Shown here: piece after piece, positions 1-64,000 of the stretch
Layout: every line of letters starts with the position of its first letter
Position numbering within the stretch: position 1 is the first letter of the stretch
Notes under the pieces: model-generated
Databases searched by the model: none
What the model was told of the DNA's origin: nothing
The model's input: the letters and a program-made list of their open reading frames with translations, nothing else
Made by a program: the position numbers and the translations under genes
Source: Pelagerythrobacter marensis
GTDB lineage: Bacteria > Pseudomonadota > Alphaproteobacteria > Sphingomonadales > Sphingomonadaceae
Assembly: GCF_036700095.1 (NCBI RefSeq)
Contig: NZ_CP144918.1
Coordinates: forward strand, 931,001 to 995,000
DNA length: 64,000 nt
Direction: 5' to 3'

Positions 1-141
1 GCGCTGACCAAGCTCAGCGAGGACAATATCGTGAACCTCGACGACGAGCGCCGCGCGGCAATGGTTTCCAACCTCATGGTCGTGCTCTGCGGCGACCGAG
101 AGGCGCATCCCGTTGTCAACGCGGGCTCGCTCTACCAGTAA
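1..141 (+). CDS. 3' end of an unidentified gene (possibly SPFH/band-7 protein)
   Basis: The first 141 bases read as an open C-terminal tail of 46 residues ending in Leu-Tyr-Gln and a TAA stop; the start lies outside the window. The tail has a charged helix followed by a short hydrophobic segment ([10 protein letters not shown]) and a small-residue end. This resembles, from memory, the C-terminal tail of SPFH/band-7 membrane scaffold proteins of sphingomonads, but no diagnostic domain is inside the window, so that identity is a guess. The coding frame itself is supported by its uninterrupted reading and typical codon use. Confidence 0.45.
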
Positions 142-160
142 AGCTGTTTCGGCCCGATCG

Positions 161-364
161 ATGCCTGCCAGAAAAGCCTTTGCCCTCCGTCTCGATCCCG
201 CGGTTCACGCCGCGGTCGAGCGGCTGGCTGCCACCGAACTGCGCAGCGCCAATGCGCAGATCGAGGTGCTGCTGCGCGAGGCGTTGAAGGAACGCGGGAT
301 CGAGGTGCGCCCCACTGCCCCGCCACGCCGGGGCAGGCCGCCCGCCGATACGGCCGGCGACTGA
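161..364 (+). CDS. Small ribbon-helix-helix (Arc/HicB-antitoxin-like) DNA-binding protein
   Basis: This encodes a 67-residue basic protein. Residues about 5-45 fit a ribbon-helix-helix fold: a short strand (KAFALRLDP) followed by two helices (AAVERLAATELRSANAQIEV). The C-terminus is Pro/Arg-rich and probably disordered. Such proteins bind DNA as dimers and are often antitoxins or Arc-type repressors. No toxin gene sits beside it: upstream is the tail of another gene and downstream a beta-helix protein, so a toxin-antitoxin role is not supported here. I chose the ATG at 161 because it starts directly before the strand; a TTG at 113 would overlap the upstream gene and add an unfitting leader. 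Confidence 0.7.
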   Translation: MPARKAFALRLDPAVHAAVERLAATELRSANAQIEVLLREALKERGIEVRPTAPPRRGRPPADTAGD

Positions 365-425
365 ACCGTGCGCGGCGTCGCGGGGTTTAGCCGGGCGTTA
401 ACCCCTTGCGCTTAACCCGGACGCC

Positions 426-1409
426 ATGGATACCTGTGTCCGCACCATGCCCGCCCGCCACTCCGTCGCGCTTGCCGCTGCCATCGGCGCTCTGGCCGTT
501 GCCGCGATTCCCGCTGCTGCGCTGTTTGCCCAACCCGGCCCGGCGCCGTTTACCGTGGTGGAGACCGGGGCTGGCTACGCCTCGCTTCAGCAGGCGGTCG
601 ACGCGATCGGAAACGGCGACGGCACGATTGCGATCGCCAGTGGAACCTATCGCCAGTGCGCGGTTCAGGAAGGCGGATCGATCGCCTATCTCGCCGCCGA
701 ACCGGGCAAGGCCATGTTCGAAGGGAAGACTTGCGAAGGCAAGGCCGCGCTCGTGCTGCGCGGGCGCGCGGCGGAAGTTTCCGGCCTCGTGTTCCGCCGC
801 ATGGCCGTGCCCGATCATAACGGGGCCGGCATCCGGCTGGAGCGGGGGAATCTCACCGTCGCGCAGTCGTGGTTCGCCGACAGCCAGCAGGGTATCCTGA
901 CGGCGGACGATCCTTCGGGCCGGATCGTGATCGACAAATCGACCTTTTCCGGTCTCGGCACCTGCGAAGGTTCGGGCGGTTGCGCCCATTCGATCTATGT
1001 GGGCGACTATGGCCACCTGCGCGTCACCCGCAGCCGCTTCGAACGGGGCACCGGGGGGCACTATGTCAAGGCGCGCGCGGGCCGGGTCGAGATTGCCGCT
1101 TCCAGTTTCGACGATTCGGCCGGGCGCGGGACCAATTACATGATCGACCTTCCCGCAGGCGCCACCGGCCAGATCACCAACAACTGGTTCGTCCAGGGCC
1201 GGGACAAGGAGAACTACTCCGCCTTCATCGCCGTGGGGGCGGAAGACATCAACCACAGCTCGGACGGGTTGCAGATCGCCGGCAACGACGCGCGTTTCGT
1301 GCCCGCGCTGAAACGCAGCTCGACTTTCGTTGCCGACTGGACCGGCGCCCGGCTGGCGATCGGCGACAATGCGCTCGGCCCCGGCATCCGGCGGTTCGAG
1401 CGGCGTTGA
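426..1409 (+). CDS. Secreted right-handed parallel beta-helix protein
   Basis: The product is 327 residues. The N-terminus (residues about 8-36) is a hydrophobic, Ala-rich signal peptide, so export to the periplasm or beyond is expected. The remainder shows the repetitive short strands, Asn/Gly turns and 'I..N.F/W' rungs of right-handed parallel beta-helix (pectate-lyase-like or NosD/CASH-like) proteins, with an early GYASLQQAVDAI segment typical of the helix cap. Several Cys pairs (TCEGKT; TCEGSGGCAH) may form disulphides. No pectate-lyase catalytic set is evident, so substrate is unknown. An internal ATG at 447 is an equally good start. It is flanked by unrelated small genes and is probably transcribed alone. 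Confidence 0.7.
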   Translation: MDTCVRTMPARHSVALAAAIGALAVAAIPAAALFAQPGPAPFTVVETGAGYASLQQAVDAIGNGDGTIAIASGTYRQCAVQEGGSIAYLAAEPGKAMFEGKTCEGKAALVLRGRAAEVSGLVFRRMAVPDHNGAGIRLERGNLTVAQSWFADSQQGILTADDPSGRIVIDKSTFSGLGTCEGSGGCAHSIYVGDYGHLRVTRSRFERGTGGHYVKARAGRVEIAASSFDDSAGRGTNYMIDLPAGATGQITNNWFVQGRDKENYSAFIAVGAEDINHSSDGLQIAGNDARFVPALKRSSTFVADWTGARLAIGDNALGPGIRRFERR

Positions 1410-1461
1410 CCGGAACCGCCGGCGCGCCATACCGGTTGTAGGCGCGAAAGGACATATTCCG

Positions 1462-1725
1462 ATGGCAGGTGGCTGGGCCCGCGACGGGGCCGTTCAGGAC
1501 CAGATCGACGATACCGTGAGCGACGCGGTGCAGGCGGTACGCACCCGAATGCCGCGCGGCGAGAGCGCCGAGTTCTGCGACCTGTGCGGCGAGGAAATTC
1601 CCGAGAAACGCCGTGAGGCCCTCCCTGGCGTCCGCACCTGCGTCGCCTGCCAGTCCGAGCGGGACGCGGCGATCAGGTCCACCGGCATCAACCGGCGCGG
1701 CAGCAAGGACAGCCAGCTGCGTTAG
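1462..1725 (+). CDS. DksA/TraR-type C4 zinc-finger protein
   Basis: An 87-residue protein with two CxxC pairs (CDLCGEE and CVACQSE) about 20 residues apart, the C4 zinc finger of the DksA/TraR family. Members of this short class (YbiI-like) lack most of the DksA coiled coil; DksA itself acts in the RNA polymerase secondary channel with ppGpp. The acidic coiled-coil tip residues of DksA are not obvious here, so transcriptional activity is uncertain. The ATG at 1462 follows a GAAAGGA ribosome binding site at the usual distance; a longer upstream extension lacks family similarity. Confidence 0.85.
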   Translation: MAGGWARDGAVQDQIDDTVSDAVQAVRTRMPRGESAEFCDLCGEEIPEKRREALPGVRTCVACQSERDAAIRSTGINRRGSKDSQLR

Positions 1726-1798
1726 AGTCGTCTTGTTCTAAGCTGAAGCGGCACCGGCCTGGCCGCGCCTCAATGAAAACGACTCCAGACCGGTCCGT

Positions 1799-2296
1799 TC
1801 AGCCGAAAGCGGGGGCGTAAGTCACGATGCCGCGCGGTGCGCCACCCCCGATGACGAGGCGCTGGAAATACTCGGGCGGCGGGCCCGGATAAGCGAGCGC
1901 CGGGTCGTGCGCGAAGCCGAAGCGGTTGTAATAGGCCGGATCGCCCAGGACCACGCAGCCTGCCGCTCCGCGCTCGTGCAGCATGGCGATGCCCCGTTCT
2001 ATCAGGGCGGCCCCGATTCCGCGCCGCTGGCGCTCGGGCGCGACCGCGACCGGGCCGAGGCCGTACCAGCCCGCGCTGCCATCGGCGATCGAGACCGGCG
2101 AGAAGGCGGCGTGGCCCACGATGTCCAGCCCCTCCTGCGCCACCAGCGAGATCGCCAGATCGCCGTCGGCGCGCAGGGCATCGACGATGTCCGGCTCGCT
2201 GCCGTCGCTGTGCGGCGTGCCGGCAAAGGCCGCGCTCACGAGATTGCGGATCGCGCTCTGGTCGCCGGCGCGTTCGGGGCGGATTGTGACGCTCAT
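1799..2296 (-). CDS. GNAT-family N-acetyltransferase (YhbS-like)
   Basis: A 165-residue cytosolic acetyltransferase. The acetyl-CoA-binding signature appears as VAPERQRRGIGAALIERGI (about residues 85-103), preceded by the GLGPVAV strand and followed by a C-terminal segment (VVLGDPAYYNRFGF) that is characteristic of the YhbS-like subgroup. Its substrate is unknown. The ATG overlaps the TGA of the upstream ribA by ATGA, so the two are translationally coupled in a leftward xth-ribA-GNAT operon. Confidence 0.88.
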   Translation of the reverse strand: MSVTIRPERAGDQSAIRNLVSAAFAGTPHSDGSEPDIVDALRADGDLAISLVAQEGLDIVGHAAFSPVSIADGSAGWYGLGPVAVAPERQRRGIGAALIERGIAMLHERGAAGCVVLGDPAYYNRFGFAHDPALAYPGPPPEYFQRLVIGGGAPRGIVTYAPAFG

Positions 2297-3372
2297 GTCA
2301 GCAAGTGGCCCGACCGGTCGCGCTTGGTCGCGAGATAGCGCGCGTTGTGCGGATTGTCCGGCAACTGATGCGGGATACGTTCGGCCACCGCGATGCCGCT
2401 GGCGGCGAGAGCGTCGACTTTGGCCGGGTTGTTGGTCATCAGCCGGATCTCGGGAACGCCCAGCAGCTCCAGCATTCGCGCCGCGACCGGGAAATCGCGC
2501 GCCTCGTCCGGCAGACCCAGCCGGCGATTGGCATCGACCGTATCGAAACCCTGGTCCTGCAGGCGATAGGCGCGCAGCTTGTTCACCAGGCCGATCCCTC
2601 GGCCTTCCTGCCGCAGATAGAGTAGGACGCCCCAGCCGCCGCGCTCCGCCTCGTGCGCCATCGCGTGGAGCGCGGCGTCGAGCTGCGGCCCGCAATCGCA
2701 TTTGAGGCTGCCGAGGATATCGCCGGTCAGGCATTCGGAATGCAACCGCACCAGCGGCGCCGTGTCGGAGCGCTGCGTGCCGATAATCAGTGCGACGTGC
2801 TCGCGCATATCGTCGGCGCTGCGGAAGACGACGATCTCGGCATCTTCGCTCGCCGAAACCGGCAGCCGGGCGCGGGTCGATATCGTCAGCGCCGAGGCGT
2901 CGGCCCAGGCGGCGAGGTCGGATGGCGCGACCGGCTGCGCTTCGCCCGCCTGTTCTGGATCGACCAGAAAGGCCGGGAGAATGCCGGCGATCCGCGCGAG
3001 TTCGAGCGCGGCAACGGCGTGCTCGGTCCAGGCGATCTCCTCCGCGCGGAAAGGGCCCTTGAGCGGCGAGCGCAAGTCGAGCGCCGGGTCCGCCACCGGC
3101 AGGGCCGCCGCCAGGTCGAACGGTTCCGCGCCGTGGATCAGCACGGGAGCATGCGGTTCGGCGGCCTCGCGCTGGTTGGCGAGCTTGAGCGTTTCGGCGC
3201 GCGCGGCGGAGATCAGCATGCGGTCGGCCCGCGCCTGCCGCGCGATGGCCGTTTCGACCGGCAGCAGCAGCGGCCCGCCGTCCATCGCCAGCGGCCAGCC
3301 GTGGCGCAGGGCGTCGATCGCCTGCGCCACCCGCCGCGCGGGCGAGGGGCCGGATGCGGGCGGCAGGCTCAG
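2293..3372 (-). CDS. ribA: GTP cyclohydrolase II with N-terminal extension; probable CTG start
   Basis: GTP cyclohydrolase II opens GTP to the pyrimidine precursor of riboflavin. The C-terminal 200 residues carry the zinc ligands (CLTGDILGSLKCDCG), the catalytic QEGRGIGL segment and the terminal TNNPAKVDAL motif. The N-terminal about 160 residues resemble a shrunken DHBP-synthase-like half but lack its DDEDREN-type acidic motif, so the protein is probably monofunctional. No ATG or GTG begins at a sensible place after the xth gene. A CTG at 3372-3370 overlaps the xth TGA as CTGA, exactly as ATGA junctions do elsewhere here, and follows GGAG by eight bases on the minus strand; I use that start, giving 359 residues. 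Confidence 0.85.
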   Translation of the reverse strand: MSLPPASGPSPARRVAQAIDALRHGWPLAMDGGPLLLPVETAIARQARADRMLISAARAETLKLANQREAAEPHAPVLIHGAEPFDLAAALPVADPALDLRSPLKGPFRAEEIAWTEHAVAALELARIAGILPAFLVDPEQAGEAQPVAPSDLAAWADASALTISTRARLPVSASEDAEIVVFRSADDMREHVALIIGTQRSDTAPLVRLHSECLTGDILGSLKCDCGPQLDAALHAMAHEAERGGWGVLLYLRQEGRGIGLVNKLRAYRLQDQGFDTVDANRRLGLPDEARDFPVAARMLELLGVPEIRLMTNNPAKVDALAASGIAVAERIPHQLPDNPHNARYLATKRDRSGHLLT

Positions 3373-4160
3373 AGATCGAACTCCGTGATGAGCGGAACGT
3401 GGTCGCTCGGGCTGTCCCAGCGCCGCGTTTCCTCCACGAACCGGTGGCCGGTTGCCTGCTTCGCGAGGTCGGGGCTGGCCCACATGTGGTCGAGCCGCCG
3501 CCCCTGATCCTTCTGGCGCCAGAAACTGCGATAGGACCACCAGGAATAGTTGCGCTCGGGCGCGGGGATAAATGTCCGGCCGAGATCGACCCAGCCATGC
3601 GCGTCACGGAAGCGGCCGAGCGTTTCCACCTCGATCGGCGTATGGCTGACGACCTTGAGCAGGGCCTTGTGATCGTAGACGTCGCATTCCAGCGGGGCGA
3701 TATTGAAATCGCCCACGATCAGCGTCGGCCGGTCGATCGCATCGGCCCAGCGCGTCATCCGTTCGAGGAAGTCGAGCTTCTGCCCGAACTTGGGGTTGAC
3801 CTCGCGGTCGGCGACATCGCCGCCGGCGGGAATGTAGACATTCTCCAGCACCATGCCCTGTCCCGGGCCGAGCAGCTCGACGCCGACGTGGCGCGCCTCG
3901 CCGTTGTCCTGCCAGTCGTGGCGGGAAAACTCGCGCAAGGGCACCCGGCTGACCGTGGCCACGCCGTGATAGCCCTTCTGCCCATGGACCGCCTGATGGA
4001 CATAGCCCATGTCGGCCAGCGCCTGCGCCGGGAACTGGCTTTCCTGGCACTTGATTTCCTGCAGGCAGAGAACGTCGGGCGCCTGTTCCTCGATGACGCG
4101 CTTGACCTGCCCGATACGCAGGCGGACCGAATTGATATTCCAGGTGGCGATAGACAGCAT
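3369..4160 (-). CDS. xth: Exodeoxyribonuclease III
   Basis: A 263-residue AP endonuclease/3'-5' exonuclease of the ExoIII family acting in base-excision repair. Visible landmarks are the N-terminal SIATWNINSVR strand, the metal-binding Glu in CLQEIKCQE, the YIPAG loop, GDFNIAP, and the terminal LDHMW and SDHVPL His-containing motifs. Length matches the family (about 260). It is the first gene of a leftward operon with ribA and the acetyltransferase, from which it is separated upstream by an intrinsic terminator at 4242-4276. Confidence 0.95.
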   Translation of the reverse strand: MLSIATWNINSVRLRIGQVKRVIEEQAPDVLCLQEIKCQESQFPAQALADMGYVHQAVHGQKGYHGVATVSRVPLREFSRHDWQDNGEARHVGVELLGPGQGMVLENVYIPAGGDVADREVNPKFGQKLDFLERMTRWADAIDRPTLIVGDFNIAPLECDVYDHKALLKVVSHTPIEVETLGRFRDAHGWVDLGRTFIPAPERNYSWWSYRSFWRQKDQGRRLDHMWASPDLAKQATGHRFVEETRRWDSPSDHVPLITEFDL

Positions 4161-4241
4161 GGCCCGGCCTTAGGTGCCCGGGCCGCTAGCGGCAAGCCAG
4201 CGAAGCGCGGCATCGCACCCGGTTGCCGGCGGCGCGGCAAC

Positions 4242-4276
4242 AAAAAACCCTCGTGCCGGGGGCATTGGCACGAGGG
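4242..4276 (-). terminator. Intrinsic terminator (minus strand)
   Basis: A perfect 10-bp stem (CCCTCGTGCC at 4248-4257 with GGCACGAGGG at 4267-4276) around a nine-base loop is followed on the minus strand by six T residues (4247-4242). It lies almost 190 bases past the lolA stop and about 80 bases before the xth start, which suggests it ends a transcript other than, or in addition to, lolA. Confidence 0.85.
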
Positions 4277-4369
4277 TTCCATGTTAGCGTTCGTCACGCT
4301 GTGACAAGACGGCTTTTCTCTTGCGAGATCAGGGCAACAGGGGGGAAACCCGTCTCGCGCCGTCTTGCG
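4242..4369 (-). ncRNA. Candidate small RNA between lolA and xth
   Basis: The 298-base gap between lolA and xth has no coding frame of note but folds well on the minus strand. From a -10-like TATCTT (4381-4376) a transcript beginning near 4369 would start with a 9-bp stem (4359-4367 with 4305-4313) continuing into a 6-bp stem (4353-4358 with 4323-4328), then a 5-bp hairpin (4293-4297 with 4301-4305, competing for one base), then the intrinsic terminator. That is a self-contained three-hairpin RNA of about 128 nt. No good -35 element is seen, and I do not recognise the RNA. It could instead be a lolA 3' UTR. Confidence 0.4.
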
Positions 4370-4423
4370 AAGGCCAAGATAGGCATCGGTGGCTTTCTAA
4401 CCCATGAACGGGGGCCGGCATCT

Positions 4424-4449
4424 CGTCGCAAACGGCGAACGCCGCGACG
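4424..4449 (-). terminator. GC-rich hairpin just past lolA
   Basis: Ten bases beyond the lolA stop, CGTCGC (4424-4429) pairs with GCGACG (4444-4449) and an inner GGC/GCC continues the stem. It lacks a T tract, so it is a weak terminator at best, or a 3'-end stabilising stem. Confidence 0.35.
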
Positions 4450-4458
4450 CGAAGGCGT

Positions 4459-5169
4459 TCAGCGCGGGCGGCGGGTGGATCGGCGCGGATCGCGATAGGT
4501 GAACGCGCTGTCGGGCACCGAAATGCCGTAACGATGATTGCGCAAGCGCACGGTCGTGCGATTGTTCTGCACGTCGAGCGCGACCCAGTTGGTCAGTTCC
4601 AGCCCGCCGGGGGCGGAGGCATTGCGCGTGAAGATCAGGGTGATCACCCCGAACTGCGGCTTGTCGGGATCGCGGACTTCGACGCTGACAACATTCGGGT
4701 GAGAGGTCGGCACGAGCCTGCCGTAGCGCTTTACGTCGCGCGCCGGGTCGAGCAGCGCGCCGAGCGGCGAATCGGAGATCGGCCAGCGCTCGACCTGGTT
4801 CACCTCGTAATCGATCATCGTGAACGACTTGCCGTTGGATACCAGCAGCAGCGGCACGCCGTCTTCGTACTGGAAGCGGATCTTGCCCGGCCGCTTGAGC
4901 GTCATCACGCCGGAGACCGTGCGACCCTTGCGGTCGGTCTGGGTGAAGTCGGCCTTCATCGTCGAAATACCGCGCAGGGCGGCAACCGCACGATCGAGAT
5001 CGCCCTCGGCCGCAGCAACCGGCGCGGCGGGCGCCATCAGCGCGGCAGGCACGGCCAGCGCCAGTGCGGCTGCGAGCGCGGAGACGCGCGGCAGACCGGC
5101 GGCCCGGAAGGAAGCTAAGCGGTGCGCCAGGCGGCGCAGCGGGTCTACCGTGATCTTGTGCACTGTCAT
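4459..5169 (-). CDS. lolA: Outer-membrane lipoprotein carrier protein LolA-like
   Basis: A periplasmic chaperone-like protein that would shuttle lipoproteins from the inner to the outer membrane. After a long basic leader and an Ala-rich signal segment (residues about 30-55), the mature part shows LolA features: MKADFTQTDRKGRTVSGVM, RPGKIRFQYEDG and the SPLGALLDP segment. At about 236 residues it is slightly longer than typical because of the leader. I chose the ATG at 5169 since upstream starts add only basic sequence. LolB is not in the window. Confidence 0.88.
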   Translation of the reverse strand: MTVHKITVDPLRRLAHRLASFRAAGLPRVSALAAALALAVPAALMAPAAPVAAAEGDLDRAVAALRGISTMKADFTQTDRKGRTVSGVMTLKRPGKIRFQYEDGVPLLLVSNGKSFTMIDYEVNQVERWPISDSPLGALLDPARDVKRYGRLVPTSHPNVVSVEVRDPDKPQFGVITLIFTRNASAPGGLELTNWVALDVQNNRTTVRLRNHRYGISVPDSAFTYRDPRRSTRRPR

Positions 5170-5233
5170 GCTCCGTCGATTAGGGCTGGAGCATTGAACC
5201 GCCGCTGAATTCATCCGGTTCCGATGGTTCAGC

Positions 5234-5401
5234 TTACTTGATCTTCGCTTCCTTGAACTCGACGTGCTTGCGCGCGACGGGATCGTACTTGCGGAAGGTC
5301 ATCTTCTCGGTGATGTTCCGGGGATTCTTTTTCGTCACGTAGTAGAAGCCCGTGTCGGCAGTCGAGACGAGCTTGATCTTGACGGTTGCGGGCTTCGCCA
5401 T
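5234..5401 (-). CDS. rpmG: Ribosomal protein L33
   Basis: A 55-residue basic protein reading [16 protein letters not shown]..., followed by the [10 protein letters not shown] and KKYDP-like ([13 protein letters not shown]) blocks of bacterial L33. The gene is read leftward from ATG at 5401 to TAA at 5236. It lacks the CxxC zinc pairs of the zinc-binding L33 form, so it is the zinc-independent type. It stands alone between lolA and arfB. Confidence 0.95.
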
Positions 5402-5535
5402 GGCGTGTTCCTAAAGATCGACAGGGGCAATCCGGTGTCGCCGGACCTGCCCGAAAAAATACAGGCGGCGCGCACGGCACCGCCCTTCCGGCGCGGCCAT
5501 TGCGCGATTCACCGGCGAAAGTCAAGCGCGCGTGC

Positions 5536-5940
5536 CTACCAATCGACCTTGCCGCGCCCGGCCTTGACCGCGCCGCGCGCCTTCTTGGCCTTGAGCCGCT
5601 TGACCTTGCCGACGCGGTTCACGCGGCTCTTGGCTCGCTTGCGCGGCGGGGTGAGCGCGTCGCGGAGCAGTGCCGCGAGCCGTTCGCGCGCCGCTTCGCG
5701 GTTCTGTTCCTGCGTGCGATATTCGCGCGCGGTCAGCACGATCTCGCCGCCCTGGGTCAGGCGGCTGCCGGCGATTTCCTTCAGCCGCTCGAACGCTTCG
5801 GGCGGCATGCCCAGGGCGAAGACGTCGACTCTCAACTGCACCGCGGTCGCCACTTTGTTGACGTTCTGCCCGCCCGGGCCGCTTGCGGCGATGAACTTCT
5901 CCTCCGCGATCTCGAGCGCGCGATCGAGGATTCTACCCAT
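5536..5940 (-). CDS. arfB: Peptidyl-tRNA hydrolase ArfB (ribosome rescue)
   Basis: A 134-residue protein with the GGQ release motif (GPGGQNVNK, Gln at about 25) and a Lys/Arg-rich C-terminal tail that enters the mRNA channel of stalled ribosomes. The family hydrolyses peptidyl-tRNA on ribosomes lacking a stop codon. Length and tail match ArfB rather than RF1/RF2. The ATG at 5940 overlaps the end of the rluA-family gene by eight bases; a TTG at 5946 would add two residues. It is the last gene of the pabBC-rluA-arfB run. Confidence 0.92.
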   Translation of the reverse strand: MGRILDRALEIAEEKFIAASGPGGQNVNKVATAVQLRVDVFALGMPPEAFERLKEIAGSRLTQGGEIVLTAREYRTQEQNREAARERLAALLRDALTPPRKRAKSRVNRVGKVKRLKAKKARGAVKAGRGKVDW

Positions 5941-6582
5941 CGGCAAAACCCAGTGCTGCGAAATCGGGCGGGAGGGGAGCCGCGGCCTCTATCGCCGGTT
6001 TCGCCGCGCGCTGGACGATCAGACTCGCGGCATGAAGCATCGTGCGCGCCGCGCCCTTGCCGGTGCCGTAGACCGGATCGCCCAGCAGCGGAATGCCGAT
6101 ACCGCTGGCGGCATGAACGCGGATCTGGTGCGTGCGGCCGGTTTCGGGAGTGAACTCCACCAGAGTGCGTCCGCCATTGCGGGCGATCGCGCGCCAGTGG
6201 GTCAGCGAAGGTTTGCCCTTGCGCGCCGGGATCATCCGCCAGCCTTTTTCCGCGCTGCTGATCTTGCTCAGCGCGAGTTCGACCGTTCCCGCGTCGTCGG
6301 CCGGCTCGCCGTCGAGAATGCCGAGATACCGCTTGGTCACCAGGCGTTCTTCGAAAGCCCGCGCGAATCGTTTCAGCGCCTTCGGATTGCGCGCCAGCAG
6401 CAGGCAGCCCGAAGTGTCGGTATCGAGCCGGTGCACCGCAACCGGCGCGCGCTGGAAGCCGAGCTTCAGCCTGTCGAGGTGGTCTTCCAGCGATGCGCCG
6501 CCCTTGCGCGGGCGTTCGATCGGCAGCCCGCCGGGCTTGTCGATCACCAGCGCCTCGCCGTCTTCGAAGAGAATGTCGATTG

Positions 6583-6586
<4 letters not shown>
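5933..6586 (-). CDS. RluA-family pseudouridine synthase
   Basis: A 217-residue pseudouridine synthase. The catalytic Asp is in HRLDTDTSG (Asp about 55), followed by RYLGIL, TGRTHQIRVH and LLGDPVYG, all RluA-family blocks. There is no N-terminal S4 domain, which places it with the short RluA/TruC-like members. The RNA target (rRNA or tRNA) cannot be told from sequence. Its ATG overlaps the TGA of pabBC by ATGA. Confidence 0.9.
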
Positions 6587-8406
<1,820 letters not shown>

Positions 8407-8511
8407 TCGGCCAGCCTTAGGGCCAGCGGGAAAATAGGCCAAGCCGGGAACTTGACCGCCCCCGACGGGGTGGGCCATGCCATGGCGGCATCGAGGCGGG
8501 AGGTTCGCGCA

Positions 8512-10086
8512 GTGGGTGAAATATTTCTCGGTCTGGCCGACAATGGAGAGAAGCAGTTTCTCGACCTCTCGCGCGCCAACCGGCACGGGCTGATCGCCGG
8601 GGCGACCGGCACTGGCAAGACGGTGACCCTGCAGGGCCTGGCCGAGAGCTTTTCCGCCAATGGCGTGCCGGTCTTCGTCGCCGACGTGAAAGGCGACCTG
8701 TCGGGTATTGCCATGGCCGGCTCGCCCGATTTCAAGCACGCCGACAAGCTCGAGGCGCGCGCGCAGGAACTGGGCATGGCCGACTATGCCTATTCCGACA
8801 ATCCGGCGGTGTTCTGGGATCTTTACGGAGAGCAGGGCCATCCGATCCGCACGACGATATCGGAAATGGGCCCGCTCCTGCTCGCGCGCCTGCTCGATCT
8901 CAACGACACGCAGGAAGGCGTTCTGCAGATCGCGTTCCGCTATGCCGACGACAACGGCCTGCTCCTGCTCGACCTCGGCGACCTTCAGGCGATGCTGGCG
9001 CACTGCGCAGAGAACGCGAAGGAACTGAGCGCGAAATACGGCAATGTCAGCCGCGCCAGCGTCGGCGCGATCCAGCGCCAGTTGCTGAGCTTCGAAAGCC
9101 AGGGGGCCGATCGCTTCTTCGGCGAGCCGGCGCTGGAGATCGACGATTTCCTGAAGTGCGACGAGCAGGGGCGCGGCTATATCAACGTGCTCGCCGCCGA
9201 CAAGCTGATGCGCAGCCCCAAGCTCTATGCCACGTTCCTGCTGTGGCTGCTCGCCGAACTGTTCGAAAGCCTGCCCGAAGTGGGCGACCCGGACAAGCCG
9301 AAGCTGGTGTTCTTCTTCGACGAGGCGCACCTGCTGTTCGACGATGCGCCCAGGGCGCTGGAGGAGAAGATCGAACAGGTCGTGCGCCTGATCCGGTCGA
9401 AAGGGGTGGGCGTGTTCTTCGTCACCCAGAACCCGATCGACATTCCCGAAGACGTGGCGGGCCAGTTGGGCAACCGGGTCCAGCACGCCCTGCGCGCCTT
9501 CACCCCGCGCGACCAGCGCGCGATTCGCGCCGCGGCCGAGACGTTCCGCATCAACCCGGACCTGGACGTCGAGCAAGCGATCACCGAGCTGAAAGTGGGC
9601 GAGGCGCTGGTCTCCACCCTGCTCGAAGACGGTGCGCCATCGGTGGTCCAGCGCACGCTGATCAAGCCGCCGCGCAGCCGGCTGGGGCCGGTGAGTGCGA
9701 AAGAGCGTGCCATCGTGCAATCGGTCAGCCCGTTCGCGGGGAAATACGACACCGCGATCGACCGCGAGAGTGCGGAGGAGGTTCTGGCACAGAAAGCCGC
9801 CGATGCCGCCGCCACGGCCGAGGAAGTGGAGGAAAAGGGCCGCGAAGAGGTCGAGAAACGCCCGCGCAGGAGCCCGTCGATCTGGAGCAAGGCGATGAAG
9901 CGCGCGATCGGCGCCGCCACCGGATCGGGCGCGGCGATCGCGGCCAGCACGATCACCGGCAAGCGGTCGCGGGCCAATCCGATCAAGACCGCCGCCACTT
10001 CGGGCCTGGGGTCGATTGCGACCGATCTTGCCGGGCCGCTCGCGGGCCGGTTCGTGCGCAATCTGATCGGCGGCCTGATGCGCTAG
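8512..10086 (+). CDS. HerA-like DUF853 ATPase
   Basis: A 524-residue P-loop ATPase of the helicase HerA-like/DUF853 group. The Walker A GATGTGKT is at about residues 30-37 and Walker B is [11 protein letters not shown]; an arginine-rich tail follows, with a Gly/Ala segment at the C-terminus. Relatives of HerA move DNA, but DUF853 proteins have no settled role. I place the start at GTG 8512, eight bases after a GGGAGG ribosome binding site; an ATG at 8482 has no such site. It is divergent from pabBC and ends just before the kinase gene running the other way. Confidence 0.85.
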
Positions 10087-10099
10087 CGCCCCGGCTGCG

Positions 10100-11488
10100 T
10101 CAGCCTGCAGGCAGCCGGATTTCCGCGCGCAACCCGCCTTGCTCGCGGTTTGCCAGAACCAGTTCGCCGCCGTGCTGTTCGGCGATCGCCCGGGCGAGCG
10201 TGAGGCCGAGGCCGGCGCCGCCGGTCGCGCGGTTGCGCGAGGCTTCGCCGCGGGTGAACGGTTCCAGCATGTCGGCGATCCGGTCGGGCGGGATGCCGGG
10301 GCCGCGGTCCTCGACGCGCAGCACCACATGGCCGCCCTCGCGCAATAGCGACACTTCGGCCCCGCCGCCGTAGCGCACGGCGTTGGCGATCAGGTTGCGC
10401 AGCGCCCGGCGCAACCAGGTGATATGGACCGGCAGCGCGGCGCGCACCGTGGTCCCCAGCGCGACCGGATCGCCCATGTCCTCGAACTCCTCGACGACGG
10501 CGGCGGTCAGGGCGGCGAGATCGACCCGCTCGGGCGGATCGCTCGCGCGGCCGACGCGGGCGAGCGAGAGAATGTCGTCGAGCGAGCGGGTAATATCCTC
10601 GATCCCCGCGGCCATCTTCGCGCGCTCGCCTTCGTCTTCCACCGATTCGATGCGCACGCGCAGCGCGGCGAGCGGCGTCTTGAGATCGTGCCCGATCGCG
10701 CCGAGCATGACGTCCTTTTCATCGAGCAGCGCCGCGATGCGCGCTTCCATCGCGTTGTGCGCGGCGATCAGCCGGCGCACGTCGTGTGGGCCGCGCGGGG
10801 CGAGCTGGCCGTCGGCATTCTGCGTGCGGGCGAAGTTCTCCGTGCGCGCGGTGAGCGCCGCGAGCGGCCGGGTGATCCGCCGCAGCAGGAGGAAATGCAG
10901 CCCGACGAGCAGGATGTAGATCACCAGCGTCTGGACGACGATCGAGCTGAGCACCCCGCGCTGGGGCGAAGGGATGGGCACGCGCGCGACGATCCAGTCG
11001 CCCTCGTCCGGTTGCCGGAGGGCGGCGACGACCATTCGCCGGTCGGGCCCGTCCCGGCGCAGCAGCCGGGCGCGCAGGCGGGGACGGTCTTCGATGAACG
11101 GATCGCGCGCCAGCGGGCGTTCGACCACGATCAGGTCGCCCACCGCCATTCCGTGGCTTTCGATCAGCGAACGCAGCGTGGCGGTTCGATCGTCGTCGCG
11201 GACATCGCCCGGCAGGGGCGCAAACGCGGGCATCCGCTCGATCCGCAGCGCGCGGACGACCCGCCCGGAGGCATCGCGCCGGATCCTGCGCGGCTGCTCT
11301 GCGTCGCCTTCGGCGCGCGGCTGGCCGCGAACGACCAGCGAAAAGGCCGCGGCGTTCATCACCGCCGCCTCCCGCCGCGCCTCGGCCGCGCGCCACAGCA
11401 AGCCCGCCGAAATGGCCTGGGCGAGCAGCAGGACGGCGGCCACGGCCAGCAGCATCTGGCCCATCAGGCTGCGCGGCCACAGGCGCAT
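10100..11488 (-). CDS. Membrane sensor histidine kinase
   Basis: A 462-residue kinase: transmembrane segment at about 11-32, a periplasmic sensor region to about 180, a second membrane segment about 182-203, a HAMP-like linker, HisKA with His267 (GHDLKTPLAAL), and an HATPase domain with NLIANAVRYG, DRGPGIP and GGAGLGL boxes. The periplasmic domain is Arg/Asp-rich and has no signature I recognise. It is three bases downstream of its response regulator, forming a leftward two-gene operon. Confidence 0.92.
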   Translation of the reverse strand: MRLWPRSLMGQMLLAVAAVLLLAQAISAGLLWRAAEARREAAVMNAAAFSLVVRGQPRAEGDAEQPRRIRRDASGRVVRALRIERMPAFAPLPGDVRDDDRTATLRSLIESHGMAVGDLIVVERPLARDPFIEDRPRLRARLLRRDGPDRRMVVAALRQPDEGDWIVARVPIPSPQRGVLSSIVVQTLVIYILLVGLHFLLLRRITRPLAALTARTENFARTQNADGQLAPRGPHDVRRLIAAHNAMEARIAALLDEKDVMLGAIGHDLKTPLAALRVRIESVEDEGERAKMAAGIEDITRSLDDILSLARVGRASDPPERVDLAALTAAVVEEFEDMGDPVALGTTVRAALPVHITWLRRALRNLIANAVRYGGGAEVSLLREGGHVVLRVEDRGPGIPPDRIADMLEPFTRGEASRNRATGGAGLGLTLARAIAEQHGGELVLANREQGGLRAEIRLPAG

Positions 11489-11491
11489 GGC

Positions 11492-12226
11492 CTAGCCCCG
11501 ATCCTGCGCGACGCGGCGCACGTCCGCCGCGAAGCGATAACCGCCCCCGCGCACGGTCAGGATAAAGTGAGGGTCGCGGCTGTCTTGCTCGATCTTGCGG
11601 CGCAGGCGGCTGACCTGGTTGTCGACCGCTCGGTCGAACAGATGCGCTTCCCGCCCCTGAACCATGTCGAGCAGCTTGTCGCGGTCCAGAACCGCCCGCG
11701 GGTGATCGAGGAACGCGCGCAGCAAGCGGAATTCGGCAGTGGAAATCGGCACCACCGCGCCTTCGGGATCGGTCAGCTTGCGCTTGAGCGGGTCGAGCCG
11801 CCAGTCTTCGAAGACGTAGTGCGCATCGTCGTCGGCCGGCGCGGCCGGCCGGCTTGCGCGGCGCAGGACCGAACGGATGCGGGCGACCAGCTCGCGCGGT
11901 TCGAACGGTTTGACGACATAGTCGTCAGCGCCAATTTCCAGCCCGACGATACGGTCGGTCGCTTCGCCCTTCGCGGTCAGGAATATGACCGGGATCTCGC
12001 GCGTTTCGACCAGGTGGCGGCACAGCGACAGTCCGTCTTCGCCCGGCATCATGATGTCGAGCAGGACAAGGTCGGGCGTTTCGGCCAGCATGGCGCTGCG
12101 CGCCGCGGCAGCGCCGGCTGCCTGCTGCACGGCGAACCCCTGGCGGGCAAGATAGTCCGCCAGGGGTTCGCGCAGGCTTGCCTCGTCGTCGACGAGCAGC
12201 AAGCGAATGGGGGCGGGGTCGCTCAT
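11492..12226 (-). CDS. OmpR-family response regulator
   Basis: A 244-residue regulator: receiver domain (residues about 8-120) with DDE acidic pair and phospho-acceptor Asp57 in LVLLDIMMPGEDG, followed by a winged-helix domain (about 145-240) with the RLLRAFLDHP and AVDNQVSRLRRKIE segments of the OmpR/PhoB type. It pairs with the kinase downstream. The neighbouring EF-hand gene upstream and the direct repeats near 13094-13142 hint at what it may control. Confidence 0.93.
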   Translation of the reverse strand: MSDPAPIRLLLVDDEASLREPLADYLARQGFAVQQAAGAAAARSAMLAETPDLVLLDIMMPGEDGLSLCRHLVETREIPVIFLTAKGEATDRIVGLEIGADDYVVKPFEPRELVARIRSVLRRASRPAAPADDDAHYVFEDWRLDPLKRKLTDPEGAVVPISTAEFRLLRAFLDHPRAVLDRDKLLDMVQGREAHLFDRAVDNQVSRLRRKIEQDSRDPHFILTVRGGGYRFAADVRRVAQDRG

Positions 12227-12272
12227 CGCCGGGGCCTAGACCCGCGCCATGGTGTGGATCAAGCGCATGGCT

Positions 12273-12983
12273 TCAGCCCGGCTGGCGCGCTGCCCGATGC
12301 TGCTTCATCCGTTCGCGCATGGCGTCGCGCGCGGCCTTGCGCTCGGCCCGGGTGATCGCGCCATCGCCGTCGCTGTCGGCACGGGCGAAGCGCTGTTCGA
12401 CCGCCGCGTCGAATTCGGCGCGGCTCACGGCCTTGTCGCCATCGGTGTCGGCCCGGCGCAGCATGGCCATGCCGGTCATCCTGCCGCCGTGGCGGCCCGC
12501 CTTGCGGCCGTGGCCGCGGCGCCCTTCGCGGGCCTTGTCGCCGCGCGCTTCGTGTGCGGCCTGCATCTCGGCCTGCGAGATCCCGCCGCTTCCGTCGGCA
12601 TCGAGCCGCGCAAACCGTTCGGCGCGGCGCTCGGCCCGGCGCTCTTCGCGCGCTTCGCGGCGCTCGGCGCGCTTTTCGCGCCTTTCGGCCCGCGCCGCAT
12701 CCATTTCGGCCCGGGTCACCTCGCCGTTACCGTCCGCGTCGAGCCGCGCGAAGCGTTGCGCCTGGCGCGCGGCGCGGTCGTCGGCATCGATTCTGCCGTC
12801 GGCGTTGGCATCGAGGCGGGCGAAGAACCGGTCGGCATGGGCGCGCATTTCGGCGCGGGTGATCGCGCCGTTGCCGTCGGCATCGGGGCCGCGCGGCGCG
12901 CTGTCGTTCCGAGCCATCAGGGCGGACCCGCCGGCCAGCGCGAGCGCGGCGGCGGCGGAAAGGGAAAGGGCGATCGTTCTCAT
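12273..12983 (-). CDS. Exported protein with six EF-hand loops
   Basis: About 236 residues with an N-terminal Ala-rich signal peptide (residues about 1-24). Six 12-residue EF-hand-type loops can be read, for example DADGNGAITRAE, DANADGRIDADD, DADGNGEVTRAE, DADGSGGISQAE, DTDGDKAVSRAE and DSDGDGAITRAE. Between loops 3 and 4 is a highly charged Arg/Glu/Ala helix, and a Gly/His/Arg-rich linker precedes loop 5. Calcium binding in the periplasm is expected from the loops. The start at ATG 12983 has GGAG eight bases upstream. It lies directly upstream of the response regulator/kinase pair in the same direction. Confidence 0.88.
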   Translation of the reverse strand: MRTIALSLSAAAALALAGGSALMARNDSAPRGPDADGNGAITRAEMRAHADRFFARLDANADGRIDADDRAARQAQRFARLDADGNGEVTRAEMDAARAERREKRAERREAREERRAERRAERFARLDADGSGGISQAEMQAAHEARGDKAREGRRGHGRKAGRHGGRMTGMAMLRRADTDGDKAVSRAEFDAAVEQRFARADSDGDGAITRAERKAARDAMRERMKQHRAARQPG

Positions 12984-13014
12984 GGTCAATGCTCCGCTCG
13001 GGAAGAAGAGGGTT

Positions 13015-13069
13015 GAGCTGCGAGGTCGCCGGAGGGGGAGGGAGGTCGACCCGGCGACGCTCGCAACTC
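13015..13069 (-). other. Large imperfect hairpin in front of the EF-hand gene
   Basis: Arms at 13015-13032 and 13051-13069 pair over about 16 positions (TCGCCGG with CCGGCGA, TGCGAG with CTCGCA, GAG with CTC) around a purine-rich loop. It sits 30 bases before the EF-hand start and after the cupin gene, so it is either an attenuator/leader structure or a tailless terminator. Confidence 0.4.
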
Positions 13070-13093
13070 AGAGTGCCTGTTCTAGCGGCGCAG

Positions 13094-13142
13094 TGTCGCA
13101 CGATTATCCCGGATCGGGGCGATATTGTCGCGGATTGTCGCA
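13094..13142. promoter_or_regulatory. Direct repeats, possible response-regulator site
   Basis: ATTGTCG occurs twice with a 10-base period (13124-13130 and 13134-13140), and TGTCGCA recurs at 13095-13101, 40 bases from its match at 13136-13142. Ten-base-spaced direct repeats are the usual target of OmpR-family dimers, and an OmpR-type system lies next door. The assignment is inference. Confidence 0.35.
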
Positions 13143-13176
13143 CCGCTGCCCGCGCGTTCACGCACGGGCAAGGCAG

Positions 13177-13572
13177 TCAGCGCGCCCGGTGCTCGGTGCC
13201 TTCGCCGGCGGTGATGAAGAGCGCCGTGGCCTCCGCCTCGACATCCGCGGTGTGCCAGGTGCCGGGGGGATTGATCGCATATTCGCCCGCACCCAGGGTC
13301 ACGGTGTCGGCCGAACCGTCGGCATGTTCCTGATGCAGCGTCATCTCCCCTTCCAGGCACAGGACGACTTCGTCGCCCGCCGGGTGCATTTCCCAGGAAT
13401 CCCAGGATTCGGCGAAATGGAACAGGCTCACCAGCCGCCCTTCCGCCCCGTCTTCGGCATGGCGTGCGACATAATCGCCATACCACGCCATGCCGGTGAA
13501 TTCCGGCTGGGCGACGGCGGTGCCGCCCCGGCCCAGATGGATCGGAAAGCGGGCGATCGGCTGGCCCGCCAT
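13177..13572 (-). CDS. Cupin-domain protein
   Basis: A 131-residue single-cupin protein. The two cupin motifs are visible: the first around EMHPAGDEVVLCLEGEMTLH and the second around NPPGTWHTADV, with metal-ligand His and Glu candidates. The function is unknown; ChrR-like anti-sigma and dioxygenase relatives share the fold. Its start overlaps the stop of the VOC gene by one base (TGATG), so the two are co-translated. Confidence 0.85.
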   Translation of the reverse strand: MAGQPIARFPIHLGRGGTAVAQPEFTGMAWYGDYVARHAEDGAEGRLVSLFHFAESWDSWEMHPAGDEVVLCLEGEMTLHQEHADGSADTVTLGAGEYAINPPGTWHTADVEAEATALFITAGEGTEHRAR

Positions 13573-13964
13573 CAGGCTTGCACCATGCAGAAGGCGTTGA
13601 GCTTGTTGCCGTCGCGATCGCGGAAATAGGCGGCGTAGAATGTGCTTCCGTCGCCATCGGGTTCGCCCCGCGGACCCGGAGCGCCTTCGTCGCTGCCGCC
13701 GTTCGCCAGCGCGATTTCGTAAAGCCGCTTCACTTGCGCTTCGTCCTTCGCCTCCAGCGCGACCATCGTGCCGTTGCCGACGCTCGCCGCCTTCCCGTCG
13801 TACGGCTTCGTCAGGGCCACGCCCGCGCCGCCGCCGGGCCGGCCCCAGGCGATGTAGCTGTCGAAATCCATCATCCGCCCCACGCCCATCTCTTCCGCGA
13901 TGGCATCGTAGAACGGCGCGTTGCCCTGCAGGTCGTTGGTGCCCAGCGTTACGTAACCGATCAT
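13572..13964 (-). CDS. VOC-superfamily (glyoxalase-like) protein
   Basis: A 130-residue protein with the paired beta-alpha-beta-beta-beta halves of the vicinal oxygen chelate fold: MIGYVTLGTNDLQGNAPFYDAI at the start and YAAYFRDRDGNKLNAFC at the end. Members are lyases, dioxygenases or antibiotic-binding proteins; this subgroup is usually annotated only as glyoxalase/bleomycin-resistance-like. It leads the two-gene VOC-cupin unit. Confidence 0.88.
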   Translation of the reverse strand: MIGYVTLGTNDLQGNAPFYDAIAEEMGVGRMMDFDSYIAWGRPGGGAGVALTKPYDGKAASVGNGTMVALEAKDEAQVKRLYEIALANGGSDEGAPGPRGEPDGDGSTFYAAYFRDRDGNKLNAFCMVQA

Positions 13965-14060
13965 CGTCCCTCTCCTCGACAGCGAATCGCCAGTGAGGAG
14001 AACATTAGCAGAACATCGGGGTATAGGAAATGCCTTTTTGCGGCGGTGGGCCGGACGGGG

Positions 14061-15878
14061 CTAGAGCGGCCGGCACGCCTCCTCCAGCCAGGCCAGCGCC
14101 TCGCCTTCGAGCTGCGGGGCGAGGATCGCGCGGGTCTTCGCGTGATAGTCGTTCCACCAGGCGATCTCGTCCTCGGTCAGCAGCGAACGGTCGACCAGGG
14201 TGCGGTCGATCGGCACGAACGTCAGCGGTTCGAAGCCGAGCCAGTCGCCCTCGGCCCCGTCGATCTCGCGCTTCACGGTCAGCACGAGGTTCTCGATCCG
14301 AATGCCGTATTCGCCGCCCTTGTAATAACCGGGCTCGTTCGAGAGGATCATCCCGGCGAACAGCTCCTGCCCCGTGCCGGCCTGGCCGCCGCTCGACTTG
14401 GCGATCCGCTGCGGCCCCTCGTGCACGCCGAGGTAGCTGCCGACGCCGTGGCCGGTGCCGTGGCCGTAGTCGACCCCGGCCTGCCACAGGAACTGACGGG
14501 CGAAGGCGTCGAGCTGGCTGCCGTTGGTGCCTTGCGGGAAGACCGCGCGGTCGATCGCGATATGGCCCTTGAGCACGCGGGTGAAGCGGTCCTTCTGCTC
14601 GGCCGAGGGTTCGCGCGAGCCGTCGGGCGCGGCGATCCACACGGTGCGGGTGATATCGGTCGTCCCGTCGAGATATTGCCCGCCCGAATCGCACAGGAAA
14701 ATGCTGCCCGGCTCGATCGGCAGGTTCGATTCCTCGTCGACCCGGTAATGCGGGATCGCCGCGTGCGGCCCGGCGGCGGAAATCGTGTCGAAGCTGTTGT
14801 CCTTCAGCAGACCGGTTGCCTGGCGGAATTCCTGCAGCTTGGCGGCGGCCGACAGCTCGGTCTCGCCGCCCTCGGGCGCCGCGACCGACAGCCAGTGGAG
14901 GAAGCGCGCCACCGCCGCGCCGTCCCGCTCCTGCGCCTTGCGGTGCCCTTGCTGCTCGACCGGGTTTTTGATCGCCTTGGGCAGGATCGCCGGATCGCGC
15001 TCGGCCACAGGCGTCGCGCCGGCGCCTTCCAGCAGGCGGAAGATCGCGGCCACGCCGTAGTCGGGATCGACCGAAACGGTCTTGCCCTTCATCGCGCCGA
15101 GCGCGCCGTCGAAGGCATCGCGCGGGCGGATCGTCACCGCGTTGCCGAGATGCTGTTCCAGCTCGGGCGTCACTTTCTCGGGCGCGATGAACAGTTCGGC
15201 CGTGCCGTCGCTGTGCACGATGAGGTAGGAGAGCGCGACCGGCGTGCGCTCGACATCGGTGCCGCGGATGTTGAGCAGCCAGGCGATCGAATCGAGCGCC
15301 GAGATCACCGCCGCGTCGTAGCCTTCCTCCTTCAGCCAGTCGGCCACTTCGGCGCGCTTTTCCGCGCTCGGGCGGCCGGCGTGTTCGTCCGCGTGGACCA
15401 GCGCAGGGGCGGCCGAGGGGGCGGGCCGATCGTCCCACACGGCATCGACCGGATTGCTGTCGACCGCGACCAGTTCGCTGCCCTTCTTCGCCAGCGCCTG
15501 GCCCACCTGATCGGCCCAGCCCTTCGTATGGAGCCAGGGATCGAAACCGATCTTCGCCCCGGCGGGCGCATTGTCGGCGATCCACTTGCCCATCGAGACC
15601 TGCGGGACGAGGCAATAGTCGTAAAGCTTGCCGTCGACCTGTTCGCGCACCTGGATCGTGTAGCGTCCGTCGACGAACATCGCCGCCTTGTCCGCCAGCA
15701 CGACCGCGCTCCCGGCCGAACCGCCGAAGCCGGTCAGCCAGGCGAGGCGCTGGGCATAGCCGCCGATGTACTCGCTCATGTGTTCGTCGGAGATCGGAAC
15801 GACGAAACCGTCGAGCCCCCGTCGCTTCAGTTCCTCGCGCAGGGCGGTGAGACGGGCTTCGTGGGTTTGCATCAGCAT
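14061..15878 (-). CDS. Aminopeptidase P family Xaa-Pro peptidase
   Basis: A 605-residue M24 metallopeptidase. The C-terminal pita-bread domain carries the five metal ligands in CDSGGQYLDGTTDITRT, HGTGHGVGSYLGVHEGP, SNEPGYY and IENLV. Two creatinase-type N-domains precede it, giving the long (about 600) form seen in aminopeptidase P1 of eukaryotes and many proteobacteria. It would cleave N-terminal residues before proline in the cytosol. The ATG at 15878 follows AAAGGA by eight bases. A second peptidase gene diverges from it across 37 bases. Confidence 0.93.
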   Translation of the reverse strand: MLMQTHEARLTALREELKRRGLDGFVVPISDEHMSEYIGGYAQRLAWLTGFGGSAGSAVVLADKAAMFVDGRYTIQVREQVDGKLYDYCLVPQVSMGKWIADNAPAGAKIGFDPWLHTKGWADQVGQALAKKGSELVAVDSNPVDAVWDDRPAPSAAPALVHADEHAGRPSAEKRAEVADWLKEEGYDAAVISALDSIAWLLNIRGTDVERTPVALSYLIVHSDGTAELFIAPEKVTPELEQHLGNAVTIRPRDAFDGALGAMKGKTVSVDPDYGVAAIFRLLEGAGATPVAERDPAILPKAIKNPVEQQGHRKAQERDGAAVARFLHWLSVAAPEGGETELSAAAKLQEFRQATGLLKDNSFDTISAAGPHAAIPHYRVDEESNLPIEPGSIFLCDSGGQYLDGTTDITRTVWIAAPDGSREPSAEQKDRFTRVLKGHIAIDRAVFPQGTNGSQLDAFARQFLWQAGVDYGHGTGHGVGSYLGVHEGPQRIAKSSGGQAGTGQELFAGMILSNEPGYYKGGEYGIRIENLVLTVKREIDGAEGDWLGFEPLTFVPIDRTLVDRSLLTEDEIAWWNDYHAKTRAILAPQLEGEALAWLEEACRPL

Positions 15879-15915
15879 GGTTGCGGTCCTTTCGTGGCCC
15901 ACATAGAGGCGCGGG

Positions 15916-18051
15916 ATGGATCATGCCACCGAACAATCCGTATCCGGGCCGCCGATCGCGGCAAAGCGGCCCGTGAAAGCAACGCATCACGGGCACGAGA
16001 TTTCCGACGATTACGCCTGGCTGCGCGACCCCGGCTATCCGGTGGTGGACGACGCGGAGGTGATCGCCCACCTGGAGGCGGAGAACGCCTGGTTCGAAGC
16101 GCGGATGAAGCCCCACCGCCCGCTGGTCGACACGCTGTTCACGGAAATGCGCGCCCGGATCAAGGAGGCGGACAAGTCGGTCCCGCAGAAGGACGGCGAC
16201 TGGCTCTACTGGATCGAGTTCGAGGAAGGCGCCGAATACAAGAAATGGTGGCGTCGCCCGGTCGGCGCGCCCGACGACGGCAGCGCGGATCAGCTGATTC
16301 TCGACGAGCCGGCGCTGGCCGAAGGAAAGCCCTATTTCCGCGTCGGCGCGCTGTCGGTCAGCCAGGATGGCAGCAAGCTGGCCTATTCGGTCGACGACAA
16401 CGGGTCCGAACGATTCACCGTGCGAATCAAGGACCTCGCGACCGGCGCGCTGCTGCCCGACGAGATTCCCGGCACGCTCTCCGCACTGGTCTGGGTCGCG
16501 GGCGACACCGGGCTGGTCTACTCGCTCGCCAACGAACAGTGGCGGACCGACAACGCGCGGCTCCACTGGCTGGGCAAGCCTGTCGAAGAGGATGTCGAAC
16601 TCTACCACGAGGACGACGAGGGCTTCCGCGTCGGCTCGACGCTTTCGGCGGACGAGAAATGGATCGTGATCGGCACCAGCGATCACGAAACGAGCGAGGT
16701 CAGACTGGCCCCCGCCGACGATCCGCTGGCCGAACCGCTGCTGGTCCGCCCGCGGCGCAAGGGCGTCGAGTACGACGTCGATACGAATGGTGAGACGCTG
16801 TTCGTCCACGCCAACGACACGCACGAGAACTTCCGCCTCGCGACCGCGCCGCTCGCCGATCCGTCCGACTGGACGACGGCGATCGAGGGGTCGGACGACT
16901 TCTACCTCACCGGCTTCGCGCTGTTCCGCGACTTCTACGTGGTCGAGGGGCGGCAGGCGGGCCTCGATACGATCGCGGTCCGCTATTACGGCGATCCCGG
17001 GCGGGTCGAACCGATCGCCTTCCCCGAAGAAAGCTACAGCGCCGGCCTCGCCAACAATCCCGAATTCGCGACCGACCGGCTGCGCCTCTCCTACGAAAGC
17101 ATGGTCAGCCCCTCGACCGTCTACGACTATCACGTCGCCGAGCGGCGGCTCGAAACGCTGAAAGTGCAGGAGATCCCCACGGGCTACGACGCCTCGCTCT
17201 ATCGTACGGAGCGGATCGCGGTCCCGGCGCGCGACGGCACGCCGGTTCCGGTGTCGATCCTCTATCGCGCCGACCGCGAAAGCCCCGGGCCGCTGCACCT
17301 TTACGGCTATGGCGCTTACGGAATCGCCGTTCCGCCCGGCTTTTCGACCACCCGGCTGAGCCTGGTCGATCGCGGGTTCGCCTATGCCATCGCCCATATC
17401 CGCGGCGGCGACGATCTGGGCCGCGCCTGGTACAAGGCGGGCAAGCTGGAGCGGCGCACCAATGCCTTCAACGATTTCGTCGACGTGGCGAAAGGCCTGA
17501 TCGCGCGCGGCTATACCGAAGCGGGCAAAGTCACGATCTCGGGCGGGTCGGCCGGCGGCGAGCTGATGGGGGCAGTGGTCAATTCCGATCCCGCGCTGTG
17601 GGGCGCGGTCGTGGCGCATGTGCCGTTCGTCGACGTGCTCAACACGATGCTCGACGCCAGCCTGCCGCTGACGCCGGGCGAGTGGCCCGAATGGGGCAAT
17701 CCGATCGAGGACAGGGCCGCGTTCGAGCTGATCCGCAGCTACAGCCCCTACGACAACGTCCGCGCGCAGGCCTATCCGCCGATGCTGGTGACCGCCGGAT
17801 TGAACGATCCGCGCGTGACCTATTGGGAGCCGGCCAAGTGGGTCGCCCGGCTGCGCGCGTTGAAGACCGACAGCAACGAGCTGCTGCTCAAGACCAACAT
17901 GGGCGCCGGGCACGGCGGCAAGTCGGGCCGGTTCGAAAGCCTGGAGGAAGCGGCCGAGGAATTCGCCTTCATCCTGTGGCAGATGGGGCTGGCGCCGCCG
18001 GCCGGTACCGGCGGCGAAAACCCCGGCGGCGCCCCGGAGGCCGGGGAATGA
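15916..18051 (+). CDS. ptrB: S9A-family oligopeptidase B (protease II)
   Basis: A 711-residue prolyl-oligopeptidase-family serine peptidase. An N-terminal seven-bladed propeller domain (to about 415) precedes the hydrolase domain with Ser545 (GGSAGGE), Asp631 (GLNDPRV) and His666 (GAGHGGKSG). PtrB cuts after Lys/Arg in short peptides. The terminal 25 residues are Gly/Pro-rich and probably flexible. Its TGA overlaps the ATG of the thioesterase gene (ATGA). Confidence 0.93.
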   Translation: MDHATEQSVSGPPIAAKRPVKATHHGHEISDDYAWLRDPGYPVVDDAEVIAHLEAENAWFEARMKPHRPLVDTLFTEMRARIKEADKSVPQKDGDWLYWIEFEEGAEYKKWWRRPVGAPDDGSADQLILDEPALAEGKPYFRVGALSVSQDGSKLAYSVDDNGSERFTVRIKDLATGALLPDEIPGTLSALVWVAGDTGLVYSLANEQWRTDNARLHWLGKPVEEDVELYHEDDEGFRVGSTLSADEKWIVIGTSDHETSEVRLAPADDPLAEPLLVRPRRKGVEYDVDTNGETLFVHANDTHENFRLATAPLADPSDWTTAIEGSDDFYLTGFALFRDFYVVEGRQAGLDTIAVRYYGDPGRVEPIAFPEESYSAGLANNPEFATDRLRLSYESMVSPSTVYDYHVAERRLETLKVQEIPTGYDASLYRTERIAVPARDGTPVPVSILYRADRESPGPLHLYGYGAYGIAVPPGFSTTRLSLVDRGFAYAIAHIRGGDDLGRAWYKAGKLERRTNAFNDFVDVAKGLIARGYTEAGKVTISGGSAGGELMGAVVNSDPALWGAVVAHVPFVDVLNTMLDASLPLTPGEWPEWGNPIEDRAAFELIRSYSPYDNVRAQAYPPMLVTAGLNDPRVTYWEPAKWVARLRALKTDSNELLLKTNMGAGHGGKSGRFESLEEAAEEFAFILWQMGLAPPAGTGGENPGGAPEAGE

Positions 18052-18446
18052 GTGGGCCGTTCCGCCTGACGTTTGCCGCGCGGCCCGGGCACATCGACGT
18101 GATGGGCCACGTCAACAACACCGTGTGGGTCCAGTGGGTGCAGGATATCGCGACTGCACACTGGGATGCAGCGGCGCAGCCCGGTCACGCGCAGGCCTAT
18201 GTCTGGGTCGTGACCCGGCACGAGATCGATTATCGCGGCAATGTGGCCGAGGGCGAGCAGGTGGTCGGCGAGACCTGGATCGAAGGCGAACCGCGCGGCG
18301 CGACGTCGATGCGGCGGGTCGATTTCCGCAATGCGGCGGGCAAGGTCATCGTCTCGGCCGCGACCACCTGGGCCATGCTCGATCGCGAAACCGGCCGGCC
18401 GGTCCGCGTCCGCCCGGACGTACTGGCGCCGTTCCGCGCGGGGTGA
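18048..18446 (+). CDS. Acyl-CoA thioesterase, 4-hydroxybenzoyl-CoA thioesterase (hot-dog) family
   Basis: A 132-residue hot-dog-fold protein with the N-terminal HIDVMGHVNNTVWVQW signature, where the Asp/His-flanked helix carries the thioesterase active site, and a central ATSMRRVDFR strand. It resembles FadM/YbgC proteins; substrate unknown. It is translationally coupled to ptrB. The following gene converges on it. Confidence 0.88.
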   Translation: MSGPFRLTFAARPGHIDVMGHVNNTVWVQWVQDIATAHWDAAAQPGHAQAYVWVVTRHEIDYRGNVAEGEQVVGETWIEGEPRGATSMRRVDFRNAAGKVIVSAATTWAMLDRETGRPVRVRPDVLAPFRAG

Positions 18447-18471
18447 GGTCGCCCCCGGGCGGCGCGGCCCG

Positions 18472-20172
18472 TCAGGCGGCCGCCGTGCCCGACGCCCGGC
18501 CGCCGCCGAACAGGATCAGCCGTTCGTGCATGGAGCGGTTGCGGCCGGCTTCCTTCGCCTCGTAAAGCAGCTTGTCCGCGCGGGCGTAGAGTTCGTCGAA
18601 CCCGATCGCGGCGGACAGGCCCTCGGGAATTTCGATCATGCCCATGCTCGCGGTGACGACCCGGTCGATCTGCGTCACCTCGCGGGCGACGCGCAGGCTG
18701 ATCGCGCGGCGGATGCGTTCGGCGCGCTCCGCCTGATTCGCGCCGCGCAGCAGCAGCAGGAATTCCTCCCCGCCCATTCGCACGGCGACCGAACGCCGCC
18801 GCTTCTCGCTCGCGAGCACTGCGGCGACGGTGCGCAGAACCTCGTCGCCGACGCAGTGGCCGAACGTGTCGTTGATTTCCTTGAATCGGTCGAGGTCGAG
18901 CAGGGCGAAAGTGGAGAATCCCTGGGCGCGCAAGCGGGCGAAACGCCCGTCGAGCCCGCGCCGGTTCATCAATCCGGTCAGGGGGTCGCGCTCGGCCAGG
19001 TTGCCCAGCGCCGCCGCTATCCTGCGCGCCTTGTCGCGTTCGCGCCGCAGCGTCAGGAAACGGTCGGTCACGCCCAGGGCGGTCACCGTCGCTTCGCAGA
19101 CCAGGCCGAAATAGAACAAGTCGAGCGTGCGGACCGCCGGCACGCCGGGCACCAGTTCGCTGGCGAGGTCGGTCAGGAATACGATCGTGAGCGGAATCCA
19201 GCCCACGAGCTGGAACCTGACCGCCCGGCTGCTGCGCGCCAGCGCCCGGCCGACGATCCGAAACCACAGGATCAGCACCGGGATGAGCGCGATGCCGTGG
19301 AGCGGCAGGCCGGCGAGCATCATCCACTCCGGCTTCACAGTCTGCATCGCCGAGACGATCAGGGCCCATACGGCGGCCCATTCCATCGCCCGCGCCTGCC
19401 GCGCGCCCAGCTTGTCGTGTTCGATGAAATAGCGGGTGAAGAGCAGGCAAGCGGCGATCGCCGCGCCGAATGTCATGATCGTCGCCGCACGCCAGACGAG
19501 CGGATCGAGCACGACGATTTCGTTCGCGATCCCGCTTCGCAGGGCGACCAGCGGGATAAAGCACGCGACCATGATCGCGTGCCAGACGATGAAGCGATCG
19601 CGCAGCACGCGCCAGAACAGCGCGTCGAACACGATCGGCATTGCCAGCATTCCGATCAGCAGCGCGATCAGCACCAGCCGGCCGATATGACCGGCCCGCC
19701 GGTCGGGCCGCTCGGCCGCCAGGTGGAGGCTTTCGAGGCTGGCCTGGTGCGAAAGCCCTTCGATGCGCACCGCGACGCGCGCGGGCGGCGCACCGGCTTG
19801 CGGCAGGGGGACGGCGAGCGTCGGGCCGGCGCTGGTCCCGATCGCCTGCGCCATCGGCGTGGTCGCCTGCGCGCGGGAGCCGTCGCGCCCCTCGACCGCG
19901 ATCGCCACCCGGTCGAACTTGCCCATGTCCATCAGCAGATATCGCGGCGGTGCGACCGCCGGGTCGGGTTCGAACTCCAGCGCGACCGCCGCCGCCGGAA
20001 GCCGGGGCGGGTCGACGGTGCAGGGCAGAACCGCGTCCTCGGGCAGATCGGCAAGGACGCCGGCGGTCGCGGGCGCCGGTGCGCAGGAATGCGCCGCCGC
20101 CGGAGCGCCCAGCGCCGCGATCGTTGCCAGGATCGCCAGGATGGCTGCCCGGAAGGTGGGTTGCCCGCCCAT
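18472..20172 (-). CDS. Membrane diguanylate cyclase with 7TM sensor module
   Basis: A 566-residue protein: signal peptide, a periplasmic domain (about 28-155), seven predicted membrane helices (about 163-385) in the 7TMR-DISM arrangement, a short linker and a C-terminal GGDEF domain (about 395-545) with an MGGEEF active loop and DLDRFKEINDTFGH metal site. It should make cyclic di-GMP. The inhibitory RxxD site normally found nine to six residues before GG reads RRRS, so feedback inhibition may be lost. It converges on the thioesterase gene. Confidence 0.9.
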   Translation of the reverse strand: MGGQPTFRAAILAILATIAALGAPAAAHSCAPAPATAGVLADLPEDAVLPCTVDPPRLPAAAVALEFEPDPAVAPPRYLLMDMGKFDRVAIAVEGRDGSRAQATTPMAQAIGTSAGPTLAVPLPQAGAPPARVAVRIEGLSHQASLESLHLAAERPDRRAGHIGRLVLIALLIGMLAMPIVFDALFWRVLRDRFIVWHAIMVACFIPLVALRSGIANEIVVLDPLVWRAATIMTFGAAIAACLLFTRYFIEHDKLGARQARAMEWAAVWALIVSAMQTVKPEWMMLAGLPLHGIALIPVLILWFRIVGRALARSSRAVRFQLVGWIPLTIVFLTDLASELVPGVPAVRTLDLFYFGLVCEATVTALGVTDRFLTLRRERDKARRIAAALGNLAERDPLTGLMNRRGLDGRFARLRAQGFSTFALLDLDRFKEINDTFGHCVGDEVLRTVAAVLASEKRRRSVAVRMGGEEFLLLLRGANQAERAERIRRAISLRVAREVTQIDRVVTASMGMIEIPEGLSAAIGFDELYARADKLLYEAKEAGRNRSMHERLILFGGGRASGTAAA

Positions 20173-20220
20173 GCCGAAGGGTTAGGGCCATCCGGTTATC
20201 GCCGCGTTAAGCCGGCGGCA

Positions 20221-21336
20221 TCATCCCAGAATGTCGGCGACCGGGCGATATTCGTATCCCAGTTCCTCCGCCACGGCGGCATAGGTCACTTGCCCCGCAT
20301 GGACGTTCAGCCCTTCGGCAAGGTGCGGATCGCGGCGCATCGCCTCCTTCCATCCCAGGCCGGCGATTCGCAGGGCATGGGGCAGGGTGACGTTGTTGAG
20401 CGCATAGGTGCTCGTGCGCGCGACCGCGCCCGGCATGTTGGCAACGCAATAATGGACCACGTCGTCGATCACATATGTCGGGTCGTCGTGAGTCGTCGCG
20501 CGGCTCGTTTCGAAACAGCCGCCCTGGTCGATCGCGACGTCCACCAGGACCGCGCCCGGCTGCATGCATTTCAGCAGCTCGCGGCTCACCAGCTTGGGGG
20601 CCGCGGCGCCGGGGATCAGAACGGCGCCGATCACCAGATCGGCCTCGCACACCGCCTCTTCGAGATTGGCCTTGTTCGAAAACCGCGTCTTGGCCCGGCT
20701 TTCGAAATGGATTCCCACGCGTTCCAGCACCGCCGGATCGCGGTCGAGAATGGTCGTGTCGGCGCCCAGCCCGACCGCCATCTGCGCGGCGTTGAAGCCG
20801 ACCACGCCGCCGCCGATCACCAGCACTTTGCCCGGCAGCACGCCCGGCACCCCGCCCAGCAGGACGCCGCGGCCGCCATGCGCCTTCTCCAGCGCGGTGG
20901 CGCCGGCCTGCACGCTCATGCGCCCGGCCACCTGGCTCATCGGCTTGAGCAGGGGCAGCGAGCCACCGGGACCGGTCACCGTTTCGTAAGCGATCGCGGT
21001 GACGCCGTTCCTGACCAGGTCCGCGGTCTGCGGGGCGTCCGGCGCGAGGTGGAGGTAAGTGTAGAGGATCTGCCCGTCGCGCAGGCGGGCGCGTTCTTCC
21101 GCCTGCGGTTCCTTGACCTTAACCACCATCTCGCATTCGGCGAAGATCTCGTCCGGCCCGTCCTTGATGACTGCGCCGGCCTGGAGATACTCGGCGTCGT
21201 CGGCGCCGATTCCGTTGCCCGCGCCGCTCTGAATCCAGACTTCGTGACCGTGCGTCACCAGTTCGCGCGTGCTTTCCGGGGTCAGGCCGACGCGATATTC
21301 GTGGTTCTTGATTTCCGTGGGGCAACCGATGCGCAT
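20221..21336 (-). CDS. ald: Alanine dehydrogenase
   Basis: A 371-residue NAD-dependent enzyme that interconverts L-alanine and pyruvate plus ammonia. It starts with the characteristic [20 protein letters not shown] (substrate-binding Arg/Lys), has the Rossmann motif [12 protein letters not shown], and [11 protein letters not shown] towards the C-terminus. Length is exactly that of the family. The ATG at 21336 follows AGGAG at the usual distance; upstream in-frame codons belong to the divergent promoter region. Confidence 0.95.
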
Positions 21337-21467
21337 AGGTCCTATCTCCTCGCTGCGTGCGCCCGTTACAAGTGAAACTATGGCGTCGCAACCTGCGTCG
21401 TTCGCCGGCCCGAAGCAGGCGCGGATAGGGCCATAGCGGCAAAGTTCGGAGCCGGGCAGTGCGATGG

Positions 21468-21529
21468 CCGTCATCGAACTGTCACAAAATCGGCATAGTG
21501 GCGCCGCGATCCGGTCAGAAACCGGTCAT
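21468..21529 (+). promoter_or_regulatory. Pho-box-like half-sites upstream of the porin
   Basis: Half-sites CCGTCAT (21468), CTGTCAC (21479) and TCGGCAT (21490) stand exactly 11 bases apart with 4-base spacers, the layout of a PhoB box. In the same 11-base register CGGTCAG (21512) and CGGTCAT (21523) follow, with a non-matching position at 21501. PhoB binds such direct repeats when phosphate is scarce. The downstream genes (phosphate-type porin, PstS) fit that control. Confidence 0.6.
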
Positions 21530-21544
21530 CAAAAGGTAACCGAA

Positions 21545-22894
21545 GTGAAAAATTCGCTGACCCTATCGCCTATCGCCATTGCCGCCGGCGCGCTGCTGGC
21601 CGCCCCCCTTGCAGCGCAGGAGGGCAGCGCGGAGGCGGCGGCCTCCGACCGGCTCGAGGCCCTGCGTGCCGAAATGGCGCGCCTGGCCGACCGGATCGAG
21701 ACGCTCGAAGCCGAGCTGGCGGCCGCGAAAGGCACGGCCGACGCCGCGCGGTCGGAGCCTGCGCCCGAGCCTCGAAACGCCACGTCGATCGTCTGGAAAG
21801 GCGCGCCGAAGATCGAGGGGGAAGGGGGCTGGAGCTTCAAGCCGCGCGGCCGGTTGCAGATCGACGCCGGGACCTTTTCCGCTCCCGCCGCCACCGGCGT
21901 CGCGGACGGCTTCGGCAGCGAAATCCGCCGCGCCCGTCTGGGCGCCGAAGGCGATATCCCGGGCGGGTTCGGTTACAAGTTCGAACTCGATTTCGCCGGC
22001 GGCGAGGTCGAAATCGCCGATGCGATCGCGACCTATGCCGATGGCGGCCTGACGATTTCCGCCGGGCACCACAACACGTTCCAGGGGCTGGAGGAGCTGA
22101 CCAGCAGCCGGTTCATCTCGACGATGGAGCGGGCGGCCTTCACAGACGCTTTCGGCTTCGAGCGCCGCCTCGGCCTTTCCGCGCAATATGCCGCCGATGC
22201 GTGGCTGGTTCAGGCGGGCGTGTTCAGCGACAATGCCGACGACCTGTCGAACCGCAACTGGAGCGTCGACGGGCGCGTCGTGGCGATGCCCGAACTGGGG
22301 AACGCGCGGCTCCATCTGGGCGGATCGGTCCACTACGCCGATTACGAGGAAGGGACCGCGCTGCGATACCGCCAGCGCCCCTTCGTCCACTTCACCGACG
22401 TGCGCTTCGTCGACACCGGGTGGTTCGATGCCGCGAGCGAACTGGGCATGGGGCTGGAAGCGGCGGCGATCGCCGGCCCGTTCCATGCGGCGGCAGAAGG
22501 TTTCTGGCAGAACGTCGATCGCCCGGGCGCGCTGCCCGATCCGACGTTCTTCGGCGGCTATGCCGAAGTCGGCATGTTCCTCACCCCCGGCGACAGCCGC
22601 GGCTACAAGCGCGGCGTCTTCGACCGGGTGAAGCCCGCGAACCCGGTGGGCGAAGGCGGTTTCGGCGCGGTCCAGGTCAATCTGCGCTACGACCGGCTCG
22701 ACCTGGTCGATGCGGGGATCGTCGGGGGCACGCAGGATGGATATGCGGTCTCGCTCGTCTGGACGCCGACCGCCTACACGCGCTTCATGGCCAATTACGG
22801 CCGCATGGCGTATCGCAATGCCGTGATCCCCGCCGGGGGAGACGGGTCCTACGGTGTCGACGCCTTCGCCGTGCGCGCCCAGATCGATTTTTGA
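21545..22894 (+). CDS. OprP/OprO-like phosphate-selective porin
   Basis: About 449 residues: signal peptide ending near PLAAQ, a coiled coil (about 34-75, heptads of Leu/Ile/Ala) as in trimeric OprP porins, then a 16-strand-like barrel ending in ...VRAQIDF with a C-terminal Phe for outer-membrane assembly. OprP-family pores favour phosphate or pyrophosphate. The GTG at 21545 is the start I favour: AAAAGG precedes it, it opens directly onto the signal peptide, and an upstream ATG at 21464 would place Pho-box repeats inside the gene. Confidence 0.85.
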   Translation: MKNSLTLSPIAIAAGALLAAPLAAQEGSAEAAASDRLEALRAEMARLADRIETLEAELAAAKGTADAARSEPAPEPRNATSIVWKGAPKIEGEGGWSFKPRGRLQIDAGTFSAPAATGVADGFGSEIRRARLGAEGDIPGGFGYKFELDFAGGEVEIADAIATYADGGLTISAGHHNTFQGLEELTSSRFISTMERAAFTDAFGFERRLGLSAQYAADAWLVQAGVFSDNADDLSNRNWSVDGRVVAMPELGNARLHLGGSVHYADYEEGTALRYRQRPFVHFTDVRFVDTGWFDAASELGMGLEAAAIAGPFHAAAEGFWQNVDRPGALPDPTFFGGYAEVGMFLTPGDSRGYKRGVFDRVKPANPVGEGGFGAVQVNLRYDRLDLVDAGIVGGTQDGYAVSLVWTPTAYTRFMANYGRMAYRNAVIPAGGDGSYGVDAFAVRAQIDF

Positions 22895-22923
22895 TCCACA
22901 CCGATTCCCGACCGGGGGGAACG

Positions 22924-22952
22924 ATGTCATGTCTTTGTCACAGATCGCTCAT
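22924..22952 (+). promoter_or_regulatory. Pho box upstream of pstS
   Basis: Three 7-base half-sites, ATGTCAT (22924), TTGTCAC (22935) and CGCTCAT (22946), repeat every 11 bases with 4-base gaps, as in tandem PhoB sites. A -10-like CCTAAC/TAACCT lies about 12-20 bases further on, and the pstS ATG is at 22991. The arrangement matches the one before the porin. Confidence 0.75.
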
Positions 22953-22990
22953 ACCCGGGAGCCGATCCTAACCTTGCTGGGGTAAGAAAA

Positions 22991-24037
22991 ATGCATCTCA
23001 CGAAATCCATCTGCTTTGCCGCGGTTGCGGCGCTTTCGCTTGCCGCGTGCGGCGATGCGCCGGGCACCGGCGGCACGCGCGATTCGATCCGCGCGGTCGG
23101 TTCCTCGACCGTCTATCCCTTTGCCAAGGTGGTGGCGGAAAACTTCGCCCGCGCGCATCCCGATTTCAAGTCGCCGCTGATCGAATCGACCGGCACCGGC
23201 GGCGGCATTGCGCTGTTCTGCGAAGGCGAGGGGCCGAACACGCCCGATATCGCCAACGCCTCGCGGCGGATGAAGAAGAGCGAGTTCGAAACCTGCCAGA
23301 CCAACGGCGTGGATGAAATTATCGAGCTTCAGGTCGGCCTCGACGGGATCGCTTTCGCATCGGCGAAAGACGGGATCATGATGAACCTGACGCCCGAGAT
23401 CGTCTACAAGGCGATCGCCGCGCAGCCTTATGGCGAAGAGCAGACGGCCAAGACCTGGGCCGATGTCGATCCCTCGCTGCCGAACGAGCCGATCCTGGTG
23501 TACGGCCCGCCCTCCACCTCGGGCACGCGCGACGCGCTGAAGGAACTGGTGCTCGAGGTCGGCTGCGATGCCAATCCGGCGATGGAGCAGCTCAAGGAAA
23601 GCGACGAGGATCGCCACGCGCAGATCTGCACCGAAGTCCGCTCCGACGGCGCCTATGTCGACCAGGGCGAGCAGGACAACCTGATCGTGCAGAAGATCGG
23701 CAACAATCCCAAGGCCGTCGGCGTGTTCGGCTATTCCTATCTCGAAGAGAATTCGGGCAAGGTCCAGGGCCTGCCGATGAACGGGGTGGAGCCGACTTAC
23801 GAGAACATCTCCAGCTTCCGCTATCCGGGCGCCCGCCCGCTTTACATCTACGTCAAGAAGGCGCACCTCGACGCGATCCCGGGGCTGAAGGAATTCCTGG
23901 CCGAATGGGCGAAGAGCTGGGGCAAGGACGGCCCGCTCGCAGCGATCGGCCTCGTCCCTTCGCCGGACGAGACCCTGGCGGCCAACACCGCCGCCGCGAC
24001 CACGCAGTACACCACGATGACCGGCGAAGAGCTTTGA
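22991..24037 (+). CDS. pstS: Phosphate-binding protein PstS (ABC transporter lipoprotein)
   Basis: A 348-residue periplasmic binding protein. The leader ends in a lipobox (SLAACGD), so it should be lipid-anchored. Phosphate-binding blocks are AVGSSTVYPF at the N-terminus, STGTGGGI, and GPPSTSGTRD. It belongs to the longer PstS form common in alphaproteobacteria. The permease and ATPase genes (pstCAB) and phoU are absent from the window; the only linked gene is the porin, with which it shares a Pho-box architecture. Confidence 0.93.
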   Translation: MHLTKSICFAAVAALSLAACGDAPGTGGTRDSIRAVGSSTVYPFAKVVAENFARAHPDFKSPLIESTGTGGGIALFCEGEGPNTPDIANASRRMKKSEFETCQTNGVDEIIELQVGLDGIAFASAKDGIMMNLTPEIVYKAIAAQPYGEEQTAKTWADVDPSLPNEPILVYGPPSTSGTRDALKELVLEVGCDANPAMEQLKESDEDRHAQICTEVRSDGAYVDQGEQDNLIVQKIGNNPKAVGVFGYSYLEENSGKVQGLPMNGVEPTYENISSFRYPGARPLYIYVKKAHLDAIPGLKEFLAEWAKSWGKDGPLAAIGLVPSPDETLAANTAAATTQYTTMTGEEL

Positions 24038-24077
24038 TTACGCGCGCCGCCTAGTCAGCGCGCCACGCTTGTGCAAA

Positions 24078-24110
24078 GGGCGCCGTCTCCCGGAAGACGG
24101 CGCCCTTTTT
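24078..24110 (+). terminator. Intrinsic terminator after pstS
   Basis: An 11-bp perfect stem (GGGCGCCGTCT at 24078-24088 with AGACGGCGCCC at 24095-24105), six-base loop and a run of five T residues. It separates pstS from the ku operon. Confidence 0.93.
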
Positions 24111-24171
24111 GCGTGGTCGGAAACGATTCGTCCGCCTAAACGCTGAATCGGCGCGAAAGGGGATACGAACG

Positions 24172-25026
24172 ATGGCGGCACGGGCCTATTGGCAGGGACA
24201 GATCAGGCTGGCGCTGGTTTCGATACCGGTCGAAGTCTACCCCGCGACGAAAAGCGGCGCCTCGATATCGTTCCGCCAGATTCACGAACCGAGCGGGAAG
24301 CCGATCAATTACGAGAAAGTGGTCCGGGGGATCGGCCCGATCGACCGCGACGACATCGTCAAGGGATACGAGATATCCAAGGGCAACTACGTCCTGCTGG
24401 AAGACGAGGAGATCGAGGCGGTCAAGATCGAAAGCCGCAAGACGCTGGAGCTGGTGCAGTTAGTCGACGTGCACGAGATCGACGTGTTCTATTTCGAAAA
24501 GCCCTATTACGTCGTTCCGCAGGACGAACTGGCGGAGGAAGCCTTCGTCGTCCTGCGCGAGGCGCTGCGCGAGAAGAAGAAGGTCGCGCTCGGCCAGCTT
24601 TCGGTGCGCGGGCGCGAAACGCTGGTCAGCCTCAAGCCCTGCGGCAAGGGGATCGTGCTGGAAACGCTGCGTTACGAGGACGAGGTGCGCAAGGCGCAGA
24701 CCTATTTCGAGGATATCCCCGATACCAAGCCCGACAAGGAAATGCTCGACCTGGCCGGGACGCTGATCGACAAGAAAAGCGCACCCTTCGACGCCGGCGA
24801 GTTCGAGGATCGCTATGTCGAGGCGATCCGCAAGCTGATCGACAAGAAGGCCAAGGCCAAGGGCGAGACGATCCTCGAGGATGTCGACGAGCCGGCGGCT
24901 TCGGGCACGTCCAACGTCATCGACCTGATGTCGGCGCTCAAGAAGTCGGTGAAGGAGGAGAAGCCGGCGAAGAAGCGGTCTTCGAAGACGGCGTCGTCGG
25001 GCGGCAAGTCGCGAAAGAGCGCCTGA
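24172..25026 (+). CDS. ku: Ku DNA end-binding protein
   Basis: A 284-residue bacterial Ku that would ring DNA ends and recruit LigD for non-homologous end joining. It shows MAARAYWQGQIRLALVSIPVEVYPA at the start (family hallmark WKGxIxfGLVxIPV), INYEKVVRG, and the EMLDLAGTLI region, followed by a Lys-rich flexible tail (about 255-284). The ATG at 24172 follows GAAAGGGG. The stop overlaps the start of the mgtC-like gene by one base. Confidence 0.95.
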   Translation: MAARAYWQGQIRLALVSIPVEVYPATKSGASISFRQIHEPSGKPINYEKVVRGIGPIDRDDIVKGYEISKGNYVLLEDEEIEAVKIESRKTLELVQLVDVHEIDVFYFEKPYYVVPQDELAEEAFVVLREALREKKKVALGQLSVRGRETLVSLKPCGKGIVLETLRYEDEVRKAQTYFEDIPDTKPDKEMLDLAGTLIDKKSAPFDAGEFEDRYVEAIRKLIDKKAKAKGETILEDVDEPAASGTSNVIDLMSALKKSVKEEKPAKKRSSKTASSGGKSRKSA

Positions 25027-25496
25027 TGGAACTCAACGATCCCGTCCTGGTGCACTGGATCGACTGGGATCTGCTCGCGCGGCTGGGGGTGGCCGCGATC
25101 CTCGGGCTGGCGCTGGGGCTCGACCGCGAGGTGCGCGGCCACGCCGCGGGAATGCGCACACACGGCCTCATCTGCTTCGCCGCTGCGGCCATGACCGTTT
25201 CGATCATCTCGCTGTTCGGCCAGCTCGAAGGCGGGCGTTTGGACCCGCTGCGCATCTACGAGGCGACGGGCACGTTCATCGGCATTATCGGCGCCGGCCT
25301 GATCGTTTTCAGCAAGGGGCAGGTGAAGAACCTGACAACGGCCGCGCACTTGTGGCTCGCGGCGGTGATCGGCATTGCCTGCGGCGCGGCGCAATGGCCG
25401 CTGGTCGCGATCGCCGCGGCCATATCGGTCGTCATGCTCACGCTGCTGCGGATCGTCGAGCGGCGCTGGTTTGCCGACGAGGACTATACCCCGTGA
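25026..25496 (+). CDS. MgtC/SapB-family membrane protein
   Basis: A 156-residue inner-membrane protein with four to five hydrophobic segments. The N-terminal MgtC block is clear: RLGVAAILGLALGLDREVRGHAAGMRTHGL contains the conserved LGxxLGxERE...G(L)RTH pattern. Members are linked to magnesium limitation, acid or membrane stress. It sits inside the end-joining operon: TGATG overlap with ku and GTGA overlap with ligD, so all three are co-translated. Its link to DNA repair is unknown. Confidence 0.85.
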   Translation: MELNDPVLVHWIDWDLLARLGVAAILGLALGLDREVRGHAAGMRTHGLICFAAAAMTVSIISLFGQLEGGRLDPLRIYEATGTFIGIIGAGLIVFSKGQVKNLTTAAHLWLAAVIGIACGAAQWPLVAIAAAISVVMLTLLRIVERRWFADEDYTP

Positions 25497-28027
25497 GCAA
25501 GCGCGATCCCCTAGCCGAATACAACCGCCGGCGCGATTTCGCGAAGACCGCCGAACCGGCAGGCACGCGAGAAAGCAGCGAAGGCGGCAACCGCTTCATC
25601 GTCCAGAAGCACGCGGCCACCCGCCTCCACTGGGATCTCCGGCTGGAGGCGGACGGGGTGCTCAAGTCGTGGGCCGTGACCAGGGGGCCGAGCCCCGATC
25701 CCGACGTCAAGCGTCTGGCCGTGCGGACCGAGGATCATCCGATGTCCTATGCCGATTTCGAAGGGACGATCCCCAGGGGCGAATACGGCGGCGGCACGGT
25801 CATGTTGTGGGATCGCGGAACCTGGGCGCCGGTCGAAGGGAAAAGCTGGAAGGATATCGAGAAAGGCCACCTGCACTTCACGCTCGACGGCGAGCGGATG
25901 AAGGGCGAATGGCTGCTGGTCCGCATGAAGAAGAAGCCGGGCGAAAAGCGCGAGAACTGGCTGCTGCGCAAGATTGACGACGCGTTCGCGCAGACCGGCG
26001 ATGCCCTGGTCGAGCATGAGCTGACCAGCGTGCTGACCGGCCGCGCAATGGCCGAGATCGCGGCCGACAAGGGCGGCGAGCGCTCGCTGGAAGGCAAGAA
26101 GGGCAAGGCCTTCGCCAGGGAAATGGCAAAGGCCGGCGCGCACAATGCGAAAAAGGCGAAAGGGCGGCGCAAGGCCGGCACCGGCAAGCCGCCTGCCTTC
26201 CGCAAGCCGCAGCTGGCAACGCTGGTCGACGCGGTCCCTGCCGGAAACGGCTGGATGCACGAGATCAAGTTCGACGGCTACCGCGCGCTCGTCGCGGCCG
26301 CGGGCGACAAAGTGCGCGTCTATACCCGCAGCGGGAAGGACTGGAGCGACAAGTTCGTTCCGCTGGCGCAAGCCTTCGCCGCGCTCGACCTCCCGCCCTG
26401 CCTGATCGATGGCGAGATCGTGGCCTACGATGACGACGGCAATCCCGACTTCTCCTCGCTGCAGAAGGTGCTCAAGCGCGGGCACGGATCGCAAGGGCAA
26501 GGCGACAAGCTGGCCTTTCATGCCTTCGACCTGCTCGAGGTAGACGGAGAGACTCTCGCCGGCCGGCCCAATATCGAGCGCAAGGAACGGCTGGAGGCGC
26601 TGCTGGAAGACGCCGGACCGCCGATCCACGTCGCCGACCATGTGATCGGCGCGGGCGAGAAACTCTACCGCGCGATGTGCGATGCCGCGCAGGAAGGGAT
26701 CATCTCCAAGGCCGTGGACGCCCCCTATCGCGGCAGCCGCACGCGCAACTGGGTGAAAGTCAAATGCACGCTGCGGCAGGAATTCGTGGTGGTCGGGTGG
26801 AAGGCCTCCAGCGCCAAAGGGCGCCCGTTCGCCTCGTTGCTGCTGGCCCAGCACGAAGGGGCGAAGGGGAAAGAGGCGCTGGTTTACAAGGGCAATGTCG
26901 GGACCGGGTTTTCGCACGATGCGATGCAGGATCTCGCCGCGAAGATGAAGCGGCTGGAACGCAAGACGCCGCCGGTCGAGGTCGATCGCGCATCGTCGCG
27001 CGGGGTCACCTGGCTGACGCCGAAGCTGGTGGCGGAAGTCGCCTTCAGCGAGTTCACCGCCGAAGGCAGCGTCCGCCACGGCAGCTTTCTCGGCCTGCGA
27101 AGCGACAAGGAGGCGGCAGAGGTGACACCCGAAACCCCCGGCGAACCCCCGGCCGGCGAGGCCGCGCAGGCAGTGAAGATCTCCAGCCGCGATCGCGTGA
27201 TCTTCCCCGACGCCGAATGCACGAAAGGCGACCTTGCGGATTATTACGCGGCGATCGCGCCGCTGATGCTGCCGTTCGCCGCCCAGCGCCCGATTAGCCT
27301 GGTGCGCTGCCCCCAGGGGCGGGCGAAGAAATGCTTCTTCCAGAAGCACGACAGCGGCTCGTTCGGCCCCCATGTCAAACACGTGCCGATCGCGGAGAAG
27401 AGCGGCGGCACCGAGGATTATCTCTACATCGAGGATGCGCCGGGCCTGCTCGCCTGCGTGCAGATGGGCACGATCGAATTCCACGGCTGGGGCGCGCGCA
27501 GCGGCGATGTCGAACGGCCCGACCGGATGATCTTCGATCTCGACCCCGACGAGGGGCTCGATTTCGGCGATGTCAAACAGGCGGCGAAGGACCTCCGCCG
27601 CAAGCTGGCCGATATCGGCCTGGCGAGCCATGCCATGCTGACCGGCGGCAAGGGCGTCCATCTCGTCGTCCCCCTCGCGCCCGGCCACTCCTGGGCCGAA
27701 CACAAGGACTTCGCCCGCCGCTTCGCCGAAGCGCTGAGCATGGCCGAGCCGGATCGCTTCACGGCGACGATGAGCAAGGCGAAGCGCAAGGGGAAGGTCT
27801 TCATCGACTGGCTGCGCAACCAGCGCGGCAGCACTGCCGTCGTCCCCTATTCGGCGCGCGCGCGGGCGGGCGCGCCGGTCGCCGTGCCGATCGCCTGGGA
27901 CGAGCTGGACAGGTTCGACGATGCCAAGCCGTTCTCGATCGCCGATGCGGCGAAGCTGCACACGCGCGCGGAGGCGAAGGCGCTCGCCGGCTGGGGCTTC
28001 GCCGAACAGCGCTTGCCCGATATCTAG
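25493..28027 (+). CDS. ligD: ATP-dependent DNA ligase LigD (three-domain)
   Basis: An 844-residue end-joining ligase. Domains in order: phosphoesterase (about 35-200, with HAATRLHWDLRLE), ATP-dependent ligase (about 230-530, with nucleotidyl Lys259 in EIKFDGYRAL), and primase/polymerase (about 560-844, with the catalytic FDLDPDEGLDF acidic pair). This PE-Lig-Pol order is the one found in Pseudomonas and rhizobia. It starts at GTG 25493, overlapping the upstream stop by GTGA. Confidence 0.95.
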   Translation: MSKRDPLAEYNRRRDFAKTAEPAGTRESSEGGNRFIVQKHAATRLHWDLRLEADGVLKSWAVTRGPSPDPDVKRLAVRTEDHPMSYADFEGTIPRGEYGGGTVMLWDRGTWAPVEGKSWKDIEKGHLHFTLDGERMKGEWLLVRMKKKPGEKRENWLLRKIDDAFAQTGDALVEHELTSVLTGRAMAEIAADKGGERSLEGKKGKAFAREMAKAGAHNAKKAKGRRKAGTGKPPAFRKPQLATLVDAVPAGNGWMHEIKFDGYRALVAAAGDKVRVYTRSGKDWSDKFVPLAQAFAALDLPPCLIDGEIVAYDDDGNPDFSSLQKVLKRGHGSQGQGDKLAFHAFDLLEVDGETLAGRPNIERKERLEALLEDAGPPIHVADHVIGAGEKLYRAMCDAAQEGIISKAVDAPYRGSRTRNWVKVKCTLRQEFVVVGWKASSAKGRPFASLLLAQHEGAKGKEALVYKGNVGTGFSHDAMQDLAAKMKRLERKTPPVEVDRASSRGVTWLTPKLVAEVAFSEFTAEGSVRHGSFLGLRSDKEAAEVTPETPGEPPAGEAAQAVKISSRDRVIFPDAECTKGDLADYYAAIAPLMLPFAAQRPISLVRCPQGRAKKCFFQKHDSGSFGPHVKHVPIAEKSGGTEDYLYIEDAPGLLACVQMGTIEFHGWGARSGDVERPDRMIFDLDPDEGLDFGDVKQAAKDLRRKLADIGLASHAMLTGGKGVHLVVPLAPGHSWAEHKDFARRFAEALSMAEPDRFTATMSKAKRKGKVFIDWLRNQRGSTAVVPYSARARAGAPVAVPIAWDELDRFDDAKPFSIADAAKLHTRAEAKALAGWGFAEQRLPDI

Positions 28028-28102
28028 CGCCGTTTTCAGCAAGGCCGAGGCGGTACCGTCGCGCTTGCCCCCGATGCCGGACGCGGATACCCTCGCCCCC
28101 GG

Positions 28103-29230
28103 ATGATCGGCCGCAAACTTTCCGCCTGGCAGCGCGCCGGGCTGCTCGACGAGCAGACGGCGGCGGCGATCCGCGCCTACGAGGCGGACCATGCGCGGCC
28201 GCTGGCGCTGTGGGCCGTGATCGGCATCGGCGCGCTTGCCATCGGCCTGGGCCTGGTATCGGTCGTTGCCGCGAACTGGGAGGATATTCCCGGCCGCTTG
28301 CGCCTGGCGGTGCACTTCGCCTCGCTCGCGGCGCTGGCCGTCCTGCTCTGGCGCGGGCCGGGCGAGCGGCCGTGGGCGCAGGAAGCCGCGCTGTTCGTGT
28401 TCGGCGCGCTCGGCCTCGCGTTCTTCGGACACCTCGGCCAAGTCTATCAGACCAGCGCGCCGCTGTGGCAGCCGCTGTCGCTGTGGCTGGTGCTGTTCGG
28501 GCCTGCGATCCTGCTGCGCGGGGCGAGCTGGCTCACCGCGATCCTGCTTGCCGGCGTTGCCGTCTGGGCGAGCTGGGCATTTGCCGACACGGCGGGGCCG
28601 CTGTTCGGCGCCGAACAGCGCGCCGGCGCGGCGATCGGGCTGGCGACCGCCCTGCCGGTCCTGCTGGCCCCGCTCGGCGCCGCGATGCGGGGGCGCGACG
28701 GACGCGGGGATTTCTGGCGGCGGTTCGAACAACTCGGCTTCGCCTACGCGATCGGCTGTGCCTCGCTGGTCGCAGTGGCAAGCGGTTTCGGCGAACCGGA
28801 CGGCGATGGGCTGTTCTCTTTCGGTGCCCGGATGGCCCAGGTCGTGGTCGGGCTCGCCGCGGCGGCCCTGCTGGTCGGCGCCCGGCGCGACAGATCGGGG
28901 CAGGCGCTGGGCGGGGCCGTTGCCGGAGCGGCCTTGACGATCCTTCTCAGCCGCATGGTCGACGGCAGCCAGCTGGGCGCGGCGCTCCTGTTCATGGCGC
29001 TGTGGATCGGCGTCGCGCTGGCCGCGCTGCACGGCGGCTGGCGGGACGTGTTCCAGCTGGCGGTCGCGGCCGTGGCGGCGCGGCTGGTGATCCTCAGTTT
29101 CGAGCTTGCGAGCGACTTGCTGACCAGCGGGTTCGGCCTGATCGTTGCCGGCGTGTTGATCCTCGGCGTCGCGTGGGCCGCGGTGCGGCTGTCGCGCCAT
29201 TTTGCGCCGCCGCGGGAAGAAACGGCATGA
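28103..29230 (+). CDS. DUF2157 multi-pass membrane protein
   Basis: A 375-residue inner-membrane protein with about ten hydrophobic helices. The N-terminal RKLSAWQRAGLLDEQTAAAIRAYE and following WAVIGIGALAIGLGLVSVVAANWEDIP segments are the DUF2157 signature. No function is established for the family. It overlaps the next gene by ATGA and is typically paired with a GDYXXLXY protein, as here. Confidence 0.85.
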   Translation: MIGRKLSAWQRAGLLDEQTAAAIRAYEADHARPLALWAVIGIGALAIGLGLVSVVAANWEDIPGRLRLAVHFASLAALAVLLWRGPGERPWAQEAALFVFGALGLAFFGHLGQVYQTSAPLWQPLSLWLVLFGPAILLRGASWLTAILLAGVAVWASWAFADTAGPLFGAEQRAGAAIGLATALPVLLAPLGAAMRGRDGRGDFWRRFEQLGFAYAIGCASLVAVASGFGEPDGDGLFSFGARMAQVVVGLAAAALLVGARRDRSGQALGGAVAGAALTILLSRMVDGSQLGAALLFMALWIGVALAALHGGWRDVFQLAVAAVAARLVILSFELASDLLTSGFGLIVAGVLILGVAWAAVRLSRHFAPPREETA

Positions 29231-29718
29231 CGCGGCGTTTCGCCCTGGCGGCGGCACTCGCGCTCCCGCTCGCGGGGCTTGCGGCGAGCTGGGCCGCGGC
29301 GGAATATTCGTCGCGGCAGGGGACCGTCTGGCACGTGCCCATCGCGGGGTACGACCCGCGCGATATCCTGCGCGGACACTACGTGATTTACACGTATGAA
29401 TGGCCCGGCCTCGAAACCGCGCCGCGCGGCGCGGGGGCCGGGGACACGTTGTGCCTGGAAGGCGATGCGCCGCATCTGACGCGCGCATTCCCGCGGCGAG
29501 GGCAGGCCTGCGAGGCATTCGTGACGGCGCGCGGGGGATGGAACGATCCCGAAGGCGGGCTGGCGACCGGGCGGCTCTATGTCCCGCAGGACCGCGCGGC
29601 CGCGCTGGAACGCCGGCTGGCCGATCCCGCGTTGCAGGGCATGGTGCATATCCGGGTGCGCGAGGATGGCCACCTCACCCCGCTCGACATCGCATTCCGC
29701 CCGCGAACGCCAGACTAA
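29227..29718 (+). CDS. GDYXXLXY-family membrane-anchored protein
   Basis: A 163-residue protein with an N-terminal hydrophobic helix (about 5-25) and the motif the family is named for in the form RGHYVIYTYEW, preceded by DPRDIL. The family is a small exported domain of unknown function encoded next to DUF2157 proteins. Two Cys residues (CLEGDAP, CEAFV) may bond. Its stop is followed directly by the palindromic repeat region. Confidence 0.8.
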   Translation: MTRRFALAAALALPLAGLAASWAAAEYSSRQGTVWHVPIAGYDPRDILRGHYVIYTYEWPGLETAPRGAGAGDTLCLEGDAPHLTRAFPRRGQACEAFVTARGGWNDPEGGLATGRLYVPQDRAAALERRLADPALQGMVHIRVREDGHLTPLDIAFRPRTPD

Positions 29719-29741
29719 CGCGCCGCCGACAACCACCCGAG

Positions 29742-29926
29742 CCCCAGCGCAGGCTGGGGCCTCAGGCCGCTGGCGCTGCGCCCGATAACCCTCCGCGCAC
29801 CCAGCGCAGGCGGGGACCTCAGGCCGCCGACACACCGCCCGATACCTTCCCGAGCCCCAGCGCAGGCTGGGGCCTCAGGCCGCTGGCGTGTCGCCCGATA
29901 GCACGAGGTCCCAGCCTGCGCTGGGA
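29742..29926. repeat. Left group of REP-like palindromes
   Basis: Four copies of an 18-bp palindrome lie here. CCCCAGCGCAGGCTGGGG is exact at 29742-29759 and 29855-29872; a decayed form lies near 29800-29816; an inverted form with T/A ends is at 29909-29926. Between them a spacer reading roughly CCTCAGGCCGCTGGCG then CGCCCGATA repeats. These are extragenic palindromes that could form hairpins in DNA or RNA. Confidence 0.88.
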
Positions 29927-29960
29927 CTCGGAAAGGGGGTCGGGTTATGGCAAAAATGAC

Positions 29961-29989
29961 TTGACAATTGTAACCTATTGGGTTATAGG
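29961..29989 (+). promoter_or_regulatory. Sigma-70-type promoter
   Basis: TTGACA (29961-29966, consensus -35), 17 bases, then TATAGG (29984-29989) as the -10. It lies in a notably AT-rich island within GC-rich sequence and does not face a gene: the nearest rightward annotated start is more than 3.6 kb away. Confidence 0.65.
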
Positions 29990-29995
29990 AGCCCC

Positions 29996-30310
29996 GCCAG
30001 TCCACTCTGGCACACAGCGACGGGGGCGGAGCGTGTACGCGTCACGCAGGCCGCTTCGTCCAGACGGCCGGTGCCTCGGGGGGCTAGTGACCTTTTAGAG
30101 AAAGCCCCCTTTGCCGGTTTGCGAGGAGTTTTCGGGGGACCTGTCCCTTTCGGCCCTGCGGTGGGCCTCAACGCCGCAGAGCCCAGGGATGCCCCCGACG
30201 GATACGGTGCCGGCGAGCCCTGGCCGTATCTCGCCTCGCAGCCCTTAAGGGCCGAGCGAAAGGTTGCCGTAACCCCTTTCGCCGTTCGCAACGATGTTAC
30301 CAAGGCAACC
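29996..30310 (+). ncRNA. Candidate structured non-coding RNA
   Basis: Downstream of the promoter the sequence is packed with perfect stems: GCCAG/CTGGC (29996-30011), GCGTG/CACGC (30031-30047), GGCCG/CGGCC (30049-30069), GGGGGCT/AGCCCCC (30079-30109), CTGCGG/CCGCAG (30156-30179), GATACGG/CCGTATC (30201-30230), the self-paired GCCCTTAAGGGC (30241-30252), and GGTTGCC-GTAAC with GTTAC-GGCAACC (30262-30310). The last competes with GCGAAAGG/CCTTTCGC (30256-30282), so two folds are possible. I find no signatures of RNase P RNA, tmRNA (no TTCGA T-arm), SRP RNA or known riboswitches. Open frames of about 110 codons exist on both strands but look unlike coding sequence. Confidence 0.5.
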
Positions 30311-30353
30311 CTGTGACGCCCAGGTGGCAATCCTGTGATGCCCAGGCGGCACC
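30311..30353. repeat. 22-base tandem repeat
   Basis: CCTGTGACGCCCAGGTGGCA is followed two bases later by CCTGTGATGCCCAGGCGGCA, a two-copy tandem with three substitutions, directly after the last stem of the candidate RNA. Confidence 0.7.
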
Positions 30354-30420
30354 GGCCGATTCCGTCCGCTTGCCTTCATGCCCCGGCGTAAGGTCCGCAC
30401 TCGCCAGCGGATGGTGGGGT

Positions 30421-30478
30421 GTGCCTGCTTGCCTGCTTTCCCGCTTCTCTCTCCCCCTTTCCTCTCCCCCCTCTCCGA
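30421..30478 (+). other. C/T-rich, G-poor tract
   Basis: Nearly all bases from about 30438 to 30476 are C or T on the plus strand. For a rightward transcript from 29997 this is the composition favoured by Rho for loading, so it might end the candidate RNA; no intrinsic terminator was seen. Confidence 0.35.
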
Positions 30479-30479
30479 T

Positions 30480-30607
30480 CCCCAGCGCAGGCTGGGGTCT
30501 CGTGCTATCGGGCATAGCGCCAGCGGCTTGAGGCCCCTGCCTTCGCAGGGGCTCGGGACGGTATCGGGCATAGCGCCAGTGGCCTGAGACCCCAGCCTGC
30601 GCTGGGG
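30480..30607. repeat. Right group of REP-like palindromes
   Basis: Three further units: CCCCAGCGCAGGCTGGGG (30480-30497), a variant with the same stem ends CCCCTGC/GCAGGGG (30534-30551), and the inverse CCCCAGCCTGCGCTGGGG (30590-30607), joined by spacers with TATCGGGCATAGCGCCAG. They are the same family as the units at 29742-29926 and bracket the candidate RNA. Confidence 0.88.
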
Positions 30608-30678
30608 CTCGGGAAGGTATCGGACGACGCGCCGGTGGCCTGCCATTCCGGCTTGCTGTGGGTCGGACTTGCCGAGCG

Positions 30679-33030
30679 CTAGATCGGGTTGCCGTCCTGG
30701 TCGCGGAAGATCTCGCGGCGGCCGACGTGGTTGGCGGGGCCGACCAGCCCTTCCTCCTCCATCCGTTCGATCCACTTGGCGGCGGTGTTGTAGCCCACGC
30801 CCATCTGGCGCTGGAGCCACGATCCGCTGGCCTTCTGGTTTTCGAACACGATCTGGCATGCCTGGCGGTACTTGCGCTCTTCGGGGTTGTCGCTCGCGGT
30901 CAGTTCGTCGTCGAAGCTGAAGCCGCCGTCCTCCGGCTCCTCGGTCACGGCGTCGACATATTCGGGCTTGCCCTGCCCGCGCCAGTGCTCGGCGACCGCT
31001 TCCACTTCCTCGTCGGAGACGAAAGGGCCGTGGACGCGGACCATGGCGCCCGAACTCGGCTTGTAGAGCATGTCGCCCTTGCCCAGCAGCTGTTCGGCGC
31101 CCTGTTCGCCCAGGATCGTGCGGCTGTCGATCCGGCTGGTGACGTTGAAGCTGATCCGCGTCGGCAGGTTCGCCTTGATCACCCCGGTGATGACGTCGAC
31201 CGAGGGGCGCTGCGTCGCCATGATCAGGTGAATGCCCGCCGCGCGCGATTTCTGGCTCAGCCGCTGGATCAGGACCTCGATCTCCTTGCCGACGGTGACC
31301 ATCAGGTCGGCCAGCTCGTCGACGATCAGCACGATCTGCGGCAGGGGCTGATAATCGAGCTGCTCTTCCTCGAACAGTTCCTCGCCCGTTTCGGGGTCGA
31401 AGCCGGTCTGCACCCGCCGGCCGAGCGGCTTGCCCTTGGCGATCGCGGCTTTCACCCGCTCGTTGAACGAATGGATGTTGCGCGAATTGATCGAGCTCAT
31501 CATCCGGTAACGCCGCTCCATCTCCTCGACCGCCCATTTCAGCGCGCGGACCGACTTGTGCGGCTCGGTCACGACTTGCGACAGCAGGTGCGGAATGTCG
31601 TCGTAGCTCTTGAGTTCGAGCACTTTGGGATCGATCAGGATCAGGCGGCATTCGTCGGGCGTAAAGCGATAGAGCAGGCTGAGCAGAATGCAGTTGAGCC
31701 CGACCGACTTGCCCGACCCGGTCGTGCCGGCGACCAGCAGGTGGGGCATCGCGGCGAGATCGGCGATGATCGGCTCGCCGGCGATGTCCTTGCCCAGGAT
31801 GATCGGCAGGCTGCCCTTGGCATTGGCAAAAGCCTCGCATGCGACCAGTTCCTTGAACGCGACCATCTGGCGGTGCGCATTGGGCAGTTCGATCCCCATC
31901 ACCGTCTTGCCCGGAATGGGCGAGACGCGGGCGCTGATCGCGCTCATGTTCCGCGCGATGTCTTCGGCCAGGCCGACCACGCGGCTGGCCTTGATCCCCG
32001 GGGCAGGCTCCAGCTCGTACATCGTCACCACCGGGCCGGTGCGCACGGCGGTGATTTCGCCCTTCACGTTGAAATCGTCGAGCACGGTTTCGAGCAGGCG
32101 GGCATTGCGTTCCAGCGCCAGGCGGTCGAGCTTGGGGCCGGTATCGGCCGGCGGCTCGGCCAGCAGGTCGAGGCTCGGCAACTCGAAGGCGGCGAACATG
32201 TCGCGCTGCTTCGCCTTGTCGAGCCGGGCGGGCCGCGGCGGCGCGCTGCGTTCGGCGATTTCGGGCGCGCGGCGCGGGGCCGCCCGTTCCTCGCGCTCGT
32301 CCGGCGCCTCCCCCGCAGTATCCTCGGCCCCGGTTTTCGCGGGCCGTTTCCGGCGCGGCAGGAAGGGCGCATCGCCGGCCGGCAACCCGGGCGCGCGGCG
32401 CAGAAACCCGGGCAAGGTCAAGAGCGCGCGCCAGTCGATCGCGAAAACGCGCGTGATCAGTGCGATGCCGCCGGCAAGGCAGGCCAGCGCCATTGCCAGG
32501 ATCGCCCAGCCGCGCCCGCTTTCGGGCAGGCGGCCGGCCAATGCCTCGATCGCGCCCGCGCCCAGCAGCCCGGCGATCCCCCCGGTCGATGCGGGCAGCG
32601 ATCCGCCCGGGCCGTCGAAGGCCAGCGAAAGGACGCTGGACAGCAGCACCATGGCGAGCACGAGCATCCCGACCGGCCGCAGCCAGTGCGTGTCGGTATC
32701 GCGGTCTTCCTCCTCCACGTCGCGCCACAGCTTGCGCGCGCCGACGTAGAGCAGGGGCAGCAGGAAGATGGCGGAGAGGCCGAACGCGAACAGCACCCGT
32801 TCGGCCGCCCAGGCGCCGCTCGGCCCCATCCAGTTGGCCACGTCGTCGCCCGCCGCGGCGGTCGAGGGGCTGGGGTCGGTCTGGGTATAGCTGACCAGCG
32901 CGAGCGTGAGAAACACCGCGCAGGCGAACAGCACGCCGGCCCCGGCCATCTGTGCGGCACGCCGCAGGCTGCGCCGGAAAGTGGCGCGCCAGTCGGTGGT
33001 CGGCGATTTGGCGGCCGCGCGAGTGGCCAT
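30679..33030 (-). CDS. ftsK: DNA translocase FtsK
   Basis: A 783-residue divisome-anchored DNA pump that clears the chromosome terminus and activates XerCD. Four to five membrane helices occupy about residues 25-205, a Pro/Arg/Glu linker follows, then the motor domain with Walker A GTTGSGKS near 435 and Walker B IVDELADLM, and the C-terminal winged-helix gamma domain (about 715-783, VGYNTAAKWIERMEEEGLV) that reads KOPS. Length is typical of alphaproteobacterial FtsK with a short linker. Confidence 0.96.
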   Translation of the reverse strand: MATRAAAKSPTTDWRATFRRSLRRAAQMAGAGVLFACAVFLTLALVSYTQTDPSPSTAAAGDDVANWMGPSGAWAAERVLFAFGLSAIFLLPLLYVGARKLWRDVEEEDRDTDTHWLRPVGMLVLAMVLLSSVLSLAFDGPGGSLPASTGGIAGLLGAGAIEALAGRLPESGRGWAILAMALACLAGGIALITRVFAIDWRALLTLPGFLRRAPGLPAGDAPFLPRRKRPAKTGAEDTAGEAPDEREERAAPRRAPEIAERSAPPRPARLDKAKQRDMFAAFELPSLDLLAEPPADTGPKLDRLALERNARLLETVLDDFNVKGEITAVRTGPVVTMYELEPAPGIKASRVVGLAEDIARNMSAISARVSPIPGKTVMGIELPNAHRQMVAFKELVACEAFANAKGSLPIILGKDIAGEPIIADLAAMPHLLVAGTTGSGKSVGLNCILLSLLYRFTPDECRLILIDPKVLELKSYDDIPHLLSQVVTEPHKSVRALKWAVEEMERRYRMMSSINSRNIHSFNERVKAAIAKGKPLGRRVQTGFDPETGEELFEEEQLDYQPLPQIVLIVDELADLMVTVGKEIEVLIQRLSQKSRAAGIHLIMATQRPSVDVITGVIKANLPTRISFNVTSRIDSRTILGEQGAEQLLGKGDMLYKPSSGAMVRVHGPFVSDEEVEAVAEHWRGQGKPEYVDAVTEEPEDGGFSFDDELTASDNPEERKYRQACQIVFENQKASGSWLQRQMGVGYNTAAKWIERMEEEGLVGPANHVGRREIFRDQDGNPI

Positions 33031-33107
33031 GGCGATTCCCCTGATGCGAGCGGGCAGTATGAATCCTCGGCGAGTCCGCCGTCAAGCGCCCGTCGGGCGG
33101 CCGTGCG

Positions 33108-33641
33108 TCACACCAGCCCGTCGATCGCCGCCCAGCGCGGCCAGTCCAGCTCCTCCGCCCGGGCCGCGGTCATTCCGCCGAGCGCGATCACCGGCATCCG
33201 CGCCCGCGCCGCGAGCGCGCGAAAGCGCATCGGGCCCAGCGTCGGCGCATCGGGGTGCGAGCGTGTCGGGAAGACCGGCGACAGCGTGACGGCATCGGCG
33301 CCGATCGCGTTCGCCGCCTCGATCCCGCGGGCATCGTGCGCGGTGGCGATTCGCAGCCGACCGTCGCCCGGGCCGATCCGCCGTGCCGGCCCGTAAAGCC
33401 CGTGCGCGCCCCAGGCGCGCGCTTCGCCGGCGCTGCCCGACAGGACCACGCGGTGGCCGCATTCGCGGGCGATCTGGGCGAGAACCGCATACCGTTCGCG
33501 GCGCGGCTCCGGCGCCAGATGGTAATGGCGATAGACGAAGCCCGACCCTGCAGGCAGCGATCGCAGCGCCTGTTCCAGCCGCGCGTCGTTGCGCGCATCG
33601 GAAAGCAGCCAGAGGTTGGGAAGGGTATGATTTCGCTGCAC
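33108..33641 (-). CDS. Thiamine phosphate synthase-like protein
   Basis: A 177-residue TIM-barrel protein of the ThiE/TenI family. Visible blocks are the start HTLPNLWLLSDARND, ATAHDARGIEAANAIGADAVTLSPVFPTRSHP (ThiE phosphate-loop-like with SPVFPT), and the terminal VIALGGM loop. ThiE joins the thiazole and pyrimidine halves of thiamine; this one is short and lacks part of the N-terminal substrate region, so it may be a TenI-like relative. The start is a GTG at 33641. It is divergent from yggS across 22 bases. Confidence 0.78.
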   Translation of the reverse strand: MQRNHTLPNLWLLSDARNDARLEQALRSLPAGSGFVYRHYHLAPEPRRERYAVLAQIARECGHRVVLSGSAGEARAWGAHGLYGPARRIGPGDGRLRIATAHDARGIEAANAIGADAVTLSPVFPTRSHPDAPTLGPMRFRALAARARMPVIALGGMTAARAEELDWPRWAAIDGLV

Positions 33642-33663
33642 GGTGCCGCTATAGCGCCCTGCG

Positions 33664-34326
33664 ATGAAAAACACAGACACTCCCCTGCAGCAGGTTCGCG
33701 AGCGCATCGCCCGGGCATGCAAGGTCGCCCGCCGCGATCCGGCCGAGGTGACGCTGGTGGCGGTGAGCAAGACGCACCCCGCCGCCGCGATCGAGCCGCT
33801 CCTGCACGAAGGGCAGCGGGTCTTCGGCGAAAACCGGGTGCAGGAAGCGCAAGCCAAGTGGCCGGCGCTGCGCGAAGCCTGGCCCGATGTCCGGCTGCAC
33901 CTGATCGGGCAGCTCCAGTCGAACAAGGCGGACGATGCGGTGGCCCTGTTCGACTGCATCCATTCGCTCGACCGGCCCAGCCTGCTCAAGGCCCTGGTCA
34001 GGGCGATGGACAAGGCGGGCAGCCGGGTCCCGTGCTTCATCCAGGTCAATGTCGGCGAGGAAGAGCAGAAGGGCGGGTGCGCGCCGGGCGATCTGGCCGG
34101 CTTCGTCGCGCGCGCGCGCGATGCGGATATTCCGCTCGCCGGCCTGATGTGCATTCCCCCGCTGGCGATCGAGCCGGCGCCGTTTTTCGCGTTCCTCGAC
34201 AAGCTCGCCCGTGACAACGGCCTCGACGGCCGGAGCATGGGCATGAGCGGCGATTACGAAACCGCCGTCATGCAGGGCGCGACCCATGTGCGCGTGGGCA
34301 CCGCGCTGTTCGGCGAGCGGGCCTGA
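33664..34326 (+). CDS. YggS-family PLP homeostasis protein
   Basis: A 220-residue fold-III PLP-binding protein with the Schiff-base Lys36 in LVAVSKTHP, the FGENRVQEA segment, HLIGQLQSNK and the C-terminal MGMSGDYETAV phosphate-binding loop. YggS/PLPBP controls free pyridoxal phosphate and has no known catalytic activity. Length matches the family. It ends at the bidirectional terminator. Confidence 0.94.
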   Translation: MKNTDTPLQQVRERIARACKVARRDPAEVTLVAVSKTHPAAAIEPLLHEGQRVFGENRVQEAQAKWPALREAWPDVRLHLIGQLQSNKADDAVALFDCIHSLDRPSLLKALVRAMDKAGSRVPCFIQVNVGEEEQKGGCAPGDLAGFVARARDADIPLAGLMCIPPLAIEPAPFFAFLDKLARDNGLDGRSMGMSGDYETAVMQGATHVRVGTALFGERA

Positions 34327-34340
34327 CGGGCGACCCCGCG

Positions 34341-34372
34341 AAAAAGAAAGGGGCGCTCGCCGGCGCCCCTTT
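34341..34372. terminator. Bidirectional terminator between yggS and the TonB receptor
   Basis: AAAGGGGCGC (34347-34356) pairs with GCGCCCCTTT (34363-34372) around six bases. A-rich sequence at 34341-34349 gives a T tract on the minus strand, so it can end both the rightward yggS and the leftward receptor transcripts. Confidence 0.85.
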
Positions 34373-34379
34373 CCGATCC

Positions 34380-34416
34380 GATCCGGTCCGATACGATCCG
34401 GTCCGATACGATCCGG
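34380..34416. repeat. 15-base tandem repeat
   Basis: GATCCGGTCCGATAC is repeated twice head to tail (34380-34394 and 34395-34409) with a partial third copy, just outside the 3' end of the TonB receptor gene. Confidence 0.85.
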
Positions 34417-34425
34417 CGGCAGCGA

Positions 34426-37149
34426 TCAGAACTCGCCGCGCACCGTGATGCCGTACGTCCGCGGCTCGGCCAGGAAGGCCGAATAGGTCTGCTGCGATGC
34501 GACGAACGGCGTGTTGAACGCGACCTGGGTGTAGTTCTTGTCGAACAGGTTCTGCACCCAGCCTTCGATCGAGAACCGGTCGGCGATATTGGTCAGGCCG
34601 ACACGGCCGTTCACGATGACGTAGCCGTCCTGCTCCTTGCCGTAGAGCAGGTCGGAGCCGGTGTTGTAGTCGCCGGTCAGGCGCGCGTTGAAGAACACCA
34701 GCCCACGCATCCCGCTCGAGCCGATTTCGGGCGTCCACGACATCGAAGTCGTGGTGACCCATTCCGGCGCGTTCGACAGGTTGTCGCCCGGCAGCAGGCG
34801 CAGCGCCGGGTCGAGCGGAACGCCGCTGTCGGTGCCGATCAGATCGTTCTCGTAACTCGTGTCGGAATAGGTCAGCCCCACGGTGAAGCCGAGATCCGGG
34901 GTCGGGTTGAGCGTGGCCTCCATTTCCACGCCTTGCGCGACCACGCCCGGTTGCACGTTCTCCGGTTCGCAGGACCCCGTCGTGGGGTCGCCGTCCCGGT
35001 CCGCCCCGCCGAGGTCGGTCGAACACGAATTGATGTTCTGCACCAGGAAGACCGAGCCGTTGAACGTGTTGAGCTGGAAGTTGGAGAACTCCTGACGGAA
35101 CGCGGCGACGCTCAATCCGAATTCGCGCGTGGAGTATTTCGCGCCGATTTCGAACGCATCCACCGTTTCCTCGTCGAACTGAAGCGCGCTGACGTCGATG
35201 TTGTCCGCATCGAACAGCAGCGGGTTCGACAGCGCCGAACGGTCGAGGTTGAAGCCGCCCGCCTTGTAGCCGCGCGAGTAGGAGCCGTAGACGAGGAGAT
35301 CGGGCGTCGGCTTCCAGCTCAGCACGGCCGTGCCGGTGAACTCGTCCTCGTCGCGCGAATCGCTCAGGGAGACGCCATCGATTTCCGAAGTCGAGTTGCC
35401 CTGGCAGGACAACGAAATGATGCCGCCCGCGAGCGCGCCGACACCGGTGGGCAGCAGCGGCGAAAGCAGCGCGCGGTTCGTCGGGCAGATCGTATTGTCG
35501 TTGCCGAAGGTCGCATCGAAATCCTTGGTTTCGTTGGTGTAGCGAAGGCCGAGGGTCAGATCGACAGTGTCGGTGATGTGGAAGATGTTGTGCGTGAAGA
35601 GCGCGAAGTTCTCGCTCTTCTGGTTGTAGACATCGCCCGTGCCGCCGAGGTCGTTGATCTGCGCCAGATTGTCGAGGCCGGCGAAGATAAGGGGCGTGGC
35701 GGGTCCGAAGGCGCCTGCGCCACCGTTGGCCGCAAGCAGCGCCGCACGGCCGCCGGCGGAGAGACAGCCGCTGCTGGTCGGCGAAGCCAAAGCAGGGTTG
35801 ATCGCATTGACCACCCGGCACGGCGCGAATGCGCCGTAATCCTCGCCGAAGCGGAGATTGTCGCGCACTTTCAGCTTCTCGTTGGCATAGAAGCCGCCGA
35901 CCAGCCAGTCGAGCCGGTCGTCGAATGCACTGCCCTGAAGCCGCAGTTCCTGCGTGAAGGTCTTGAACGCGCGCGCTCCGGCAAATTTGCCCGGCTCGCG
36001 GTACAGGATATCGACCTGGGTATAGTCGGTGTCCGAACCCTGCGTGTTGGAGTATTCGCGATAGGCCGTGATCGAGGTCAGCTCGACATTGCCCAGTTCC
36101 CAGTTGAGCTCGCCCGAGATGCCGTAATCCTCGGTTTCGCCGGCGTAGCTCCGCCCGGGCGTGATGTAGATGTCGCGATCGAACGTGCTCTGGCTAAGGG
36201 CCCGCGGATCCTGGCCCAGGGCAAGGAGGATCGGTATGATCGGGTTCTCGGTGCTGGTCAGCGCCGGCCCGCCTTCGGGACGGGTGAACGGATCGAGCCC
36301 CGGGCTGACCCGCGCGAGCGGCGCGAATTCGGGCTGCACGAACGTGGCGGCGCAGCAGGCTTCGTCCTTCTTCGAATAGTCGCCGACCAGGCGGAAGCTC
36401 AGCGTATCGCTCGGCTCGAACAGCAACTGGCCGCGAACGAGGTAGCGGTCGCGGTTGTTGACCGAGGTGTCGTTGACGACGTCGTTGTAGAACCCGTTGC
36501 GCTTGAAATAGACGCCGTCGAGCCGCGCGGCGACCGTCTGGCCGATCGGAGCATTGACCCCGCCCTCGACCCGGATCGCGTCGTAGTTGCCGTAGGTGAA
36601 GGCGCCGTAGCCCGAAAATTCGAACTCGGGCGGGGCGGTATAGATGCTGATCAGGCCGGCCGAAGCGTTGCGCCCGCCCAGCGTGCCCTGCGGCCCGCGC
36701 AGGATTTCGATCCGGTCGATCGGGCCGAGTTCGCTGAGCGCATTGCCCGAGCGGGAGCGATAGACGCCGTCGACGAAGACCGCGACCGAGCTTTCGAGGC
36801 CGGGGTTGTCGCCGACCGTGCCGATCCCGCGGATACGGGCCGAACCGTTGGCTTCGTTGCCGGTCGAGGAAACGAGCAGCGACGGGGCCACCTGGTTGAG
36901 TTCGCGGATATCGCTGGTGCCCGATTTTTCGAGCAGTTCGCCCGACACCGCCGAAACGGCCACGGGCACGTCGGCCAGCGATTGCGCGCGGCCCTGCGCG
37001 GTCACGACGATGATCGGCCCGCTCTGCGCCGGCGGCGCCTCGGCCGCCGGTTCCGCCTGGCCTTCGGTCTGCGCGAAAGCCGCCTGCGGCAGAAGCGCGA
37101 TGCTGGCTCCGGCAAGTGCGAGCGCCCGGAATGATACCATTCGAGTCAT
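34426..37149 (-). CDS. TonB-dependent outer-membrane receptor
   Basis: A 907-residue receptor: signal peptide (about 1-26, ends AAFAQ), plug domain (about 45-165, with DVPVAVSAVSGELLEKSG and GTLGGRNASAGLISIYT), and a 22-strand barrel ending in RTYGITVRGEF with the terminal Phe. It would import a TonB-energised substrate; the sort of plug resembles the sphingomonad 'oar/CirA-like' receptors and the substrate is unknown. A GGAGGAG ribosome binding site precedes ATG 37149. No substrate-processing genes are adjacent, glnD lies upstream in the same direction. Confidence 0.93.
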   Translation of the reverse strand: MTRMVSFRALALAGASIALLPQAAFAQTEGQAEPAAEAPPAQSGPIIVVTAQGRAQSLADVPVAVSAVSGELLEKSGTSDIRELNQVAPSLLVSSTGNEANGSARIRGIGTVGDNPGLESSVAVFVDGVYRSRSGNALSELGPIDRIEILRGPQGTLGGRNASAGLISIYTAPPEFEFSGYGAFTYGNYDAIRVEGGVNAPIGQTVAARLDGVYFKRNGFYNDVVNDTSVNNRDRYLVRGQLLFEPSDTLSFRLVGDYSKKDEACCAATFVQPEFAPLARVSPGLDPFTRPEGGPALTSTENPIIPILLALGQDPRALSQSTFDRDIYITPGRSYAGETEDYGISGELNWELGNVELTSITAYREYSNTQGSDTDYTQVDILYREPGKFAGARAFKTFTQELRLQGSAFDDRLDWLVGGFYANEKLKVRDNLRFGEDYGAFAPCRVVNAINPALASPTSSGCLSAGGRAALLAANGGAGAFGPATPLIFAGLDNLAQINDLGGTGDVYNQKSENFALFTHNIFHITDTVDLTLGLRYTNETKDFDATFGNDNTICPTNRALLSPLLPTGVGALAGGIISLSCQGNSTSEIDGVSLSDSRDEDEFTGTAVLSWKPTPDLLVYGSYSRGYKAGGFNLDRSALSNPLLFDADNIDVSALQFDEETVDAFEIGAKYSTREFGLSVAAFRQEFSNFQLNTFNGSVFLVQNINSCSTDLGGADRDGDPTTGSCEPENVQPGVVAQGVEMEATLNPTPDLGFTVGLTYSDTSYENDLIGTDSGVPLDPALRLLPGDNLSNAPEWVTTTSMSWTPEIGSSGMRGLVFFNARLTGDYNTGSDLLYGKEQDGYVIVNGRVGLTNIADRFSIEGWVQNLFDKNYTQVAFNTPFVASQQTYSAFLAEPRTYGITVRGEF

Positions 37150-37252
37150 TATTTTCTCCTCCACCAAAACTTGACGTAGACGTAACCCGGCTCGCCCCCT
37201 GTGGGAAACAAAGTTTCCACCAGCAGGGCAATTTTGTCGATTAGTGTTGCAT

Positions 37253-40012
37253 TCAGGCGTCTTCGAGCTCGGCCTGGCGCCTGTCGCTGGCCGCATCGAG
37301 CAGGGCGGTCTCGATCGCCGCCACCCGCTCGCCGGAGTTGATTTTCTCTCCCAGCAGGTCGGTGACGTAGAAAGTGTCCGCCGCGCGCTCGCCGTATGCG
37401 GTGACATGCGCCGAATGGACCATCAGCTGGCATTCGAACAGCGCCCGCGCCAGCCGATTGAGCAGCGCGGGCCGGTCGCGGGCATTGACTTCGATCACGG
37501 TAAACCGGTTCGATGCCTGGTTGTCGACGATCACGCGCGGGCGCACGTCGAACGCCTTCGCCCGGCTGCGCGGCAGGGGCCGCTTGGCCAGCCGCGGGAC
37601 CAGCTCGATCCGGTTGGCGAGGGCGTCGTCGATCGCCGCCTCGATCCGTTCGAGCTGCTCGCGCTCGTGGAACGGCTGCCCCAGCGGGTCCTGGACCAGG
37701 AAATTGTCGACCGCCCAGCCGGCGCGCGTCGTATGGATGCGCGCATCGATGATATTGGCGCCCGCGAGATGGATTCCGCCGGCGATGCGGTAGAACAGGC
37801 CGGGATGGTCGGCCGCGATCACGCTGACCAGCGTGGCCCCGCGCGAGGGGTAGACTTCGCAATGGATCGACAGATCGTGGTCGAGCCGGCGCGCGGCGGC
37901 GAACTGGCGCAGGTTGAGCGCGGCGATATCCTCCGGCTCGGCGATCCAGTAGGCTTCGCCGAATTCGTCGGCGTGCTCCTGCACCAGCGCCTCGTCCTCG
38001 CCCAGCAATTCGCGCGTCGCATCCTTCTTGGCCGCAATCCGTTCCTTGCGGCCGTGGCGCATGTGGCCGAGCCGGAGCCGCTCGTGCGCGACATCGTACA
38101 GCTCGCCCAGCAACTGGCGCTTCCAGCTGTTCCAGGTGCCGGGGCCGACCGCGCGAATGTCCACCGCCGTCAGAATCAGCAGGTGCCGCAAGCGCTCGAC
38201 GCTCTGCACCTGGGCGACGAAATCCTCGACCGTCTTGGGATCGGTCAGGTCGCGCTTGAAGGCGGTCGCGCTCATCAGCAGGTGATAGCGCACCAGCCAG
38301 GCGACGAGATCGGTCTCGTCCTCGCTCAGGCCGAAGCGCGGGCAGAGTTCCTGAGCGACTTCGGCGCCCAGCACCGAATGGTCGCCGCCGCGCCCCTTGG
38401 CAATGTCGTGCAGCAGCACCGCGACATAGGCGGCCCGGCGCGAGCCGATCTTGTGGATCAGCCGCGTGGCGCGCGGATGATCTTCGGCCAGTTCGCCCTT
38501 CTCGATCCGGTTGAGCAGGCCGATCGCGCGAATGGTGTGCTCGTCGACGGTGTAGTGGTGGTACATGTCGAACTGCATCTGCGCGTTGACTTTCCCGAAA
38601 TCGGGCACGAAGCGGCCGAAGACCCCCGCCTCGTTCATCCAGCGCAGCACGGTCTCGGGGTCGTTGCGGCCGGCGAGCAGCTCCAGGAACAGGGCATTGG
38701 CGCGCGGGTCGTTGCGCACTTTCGCGGTGATGAGGCGCGAATCGCGGTCGGCCTGGCGCATCGTCGCCGGTTCGATCTCCAGCCCTTCCGCCTCCGCCAC
38801 GCGGAAGATCTCGATCAGGCGCACCGGGTCGTTGCGGAACCAGTCGTCGCCCGGCGCGCCGATCCGCCCGCCGAACACGCGATAGCCCTTGATGCTGCGC
38901 GGGCGCGCGCGAAAGCCCGCCAGCAGGCCCTGCCGCGTGCGCTTCTGCGCGAACTGCTCGTCGATATGGGCCAGGAACACGCCGGTCAGGCTGCCGACCC
39001 GTTTCGCCTGGAGGAAATAGAACTGCATGAAGCGTTCGACTTCGCTCTTGCCCGGCCGGTCGGTGAAATTCATCCGCTCGGCCACCTGGCGCTGCAGATC
39101 GAAAGTCAGCCGGTCTTCCGCCCGCCCGGTGATCATGTGCAGGTGGCAGCGGACCGCCAGCATGAACCCTTCGGCCCGGCGGAAGCTGCGATATTCCTGC
39201 TCGGTCAGGAGGTCGACGTCGACCAGTTCGGCCGCGCTGCGCACTTTGTGGATGTATTTCCCGATCCAGTAGAGCGTCTGCAGGTCGCGCAGCCCGCCCT
39301 TGCCGTCCTTGATATTGGGTTCGACGACATAGCGGCTGTCGCCCATCCGTTTGTGCCGCGTGTTGCGCTCGGCCAGCTTCTCGGCGACGAACTGGCGTTC
39401 GGTTCCGGTGACGACATCGGCCCAGAAACGCCGGCGCGTCTCCTCGTACAGCGCCTCGTCCCCCCAGACGTAGCGCCCTTCCAGCAGGGCGGTGCGGATC
39501 GTAACGTCGGCCTGGGCCATGCGGACCATGTCGTCGGGCGTGCGGCTCGAATGGCCGACCTTGAGGCCCAGATCCCACAGGTAATAGAGCATCGCCTCGA
39601 TCACCTGCTCGCACCAGGGCGCGCGGCGGGTGGGGGTGAGGAAGGCGATGTCGACGTCCGAATGGGGCGCCATCTCCGCCCGGCCGTAGCCCCCGACCGC
39701 CAGGATCGCGAGCCGTTCCCCCTGCGAACGGTTGGCGGCGGGGTAGTCGTATCCCACGACATGATCGTGGATCAGCCGCACCAGCTGGTCGATCAGGAAG
39801 GCATGGCCGGCAACGCACTCGTGCCCGGCATGGGGCTTGTCCAGCAGGCGCCGGCGCAGCTCCTCGCGCCCGGCGTCGAGCGCCTCGCGCAATGCCGCGA
39901 TCACCGCTCCGCGCGCGTCGGCGCCGCCCTCCTTCGCAATTCCGTCCAGCGTTTCGGCCAATGCGCGGCGGTCGACGATGGCGCGCTGCCTGGGGATGCG
40001 GACCTGGTTCAA
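37253..40012 (-). CDS. glnD: [Protein-PII] uridylyltransferase/uridylyl-removing enzyme
   Basis: A 919-residue nitrogen sensor. Domains in order: nucleotidyltransferase (GGYGRAEMAPHSDVD at about 107-121), a GlnD-type linker, HD hydrolase (HHYTVDEHTI and LLHDIAKGRGGDHS), and two C-terminal ACT domains that bind glutamine. It uridylylates PII when nitrogen is low. The start is TTG 40012-40010, which overlaps the acyl-CoA ligase TGA as TTGA; no ATG lies near, and the frame before it is that of unrelated sequence. Translational coupling through a TTG start fits the window's other overlaps. Confidence 0.93.
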   Translation of the reverse strand: MNQVRIPRQRAIVDRRALAETLDGIAKEGGADARGAVIAALREALDAGREELRRRLLDKPHAGHECVAGHAFLIDQLVRLIHDHVVGYDYPAANRSQGERLAILAVGGYGRAEMAPHSDVDIAFLTPTRRAPWCEQVIEAMLYYLWDLGLKVGHSSRTPDDMVRMAQADVTIRTALLEGRYVWGDEALYEETRRRFWADVVTGTERQFVAEKLAERNTRHKRMGDSRYVVEPNIKDGKGGLRDLQTLYWIGKYIHKVRSAAELVDVDLLTEQEYRSFRRAEGFMLAVRCHLHMITGRAEDRLTFDLQRQVAERMNFTDRPGKSEVERFMQFYFLQAKRVGSLTGVFLAHIDEQFAQKRTRQGLLAGFRARPRSIKGYRVFGGRIGAPGDDWFRNDPVRLIEIFRVAEAEGLEIEPATMRQADRDSRLITAKVRNDPRANALFLELLAGRNDPETVLRWMNEAGVFGRFVPDFGKVNAQMQFDMYHHYTVDEHTIRAIGLLNRIEKGELAEDHPRATRLIHKIGSRRAAYVAVLLHDIAKGRGGDHSVLGAEVAQELCPRFGLSEDETDLVAWLVRYHLLMSATAFKRDLTDPKTVEDFVAQVQSVERLRHLLILTAVDIRAVGPGTWNSWKRQLLGELYDVAHERLRLGHMRHGRKERIAAKKDATRELLGEDEALVQEHADEFGEAYWIAEPEDIAALNLRQFAAARRLDHDLSIHCEVYPSRGATLVSVIAADHPGLFYRIAGGIHLAGANIIDARIHTTRAGWAVDNFLVQDPLGQPFHEREQLERIEAAIDDALANRIELVPRLAKRPLPRSRAKAFDVRPRVIVDNQASNRFTVIEVNARDRPALLNRLARALFECQLMVHSAHVTAYGERAADTFYVTDLLGEKINSGERVAAIETALLDAASDRRQAELEDA

Positions 40013-41706
40013 GCCCCGATCAGCTCCTCGCCGAAGCGGGCGCGAACCGCGCGCTTGTCGATCTTCTGCGTTCCCAGGCGGGGCAGGGGTTCGTCGGACT
40101 GCCGGATGGTCTGCGGAATCTTGAACGGCGCCAGCCGCCCGTCGAGAAAGTCGCGCAGTTCGTCGGGCGTCAGCGAATGCCCTTCCTTGCAGTAATAGAC
40201 CGCGGCCGGGACTTCGCCCAGGCGCTCGTCGGGCAGGCCGAAGACCGAGCATTCGGCGACGGCATCGTGCGCGTAGATGCCCTGTTCGACTTCGATGCAC
40301 GAGATATTCTCGCCGCCCCGGATGATGATGTCCTTCTTGCGGTCGACGATGAACAGGTACTCGTCCTCGTCCAGGTATCCCAGGTCGCCGGTGCGAAAGT
40401 AACCGTTGTCGAAGAAGGCGGCGGCGGTCGCCTCGTCGTTCTGCCAGTAGCCGCGGAAATTGGCGATCGAGCGGATGCAGACTTCGCCCACTGCGCCCTG
40501 CGGCACGGGCTTCCCGTCGTCGTCGAGAATGGCGAGGTCCACCAGCGGCTTGCTCGCGCGGCCGGTCGATCCCGGCTTGGCCATGTAGTTTTCGTTGAAA
40601 TTGCCGCAGCCCACACCGTTGGTTTCGGTCAGGCCATACCCCAGCAGCGGGAAACCGCCGGGGAAGGCTTTCTTGATCTTGGTCACATGATCGACCGGGC
40701 GCGGCGCGCCGCCGGCGGCGAAGCTCTTGCAGGCGCTGAGGTCGAACTTGTCGCGCTCCGGGTGGGTCGCGATCTCGTAGCTCATCAGCGGCACGCCGAC
40801 GAAGTAGCTGACCTTTTCCGCCTCCATCAGCCGCATGGCCTCGCGCGCGTCCCACTTGGGCATGAGCACGAGCTTGCGCGCGATGGCGTAGCTTTGCAGG
40901 TAGAGCGGCACTTCGCCGGTGACGTGGAACAGCGGCACCGCGATCAGCGCGCAGGCCTGCCCCGCGGGCGCGTCGCCGCGTTCGGTCAGGAGCTGCGCGG
41001 CCATCGCGCTTTGCGAAACATAGCTCATCGTGCCCTGGACCACGCCGCGATGGTCGGACCATGCGCCCTTGGCATCGCCGGTGGAGCCCGAGGTGAAGAG
41101 GATGGTCGCGAGGTCGTCGGGGCCGAGTTCGCCCAGCATGCGCATGGCGACGTCGCCCTCGCCCCAGATCGGGGCAAGACCGTCGGAGGGAGGCAGGTCG
41201 TGCGCGATCTCGACGATCCGGGCGCCGTGATCGGTCCCTTCCAGCCGCTCCGCGCGCTGGCGGTCGGCGAGGACGAGCGAGCATTCGGCCAGGCGAACGC
41301 CGTGCGCCAGTTCCTCGCCGGTCCAGAAACCGTTGAGCAGGGTGGCGCAGCCGCCGCCCATGATCACGCCCATGTAGGCAATGATCCAGTTGGCCGAATT
41401 GCGCGCCGCGATGCCGACGCGGTCGCCCTTCTTCATCCCGTGGTCCTGCACCAGGCCGGCGGCGACGTGGCTCGCCGCCACCCAGCATTCGCCGAACGTC
41501 AGGCGGACGTCGCCGTCGACCAGGAAGACGAGATCCTTATGCTCGTTGCAGAAATGGGCAAAATAGTGCGCCAGGCTGGGCGGAGCGTTCTTGAATGCCG
41601 GCAGGGACTGCCCCTGGCGATCCACTGATTCGGTCTCGAACGGCATCCCCGGGCCGGTCAGGGCCGCGATGATCCGCTCCAGATCGTTGTCCAGTTCACT
41701 CGGCAT
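40009..41706 (-). CDS. Acyl-CoA synthetase (AMP-forming)
   Basis: A 565-residue class-I adenylate-forming enzyme. ATP-binding P-loop ILFTSGSTGDAKG, the YGLTETNGVG aromatic-Thr-Glu loop, YFRTGDLGY and the C-terminal catalytic Lys in GTQKIDKR are all present. The family charges carboxylic acids with CoA; chain length is not readable. It is upstream of, and translationally coupled to, glnD, which is unusual for metabolic logic but may only be organisational. It diverges from lgt. Confidence 0.9.
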   Translation of the reverse strand: MPSELDNDLERIIAALTGPGMPFETESVDRQGQSLPAFKNAPPSLAHYFAHFCNEHKDLVFLVDGDVRLTFGECWVAASHVAAGLVQDHGMKKGDRVGIAARNSANWIIAYMGVIMGGGCATLLNGFWTGEELAHGVRLAECSLVLADRQRAERLEGTDHGARIVEIAHDLPPSDGLAPIWGEGDVAMRMLGELGPDDLATILFTSGSTGDAKGAWSDHRGVVQGTMSYVSQSAMAAQLLTERGDAPAGQACALIAVPLFHVTGEVPLYLQSYAIARKLVLMPKWDAREAMRLMEAEKVSYFVGVPLMSYEIATHPERDKFDLSACKSFAAGGAPRPVDHVTKIKKAFPGGFPLLGYGLTETNGVGCGNFNENYMAKPGSTGRASKPLVDLAILDDDGKPVPQGAVGEVCIRSIANFRGYWQNDEATAAAFFDNGYFRTGDLGYLDEDEYLFIVDRKKDIIIRGGENISCIEVEQGIYAHDAVAECSVFGLPDERLGEVPAAVYYCKEGHSLTPDELRDFLDGRLAPFKIPQTIRQSDEPLPRLGTQKIDKRAVRARFGEELIGA

Positions 41707-41869
41707 TCGTTTCCTCTCCTCTCGCCATTCCCCTACGTCGCGGCGCGATCGAATCGTGCCCGACGCGCGAACGCAGGGTTTCGCCCCGTCGCTCTCTATG
41801 CCAAAAGCCGCGCGAAAATCCCGCGTGCCGGGCAGGGTCTTCGACCCGATTTGATAAGGGGTTCGCCTG

Positions 41870-42736
41870 TTGCTGTCACTACTTGCCGCCGCCGCTGCGG
41901 ATGCTTCGGGGCCGATTCAGTGGGCCGAGCTGGGGCTGACGCCCGGCATCGACCTGGGGTTCTTCACCCTGCGCTGGTATTCGCTGGCCTATCTCGCCGG
42001 GATCGTTCTCGGCTACTGGCATCTGTCGCGCATGATCAAGGCGCCCGGCGCGCCGATGGCGCAGCGCCACGCCGACGACCTGTTCTTCTATTGCACGCTG
42101 GGGATCATCATCGGCGGCAGGCTCGGCTACGCGACGTTCTACGAACCGTCGCTGTGGACCAGCCTCAAGCTGTTCCAGCTCTGGACCGGGGGGATGAGCT
42201 TCCACGGCGGGGTCGCCGGCGTCCTGGTGGCGATCGCCTTCGTTTCGTGGCGTGGCGGGCTGCCGTTCATTCGCGTGGCCGACTACATTGCGGTCAACGT
42301 TCCCTTCGGGATGCTGTTCGGGCGCCTCGCCAACTTCGTGAACGGCGAACTGTGGGGACGGCCGAGCGACGTGCCCTGGGCCATGGTCTTTCCCCAGGCG
42401 GGGCCGCTCGCGCGCCATCCCTCGCAGCTTTACGAGGCGGCGCTGGAAGGCGCGCTGCTGGTGATCGTCCTGCTGCTGCTGTTCTGGAAAACGCGCGCGC
42501 GCTATCGCCCCGGGTTCCTGGTCGGCGTCTTCACGGCCGGGATTGCGCTGGGCCGTTTCACGGTCGAGTTCTTCCGCGAGCCGGACGCGCAGCTGGCCGA
42601 GTTCGCCGCCGAAACCGGCCTGTCGATGGGGCAATGGCTGACGATTCCGCTGATCGTGCTGGGCGTGGCGATCACCGCATGGTCGCTGACCCGCCCGGCG
42701 CTTGCGAGCGGCAGGGCCGCGCCCGGAGCTGCATGA
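41870..42736 (+). CDS. lgt: Prolipoprotein diacylglyceryl transferase
   Basis: A 288-residue inner-membrane enzyme with seven membrane helices that puts diacylglycerol on the lipobox Cys of prolipoproteins. The signature GRLANFVNGELWGR and the HPSQLYEA motif with its catalytic residues are present, as is GGMSFHGGV. It begins at TTG 41870, eight bases after AAGGGG; no ATG lies at the family's N-terminus. Lipoproteins in this window (PstS, the two NlpE-like proteins) are its likely substrates. ATGA overlap with the next gene. Confidence 0.94.
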   Translation: MLSLLAAAAADASGPIQWAELGLTPGIDLGFFTLRWYSLAYLAGIVLGYWHLSRMIKAPGAPMAQRHADDLFFYCTLGIIIGGRLGYATFYEPSLWTSLKLFQLWTGGMSFHGGVAGVLVAIAFVSWRGGLPFIRVADYIAVNVPFGMLFGRLANFVNGELWGRPSDVPWAMVFPQAGPLARHPSQLYEAALEGALLVIVLLLLFWKTRARYRPGFLVGVFTAGIALGRFTVEFFREPDAQLAEFAAETGLSMGQWLTIPLIVLGVAITAWSLTRPALASGRAAPGAA

Positions 42737-43809
42737 CCGGCCAGGCCGACGACGGCCTGCCGGGCGATCTGGGCGGGATATTTCGCCGGCTGATCCGCAC
42801 CGCGGGGCCGATCTCGCTCGCGCAGTTCATGGGGGAGAGCAACGCGCGCTATTACGCCGGTCGCGACCCCCTGGGCACGGCGGGCGATTTCGTCACCGCG
42901 CCCGAGATCAGCCAGATGTTCGGCGAACTGATCGGCCTGTGGCTGGCCGACATGTGGCTCCGCGCGGGGCGCCGGGAGCCTGTGCTCTATGTCGAGCTGG
43001 GGCCGGGTCGCGGGACGCTGGCCAAGGATGCGCTGCGCGCGGCGCAACGGCACGGGCTGGAACCCGAAGTGCACTTCGTCGAAGGGTCGGCCGCGCTGCG
43101 CGAGGTGCAGGAACGGGCCGTGCCCGGGGCGCGCTGGCATTCCGATCTCGCGGGCGTTCCCGAAGATGCGCCGCTGCTGCTGGTGGCCAACGAGTTTCTC
43201 GACGCGCTGCCGGTGCGCCAGCTGGTCCGCACCGGCGACGGCTGGCGCGAGCGCATGGTGGGGCTGGAAGGGGACGATTTCGTATTCGTCGCCGGGCGGC
43301 AACCGATGGACGAGGCCGTCCCGGCCGCCTGGCGGGACGCGCCGCCGGGCACTCTGCTCGAAACCAGTCCCGCCTCGGCGGCTATCGCGCATGAACTGGC
43401 CGGCCGTCTGGCGAAACAGGGCGGGGCGGCGCTGGTGATCGATTACGGGCATGGCGAAATGCGTGCAGGCTCGACGCTCCAGGCGGTGCGCGCCCATGCG
43501 AAAGTCGATCCTTTCGCGGCGCCGGGCGAGGCTGACCTGACCGCGCATGTCGACTTCGCCACGCTCGCGCGCGTTATCGAAGCGGGCGGGGCCCGGCACC
43601 TGGGCACCGTCGCGCAAGGCCGCTGGTTGCGCAGCCTGGGGATCGACGCCCGCGCCCGGGCCCTCGCCGCGCGCGCGCCGCACTATGCCGAAGAGATCGA
43701 GCGTGCCCGCCGCCGGCTGGTCGACGATGCGCAGATGGGCCGGCTGTTCAAGGTCATGGGCGTTGCCGCGCCGGACTGGCCCGACGGCGCCGGCTTCGAC
43801 GCGGAGTGA
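42733..43809 (+). CDS. MidA/NDUFAF7-like SAM-dependent methyltransferase
   Basis: A 358-residue class-I methyltransferase of the DUF185 (MidA/NDUFAF7) family: GRDPLGTAGDFVTAPEISQMFGE near the start, the SAM motif YVELGPGRGTLAKD at about 87-100, and ANEFLDALPVRQ. In mitochondria the homologue methylates a complex I subunit; a parallel role in alphaproteobacteria is inference. It is translationally coupled to lgt. Its stop sits inside a small perfect hairpin (43800-43815). Confidence 0.9.
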   Translation: MTGQADDGLPGDLGGIFRRLIRTAGPISLAQFMGESNARYYAGRDPLGTAGDFVTAPEISQMFGELIGLWLADMWLRAGRREPVLYVELGPGRGTLAKDALRAAQRHGLEPEVHFVEGSAALREVQERAVPGARWHSDLAGVPEDAPLLLVANEFLDALPVRQLVRTGDGWRERMVGLEGDDFVFVAGRQPMDEAVPAAWRDAPPGTLLETSPASAAIAHELAGRLAKQGGAALVIDYGHGEMRAGSTLQAVRAHAKVDPFAAPGEADLTAHVDFATLARVIEAGGARHLGTVAQGRWLRSLGIDARARALAARAPHYAEEIERARRRLVDDAQMGRLFKVMGVAAPDWPDGAGFDAE

Positions 43810-43815
43810 TCCGCG
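43800..43815. terminator. Short hairpin across the convergent stops
   Basis: CGCGGA (43800-43805) pairs with TCCGCG (43810-43815) around GTGA, overlapping the methyltransferase TGA and abutting the transporter TAG on the other strand. It has no T tract, so it is only a possible weak bidirectional terminator. Confidence 0.35.
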
Positions 43816-45357
43816 CTAGAGGTCGAGCTTCGCCGCCAGTTCGCGCGCGGCTTCTGCCGGGGTTTTCTTGCCGGCATCGGTGCGATCGACCGACAGGTTC
43901 GCCTCGCGCATCGTCGCGACGTCGATCGCGCCGACCAGCGGCCGCAGCGCAGCCACGAGCTGGGCGTCGTCGGCGCGGTCCGGCGCGATCAGGACCAGCG
44001 CGTCGTAGGCCGGGAAGGCATCCTGCGGATCGTCCAGCACGACCAGGCGGTCGGCGGCGATCCGGCCATCCGAGGTATAGGCGCTGATGACATCGGCCTC
44101 CCCCGATTGCAGCGCGTTGTACATGAACGTCGGCTGGAACGTGCGCTGTTGCCCGAAGCGCAGGGCATAGGCGTCGCGCACGGCCGACCATTCGGGGCGG
44201 CGAAAGAATTCCGGATCCGCGCCGATGGTCAGGCGGCGCGCCTGCGGGGCAAGATCGGCGATCGAGCGCACGCCCAGCGCCTCGGCGCGGTCCGCGCGCA
44301 TTGCCAGAGCATAGGCGTTCTCGAAACCGAGCCGGCCGAGGACCAGCGTGCCGCTGGTCTCCCGCTCCCACTCCACGATCGCGCGATAGATCGCCTCGCG
44401 GCCGGGATTCCCCTCGCGCTCCATCTCGTTGGTCCACAGCGTGCCGGTGTAGTCGATCGAAATGTCGATCGCGCCGCTCGTCAGCGCGTCGTGGACCACC
44501 GCGGAGCCCAGGCCGTCGCGGTACTCGACGCGATAGCCCGCCTCGCGCAGGCGCTGGCCGATCAGGCGGGCGAGAATATACTGTTCCGAAAAGCTTTTCG
44601 CGCCGATCACCACCGTATCGTCCCGATCGCCGGGCGCGAACTGCGCGAAGGCCGCCGCAGCAATGCCGGCGAGGGCGAGCGCGGCGCCCGTCCACACCGG
44701 CAAGCGCCGCCGGGTGGCGAAGCCGCGCTCGATCGCGCCCAGCAGGGCGTCGGCCACCAGCGCCAGCCCGGCGCTGGCGATGCAGCCTGCCAGCACGAGC
44801 GCCCAGTTCTGCGTCTGGAGACCGGCGAAGATCGGATCGCCCAGGCTCGGCTGGCCGACGGTCGTGGCGAGCGTCGCCGCGCCGATCGTCCAGACCGAGG
44901 CGGTGCGGATCCCGGCCATGATATAGGGCGCGGCCAGCGGCGCCTCGACCAGGCGCAGCTTCTGCCAGCCGGTCATGCCCACGCCGTCGGCCGCTTCGAG
45001 CACGCCGGGCGCCATGTGCTCGCGCGCGGTCACCGCGTTTCTGAGGATCGGCAGCAGCGCATAGAGCGCGAGCGCGAGCAGCGCGGGCAGGAAGCCGAGC
45101 GTGGGCAACCCTTCGCCGAACACCGCGCGCAGCGACAGCAGGATCGGGAAGAACAGCGCCAGCAGCGCGAGGGCCGGAATCGTCTGCACGAGGCTTGCGA
45201 AGCCGAGCGCCACGCGCGCCACCGGGGGCGACCGGCTCGCCCAGACCGCGAGCGGCAGTGCGACCACGACGCCCAGCGCGATTGCCGCTGCCGCGAGCAG
45301 GACGTGGGCGGCGAGCTTGTCGCCCAGACCCAGCAGGATCGTCCCGATCCCGCTCAC
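43816..45357 (-). CDS. Osmoprotectant (OpuC-type) ABC transporter permease fused to substrate-binding protein
   Basis: A 513-residue fusion. Residues about 1-205 form six membrane helices with the permease EAxxxG-type loop (EAADGVGMTGWQKLRLVEAP). A further helix (about 220-240) leads to a periplasmic-type OpuAC binding domain (about 248-513, VVIGAKSFSEQYILA, DISIDYTGTLW) that would bind glycine betaine, choline or carnitine. Permease-binding-protein fusions are common in this family. Its ATG overlaps the ATPase stop by ATGA. Confidence 0.92.
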   Translation of the reverse strand: MSGIGTILLGLGDKLAAHVLLAAAAIALGVVVALPLAVWASRSPPVARVALGFASLVQTIPALALLALFFPILLSLRAVFGEGLPTLGFLPALLALALYALLPILRNAVTAREHMAPGVLEAADGVGMTGWQKLRLVEAPLAAPYIMAGIRTASVWTIGAATLATTVGQPSLGDPIFAGLQTQNWALVLAGCIASAGLALVADALLGAIERGFATRRRLPVWTGAALALAGIAAAAFAQFAPGDRDDTVVIGAKSFSEQYILARLIGQRLREAGYRVEYRDGLGSAVVHDALTSGAIDISIDYTGTLWTNEMEREGNPGREAIYRAIVEWERETSGTLVLGRLGFENAYALAMRADRAEALGVRSIADLAPQARRLTIGADPEFFRRPEWSAVRDAYALRFGQQRTFQPTFMYNALQSGEADVISAYTSDGRIAADRLVVLDDPQDAFPAYDALVLIAPDRADDAQLVAALRPLVGAIDVATMREANLSVDRTDAGKKTPAEAARELAAKLDL

Positions 45358-46121
45358 TTTTCCAGCTCGGCGATGGCGTCGGCCTGGTCGCGCGGGACGG
45401 CGACCAGCGCCTGCGCCTCCGCGCCCCCCGCGCCGGCCAGCAGGGAATGCGGGGTTTCGTCGGCCACGATCCGGCCACTCGCCATGACCAGCACGCGCTC
45501 GGCCAGCAGCAGCGCCTCCGTCATGTCATGAGTGACCATGAGCGTGGTCAGCCCCAGCCGGCCGTGCAGCTCGCGCACTTTGCGTCCAAGAGCGTCGCGG
45601 GTGACAGGATCGAGCGCGCCGAACGGTTCGTCCATCAGCAGCAGCCGCGGATCGCCGGCCAGCGCGCGCGCCACGCCGACGCGCTGGCGTTGCCCGCCGG
45701 AAAGCTCGTCCGGCATGCGCCGGGCGTGACCGGCTTCGAGTTCGACGAGCGCCAGCAGCTCCGCCACGCGCGCTGCGCCGATCGGCTGCCGGGCAAGGCG
45801 CGGCCCGATCGCGATGTTTTCCGCCACGGTCATATGCGGGAACAGGCCGACCGACTGGAAGACGTAACCGATCCGCCGCCGCAGCGCGGGCGCGGGCAGG
45901 GTGCGCACGTCCTCCCCGGCGAAGAGAACCGCGCCTTCGTCCGGCACGATCAGCCGATTGACCGTCTTGAGCAGGGTCGACTTGCCCGAACCGGAAGCGC
46001 CGACCAGTGCGACGAAGCTTCCGCGGGCGATCTCCAGATCGACCCCGTCGATCGCCCGCGTCGCGCCAAAGCGTTTGACGAGACCGCTGAAGCCAAGCTC
46101 GATCGGGGACACCGCATCCAT
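45354..46121 (-). CDS. ABC transporter ATPase of the osmoprotectant system
   Basis: A 255-residue ATPase with Walker A GASGSGKST, the LSGGQRQRVGVARAL signature, Walker B LLLMDEPFGALD and H-loop VTHD. It lacks the CBS tail of OpuCA/ProV, as in many short homologues. With the downstream fused permease/binding protein it forms a complete two-gene importer. It is the leader of the pair; nothing obvious indicates osmotic control upstream. Confidence 0.93.
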   Translation of the reverse strand: MDAVSPIELGFSGLVKRFGATRAIDGVDLEIARGSFVALVGASGSGKSTLLKTVNRLIVPDEGAVLFAGEDVRTLPAPALRRRIGYVFQSVGLFPHMTVAENIAIGPRLARQPIGAARVAELLALVELEAGHARRMPDELSGGQRQRVGVARALAGDPRLLLMDEPFGALDPVTRDALGRKVRELHGRLGLTTLMVTHDMTEALLLAERVLVMASGRIVADETPHSLLAGAGGAEAQALVAVPRDQADAIAELEK

Positions 46122-46281
46122 CCGCGGACCTTAGGCGGGAAGCGCGCCGAAACGAAAGCCTGGAGTCGTTTTCCTTGAGACGGCCCCGGCCCGCGCCCCG
46201 TCCACCCAACGGCAGGGTATTCCATGGGCGGCCGGGTGGGGGTGCGGCGTGCCGGCGCGCCCCGGCCTTGCCGAAACGCCT

Positions 46282-47814
46282 TCAGGTCGCCAGTCTCGCC
46301 AGCGGCAGGCGCAGTCGCGCTGCAAGCCCCTGCTTGCGCCAGTCGCGCTCCGCCGTGCCGCTCAGCTGCCCCACGGTCATGTCGATCAGCCGGGTGCCGA
46401 AACCTTGTCCGCCGCCGCCCGGCGTGGGTTCCGGCCCGCCGGTCTCGGTCCACGCGACGACGATATCCGGCCCCTCGATATCGAGATCGATGGTCAGCTT
46501 GCCGTTGTCGGCCGACAGCGCGCCGTACTTGATGGAATTCGTTGCCATCTCGTGCACGACAAGGGCGATCGACGTTGCCGCGCGCGGGCCGACCGGCGCG
46601 GTCTCGCCGTCGATCGCGATGCGCCCGGTGGCCGCATCGCCGGCAAAAGGTTCCAGCAAGGCCGCGATCAGGCCGCGCAAATCGCCCGAACCGTTGTCGC
46701 CCGTCGGCAGCACGAAGTCCTGCGCCTTGCCGAGCGAGGCGATCGTGCTCACGAGATCCTCCCCGAACGCGCGCAGTTCGTCGCGGCCGCGCGTGCGCAA
46801 CGAGACGAGCCCGGAAATCAGCGCGAACACGTTCTTGATCCGATGGGCCAGTTCGTGCGCCAGCGTCCCGCTGGAATCGGCCTGGCGCCGCCGCTCGTCG
46901 ATATCGGTCAGCGTGCCGTACCAGCGCGCCACGCCGCCATCGTCGTCGGCCACGGGGATCGCGCGGGCGATGGTCCATCGCCAGCTGCCGTCGGCCTGAC
47001 GCAGGCGGTATTCGGTTTCGTAGCTTTCCTTTCGCGCAAGGCATTCGGCCCAGGCGTCGAACACCCTGTCCCGGTCTTCGGGATGGACGAAGGGGCGCCA
47101 GCTTTCGATATCGGCCGGCGGAGTGCCCCCGGTCACCTGTTCCCACCGGGCGTTGAAGTAATCCAGCCGCCCCTCGCCGTCGGCCGACCAGATGATATCC
47201 GGCAGCCAGTCCCCCAGCGTGCGAAACTGCGCGCTCTGGCGCGAAAAGGCGACCCGGTGCTGGCGGGATTCCCGCCGGGCCTGGAACCGTCGCTTGACCG
47301 ACCGGCCGAGGACCGCCAGCCCCTGACGCTGCAACGCGGTCAGCCCCGCGGGCCGCGGCACGGTGTCGATCACGCACAAGGCGCCGATCGGCGCGCCTTC
47401 GCTGGAAGTGATCGGCACGCCGGCGTAGAAGCGCAGGCCGAAATCGCCGGTCACCAGCTCGAAATCGGCAAAGCGCGGGTCCTGCGTCGCGTCGGGCACG
47501 ATCAGAAGGCCGCCCTTCATCATCGCATAGGCGCAGAAACTGGTCGATCGCGGCGTGCTGTCGATGTCGACGCCCGTCCGCGCGAGGAACCTCTGCCGTT
47601 CGGATTCGACCAGAGTGACGAGCGCGACCGGGGTGTCGCACAGGCTGGCGGCGAAGCGGACGATCTCGGTCAGTTCGGGATCGTCGACCAGCGAATCGAA
47701 ACCGTGCGCGGCCACGACTTTCGCGCGCTCGTTGTCGCCGCAGAGCGCGGGGGTCGGTGCCGCATCGTTTGGCCAGAGTGTCGATTCGCGCAGTTTCATC
47801 CCGTCCGCCCCCAT
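46282..47814 (-). CDS. GAF-PAS sensor histidine kinase of the HWE/HisKA_2 type
   Basis: A cytosolic kinase of about 510 residues. A GAF domain (about 40-175, with FCAYAMMKGG and FYAGVPI) precedes a PAS fold (about 205-315, LPDIIWSADGEGRLDYFN), then HELAHRIKNVFALISGLVSL with the phospho-His, and an ATPase module with HEMATNSIKYGAL and GGGGQGFG. These kinases often feed the alphaproteobacterial general stress response or light responses. No response regulator is beside it. The start at ATG 47814 is uncertain; ATG 47799 is a near alternative. It diverges from the acyl-CoA dehydrogenase. Confidence 0.9.
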   Translation of the reverse strand: MGADGMKLRESTLWPNDAAPTPALCGDNERAKVVAAHGFDSLVDDPELTEIVRFAASLCDTPVALVTLVESERQRFLARTGVDIDSTPRSTSFCAYAMMKGGLLIVPDATQDPRFADFELVTGDFGLRFYAGVPITSSEGAPIGALCVIDTVPRPAGLTALQRQGLAVLGRSVKRRFQARRESRQHRVAFSRQSAQFRTLGDWLPDIIWSADGEGRLDYFNARWEQVTGGTPPADIESWRPFVHPEDRDRVFDAWAECLARKESYETEYRLRQADGSWRWTIARAIPVADDDGGVARWYGTLTDIDERRRQADSSGTLAHELAHRIKNVFALISGLVSLRTRGRDELRAFGEDLVSTIASLGKAQDFVLPTGDNGSGDLRGLIAALLEPFAGDAATGRIAIDGETAPVGPRAATSIALVVHEMATNSIKYGALSADNGKLTIDLDIEGPDIVVAWTETGGPEPTPGGGGQGFGTRLIDMTVGQLSGTAERDWRKQGLAARLRLPLARLAT

Positions 47815-47919
47815 AGTACCGAAATTTGCCCAAGTTCCAAAGACTTTTGGATCGTGCCGGCTGTTCGTTTGCCGCCGCGGGCGCGCTCGGCTATGCGCCG
47901 TCTGCCAACAGGAGATCCC

Positions 47920-49086
47920 ATGCGCGCCACCCCCGATTTCGATTTCCAGCTGGGCGAAACCGCCGCGATGATCCGCGAGAGCACCGCCCGCTTCGCCGAC
48001 GAACAGATCGCTCCCCTGGCCGAGAAGGCCGATCGCGAAGACTGGTTCCCGCGCGCGCTGTGGCCTGCGATGGGCGAGCTGGGCCTGCACGGCATCACGG
48101 TGGAGGAAGCCGACGGCGGGCTCGGCCTGGGATATCTCGAGCATGTCATTGCGGTCGAGGAAGTCAGCCGGGCCTCGGCCTCGGTCGGGTTGTCGTATGG
48201 CGCGCACTCGAACCTCTGCATCAACCAGATCCGCCGCTGGGGCAGCGCGGAGCAGAAGGCGAAATATCTGCCGAAGCTCATTTCGGGCGAGCACGTCGGC
48301 TCGCTGGCGATGAGCGAGGCGCAAGCCGGCTCCGACGTGGTTTCGATGAAGCTCAAGGCCGAGGCGGTAGAGGGCGGCTATGTGCTCAACGGCACGAAGT
48401 TCTGGATCACCAACGCGACCCACGCGGACACGCTGGTCGTCTATGCCAAGACCGCGCCCGAGGCGGGGAGCCGCGGGATCACCGCCTTCATCATCGAGAA
48501 GGACATGCCCGGCTTTGCGATCGGGCAGAAGATCGACAAGATGGGTATGCGCGGCAGCCCCACGGCCGAGCTGGTTTTCGACGATTGCCGGGTGCCCGAA
48601 GAGAACGTGATGGGCCCGCTGCACGGCGGGGTCGGCGTGCTGATGAGCGGGCTCGATTACGAGCGCGTCGTGCTGGCCGGATTGCAGCTCGGCATCATGC
48701 AGGCCTGCCTCGACTGCGTGATCCCCTACGTCCGCGAGCGCAAGCAGTTCGGCAAGCCGATCGGCGCATTCCAGCTCATGCAGGCGAAAGTGGCCGACAT
48801 GTACGTCGCGCTGCAATCGGCGCGCGCCTATACATATGCCGTGGCGAAAGCCTGCGACGCTGGCCAGACGACCCGTTTCGACGCGGCCGGCGCGATTCTG
48901 CTCTCGAGCGAAAACGCCTTCCGCGTCGCCGCCGAAGCGGTGCAGGCGCTGGGCGGCGCGGGCTATACGAAAGACTGGCCGGTCGAGCGCTACCTGCGCG
49001 ACGCCAAGCTGCTCGACATCGGCGCCGGCACCAACGAGATCCGCCGCATGCTGATCGGCCGCGAGCTGATCGGGGCGGCAGGGTGA
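47920..49086 (+). CDS. Acyl-CoA dehydrogenase, isovaleryl-CoA type
   Basis: A 388-residue FAD enzyme. Visible family blocks: AMSEAQAGSDVVSM, GTKFWITNA, RKQFGKPIG, and the terminal GxGYTKDWPVERYLRDAK and IGAGTNEIRRMLI. The position beside a carboxyltransferase suggests isovaleryl-CoA dehydrogenase of leucine breakdown. A GGAGA site precedes ATG 47920. A DUF559 nuclease gene now lies between it and the carboxyltransferase. Confidence 0.9.
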   Translation: MRATPDFDFQLGETAAMIRESTARFADEQIAPLAEKADREDWFPRALWPAMGELGLHGITVEEADGGLGLGYLEHVIAVEEVSRASASVGLSYGAHSNLCINQIRRWGSAEQKAKYLPKLISGEHVGSLAMSEAQAGSDVVSMKLKAEAVEGGYVLNGTKFWITNATHADTLVVYAKTAPEAGSRGITAFIIEKDMPGFAIGQKIDKMGMRGSPTAELVFDDCRVPEENVMGPLHGGVGVLMSGLDYERVVLAGLQLGIMQACLDCVIPYVRERKQFGKPIGAFQLMQAKVADMYVALQSARAYTYAVAKACDAGQTTRFDAAGAILLSSENAFRVAAEAVQALGGAGYTKDWPVERYLRDAKLLDIGAGTNEIRRMLIGRELIGAAG

Positions 49087-49089
49087 TCG

Positions 49090-49147
49090 ATCCTCCCCGG
49101 AACGGGGAGGGGGACCGCTCGGCGCAGCCGAGTGGTGGAGGGGGCCC
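49090..49147. repeat. Left palindromic repeat of the DUF559 cassette
   Basis: It reads outward to inward: an 8-bp palindrome CCTCCCCG/CGGGGAGG (49092-49110), then a second hairpin CTCGGC-gca-GCCGAG (49118-49132) with flanking ACC/GGT pairs, then GGAGGGGGCCC. The same pieces occur inverted on the other side of the DUF559 gene with a different inner hairpin. Confidence 0.92.
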
Positions 49148-49175
49148 GGCGATTCTCCTTCAGCCGATCCGGCAG

Positions 49176-49562
49176 GTGAAGCGTGCTCGCAAGCTGCGCC
49201 GCGCAATGAGCCTGCCCGAGGTCCTCCTCTGGCAGGAACTGCGCAAGCGGCCCGGCGGCTTCAAGTTCCGCCGCCAGTGTCCGGTAGCGCCTTATACGCT
49301 TGACTTCGCCTGCCTCGAAAAGCGACTGGCGATCGAGATAGATGGCGAGGCGCACGATCGCGGCGATGCACCGAAACGGGATGCCGAACGCGACCGGGTG
49401 CTGGCGGCCAAGGGCTTTTCCGTTCTGCGCATCGCCGCGCAGGACATCTTGAACGATCTGGAGAGTGTCGTGAACGGTATTCTTGCCCGCTGCCAAGCAC
49501 TGGGCCCCCTCCACCGTCCTGCGGACGGTCCCCCTCCCCGTTCCGGGGAGGATTTCGAATGA
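49176..49562 (+). CDS. DUF559 (PD-(D/E)xK-like) endonuclease-type protein
   Basis: About 128 residues with the DUF559 pattern: KARKLRR-like start ([21 protein letters not shown]), [17 protein letters not shown] and [11 protein letters not shown] with acidic active-site candidates, then [17 protein letters not shown]559 proteins have a Vsr-like nuclease fold; most are uncharacterised. The frame is open from GTG 49083 (GTGA with the upstream stop) but that leader merely translates the left repeat, so I favour GTG 49176. The C-terminal 20 residues are encoded by the right repeat, and the TGA overlaps the next ATG (ATGA). It interrupts a leucine-degradation operon. Confidence 0.88.
49502..49553. 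repeat. Right palindromic repeat of the DUF559 cassette
   Basis: Mirror image of the left copy: GGGCCCCCTCC, the inner hairpin ACCGTCC-tgc-GGACGGT (49513-49529), then CCTCCCCG-ttc-CGGGGAGG (49533-49551). Outer and inner flanks match the left copy base for base in inverse orientation; only the inner loop stem differs, with compensating changes that keep it paired. Confidence 0.92.
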
Positions 49563-51166
49563 CCGCCCCCGTTCTTACCACCAAGCTCGACCGCGAAAGT
49601 CCCGAGGCGCAGGCGCGCCATGCGCATAACAAGGCGCTGGCCGAGGAACTGCGCGCCAATGTCGCGCGGGCCGCGCTCGGCGGGCCGGAGAAGCATCGGG
49701 AGCGGCACGTTTCGCGCGGCAAGCTGCTTCCGCGCGATCGGGTGGAGCGGCTGCTCGATCCGGGCTCGCCGTTTCTCGAGATCGGGCAGCTTGCTGCCAA
49801 TGGAATGTACGAGGGCGACGTCAACGGCGCCTCGATGATCTGCGGGATCGGCCGTGTCTCCGGCCGGCAGGCGATGATCGTGGCCAACGATCCGACCGTG
49901 AAGGGCGGGTCCTATTATCCGATGACGGTCAAGAAGCACTTGCGCGCGCAGGAAATCGCGCAGGAAAACCGCCTGCCGTGCATCTACCTGGTCGACAGCG
50001 GCGGCGCGAACCTGCCCTATCAGGCCGACGTCTTCCCCGACCGCGATCATTTCGGCCGGATCTTCTTCAACCAGGCGAACATGAGCGCGCTGGGCATCCC
50101 GCAGATCGCCTGCGTCATGGGCTCCTGCACCGCGGGCGGCGCCTATGTGCCGGCGATGAGCGACGAGACGGTGATCGTGCGCAACCAGGGCACGATCTTC
50201 CTCGCCGGTCCGCCGCTGGTGAAGGCGGCGACGGGGGAGGAGATCAGCGCCGAGGATCTGGGCGGCGGCGATCTCCATGCCAGAAAGTCGGGCGTGGTCG
50301 ATCACCTTGCCGAGAACGACGAGCACGCGCTGACCATTGTGCGCGATGTCGTCGGCCACCTGGGCGAGAACCCGAACCGGGCGACAGGCGTGCAGCTGCG
50401 CGATCCGCGCCCGCCGAAGTTCGATCCCGACGACCTCTATGCCATCGTGCCGGAGGATGTCCGCGCGCCCTACGACGTGCACGAAGTGATCGCGCGGCTG
50501 GTCGACGGCAGCGAATTCCACGAATTCAAACAACATTATGGCTCCACGCTCGTCTGCGGCTTTGCGCATATCTGGGGCATGCCGGTGGCGATCCTTGCCA
50601 ACAACGGCGTGCTGTTTTCCGAAAGCGCGCAGAAGGGTGCGCATTTCATCGAGCTGGCCTGCCAGCGGCGCATCCCGCTGCTGTTTCTGCAGAACATTTC
50701 CGGCTTCATGGTCGGCGGCAAGTACGAGGCGGAAGGGATCGCCAAGCACGGCGCCAAGCTGGTGACGGCGGTGGCGACCGCGACGGTGCCCAAGATCACG
50801 GTCGTGATCGGCGGCAGCTTCGGCGCGGGCAATTACGGCATGTGCGGCCGCGCCTATCAGCCGCGGTTCCTGTTCACCTGGCCCAATGCGCGGATCAGCG
50901 TGATGGGCGGGGAGCAGGCCGCGAGCGTGCTCGCCACCGTTCATCGGGACGCCGATACGTGGAGCGCCGAGGAGGCCGAGGCGTTCAAGGCCCCGATCCG
51001 GCAGAAATACGAAGACGAAGGCAACCCCTACTACGCCACGGCGCGCCTGTGGGACGATGGCGTGATCGATCCGGTGCAGACGCGCGATGTCCTGGGGCTG
51101 GCTTTTGCGGCCACGCTCGAGGCGCCGATCCCCGAACGGCCCGCCTTCGGCGTGTTCCGCATGTAG
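49559..51166 (+). CDS. Acyl-CoA carboxylase carboxyltransferase (methylcrotonyl-CoA carboxylase beta type)
   Basis: A 535-residue carboxyltransferase subunit. It has the N-terminal [21 protein letters not shown] block, the two crotonase-like halves, [29 protein letters not shown] and [16 protein letters not shown], matching the MccB branch. With the biotin-carboxylase subunit it would carboxylate 3-methylcrotonyl-CoA made from leucine. The alpha subunit is not in the window. It is separated from its likely partner dehydrogenase by the DUF559 cassette. Confidence 0.93.
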
Positions 51167-51252
51167 CAGGCGGCCCGGGGGCAGGATATTTTTCGAAACC
51201 GGCCGGCACCTTCGCGCATTGGGGGGGCAGACGCCGGACAAGGAGACGCTCG

Positions 51253-51756
51253 ATGATCATTTCAACCCGCTTCGCCCTCGCCGCTCCGCTTGCCCTGGCA
51301 GTGGCGGCCTGCGGCGACACCACCGATGTCGACGAGCGCGTGGTCGAAACGCCCGAACTCGAAACCCCGACCGACGTGACCCTGCCCGAAGTCGAGGTGG
51401 AATATCCCGAAGTGCCGGTGAATGCGCGCGCCTCGGTCGAATATGCCGGAACCTACGAGCTGCACACCCGCGACGACCAGGTCAGCACGATCACGCTGGG
51501 CGAGGACGACACCTATATCTGGCGCGCCCCCGACGGCACCGAAACGCGCGGTTCGTTCACCTGGGGGGAGGATAACAGCCGGATCCTGATCGAGCGCGAC
51601 GGCGAGACCCAGGCCTATGCGGTCGCCGAGAACGTTCTCTACCGCCTGCCCGCGGCCGATGCCCCGACGGCAGGCGAACGCAGCGAGGAGACGACCTGGC
51701 GGCGCAGCGCGCCCGCGACGGACGACGACGGCGCTGCCGGTTCGGCGGGCGAATAG
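51253..51756 (+). CDS. Lipoprotein of unknown function (NlpE-like fold?)
   Basis: A 167-residue protein with a lipobox (AVAACGD) after a hydrophobic leader, a long acidic Pro/Glu/Val linker (about 25-60), then a small beta domain (YAGTYELHTRDDQ..., GTETRGSFTWGEDNSRILI, ENVLYRLP) and an acidic tail. The beta domain has NlpE-like spacing but no zinc or CxxC motif. A related protein lies at 54392. It follows AGGAGA at ATG 51253. Confidence 0.8.
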   Translation: MIISTRFALAAPLALAVAACGDTTDVDERVVETPELETPTDVTLPEVEVEYPEVPVNARASVEYAGTYELHTRDDQVSTITLGEDDTYIWRAPDGTETRGSFTWGEDNSRILIERDGETQAYAVAENVLYRLPAADAPTAGERSEETTWRRSAPATDDDGAAGSAGE

Positions 51757-51842
51757 GCCGCCGCCCGCGCATTTCGCATCGCCCGGGTCTTTAACCCGGC
51801 GCCGGCCGTCGCTAGATTGCGCGAAATCTAGCGAATGGACCG

Positions 51843-52481
51843 ATGAACATGACGGCGCCCAGCAACGGGGACAACGAGCGCGCCCAGCTCCTCCGCCTGG
51901 CGATGCAGGCGATCGCGCGCACTGGCGAGACCCCCACGCGCGCGGCATTGGCGAAAGAGGCGCGCATGCCGCGCGCACGGATCGACGCGATCTTCGCGAC
52001 CGACGACGAGCTGTTCGATGCCATCCTCGAACAGTGGTACGCCCCCGACATCGCGATCATGGAAGAAGTGATCGAATCCGACTTGCCGATCCGCCGCAAG
52101 TTCTACGAATTCTTCGCGCGCCGGTTTCGCCGCGCGCGCGAGCGTTTTCGCAAGGACCCGGCGGCCTTCGCCGTCTATTGCGAGATCGGCACCGACAAGT
52201 TCGAAAACGTGCGCGGCTATATCGATCTGGCCGACCACTATCTGTCGGAACTGATCGCCCAGGCGCAGGAGGAAGGCTATTTCGCCGGTCTCGGAATCAA
52301 TCGCGCGCTTTCGCTCATCAACCAGATGGTCGCCTGCTATATCCTGCCGCAGATGCTGATGATCCTGGACGAGGACAAGCTGGCGGAAGACAAGCTGGCG
52401 ACGATCATCGACACGCTGTTCGACGGTCTTTCGGGCGAAGCGCGCGGCGCGGCCCCCGTCGCCGGCCTGCGGATCGCCTGA
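51843..52481 (+). CDS. TetR/AcrR-family transcriptional regulator
   Basis: A 212-residue regulator with an N-terminal helix-turn-helix (about 15-60, GETPTRAALAKEARMPRARIDAIFATDDELFDAIL) and an all-helical ligand domain. The HTH is more divergent than usual. The effector and targets are unknown; its nearest genes are the lipoprotein upstream and the 5'-nucleotidase that converges on it. Confidence 0.8.
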   Translation: MNMTAPSNGDNERAQLLRLAMQAIARTGETPTRAALAKEARMPRARIDAIFATDDELFDAILEQWYAPDIAIMEEVIESDLPIRRKFYEFFARRFRRARERFRKDPAAFAVYCEIGTDKFENVRGYIDLADHYLSELIAQAQEEGYFAGLGINRALSLINQMVACYILPQMLMILDEDKLAEDKLATIIDTLFDGLSGEARGAAPVAGLRIA

Positions 52482-52490
52482 CGACGCCGG

Positions 52491-54227
52491 TTATCGCTGC
52501 GTGAGGTCGCGCACGCGCCCGGTCGCGGGGAGCGGGCGCATGTCCGCCGCGCCCAGATAGGCTTCGATGGCATCGAGATCGAGCGGGCCGGTGACGCTCT
52601 CGGCGCCCTGTTCGAACACGGTGAAGCCGTCGCCGCCCGCGGCAAGGAAGCTGTTCGTCGTGATGCGATAGGTGGCCGCGCGATCGACGGGCCGGCCGTG
52701 AAGACTGGCCGAAACGATCCTGCCGCCCGCCGGCCTGCTCATGTCGTAAGCGAAGGCGAACCCTTCGGAGACGGAGAAGGTCTGGACGAAGCCGTCGTCG
52801 TCCAGCTGCTGTTCGAGCAGGGCGAGCACCTGCGCGCCGGTATAGGTTCGGGTCACCAGCGTGTTGCCGAACGGCTGCACGGCGAAGATGTCGCCGAAGG
52901 TCACCGTGCCATCGCCATCCGGCACGATCGGCGCACGAATGCCCGAATTGTTCATCAGCGCGATCTGCGCGCCGGCGTCGCGCGTGGCGAACAGGTGCGC
53001 ATCGGCGATCAGGTTGCCCAGCGCGGTTTCCTCGGTCGCCGGGCCGGGGTCCCGCGCTGGGCCGGAAATCCGCCCGACGGGCCGGGTCGAGGCTTCGCGG
53101 GCGGCCTCGGCATAGCGGGCGACATAGGCGGTCATGCCGGGATCCGCGGGGAAGGAGGCGAAAGCGGGATCGGCATTCTCCCCGGCGTTCTGCACCACGA
53201 TGTTCCGCGCCGCGACCGAAAGGACCGAATCCGTCGCGGGGTCGATCGTCAGGGCGATATCGGTCAGCAAGGTGCCGCCGTATCCGGCGCTCGTGACGGT
53301 GAAGTCGCGCGCGGGATCGACCTCGCCGAACGCGCAGATATACGACCGGTGGGTATGGCCGGAAATCACCAGGTCCACGCGCGGGTCCAGCCGTTCGAGG
53401 ATGGCGCGCAGGGGCCCTGCGATTGCACCGCAGCCGGAAAACGGGGTCCCCGGTTCCGGCTCCAGGCCCTGATGGATCGCGACCACTATCGCGTCGGCAC
53501 CGTCCGCCTTGAGCTGCGGCACGATCGCATTGATCGCATCCGCCTCGTCCCCGAACGTCAGCCCGGAAACCCCGCTCGGGGTCACGAGCATCGGCGTGTC
53601 CTTCAGCGTCAGGCCGATCACCCCCACCGCGACCGCGCTCTCGCCGCGCCCGAAGCGGCGGATCGCGGCGCCCGGGAACAGCGTGTCGCCGCTTTCGGTC
53701 AGCACGTTGGCTGCCAGGAAGCCGAAATCGGCGCCGGCGAAATCCGGTTCCACGGCACAGGGTTCGCGCAATCCGTGACGCGCGCACCCGCCGTCCTGCA
53801 ATCGCTTGAGTTCGCGCCAGCCGCGGTCGAACTCGTGATTGCCGACGGCGTTGAAATCCAGCCCCATGCGGTTCATCGCCCCCACCGCCGGTTCGTCGAG
53901 GAAGAGCGACGAGACGAGCGGGCTGGCGCCCACGAGATCGCCCGCAGCGATGACCAGCGAATGGTCGCCCCCTTGCCGGTGCCGCGCGACCGCGCTCGCG
54001 AGATAGGCCGCGCCGCCCGCGCGCACCGCGTGGCTTGCGCCATCGCTCCCGGTCAGGCGGATCGGCCGGGCGAGCGGCTCCAGGTTGCCGTGAAAATCGT
54101 TCAGCCCGACGATCTTGATCGTGACCGGTGCAGGGGCCGGACCGCCAGCCGGGGGCGCCTCGCGCAGTGTCGAGCAGGCGCCGAGCGTGGCGACGAGAAG
54201 CGGGAGCAAGAGCGCGCGCGAAATCAT
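52491..54227 (-). CDS. 5'-nucleotidase/UshA-like metallophosphatase lipoprotein
   Basis: A 578-residue exported phosphatase. The leader carries a lipobox (TLGACST). The metallophosphatase half shows GLNDFHGNLEP, AAGDLVGASP, VGNHEFDRG and SGHTHRSYI metal-ligand motifs; the second half has 5-nucleotidase C-terminal blocks (NSGIRAPI, FGNTLVTRTYTGAQVL). It should release phosphate and nucleosides in the periplasm. GGAGA precedes ATG 54227. No Pho box is seen here. Confidence 0.92.
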   Translation of the reverse strand: MISRALLLPLLVATLGACSTLREAPPAGGPAPAPVTIKIVGLNDFHGNLEPLARPIRLTGSDGASHAVRAGGAAYLASAVARHRQGGDHSLVIAAGDLVGASPLVSSLFLDEPAVGAMNRMGLDFNAVGNHEFDRGWRELKRLQDGGCARHGLREPCAVEPDFAGADFGFLAANVLTESGDTLFPGAAIRRFGRGESAVAVGVIGLTLKDTPMLVTPSGVSGLTFGDEADAINAIVPQLKADGADAIVVAIHQGLEPEPGTPFSGCGAIAGPLRAILERLDPRVDLVISGHTHRSYICAFGEVDPARDFTVTSAGYGGTLLTDIALTIDPATDSVLSVAARNIVVQNAGENADPAFASFPADPGMTAYVARYAEAAREASTRPVGRISGPARDPGPATEETALGNLIADAHLFATRDAGAQIALMNNSGIRAPIVPDGDGTVTFGDIFAVQPFGNTLVTRTYTGAQVLALLEQQLDDDGFVQTFSVSEGFAFAYDMSRPAGGRIVSASLHGRPVDRAATYRITTNSFLAAGGDGFTVFEQGAESVTGPLDLDAIEAYLGAADMRPLPATGRVRDLTQR

Positions 54228-54391
54228 GCGGGATGTCTCCTGCCGGCGATAGATGTCCGGCCGATGACATGCGTGCCGCCGGCCGCGACGGGAAGCAGGC
54301 GGAGCGATCGCGGTCGTCGGCCGGGCTGTCGGAATTTTGTCACACGATGACTCTAACCGCATTGCATCGCTGATTCGACAGGAACTTTCTC

Positions 54392-54895
54392 ATGCGTATC
54401 ACGCCCGCTGCATTTGCCTTTGTCGTTGCCGCCCCCCTCGCCCTTGCCGCCTGCGGCGAGCGGCCTGAAGGGGAAAGTGCCGAGGATTTTGCCGCCCGCG
54501 TCAACGGTGGCGCGACTCCCGCCGCCGCGAGCGGCCCGCGCGATGCGAAGCAGCCCGACGGGCCGCGCGATCCCTCGCTGCCGCGCGTCGCGGCCGACGG
54601 GCGCAAGGCGCTCGATCAGGGGAATGCCTATTGGCGCAGCAATCCCGACGGCACCCGCGACAGCCTCGCGATCGGCAAGGACGGCACGTTCACGATGGTT
54701 CAGGACGGCCAGACGCAGACCGGCAAGTGGGAATGGCTGCCCGACGGCAAGCGCTTGCGTCTGCTGGGCGTGACGCACCAGCCGATCGTTCTGATCGCCG
54801 ACGGGGCGCTCTATCGGATGCAGAACGAGAACGTGCCGTTCGACGACGTGACGCCCGACCGCGTCTACCTGAGAGGCGAAAACGCCGCGCAATAG
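54392..54895 (+). CDS. Lipoprotein related to the one at 51253
   Basis: A 167-residue lipoprotein (lipobox ALAACGE) with a disordered Ala/Pro/Arg linker (about 30-65) and a beta domain that lines up with the 51253 protein: a start strand, SLAIGKDGTFTMVQDGQ, TGKWEWLPDGKRLRL, ALYRMQNE. The same length and layout point to paralogy, though identity is low. Function unknown. It lies divergent from the 5'-nucleotidase. Confidence 0.8.
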   Translation: MRITPAAFAFVVAAPLALAACGERPEGESAEDFAARVNGGATPAAASGPRDAKQPDGPRDPSLPRVAADGRKALDQGNAYWRSNPDGTRDSLAIGKDGTFTMVQDGQTQTGKWEWLPDGKRLRLLGVTHQPIVLIADGALYRMQNENVPFDDVTPDRVYLRGENAAQ

Positions 54896-55080
54896 GGCTT
54901 CTCCACAGGCCTTCCCGCAGCCTGATCGCGCCGGCGAGGGCGACCACGGTCCGGCCGGCGCGGCAGGCCCCGTTGCCGCCCGCCACGACCGCTGCGGGTG
55001 TCACTCCTCTTCCCCGGCCGCGCGGACTCCCTCGGTCACGCCGGCAAACGGCGATATGCTCGGCTCGCCCATGAACGGGT

Positions 55081-55117
55081 TTCGATCCCAGGGCTTCGAT
55101 CCCAGGGGCTTCGATGG
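55081..55117. repeat. 14-15-base tandem repeat
   Basis: TTCGATCCCAGGGC (55081-55094) and TTCGATCCCAGGGGC (55095-55109) are followed by a partial TTCGATGG, directly outside the 3' end of the second TonB receptor gene. Confidence 0.85.
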
Positions 55118-55130
55118 TTGTGTTGCGAGT

Positions 55131-57410
<2,280 letters not shown>

Positions 57411-57465
57411 GATATCCTCCCCTCAGGCGCTGACAGGCGCCGTTACTGTCGGGAGACCGTACAGC

Positions 57466-57503
57466 GGCAACTTACAAGCAGTCAAGATCGCTTGTAAGTT
57501 GCC
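57466..57503. promoter_or_regulatory. 14-bp perfect inverted repeat, probable repressor operator
   Basis: GGCAACTTACAAGC (57466-57479) and its exact complement GCTTGTAAGTTGCC (57490-57503) are separated by ten bases, within the divergent promoter of the receptor and esterase genes. The half-site core GCTTGTAA recurs at 59397-59404 just before the TetR-family gene, which makes that regulator the leading candidate to bind here. Confidence 0.7.
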
Positions 57504-57550
57504 GTCCCGGCGGATAGGTGTCGAAAGATGCGCAGGAGGGCGCGTTGAAT

Positions 57551-58444
57551 ATGAAGTCCTGGATTATCTGGCCGTTGCTGGCGGCCGCCCCAGCAGCCGT
57601 GGCGGCGGAGCCGGCGCCTGCACCTGCACCTGCACCTGCACCTGCACCCAAGGTCGGCGTCGTTGCCGATCCCTGCGCGACCTTGCCGCCGATGCCGGCC
57701 ATCGTTGCCGACTATATGGCCCGGGCGAAGGCGGCGGCCGAGGCCGGTGAGCCCTTGCCGCCGGCGTCCGAGGCGGGGATGGAGATATACCGCCAATGGC
57801 AGCAGGACCTGTTGCTGGCCGATTATCCGGGGCTTTGCCGCTATGCCGAAGCCAATCGGGCATTACCGCCGGCGACAGCCGATCGCGTCGTCTTCATGGG
57901 CGATTCGATCACCGAATTGTGGTTGCGCGAGCAGCCGGCCTTTTTCACCGGCGACCGCATCGGCCGCGGAATTGGCGGACAGACCACGACCCAGATGGTG
58001 GCGCGCTTTCGCGCCGATGCGATCGCGCTCGAACCGCGCATCGTCCACATCATGGCCGGCACCAACGATATTGCGGGCAATGGCGGGCCGACCTCGCTCG
58101 ACCGGATCGAAGCGAATATCCGCACGATGGTCGATCTGGCGCAGGCGCACGGGATCGAGGTCGTGCTGGGATCGGTGCTGCCCGCACAGCGTTTCGATTG
58201 GCGGCCCGGTATCGACCCGGTTGAGACAATCGCTGCGCTGAACGAGCGCCTGCGGACGCTCGCGGCGAGCAAGGGCCTTGTTTACGCCGACTACTACAGC
58301 GCGCTCGACAATGGCGAAGGCGGTCTTTCGCAAGAGCATGCCGAGGACGGCGTCCACCCCACGCCTGCCGGCTATGCGGCGATGCGGCCGATCGCCGAAC
58401 GCGCTCTGGCGGCGGCGCGCACCAGCGAACTAGAGGGCCGATAG
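57551..58444 (+). CDS. Secreted SGNH/GDSL-family hydrolase
   Basis: A 297-residue exported esterase. After a signal peptide and an Ala/Pro repeat linker, encoded by a run of the six-base unit CCTGCA (about 57614-57645), the SGNH blocks appear: FMGDSITELW (nucleophile Ser), GIGGQTTTQM, MAGTNDIAGN and the terminal DGVHPTPAGY with catalytic Asp/His. Such enzymes remove acetyl or other acyl groups from glycans. TTG 57545 is also possible as start, better spaced from AGGAGG. Its end overlaps the convergent neighbour by 15 bases. Confidence 0.88.
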   Translation: MKSWIIWPLLAAAPAAVAAEPAPAPAPAPAPAPKVGVVADPCATLPPMPAIVADYMARAKAAAEAGEPLPPASEAGMEIYRQWQQDLLLADYPGLCRYAEANRALPPATADRVVFMGDSITELWLREQPAFFTGDRIGRGIGGQTTTQMVARFRADAIALEPRIVHIMAGTNDIAGNGGPTSLDRIEANIRTMVDLAQAHGIEVVLGSVLPAQRFDWRPGIDPVETIAALNERLRTLAASKGLVYADYYSALDNGEGGLSQEHAEDGVHPTPAGYAAMRPIAERALAAARTSELEGR

Positions 58445-59326
58445 GAAGCGATAGGCCTTCCCGATCGCTTCGATCACGCGGTTGGCGGGTGTCTCCTCCT
58501 CCTCGACGAAGGCATAGCGAACGCCGGCCGCCGCCATCGCTTTCATCGCCGCGCCGAAATCGACGGCGCCCGTGCCGATCGGGGCGGTTTGCGGGATCCG
58601 GTCGACGGCAGGTTCGAAGCCCGGTTTCCAATCCTTGAGATGCGCGAGCGGCGCGCGCGACCCGAGCCTTTTCAGGTAGGGCAGGGGATCGACGCCCGCT
58701 GCGACGGTGTTGCCGATATCGAGTTCGAAAACGACGAGTTCCGGGTCGCAGCGTTCGATCATATCGTCGAATGCGTAGCGGCCGCCGAAGCGAACGAAGT
58801 CGAGCCCGTGCGTGTGATAGGCGAACCGCATTCCCGCCTCTTTCACCTTGCCGCCGATCACATTGAACCGCTCGGCGGTTCGCAGGAAGTCGTCGCGCGT
58901 CAAAGCGGCGATCGCGTCGCGAAATGCATTGTCGGACTTGCCGACCAGCGACCGGAAGGCGGGGACGAGCGGTATCGGGGCAACGACGTAGTCCATGCCT
59001 ATTTCGGCGCATTGACCGATCAGGCGTTCGACCTCCCCATCCGCCATATCGGCGCGCACGGCGTGGGCGCCCACGGCATTGAGGCCGTTCCGTTCGAGAA
59101 TGCCGCGAATGATGCGCCCGTCGCGTTCGTAGAATCCGGCGAATTCGACGTGTCGCACGCCCGTGGCGGCGATGGCAGCCATGGCGCCCTCGAAATCCGC
59201 CGCCAGCAGTTCGCGCGCCATGTAGAGCTGCACGCCGATGGCGGGGCTCACGGTCGCTGCCCGCACGGCGGCCGGCAACGCCATACTCGCCAGGCCTGTG
59301 GCGAAGAACATGCGCCGGTCGACCAT
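58430..59326 (-). CDS. Exported sugar isomerase/epimerase-like TIM-barrel protein
   Basis: A 298-residue AP_endonuc_2/xylose-isomerase-like barrel. It has a twin-arginine-type leader (DRRMFFATGLASM), then GVQLYMAR, VEFAGFY, FAYHTHGLDF, and the metal-site LDIGNTVAAG and HLKDW strands. Exported members of this superfamily occur in glycan clusters and may act on sugars or sugar acids; its reaction is unknown. The gene converges with the esterase and diverges from the TetR gene. Confidence 0.85.
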   Translation of the reverse strand: MVDRRMFFATGLASMALPAAVRAATVSPAIGVQLYMARELLAADFEGAMAAIAATGVRHVEFAGFYERDGRIIRGILERNGLNAVGAHAVRADMADGEVERLIGQCAEIGMDYVVAPIPLVPAFRSLVGKSDNAFRDAIAALTRDDFLRTAERFNVIGGKVKEAGMRFAYHTHGLDFVRFGGRYAFDDMIERCDPELVVFELDIGNTVAAGVDPLPYLKRLGSRAPLAHLKDWKPGFEPAVDRIPQTAPIGTGAVDFGAAMKAMAAAGVRYAFVEEEETPANRVIEAIGKAYRFLSAL

Positions 59327-59396
59327 CCCTAGTCTCCCCTGCGCCGCCTTTTGGCTTGCCATGCATCTATGCCGGCCATATGTAACGGTCAATCCT

Positions 59397-59410
59397 GCTT
59401 GTAAATGTGG
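59397..59410 (+). promoter_or_regulatory. Half-site shared with the receptor operator
   Basis: GCTTGTAAATGTGG here matches the first eight bases of the receptor-side arm at 57490. It lies just upstream of the ribosome binding site of the TetR gene and within its promoter, which would suit autorepression. The second arm is only weakly matched (CCATATGTAACG to its left). Confidence 0.5.
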
Positions 59411-59420
59411 AGGTCAAGGG

Positions 59421-60053
59421 ATGGCTGAGAAACCGCGTCGGCAGACGCAGGCGGAACGAAGCGCGGGAACGCGCGAGGCCTTGCTTTCAGCGGCGATCGA
59501 GACCCTCCACGAACACGGTTACGCGGCGACCTCGACGATGCTCGTCGCCGAAAAGGCAGGGGTTAGCCGGGGGGCGATGCTCCACCAGTTCCGGACCAAG
59601 GCCGACCTGATGACGTTCGTGGTGGAGGCGGTGTTCGAGGAAGAACTGGAACGCTACGCCGAATACCTGAGCGGGATGACCGATCCGGAGCAAAGGCTGC
59701 TCGCATATCCCGAGATGGCATGGGACGTGCTCAGCCGGCCTTCGGGCGTCGCCGTGCTCGAGATCCTGCAGGGGTCGCGCAGCGATCCGCAGCTCTGCGA
59801 GAAGCTGGCGCCCGTGCAGACCCGGATCGAGGAACAGGCGCTCGCCTTTACGCATCTGGCCGCCCCGGGCGATACCAGAGGCGCGATGGCGGTCATGCGT
59901 CTGATCGTCTGGGCGGTCCGCGGCCTGTCGATTGCGCAGGTGCTGGCGCCCGCACCTGGAAGCGTGAGGGATTCCGTAAAGCTGCTTCGCCGCCTGATCG
60001 AGGCCGGGCTCGAAACCGGCGTCCTGTCGGTCCGCAGCGGAAAAGACATCTAA
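59421..60053 (+). CDS. TetR-family regulator of the glycan cluster
   Basis: A 210-residue repressor-type regulator: a basic arm, the TetR helix-turn-helix (about 20-65, HGYAATSTMLVAEKAGVSRGAMLHQFRTKADLM), and an all-helical effector domain. GGAGG precedes ATG 59421. It is followed 14 bases later by GH3, in the same direction, and probably controls the cluster by binding the GCTTGTAA sites. Confidence 0.9.
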   Translation: MAEKPRRQTQAERSAGTREALLSAAIETLHEHGYAATSTMLVAEKAGVSRGAMLHQFRTKADLMTFVVEAVFEEELERYAEYLSGMTDPEQRLLAYPEMAWDVLSRPSGVAVLEILQGSRSDPQLCEKLAPVQTRIEEQALAFTHLAAPGDTRGAMAVMRLIVWAVRGLSIAQVLAPAPGSVRDSVKLLRRLIEAGLETGVLSVRSGKDI

Positions 60054-60066
60054 ACAGGAGAGGGAA

Positions 60067-62316
60067 ATGGGACGCGCGATATCCACCGTCGTGCTGGCGG
60101 CCGCAATGGCATGGGCAATGCCGGCCACGGCCGAACGGGCGGAAGCTACACATCGAAACCAGGAGAATACCGTGGATGAGCGCGCCGCCGCTTTGGTCGA
60201 TTCGATGACGCTCGAGGAGCAGATCGCTCTGACCGCTTCGGTATCCGGGGGCAGTCTGCTCGAGCTGGGCATTCCGCTTCCCGATTTCATTCCCGAAGCG
60301 ATGCGCGTACCCAAGCCCGAGGGGGCGATCGGCACTGCAGGCTTCGTCCCGGCGATCGAGCGGGTCGACTTTCCCGCGCTGCATCTTGCCGACGCCAGCC
60401 TCGGGCTGGCCGATATCGGCTATCTGCGACCGGGCCAGCAATCGACGTCTCTCCCCGCCACTCTGTCGCTCGCCGCGACCTTCGACCCGGAAATGGCACG
60501 CGAAGCGGGACGGATCATCGGCGCGGAAGCGTTCGCCAAGGGCGTCAACGTGATGCTCGCGGGCGGCGTCAATCTCGCGCGTGAACTGCGCAACGGGCGC
60601 AATTTCGAATACCTCGGCGAAGACCCGCTGCTCGCCGGCCTGATGGTGTCCGAGCAGATCGCCGGCATCCAGGATCACAACGTCGCCTCCACGATCAAGC
60701 ACTACGCGCTCAATCCGCAGGAGAGTGGACGCTTCGTCTACAACGCTCGTATCGATGAAGCTGCGCTGCGCGAATCCGACTTGCTTGCCTTCGAAATCGG
60801 GATCGAGCGCGGCAAGCCCGCCGCCATCATGTGCGCCTACAACAAGGTCAACGGCACTTACGCGTGCGAGAACGAGTTTCTCCTCAACGACGTGCTCAAG
60901 GGCGACTGGGGCTTTCGCGGCTGGGTAATGTCCGACTGGGGGGCGGTTCACAGCCTCGTGCCGTCGGTCGAAGCCGGACTCGATCAGCAGTCGCCGCAAG
61001 ACAAGGATTACTTCGGCGGTCTGGCCGAGGCGGTGCGGGCCGGCGAAATCGATCGCGCGCGCGTGCGCGACATGGCGTTCCGCATCGTGCGGTCGATGAT
61101 GGCGGTCGGCGCCCTCGAGCATCGTGCGAGCCCGGGCGGCGCGATCGACAAGGAAGCCCATAGCGCCCGCGCACAAGCCCTCGCGGAAGCGGGCATGGTC
61201 CTCCTCAAGAACGACGGCATCCTGCCGCTCGCGGCTGAAACGAAGTCGATCGCGGTGATCGGCCGCCACGCGGACAAGGGGGTGCCCATCGGCGGCGGGT
61301 CGTCGCAGGTCATCCCCTGGGGCGGCGTCTATCGCGACGCGCCGGGCGCCAACCCGCTTTCGGCCCTGCTCGCGCCGAGCTATGGCCTGTCGTCTCCGCT
61401 CGAGGCGCTGCGGGCCGCGCTGCCGGATGCGGACATCGTGTTCGACGACGGCAGCGACGCAGTGCGCGCCGCCGCGGTCGCCGCCAAGGCCGACCTGGTC
61501 GTCGTCTATGCCGTGAAGCCGGAGATGGAAGGCATCGACCACGCCGATTTCTCGCTCCCCTATGGACAAGATGCGATGATCGACGCCGTGGCGACGGCCA
61601 ATCCCAGGACGGTCGTGGTGCTGCAGACAGGCAATCCCGTGGCGATGCCGTGGCTGGACAAGGTCGGGGCGGTGCTGGAGGCATGGTTCTCCGGCCAACG
61701 CGGCGGCCAGGCGATGGCGGCGATCCTGACCGGGGCGAGTTCGCCGCAGGGACGCCTGCCGATCACTTTCCCCGCTTCGGCAGAGCAACTGCCGCACAAG
61801 GCGGTCGTGGGCTACGACCCCGCCAAGCAGCGACCGCTCGGTATCGGCGTTGAATACGATCCCTTTCCGATCGACTATGTGGAAGGCAGCGACATCGGCT
61901 ATCGCTGGTTCGACCGCACGGATGCGGAACCGCTCTTTCCGTTCGGGTTCGGTCTGACCTACACCAGTTTCGACTATGACGGGCTGGCGTTTCGCGGTGG
62001 CGAAGGCCTCAGCGTGCAGGCGCGGATCACCAACACCGGCGCGCGCGAGGGAACCGAAGTTGCGCAGCTCTACGTCGCGCCGCCGGGGCGCACGCACCGC
62101 CTGGCCGGCTGGGCGAAAGTGACGCTGAAACCCGGCGAAAGCCGCCAGGTAACGATCGACGCTCACCCCTGGTTGCTGCTCTCCTACGACGACGAAGCGG
62201 GACAGTGGGTGCGTCCGCGCGGCGAATATCGCTTTTTCGTCGGCAAGTCGGCGGGAGAGCCGATGCTGACGGGCAGCGCCGTGCTGACCGCCGCCACCCA
62301 AGATCGGGCACGCTGA
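60067..62316 (+). CDS. Exported glycoside hydrolase family 3 beta-glycosidase
   Basis: A 749-residue enzyme: signal peptide (about 1-22), GH3 N-terminal barrel with catalytic Asp290 in VMSDWGA and a KHYALNPQESGRF substrate loop, the GH3 C-terminal domain (about 375-590) and a fibronectin-III-like end (about 650-735). GH3 members are beta-glucosidases, xylosidases or similar. Unlike most, the first nucleophile region is intact, so it should be active. It starts with AGGAGAGGG upstream and leads into the esterase four bases later. Confidence 0.92.
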   Translation: MGRAISTVVLAAAMAWAMPATAERAEATHRNQENTVDERAAALVDSMTLEEQIALTASVSGGSLLELGIPLPDFIPEAMRVPKPEGAIGTAGFVPAIERVDFPALHLADASLGLADIGYLRPGQQSTSLPATLSLAATFDPEMAREAGRIIGAEAFAKGVNVMLAGGVNLARELRNGRNFEYLGEDPLLAGLMVSEQIAGIQDHNVASTIKHYALNPQESGRFVYNARIDEAALRESDLLAFEIGIERGKPAAIMCAYNKVNGTYACENEFLLNDVLKGDWGFRGWVMSDWGAVHSLVPSVEAGLDQQSPQDKDYFGGLAEAVRAGEIDRARVRDMAFRIVRSMMAVGALEHRASPGGAIDKEAHSARAQALAEAGMVLLKNDGILPLAAETKSIAVIGRHADKGVPIGGGSSQVIPWGGVYRDAPGANPLSALLAPSYGLSSPLEALRAALPDADIVFDDGSDAVRAAAVAAKADLVVVYAVKPEMEGIDHADFSLPYGQDAMIDAVATANPRTVVVLQTGNPVAMPWLDKVGAVLEAWFSGQRGGQAMAAILTGASSPQGRLPITFPASAEQLPHKAVVGYDPAKQRPLGIGVEYDPFPIDYVEGSDIGYRWFDRTDAEPLFPFGFGLTYTSFDYDGLAFRGGEGLSVQARITNTGAREGTEVAQLYVAPPGRTHRLAGWAKVTLKPGESRQVTIDAHPWLLLSYDDEAGQWVRPRGEYRFFVGKSAGEPMLTGSAVLTAATQDRAR

Positions 62317-62319
62317 GCC

Positions 62320-63876
62320 ATGCGCCACGGATTGCTGTTCGCCGCCTTGCTGCTGTTCGCCGCGCCGGCTCAGGCCGCACCGCCCCAGGTCGAAACCCAC
62401 GCCGGGGCAGTGCGGGGCACGGTCGAAGCGGGCGTCGAGGTATTCAAGGGGATCCCCTTTGCCGCGCCGCCGGTGGGCGACTTGCGCTGGCGCCCGCCGC
62501 AGCCGGTGACGCCGTGGCAGGGCGTGCGCGACGCGACCCGGCCCGGCCACGATTGCATGCGGCCGGCCGCCGACCCCGCGTTCGCGCCGTCGGAGGACTG
62601 CCTCTATCTCAACGTCTGGCGGCCGGCAGGCGCAACGGAGGACAAGTTGCCGGTTCTGGTCTGGATCCACGGCGGCGCCTTCGTCTCCGGATCGAACGTG
62701 CCTGCCGAAGCATCGGGAGCGAACTTCGCCCGCGACGGGGTGATCTTCGTCGCGCCGAATTATCGCCTCGGCCGCTTCGGCTTCTTCGCCCATCCGGCGC
62801 TGTCCGCCGAGCACTCCGACGAACCCAAGGGCAACTACGGCTATCTCGACCAGATCGCGGCGCTCGAATGGGTGCAGCGCAACATCGCCGCCTTCGGCGG
62901 CGACCCCGACAATGTCACCATCATGGGCGCGTCGGCGGGCGGGGAATCGGTGCTGGCACTGATGGCGTCGCCGCTGGCCGAGGGTCTGTTCGACCGGGTC
63001 ATTGCCCAGTCGGGCGGCGGACGGACGCAACTCCTCGGCGCGCAGTATCTCGCCAAGGATACTGCGGCGCACCCTTCGGCCGAGAAAATCGGGCTGGCCT
63101 TCGCCAGCAGCGTCGGAATCGAGGGGCGTGGTCCGGCGGCGCTCGGGAAACTGCGCGCGCTTCCGGCTGAGAAAATTGCCGGCAACCTGACCGCGCTCGG
63201 CCTGCTGTTCCTCGGCGAGCGGGAGCGCTTCTCGGGTCCGATGGTCGATGGCCGGATCGTGACCGCGGAGCCCGCGGCCGCGCTGAAGGCGGCACCGCCG
63301 CTGCCGATCATTGTCGGTGCCGCCGAAGCCGATCTCGGCCTCAACCGCGCACCGAGCAAGGATGCGGCGTTTGCGGCTTTCGGTCCGCTCGAGGATGCGG
63401 CGCGGCTGGCCTACGATCCCGACGGCACGGCGACGCTCGACGCAGTCAACGGCATGATCGGCCGCGACCGCACGATGATCGAACCGGCGCGGCTGGTCGC
63501 GCGCACTGTCGCCGCGAACGGTGAACCGGCCTTCCTGTTCCGGTTCTCCTATGTCGCGGAATCGCTGCGCGGCAAGGCGATCAAGGGCGCCGAACATTCG
63601 AGCGAGGTCGTCTATGCCTTCGACACGCTGCCCGCGCTGCTCGGCGATGCGGTGACCGCGACCGACGCGGCCGTCGCGGCGACAATGCACAGCTACTGGG
63701 TCAACTTTGCCAGGACCGGCACTCCCAATGGCCCGGGTCTGCCCGACTGGCCGGCGGTGACGCCGGAGTCCGACCCGCTGCTCGATTTTCAGGCGGACGG
63801 AACCGCGGTTGCCAAGCGCGATCCGTGGCAGGCGCGGCTCGATGTGACCGAGGCGAACGCCGAACGCGGCGATTAG
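62320..63876 (+). CDS. Type-B carboxylesterase
   Basis: A 518-residue exported alpha/beta hydrolase with signal peptide (about 1-21). The nucleophile Ser205 is in MGASAGGES; the oxyanion HGGAFVSGS, EDCLYLNVWRP and the late GAEHSSEV His region are type-B carboxylesterase blocks. Such enzymes cut acyl esters, for instance on substituted glycans or phenolic glycosides. It starts three bases after the GH3 stop and is certainly co-transcribed. Confidence 0.92.
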   Translation: MRHGLLFAALLLFAAPAQAAPPQVETHAGAVRGTVEAGVEVFKGIPFAAPPVGDLRWRPPQPVTPWQGVRDATRPGHDCMRPAADPAFAPSEDCLYLNVWRPAGATEDKLPVLVWIHGGAFVSGSNVPAEASGANFARDGVIFVAPNYRLGRFGFFAHPALSAEHSDEPKGNYGYLDQIAALEWVQRNIAAFGGDPDNVTIMGASAGGESVLALMASPLAEGLFDRVIAQSGGGRTQLLGAQYLAKDTAAHPSAEKIGLAFASSVGIEGRGPAALGKLRALPAEKIAGNLTALGLLFLGERERFSGPMVDGRIVTAEPAAALKAAPPLPIIVGAAEADLGLNRAPSKDAAFAAFGPLEDAARLAYDPDGTATLDAVNGMIGRDRTMIEPARLVARTVAANGEPAFLFRFSYVAESLRGKAIKGAEHSSEVVYAFDTLPALLGDAVTATDAAVAATMHSYWVNFARTGTPNGPGLPDWPAVTPESDPLLDFQADGTAVAKRDPWQARLDVTEANAERGD

Positions 63877-63900
63877 ACGGCGATGGGGAGGGGAGCAGCC

Positions 63901-64000
63901 ATGATCGGGAGAAGTCTGGGATCGGCGGCAGCCATGCTGCTCGCGGCCTCGGCGCAGGCCGCACCGGCGCTGATGCCGTTGCCCAAATCGGTGACGATGA
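63901..64000 (+). CDS. 5' end of a secreted enzyme, probable GH20 beta-hexosaminidase (partial)
   Basis: The window ends 100 bases into this gene. A GGGGAGGGG site precedes ATG 63901. The 33 visible residues are a signal peptide (MIGRSLGSAAAMLLAASAQA) followed by APALMPLPKSVTM. The PALMPLPKSV start matches, by eye, the mature start of family-20 beta-hexosaminidases. A longer read is needed to be sure. Confidence 0.5.
   Translation, partial: MIGRSLGSAAAMLLAASAQAAPALMPLPKSVTM

Follow-up and report, generated by a model that had tools for sequence, protein, structure and literature searches.

The window analysed here, a stretch of 64,000 nucleotides from Pelagerythrobacter marensis, contains a gap of nearly a kilobase between two convergent genes, and the question is what this gap encodes. 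It runs from the stop codon of a gene for a GDYXXLXY protein (29718) to that of ftsK (30679). The original prediction placed a candidate structured RNA gene in it, behind a TTGACA-17-TATAGG promoter in a gene-free kilobase. Both the gap and the promoter could be confirmed: no gene was found between the two stops, none of the four open frames in this interval matches Pfam even at E 1, and on the forward strand the -35 hexamer TTGACA (29961–29966) is followed by a spacer of 17 bases (29967–29983) and the -10 element TATAGG (29984–29989). A simple promoter scan reports no promoter at this position because TATAGG lacks the final T that the scan requires; an intrinsic terminator was not found at the element either. 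The spacer contains a palindrome, TAACC-TATTG-GGTTA (29971–29985, forward strand), which overlaps the -10 element and is a putative operator. Its pattern, TAACCNNTTNGGTTA, occurs once in the 64-kb window and in none of 100 shuffled versions.

The gene is not a solitary one, although the prediction of an RNA gene is itself supported. The window segment 29961–30425 is one of 11 copies of a stretch of about 500 bases, 94–100% identical, that are dispersed over the 2.9 Mb P. marensis genome (here called type A). In an alignment of the 11 copies the promoter and core are nearly invariant, and all 11 have inverted REP-like palindromes on both sides; at the window copy these lie at 29905–29931 and, inverted relative to the first, at 30475–30501, in both cases outside the conserved unit. 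Arrays of such short palindromes (of the CCCAGCGCAGGCTGGG type) occupy 29726–29931 and 30475–30617 of the window, in inverted orientation around the element, and palindromes of this type are also present elsewhere in the genome. The promoter palindrome TAACC-N5-GGTTA has 15 sites in the genome (about one would be expected by chance at this base composition, as a rough estimate; a reversed-pattern control gave none), 14 of which are at family members: the 11 type A copies and three other long non-coding stretches begun by the same promoter (L068, L074 and L076). The remaining site (L075, around 1501; G000 C1:2352976) immediately precedes a gene for a GTA-type 3TM holin (PF11351). Two further members, at C1:87268 and C1:1305085, were found by homology and have the palindrome variant GAACC, which brings the family in P. 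marensis to 16 members, 11 of type A and five divergent ones. All 16 share one layout, with a TTGACA promoter containing an AACC-N5-GGTT spacer palindrome, a few hundred bases of sequence, and a terminal hairpin.

The claim that the sequence specifies a structured RNA is upheld by its fold and by compensatory changes in relatives. The predicted non-coding RNA of type A extends over 29997–30425 on the forward strand, as judged from the 11 genome copies, the cross-species alignment, the consensus structure and the folding energy; its 5' end is inferred from the promoter, and the conserved unit ends about 14 bases past the terminal hairpin. The previously assumed 3' end at 30310 is thus about 100 bases short, since the conserved unit reaches about 30425, with the terminal hairpin at 30394–30411. 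Segment 29997–30420 has a minimum free energy of -209 kcal/mol, compared to a mean of -188 (sd 6.8) for shuffled sequences (z -3.1; 0 of 100 shuffles). The type A consensus, derived from 17 sequences of five genomes, has 100 base pairs, nine of which show changes on both sides; most pairs are invariant, with a covariation term of only -4 kcal/mol.

Two long-range helices characterize the consensus structure. Helix P1 pairs AGCGACGG (30016–30023) with CCGTCCGCT (30362–30370), and helix P4, identified also as inverted repeat I9, pairs CGGCCGGTGCC (30065–30075) with GGCACCGGCCG (30348–30358); all four strands, read on the forward strand, are invariant in type A, and a helix at the position equivalent to P1 covaries in divergent members. 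Within the interior, the forward-strand hairpin GCGAAAGG...CCTTTCGC (30256–30282; strands 30256–30263 and 30275–30282) is kept across type A, with 9–10 of the 10 pairs of the extended helix around it retained in 17 of 17 sequences, partly by changes on both sides. It had been proposed that this hairpin is one of two mutually exclusive pairings. Both indeed exist in the window, but the alternative, GGTTGCC (30262–30268) with GGCAACC (30304–30310), has all seven pairs in 13 type A rows and only five of seven in the four rows from P. marinus, so that the sequences neither support nor exclude a putative switch between the GCGAAAGG/CCTTTCGC and GGTTGCC/GGCAACC pairings. The 3' end is formed by a module (30385–30411, forward strand) that defines the family across genera, consisting of GGCG (30385–30388) and the terminal hairpin TCCGC...GCGGA (30394–30411). 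A candidate terminal H-type pseudoknot, GGCG:CGCC, has nearly invariant strands, and the changes in GGCG that do occur, in L122, L155 and L294, are uncompensated. Loops with anti-Shine-Dalgarno character (ACCTCA) were found in some members and were rejected as a family feature, as they are not universal; no conserved interior 6-mer was counted above the highest value in shuffles.

Type A and the divergent members have few sequence islands in common, while their layout is the same. From 5' to 3', the order in the family is the palindromic promoter, a long-range helix of GGCCGG type, and the 3' module GGCG...TCCGS-N8-SCGGA; the interior between the P4 strands aligns poorly across subfamilies. 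A search of the GTDB collection with the 3' module pattern identified at least 120 stretches. Most of the 80 matches listed originate from Novosphingobium, Altererythrobacter, Pelagerythrobacter, Qipengyuania, Allopontixanthobacter and sphingomonad or alphaproteobacterial bins, and five of them from named unrelated bacteria. Among the 122 module matches listed (including two in a contig of a viral collection), 72 have a promoter palindrome 370–631 bases before the hairpin end, 39 lie so near a sequence end that no decision can be made, and in the other 11 there would be space for a palindrome but none is present. The latter comprise two degenerate versions (L199 and L216), a sphingomonad copy (L235) and eight matches taken as chance, namely those of the five unrelated bacteria, one from an unplaced proteobacterial bin (L217), L270 and L282. 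The terminal stem is TCCGG/CCGGA in 49 of the 72 and TCCGC/GCGGA in 23, and CCCGC/GCGGG occurs in genomes found later by the model described below. The viral-collection contig (L286; IMGVR_UViG_2855891247_000001), the only one there that matches the pattern, is a palindromic sequence of 6.2 kb with the same clpB-like frame twice and inverted hairpin modules at its ends, and is probably a chimeric assembly rather than a virus. In several draft genomes, contigs terminate within copies of the RNA element.

In total, 100 distinct full-length sequences could be gathered, forming 35 clusters at 80% identity. TTGACA is present in 97 of these 100, and palindrome positions C4, C5, G11 and G12 are invariant in all 100, both values being affected by the preselection of these members with at most one mismatch. 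The commonest -10 hexamers are TATATG (24), TATACG (15) and TATAGG (12).

The search for relatives across the Sphingomonadales, which had been suggested as a check, was extended with a model of the 3' module (R1), built from 27 sequences and run on 397 genomes of the bacterial family; at most 11 candidates per genome were scored, and the hit counts are therefore lower bounds. At E ≤ 0.001 at least 31 of the 397 genomes match, seven of them at E 2.8e-4 or worse; at E ≤ 3.1e-7 there are good matches in 24 genomes, belonging to 8 of 96 genera. Eighteen of the places found were read for a promoter. In four genomes that were negative with the exact pattern, all eight places read (G264 three, G307 two, G396 two and G462 one, out of 30 model hits in these genomes) carry TTGACA and AACC-N5-GGTT, with the palindrome 360–455 bases before the hit end; for a new P. 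marensis copy this distance is 603. Weak model hits elsewhere carry the promoter palindrome in 0 of 7 cases. This comparison is independent of the promoter-based preselection. Single diverged 3' modules with no recognisable promoter, L295 (G002 C29) and L296 (G003 C4), are probably decayed copies. The exact pattern itself is found in 18 of the 397 family genomes, and among 385 genomes of the class only in P. marensis (G000) and one other genome of the same family; an order-wide search with the promoter pattern gave single matches in G090 and G094, from other families, which were taken as chance. Absence of the RNA outside this bacterial family is a provisional conclusion, because some genomes of the family are recognised by the model and not by the exact pattern.

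Compensatory changes in homologues, for which the original prediction had called, are clearly seen in the long-range helices of the divergent members. For this analysis 27 of the 35 clusters were used, eight having been left out beforehand as A-like or hard to align; separate alignments of the 5' and the 3' part were made with no use of the structure, and the paired columns were fixed from one member. For P1 (GGATC/GATCC), 120 of 135 cells are paired, with 16 double changes, and for P4 (GCGCGGCCGGTGCG/CGCACCGGCCGCGC) 353 of 378, with 30 double changes. Neither the observed pairing nor the number of double changes was reached for either helix in any of 1000 column shuffles, which ignore relatedness, and pairings slid by 1–3 bases collapse. 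Variants of P1 include GGATC, GGACC, GAACC, AGGTC and ATATC, each with a matching partner. Read on the promoter strand, G-U cells exceed A-C cells by 46 to 17, or by 38 to 6 when the outermost pair of each helix is left out, as would be expected of an RNA with the sequence of this strand. The covariation of P1 and P4 thus appears strong from these alignments, though it is not a phylogenetic test.

Judged by the genes on either side, several genomic sites are common to different species and genera. All five Pelagerythrobacter genomes that contain type A have a copy beside a CheY-like gene; the window site is occupied in both P. marensis and P. marinus, with both flanks matching, and further type A sites are common to two or three species. 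Some genes, namely gmk, relA/spoT, DUF885 and cydB, adjoin the element in more than one genome and genus, with the RNA sometimes in opposite orientation. The identities were calculated from 24 of 31 type A hits, the truncated remainder being left out. Copies from the same genome are on average 95.3% identical (77 pairs, 87–99.8%), whereas, when corresponding sites are compared between species, 13 of the 14 pairs share 72–83% and the remaining one (P. aerophilus and P. rhizovicinus) shares 94.8%. In a tree of the same set, copies group by species or close species pair. Since copies match their genome-mates better than their same-site counterparts in other species, the sequences argue that type A undergoes concerted evolution, as rRNA genes do. 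One copy in G006 (L022; C1:184404–184780) has the left flank of one P. marensis type A site and the right flank of another, a sign of rearrangement or ectopic recombination between copies. In the same genome the window site is diverged and has no element, with REP-like palindromes kept on both sides, which would fit either the loss of a copy or a site that never had one.

The palindromic promoter also occurs outside the RNA family. Among six such promoters in other genomes of the bacterial family, only two start a member (L079 and L080). In L081 and L085, both from genome G126, TTGACA and the palindrome (1501) precede ilvC and a gene for a class II DAHP synthase, with similar leaders, so that in the genus of G126 the palindrome appears to serve protein genes of amino-acid synthesis; at L083 and L084 no family member could be recognised.

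What kind of element this is can be judged by weighing several explanations together. Open frames of about 112–115 codons on either strand of the window copy (29978–30316, forward; 29983–30330, reverse) would allow a protein-coding gene, but copies within P. marensis differ by indels of one or two bases that break both frames, neither frame has a Pfam match at E 1, and the paired structure is conserved across species. A coding gene is therefore rejected, with hardly any probability left to it, and the view that neither strand looks coding is supported. A divergent member of a known RNA class, missed by the Rfam models, would fit the large size and the compact conserved 3' module, which we take to resemble those of other large RNAs. 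The Rfam scans speak against it: at gathering scores there were no matches in the whole 64-kb window, at relaxed E-values six matches inside or beside the element had E 0.31 or worse and were all below gathering scores, and at the other family loci scanned nothing matched inside the element. We consider a missed known class very improbable, in agreement with the initial impression that no known class matches. At one locus (L275, 1–137) the promoter of the family member is preceded, at a distance of about six bases, by the end of a partial RNase P RNA (Rfam E 9.5e-19). The window contains neither tRNA nor tmRNA, and no paper on this RNA was found among the top-ranked matches of a search of open-licence literature. 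The RNA thus appears, from its sequence, to represent a new family, which stands out among large structured RNAs by its copy number and its uniform palindromic promoter.

The inverted REP-like palindromes around all 11 type A copies in P. marensis, together with the G006 copy that joins the flanks of two sites, would also suit a REP/BIME-like repeat that acts at the DNA level in recombination or chromosome organisation and is transcribed incidentally. Such a repeat would hardly explain why partners hundreds of bases apart covary, why G-U is far commoner than A-C on the promoter strand, or why the promoter hexamers are conserved, and in other species the unit is not always accompanied by REPs; this explanation is improbable, if slightly less so than a missed known class. 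More weight belongs to a non-autonomous mobile element, in which the promoter and RNA would be copied as a unit to new intergenic sites by an enzyme acting in trans, and the structure kept because mobility needs it. The patchy distribution, the high copy number in some genomes and the many different sites point in this direction, as do the opposite orientations beside the DUF885 gene (L247 versus L076, L080 and L214) and relative to the gene downstream of the CheY-like site (L179 versus L040, L041, L045 and L054), and the orthologous window site in G006 that has no element. On the other hand, constant terminal inverted repeats are lacking, REPs are absent from five of the six P. marinus left flanks read, and in other genera and several copy sets the flanks diverge right at the promoter. 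The unit boundaries are functional, from promoter to terminal hairpin, several sites are common to species and even genera, and no longer version was found upstream of the 11 module matches with no nearby palindrome. RAYT-driven REP mobility was rejected, as the search, limited to Y1 transposase (PF01797), gave no match in the P. marensis genome (five of 14 control genomes match), and so was a phage or plasmid origin, the window copy as query having no match in phage or plasmid collections. Mobility as the main explanation is, in our opinion, unlikely but deserves consideration.

We favour, as probable from the sequence comparisons, that the window element is one gene of a multicopy family of trans-acting structured RNAs under a shared regulator. 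Each gene would be a compact unit with a vegetative-type promoter, a palindrome between -35 and -10, and an RNA of about 340–600 bases, closed by the long-range helices P1 and P4 and ending in the conserved hairpin module. A single DNA-binding regulator may bind the palindromes and switch all copies together; it would most likely be a repressor, as suggested by the position of the palindrome between -35 and -10. Acting in trans, the product would be a folded RNA or an RNP, with a dosage raised by copy number, and gene conversion may keep the copies alike, as in rRNA genes. Several findings count against this multicopy RNA family as the best explanation. The patchiness, with good model matches in 24 of 397 genomes, would be uncommon in a core regulatory RNA and is a typical trait of mobile DNA; the same promoter before ilvC, DAHP synthase and holin-like genes argues against a dedicated operator; a few sphingomonad copies have no clear promoter (L235, the single diverged hits in G002 and G003, and the degenerate L199 and L216); and the missing intrinsic terminator and small type A covariation term also weigh against it. 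A bolder and rather doubtful proposal is that of a genetic element made of RNA only, with promoter, operator and a large folded RNA and no protein. Such an element would have reached sixteen or more positions in a genome, gene conversion keeping its copies uniform, and its RNA, which might be a ribozyme, an RNP scaffold or a self-assembling particle, would appear in a single burst once one common regulator dissociates from the palindromes.

Large structured RNAs are rare in bacteria, and several of the known ones are ribozymes or scaffolds. As many as 16 homogenised copies, a uniform palindromic promoter and the occurrence in named and cultured strains make the family a tractable system: the palindrome can serve as bait for the regulator, species in which only one copy was found, such as Allopontixanthobacter sediminis, offer a clean knock-out, and one copy (L022) marks a rearrangement.

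Known systems resemble the family in part. Small RNAs of the LhrC type are far shorter than about 340–600 bases. LhrC of Listeria is an example of multicopy bacterial sRNAs (PMC4132741) and, as here, several near-identical and presumably co-regulated RNA genes are found in one genome; unlike LhrC, the present RNAs have about 340–600 bases and long-range helices, and nearly all of their promoters contain a palindrome. GOLLD, ROOL and OLE, described as large ornate bacterial RNAs that form particles as homo-oligomers (PMC12286853), are likewise large and intricate RNAs with a poorly known role; the present family differs in having no Rfam match and many homogenised copies per chromosome. In common with rRNA operons, for which concerted evolution has been reported (PMC8022953, PMC6053082), the copies are dispersed at partly conserved sites, are more alike within a genome than between species and show a sign of recombination with each other, but this RNA family is patchy even within one bacterial family and is not known to have a ribosomal role. 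Finally, the element is dispersed like the intergenic repeats of REP/BIME and MITE type (PMC12306157), and is here physically flanked by REP-like palindromes; in contrast to these repeats, it has its own promoter and a covarying RNA, and no constant terminal inverted repeats.
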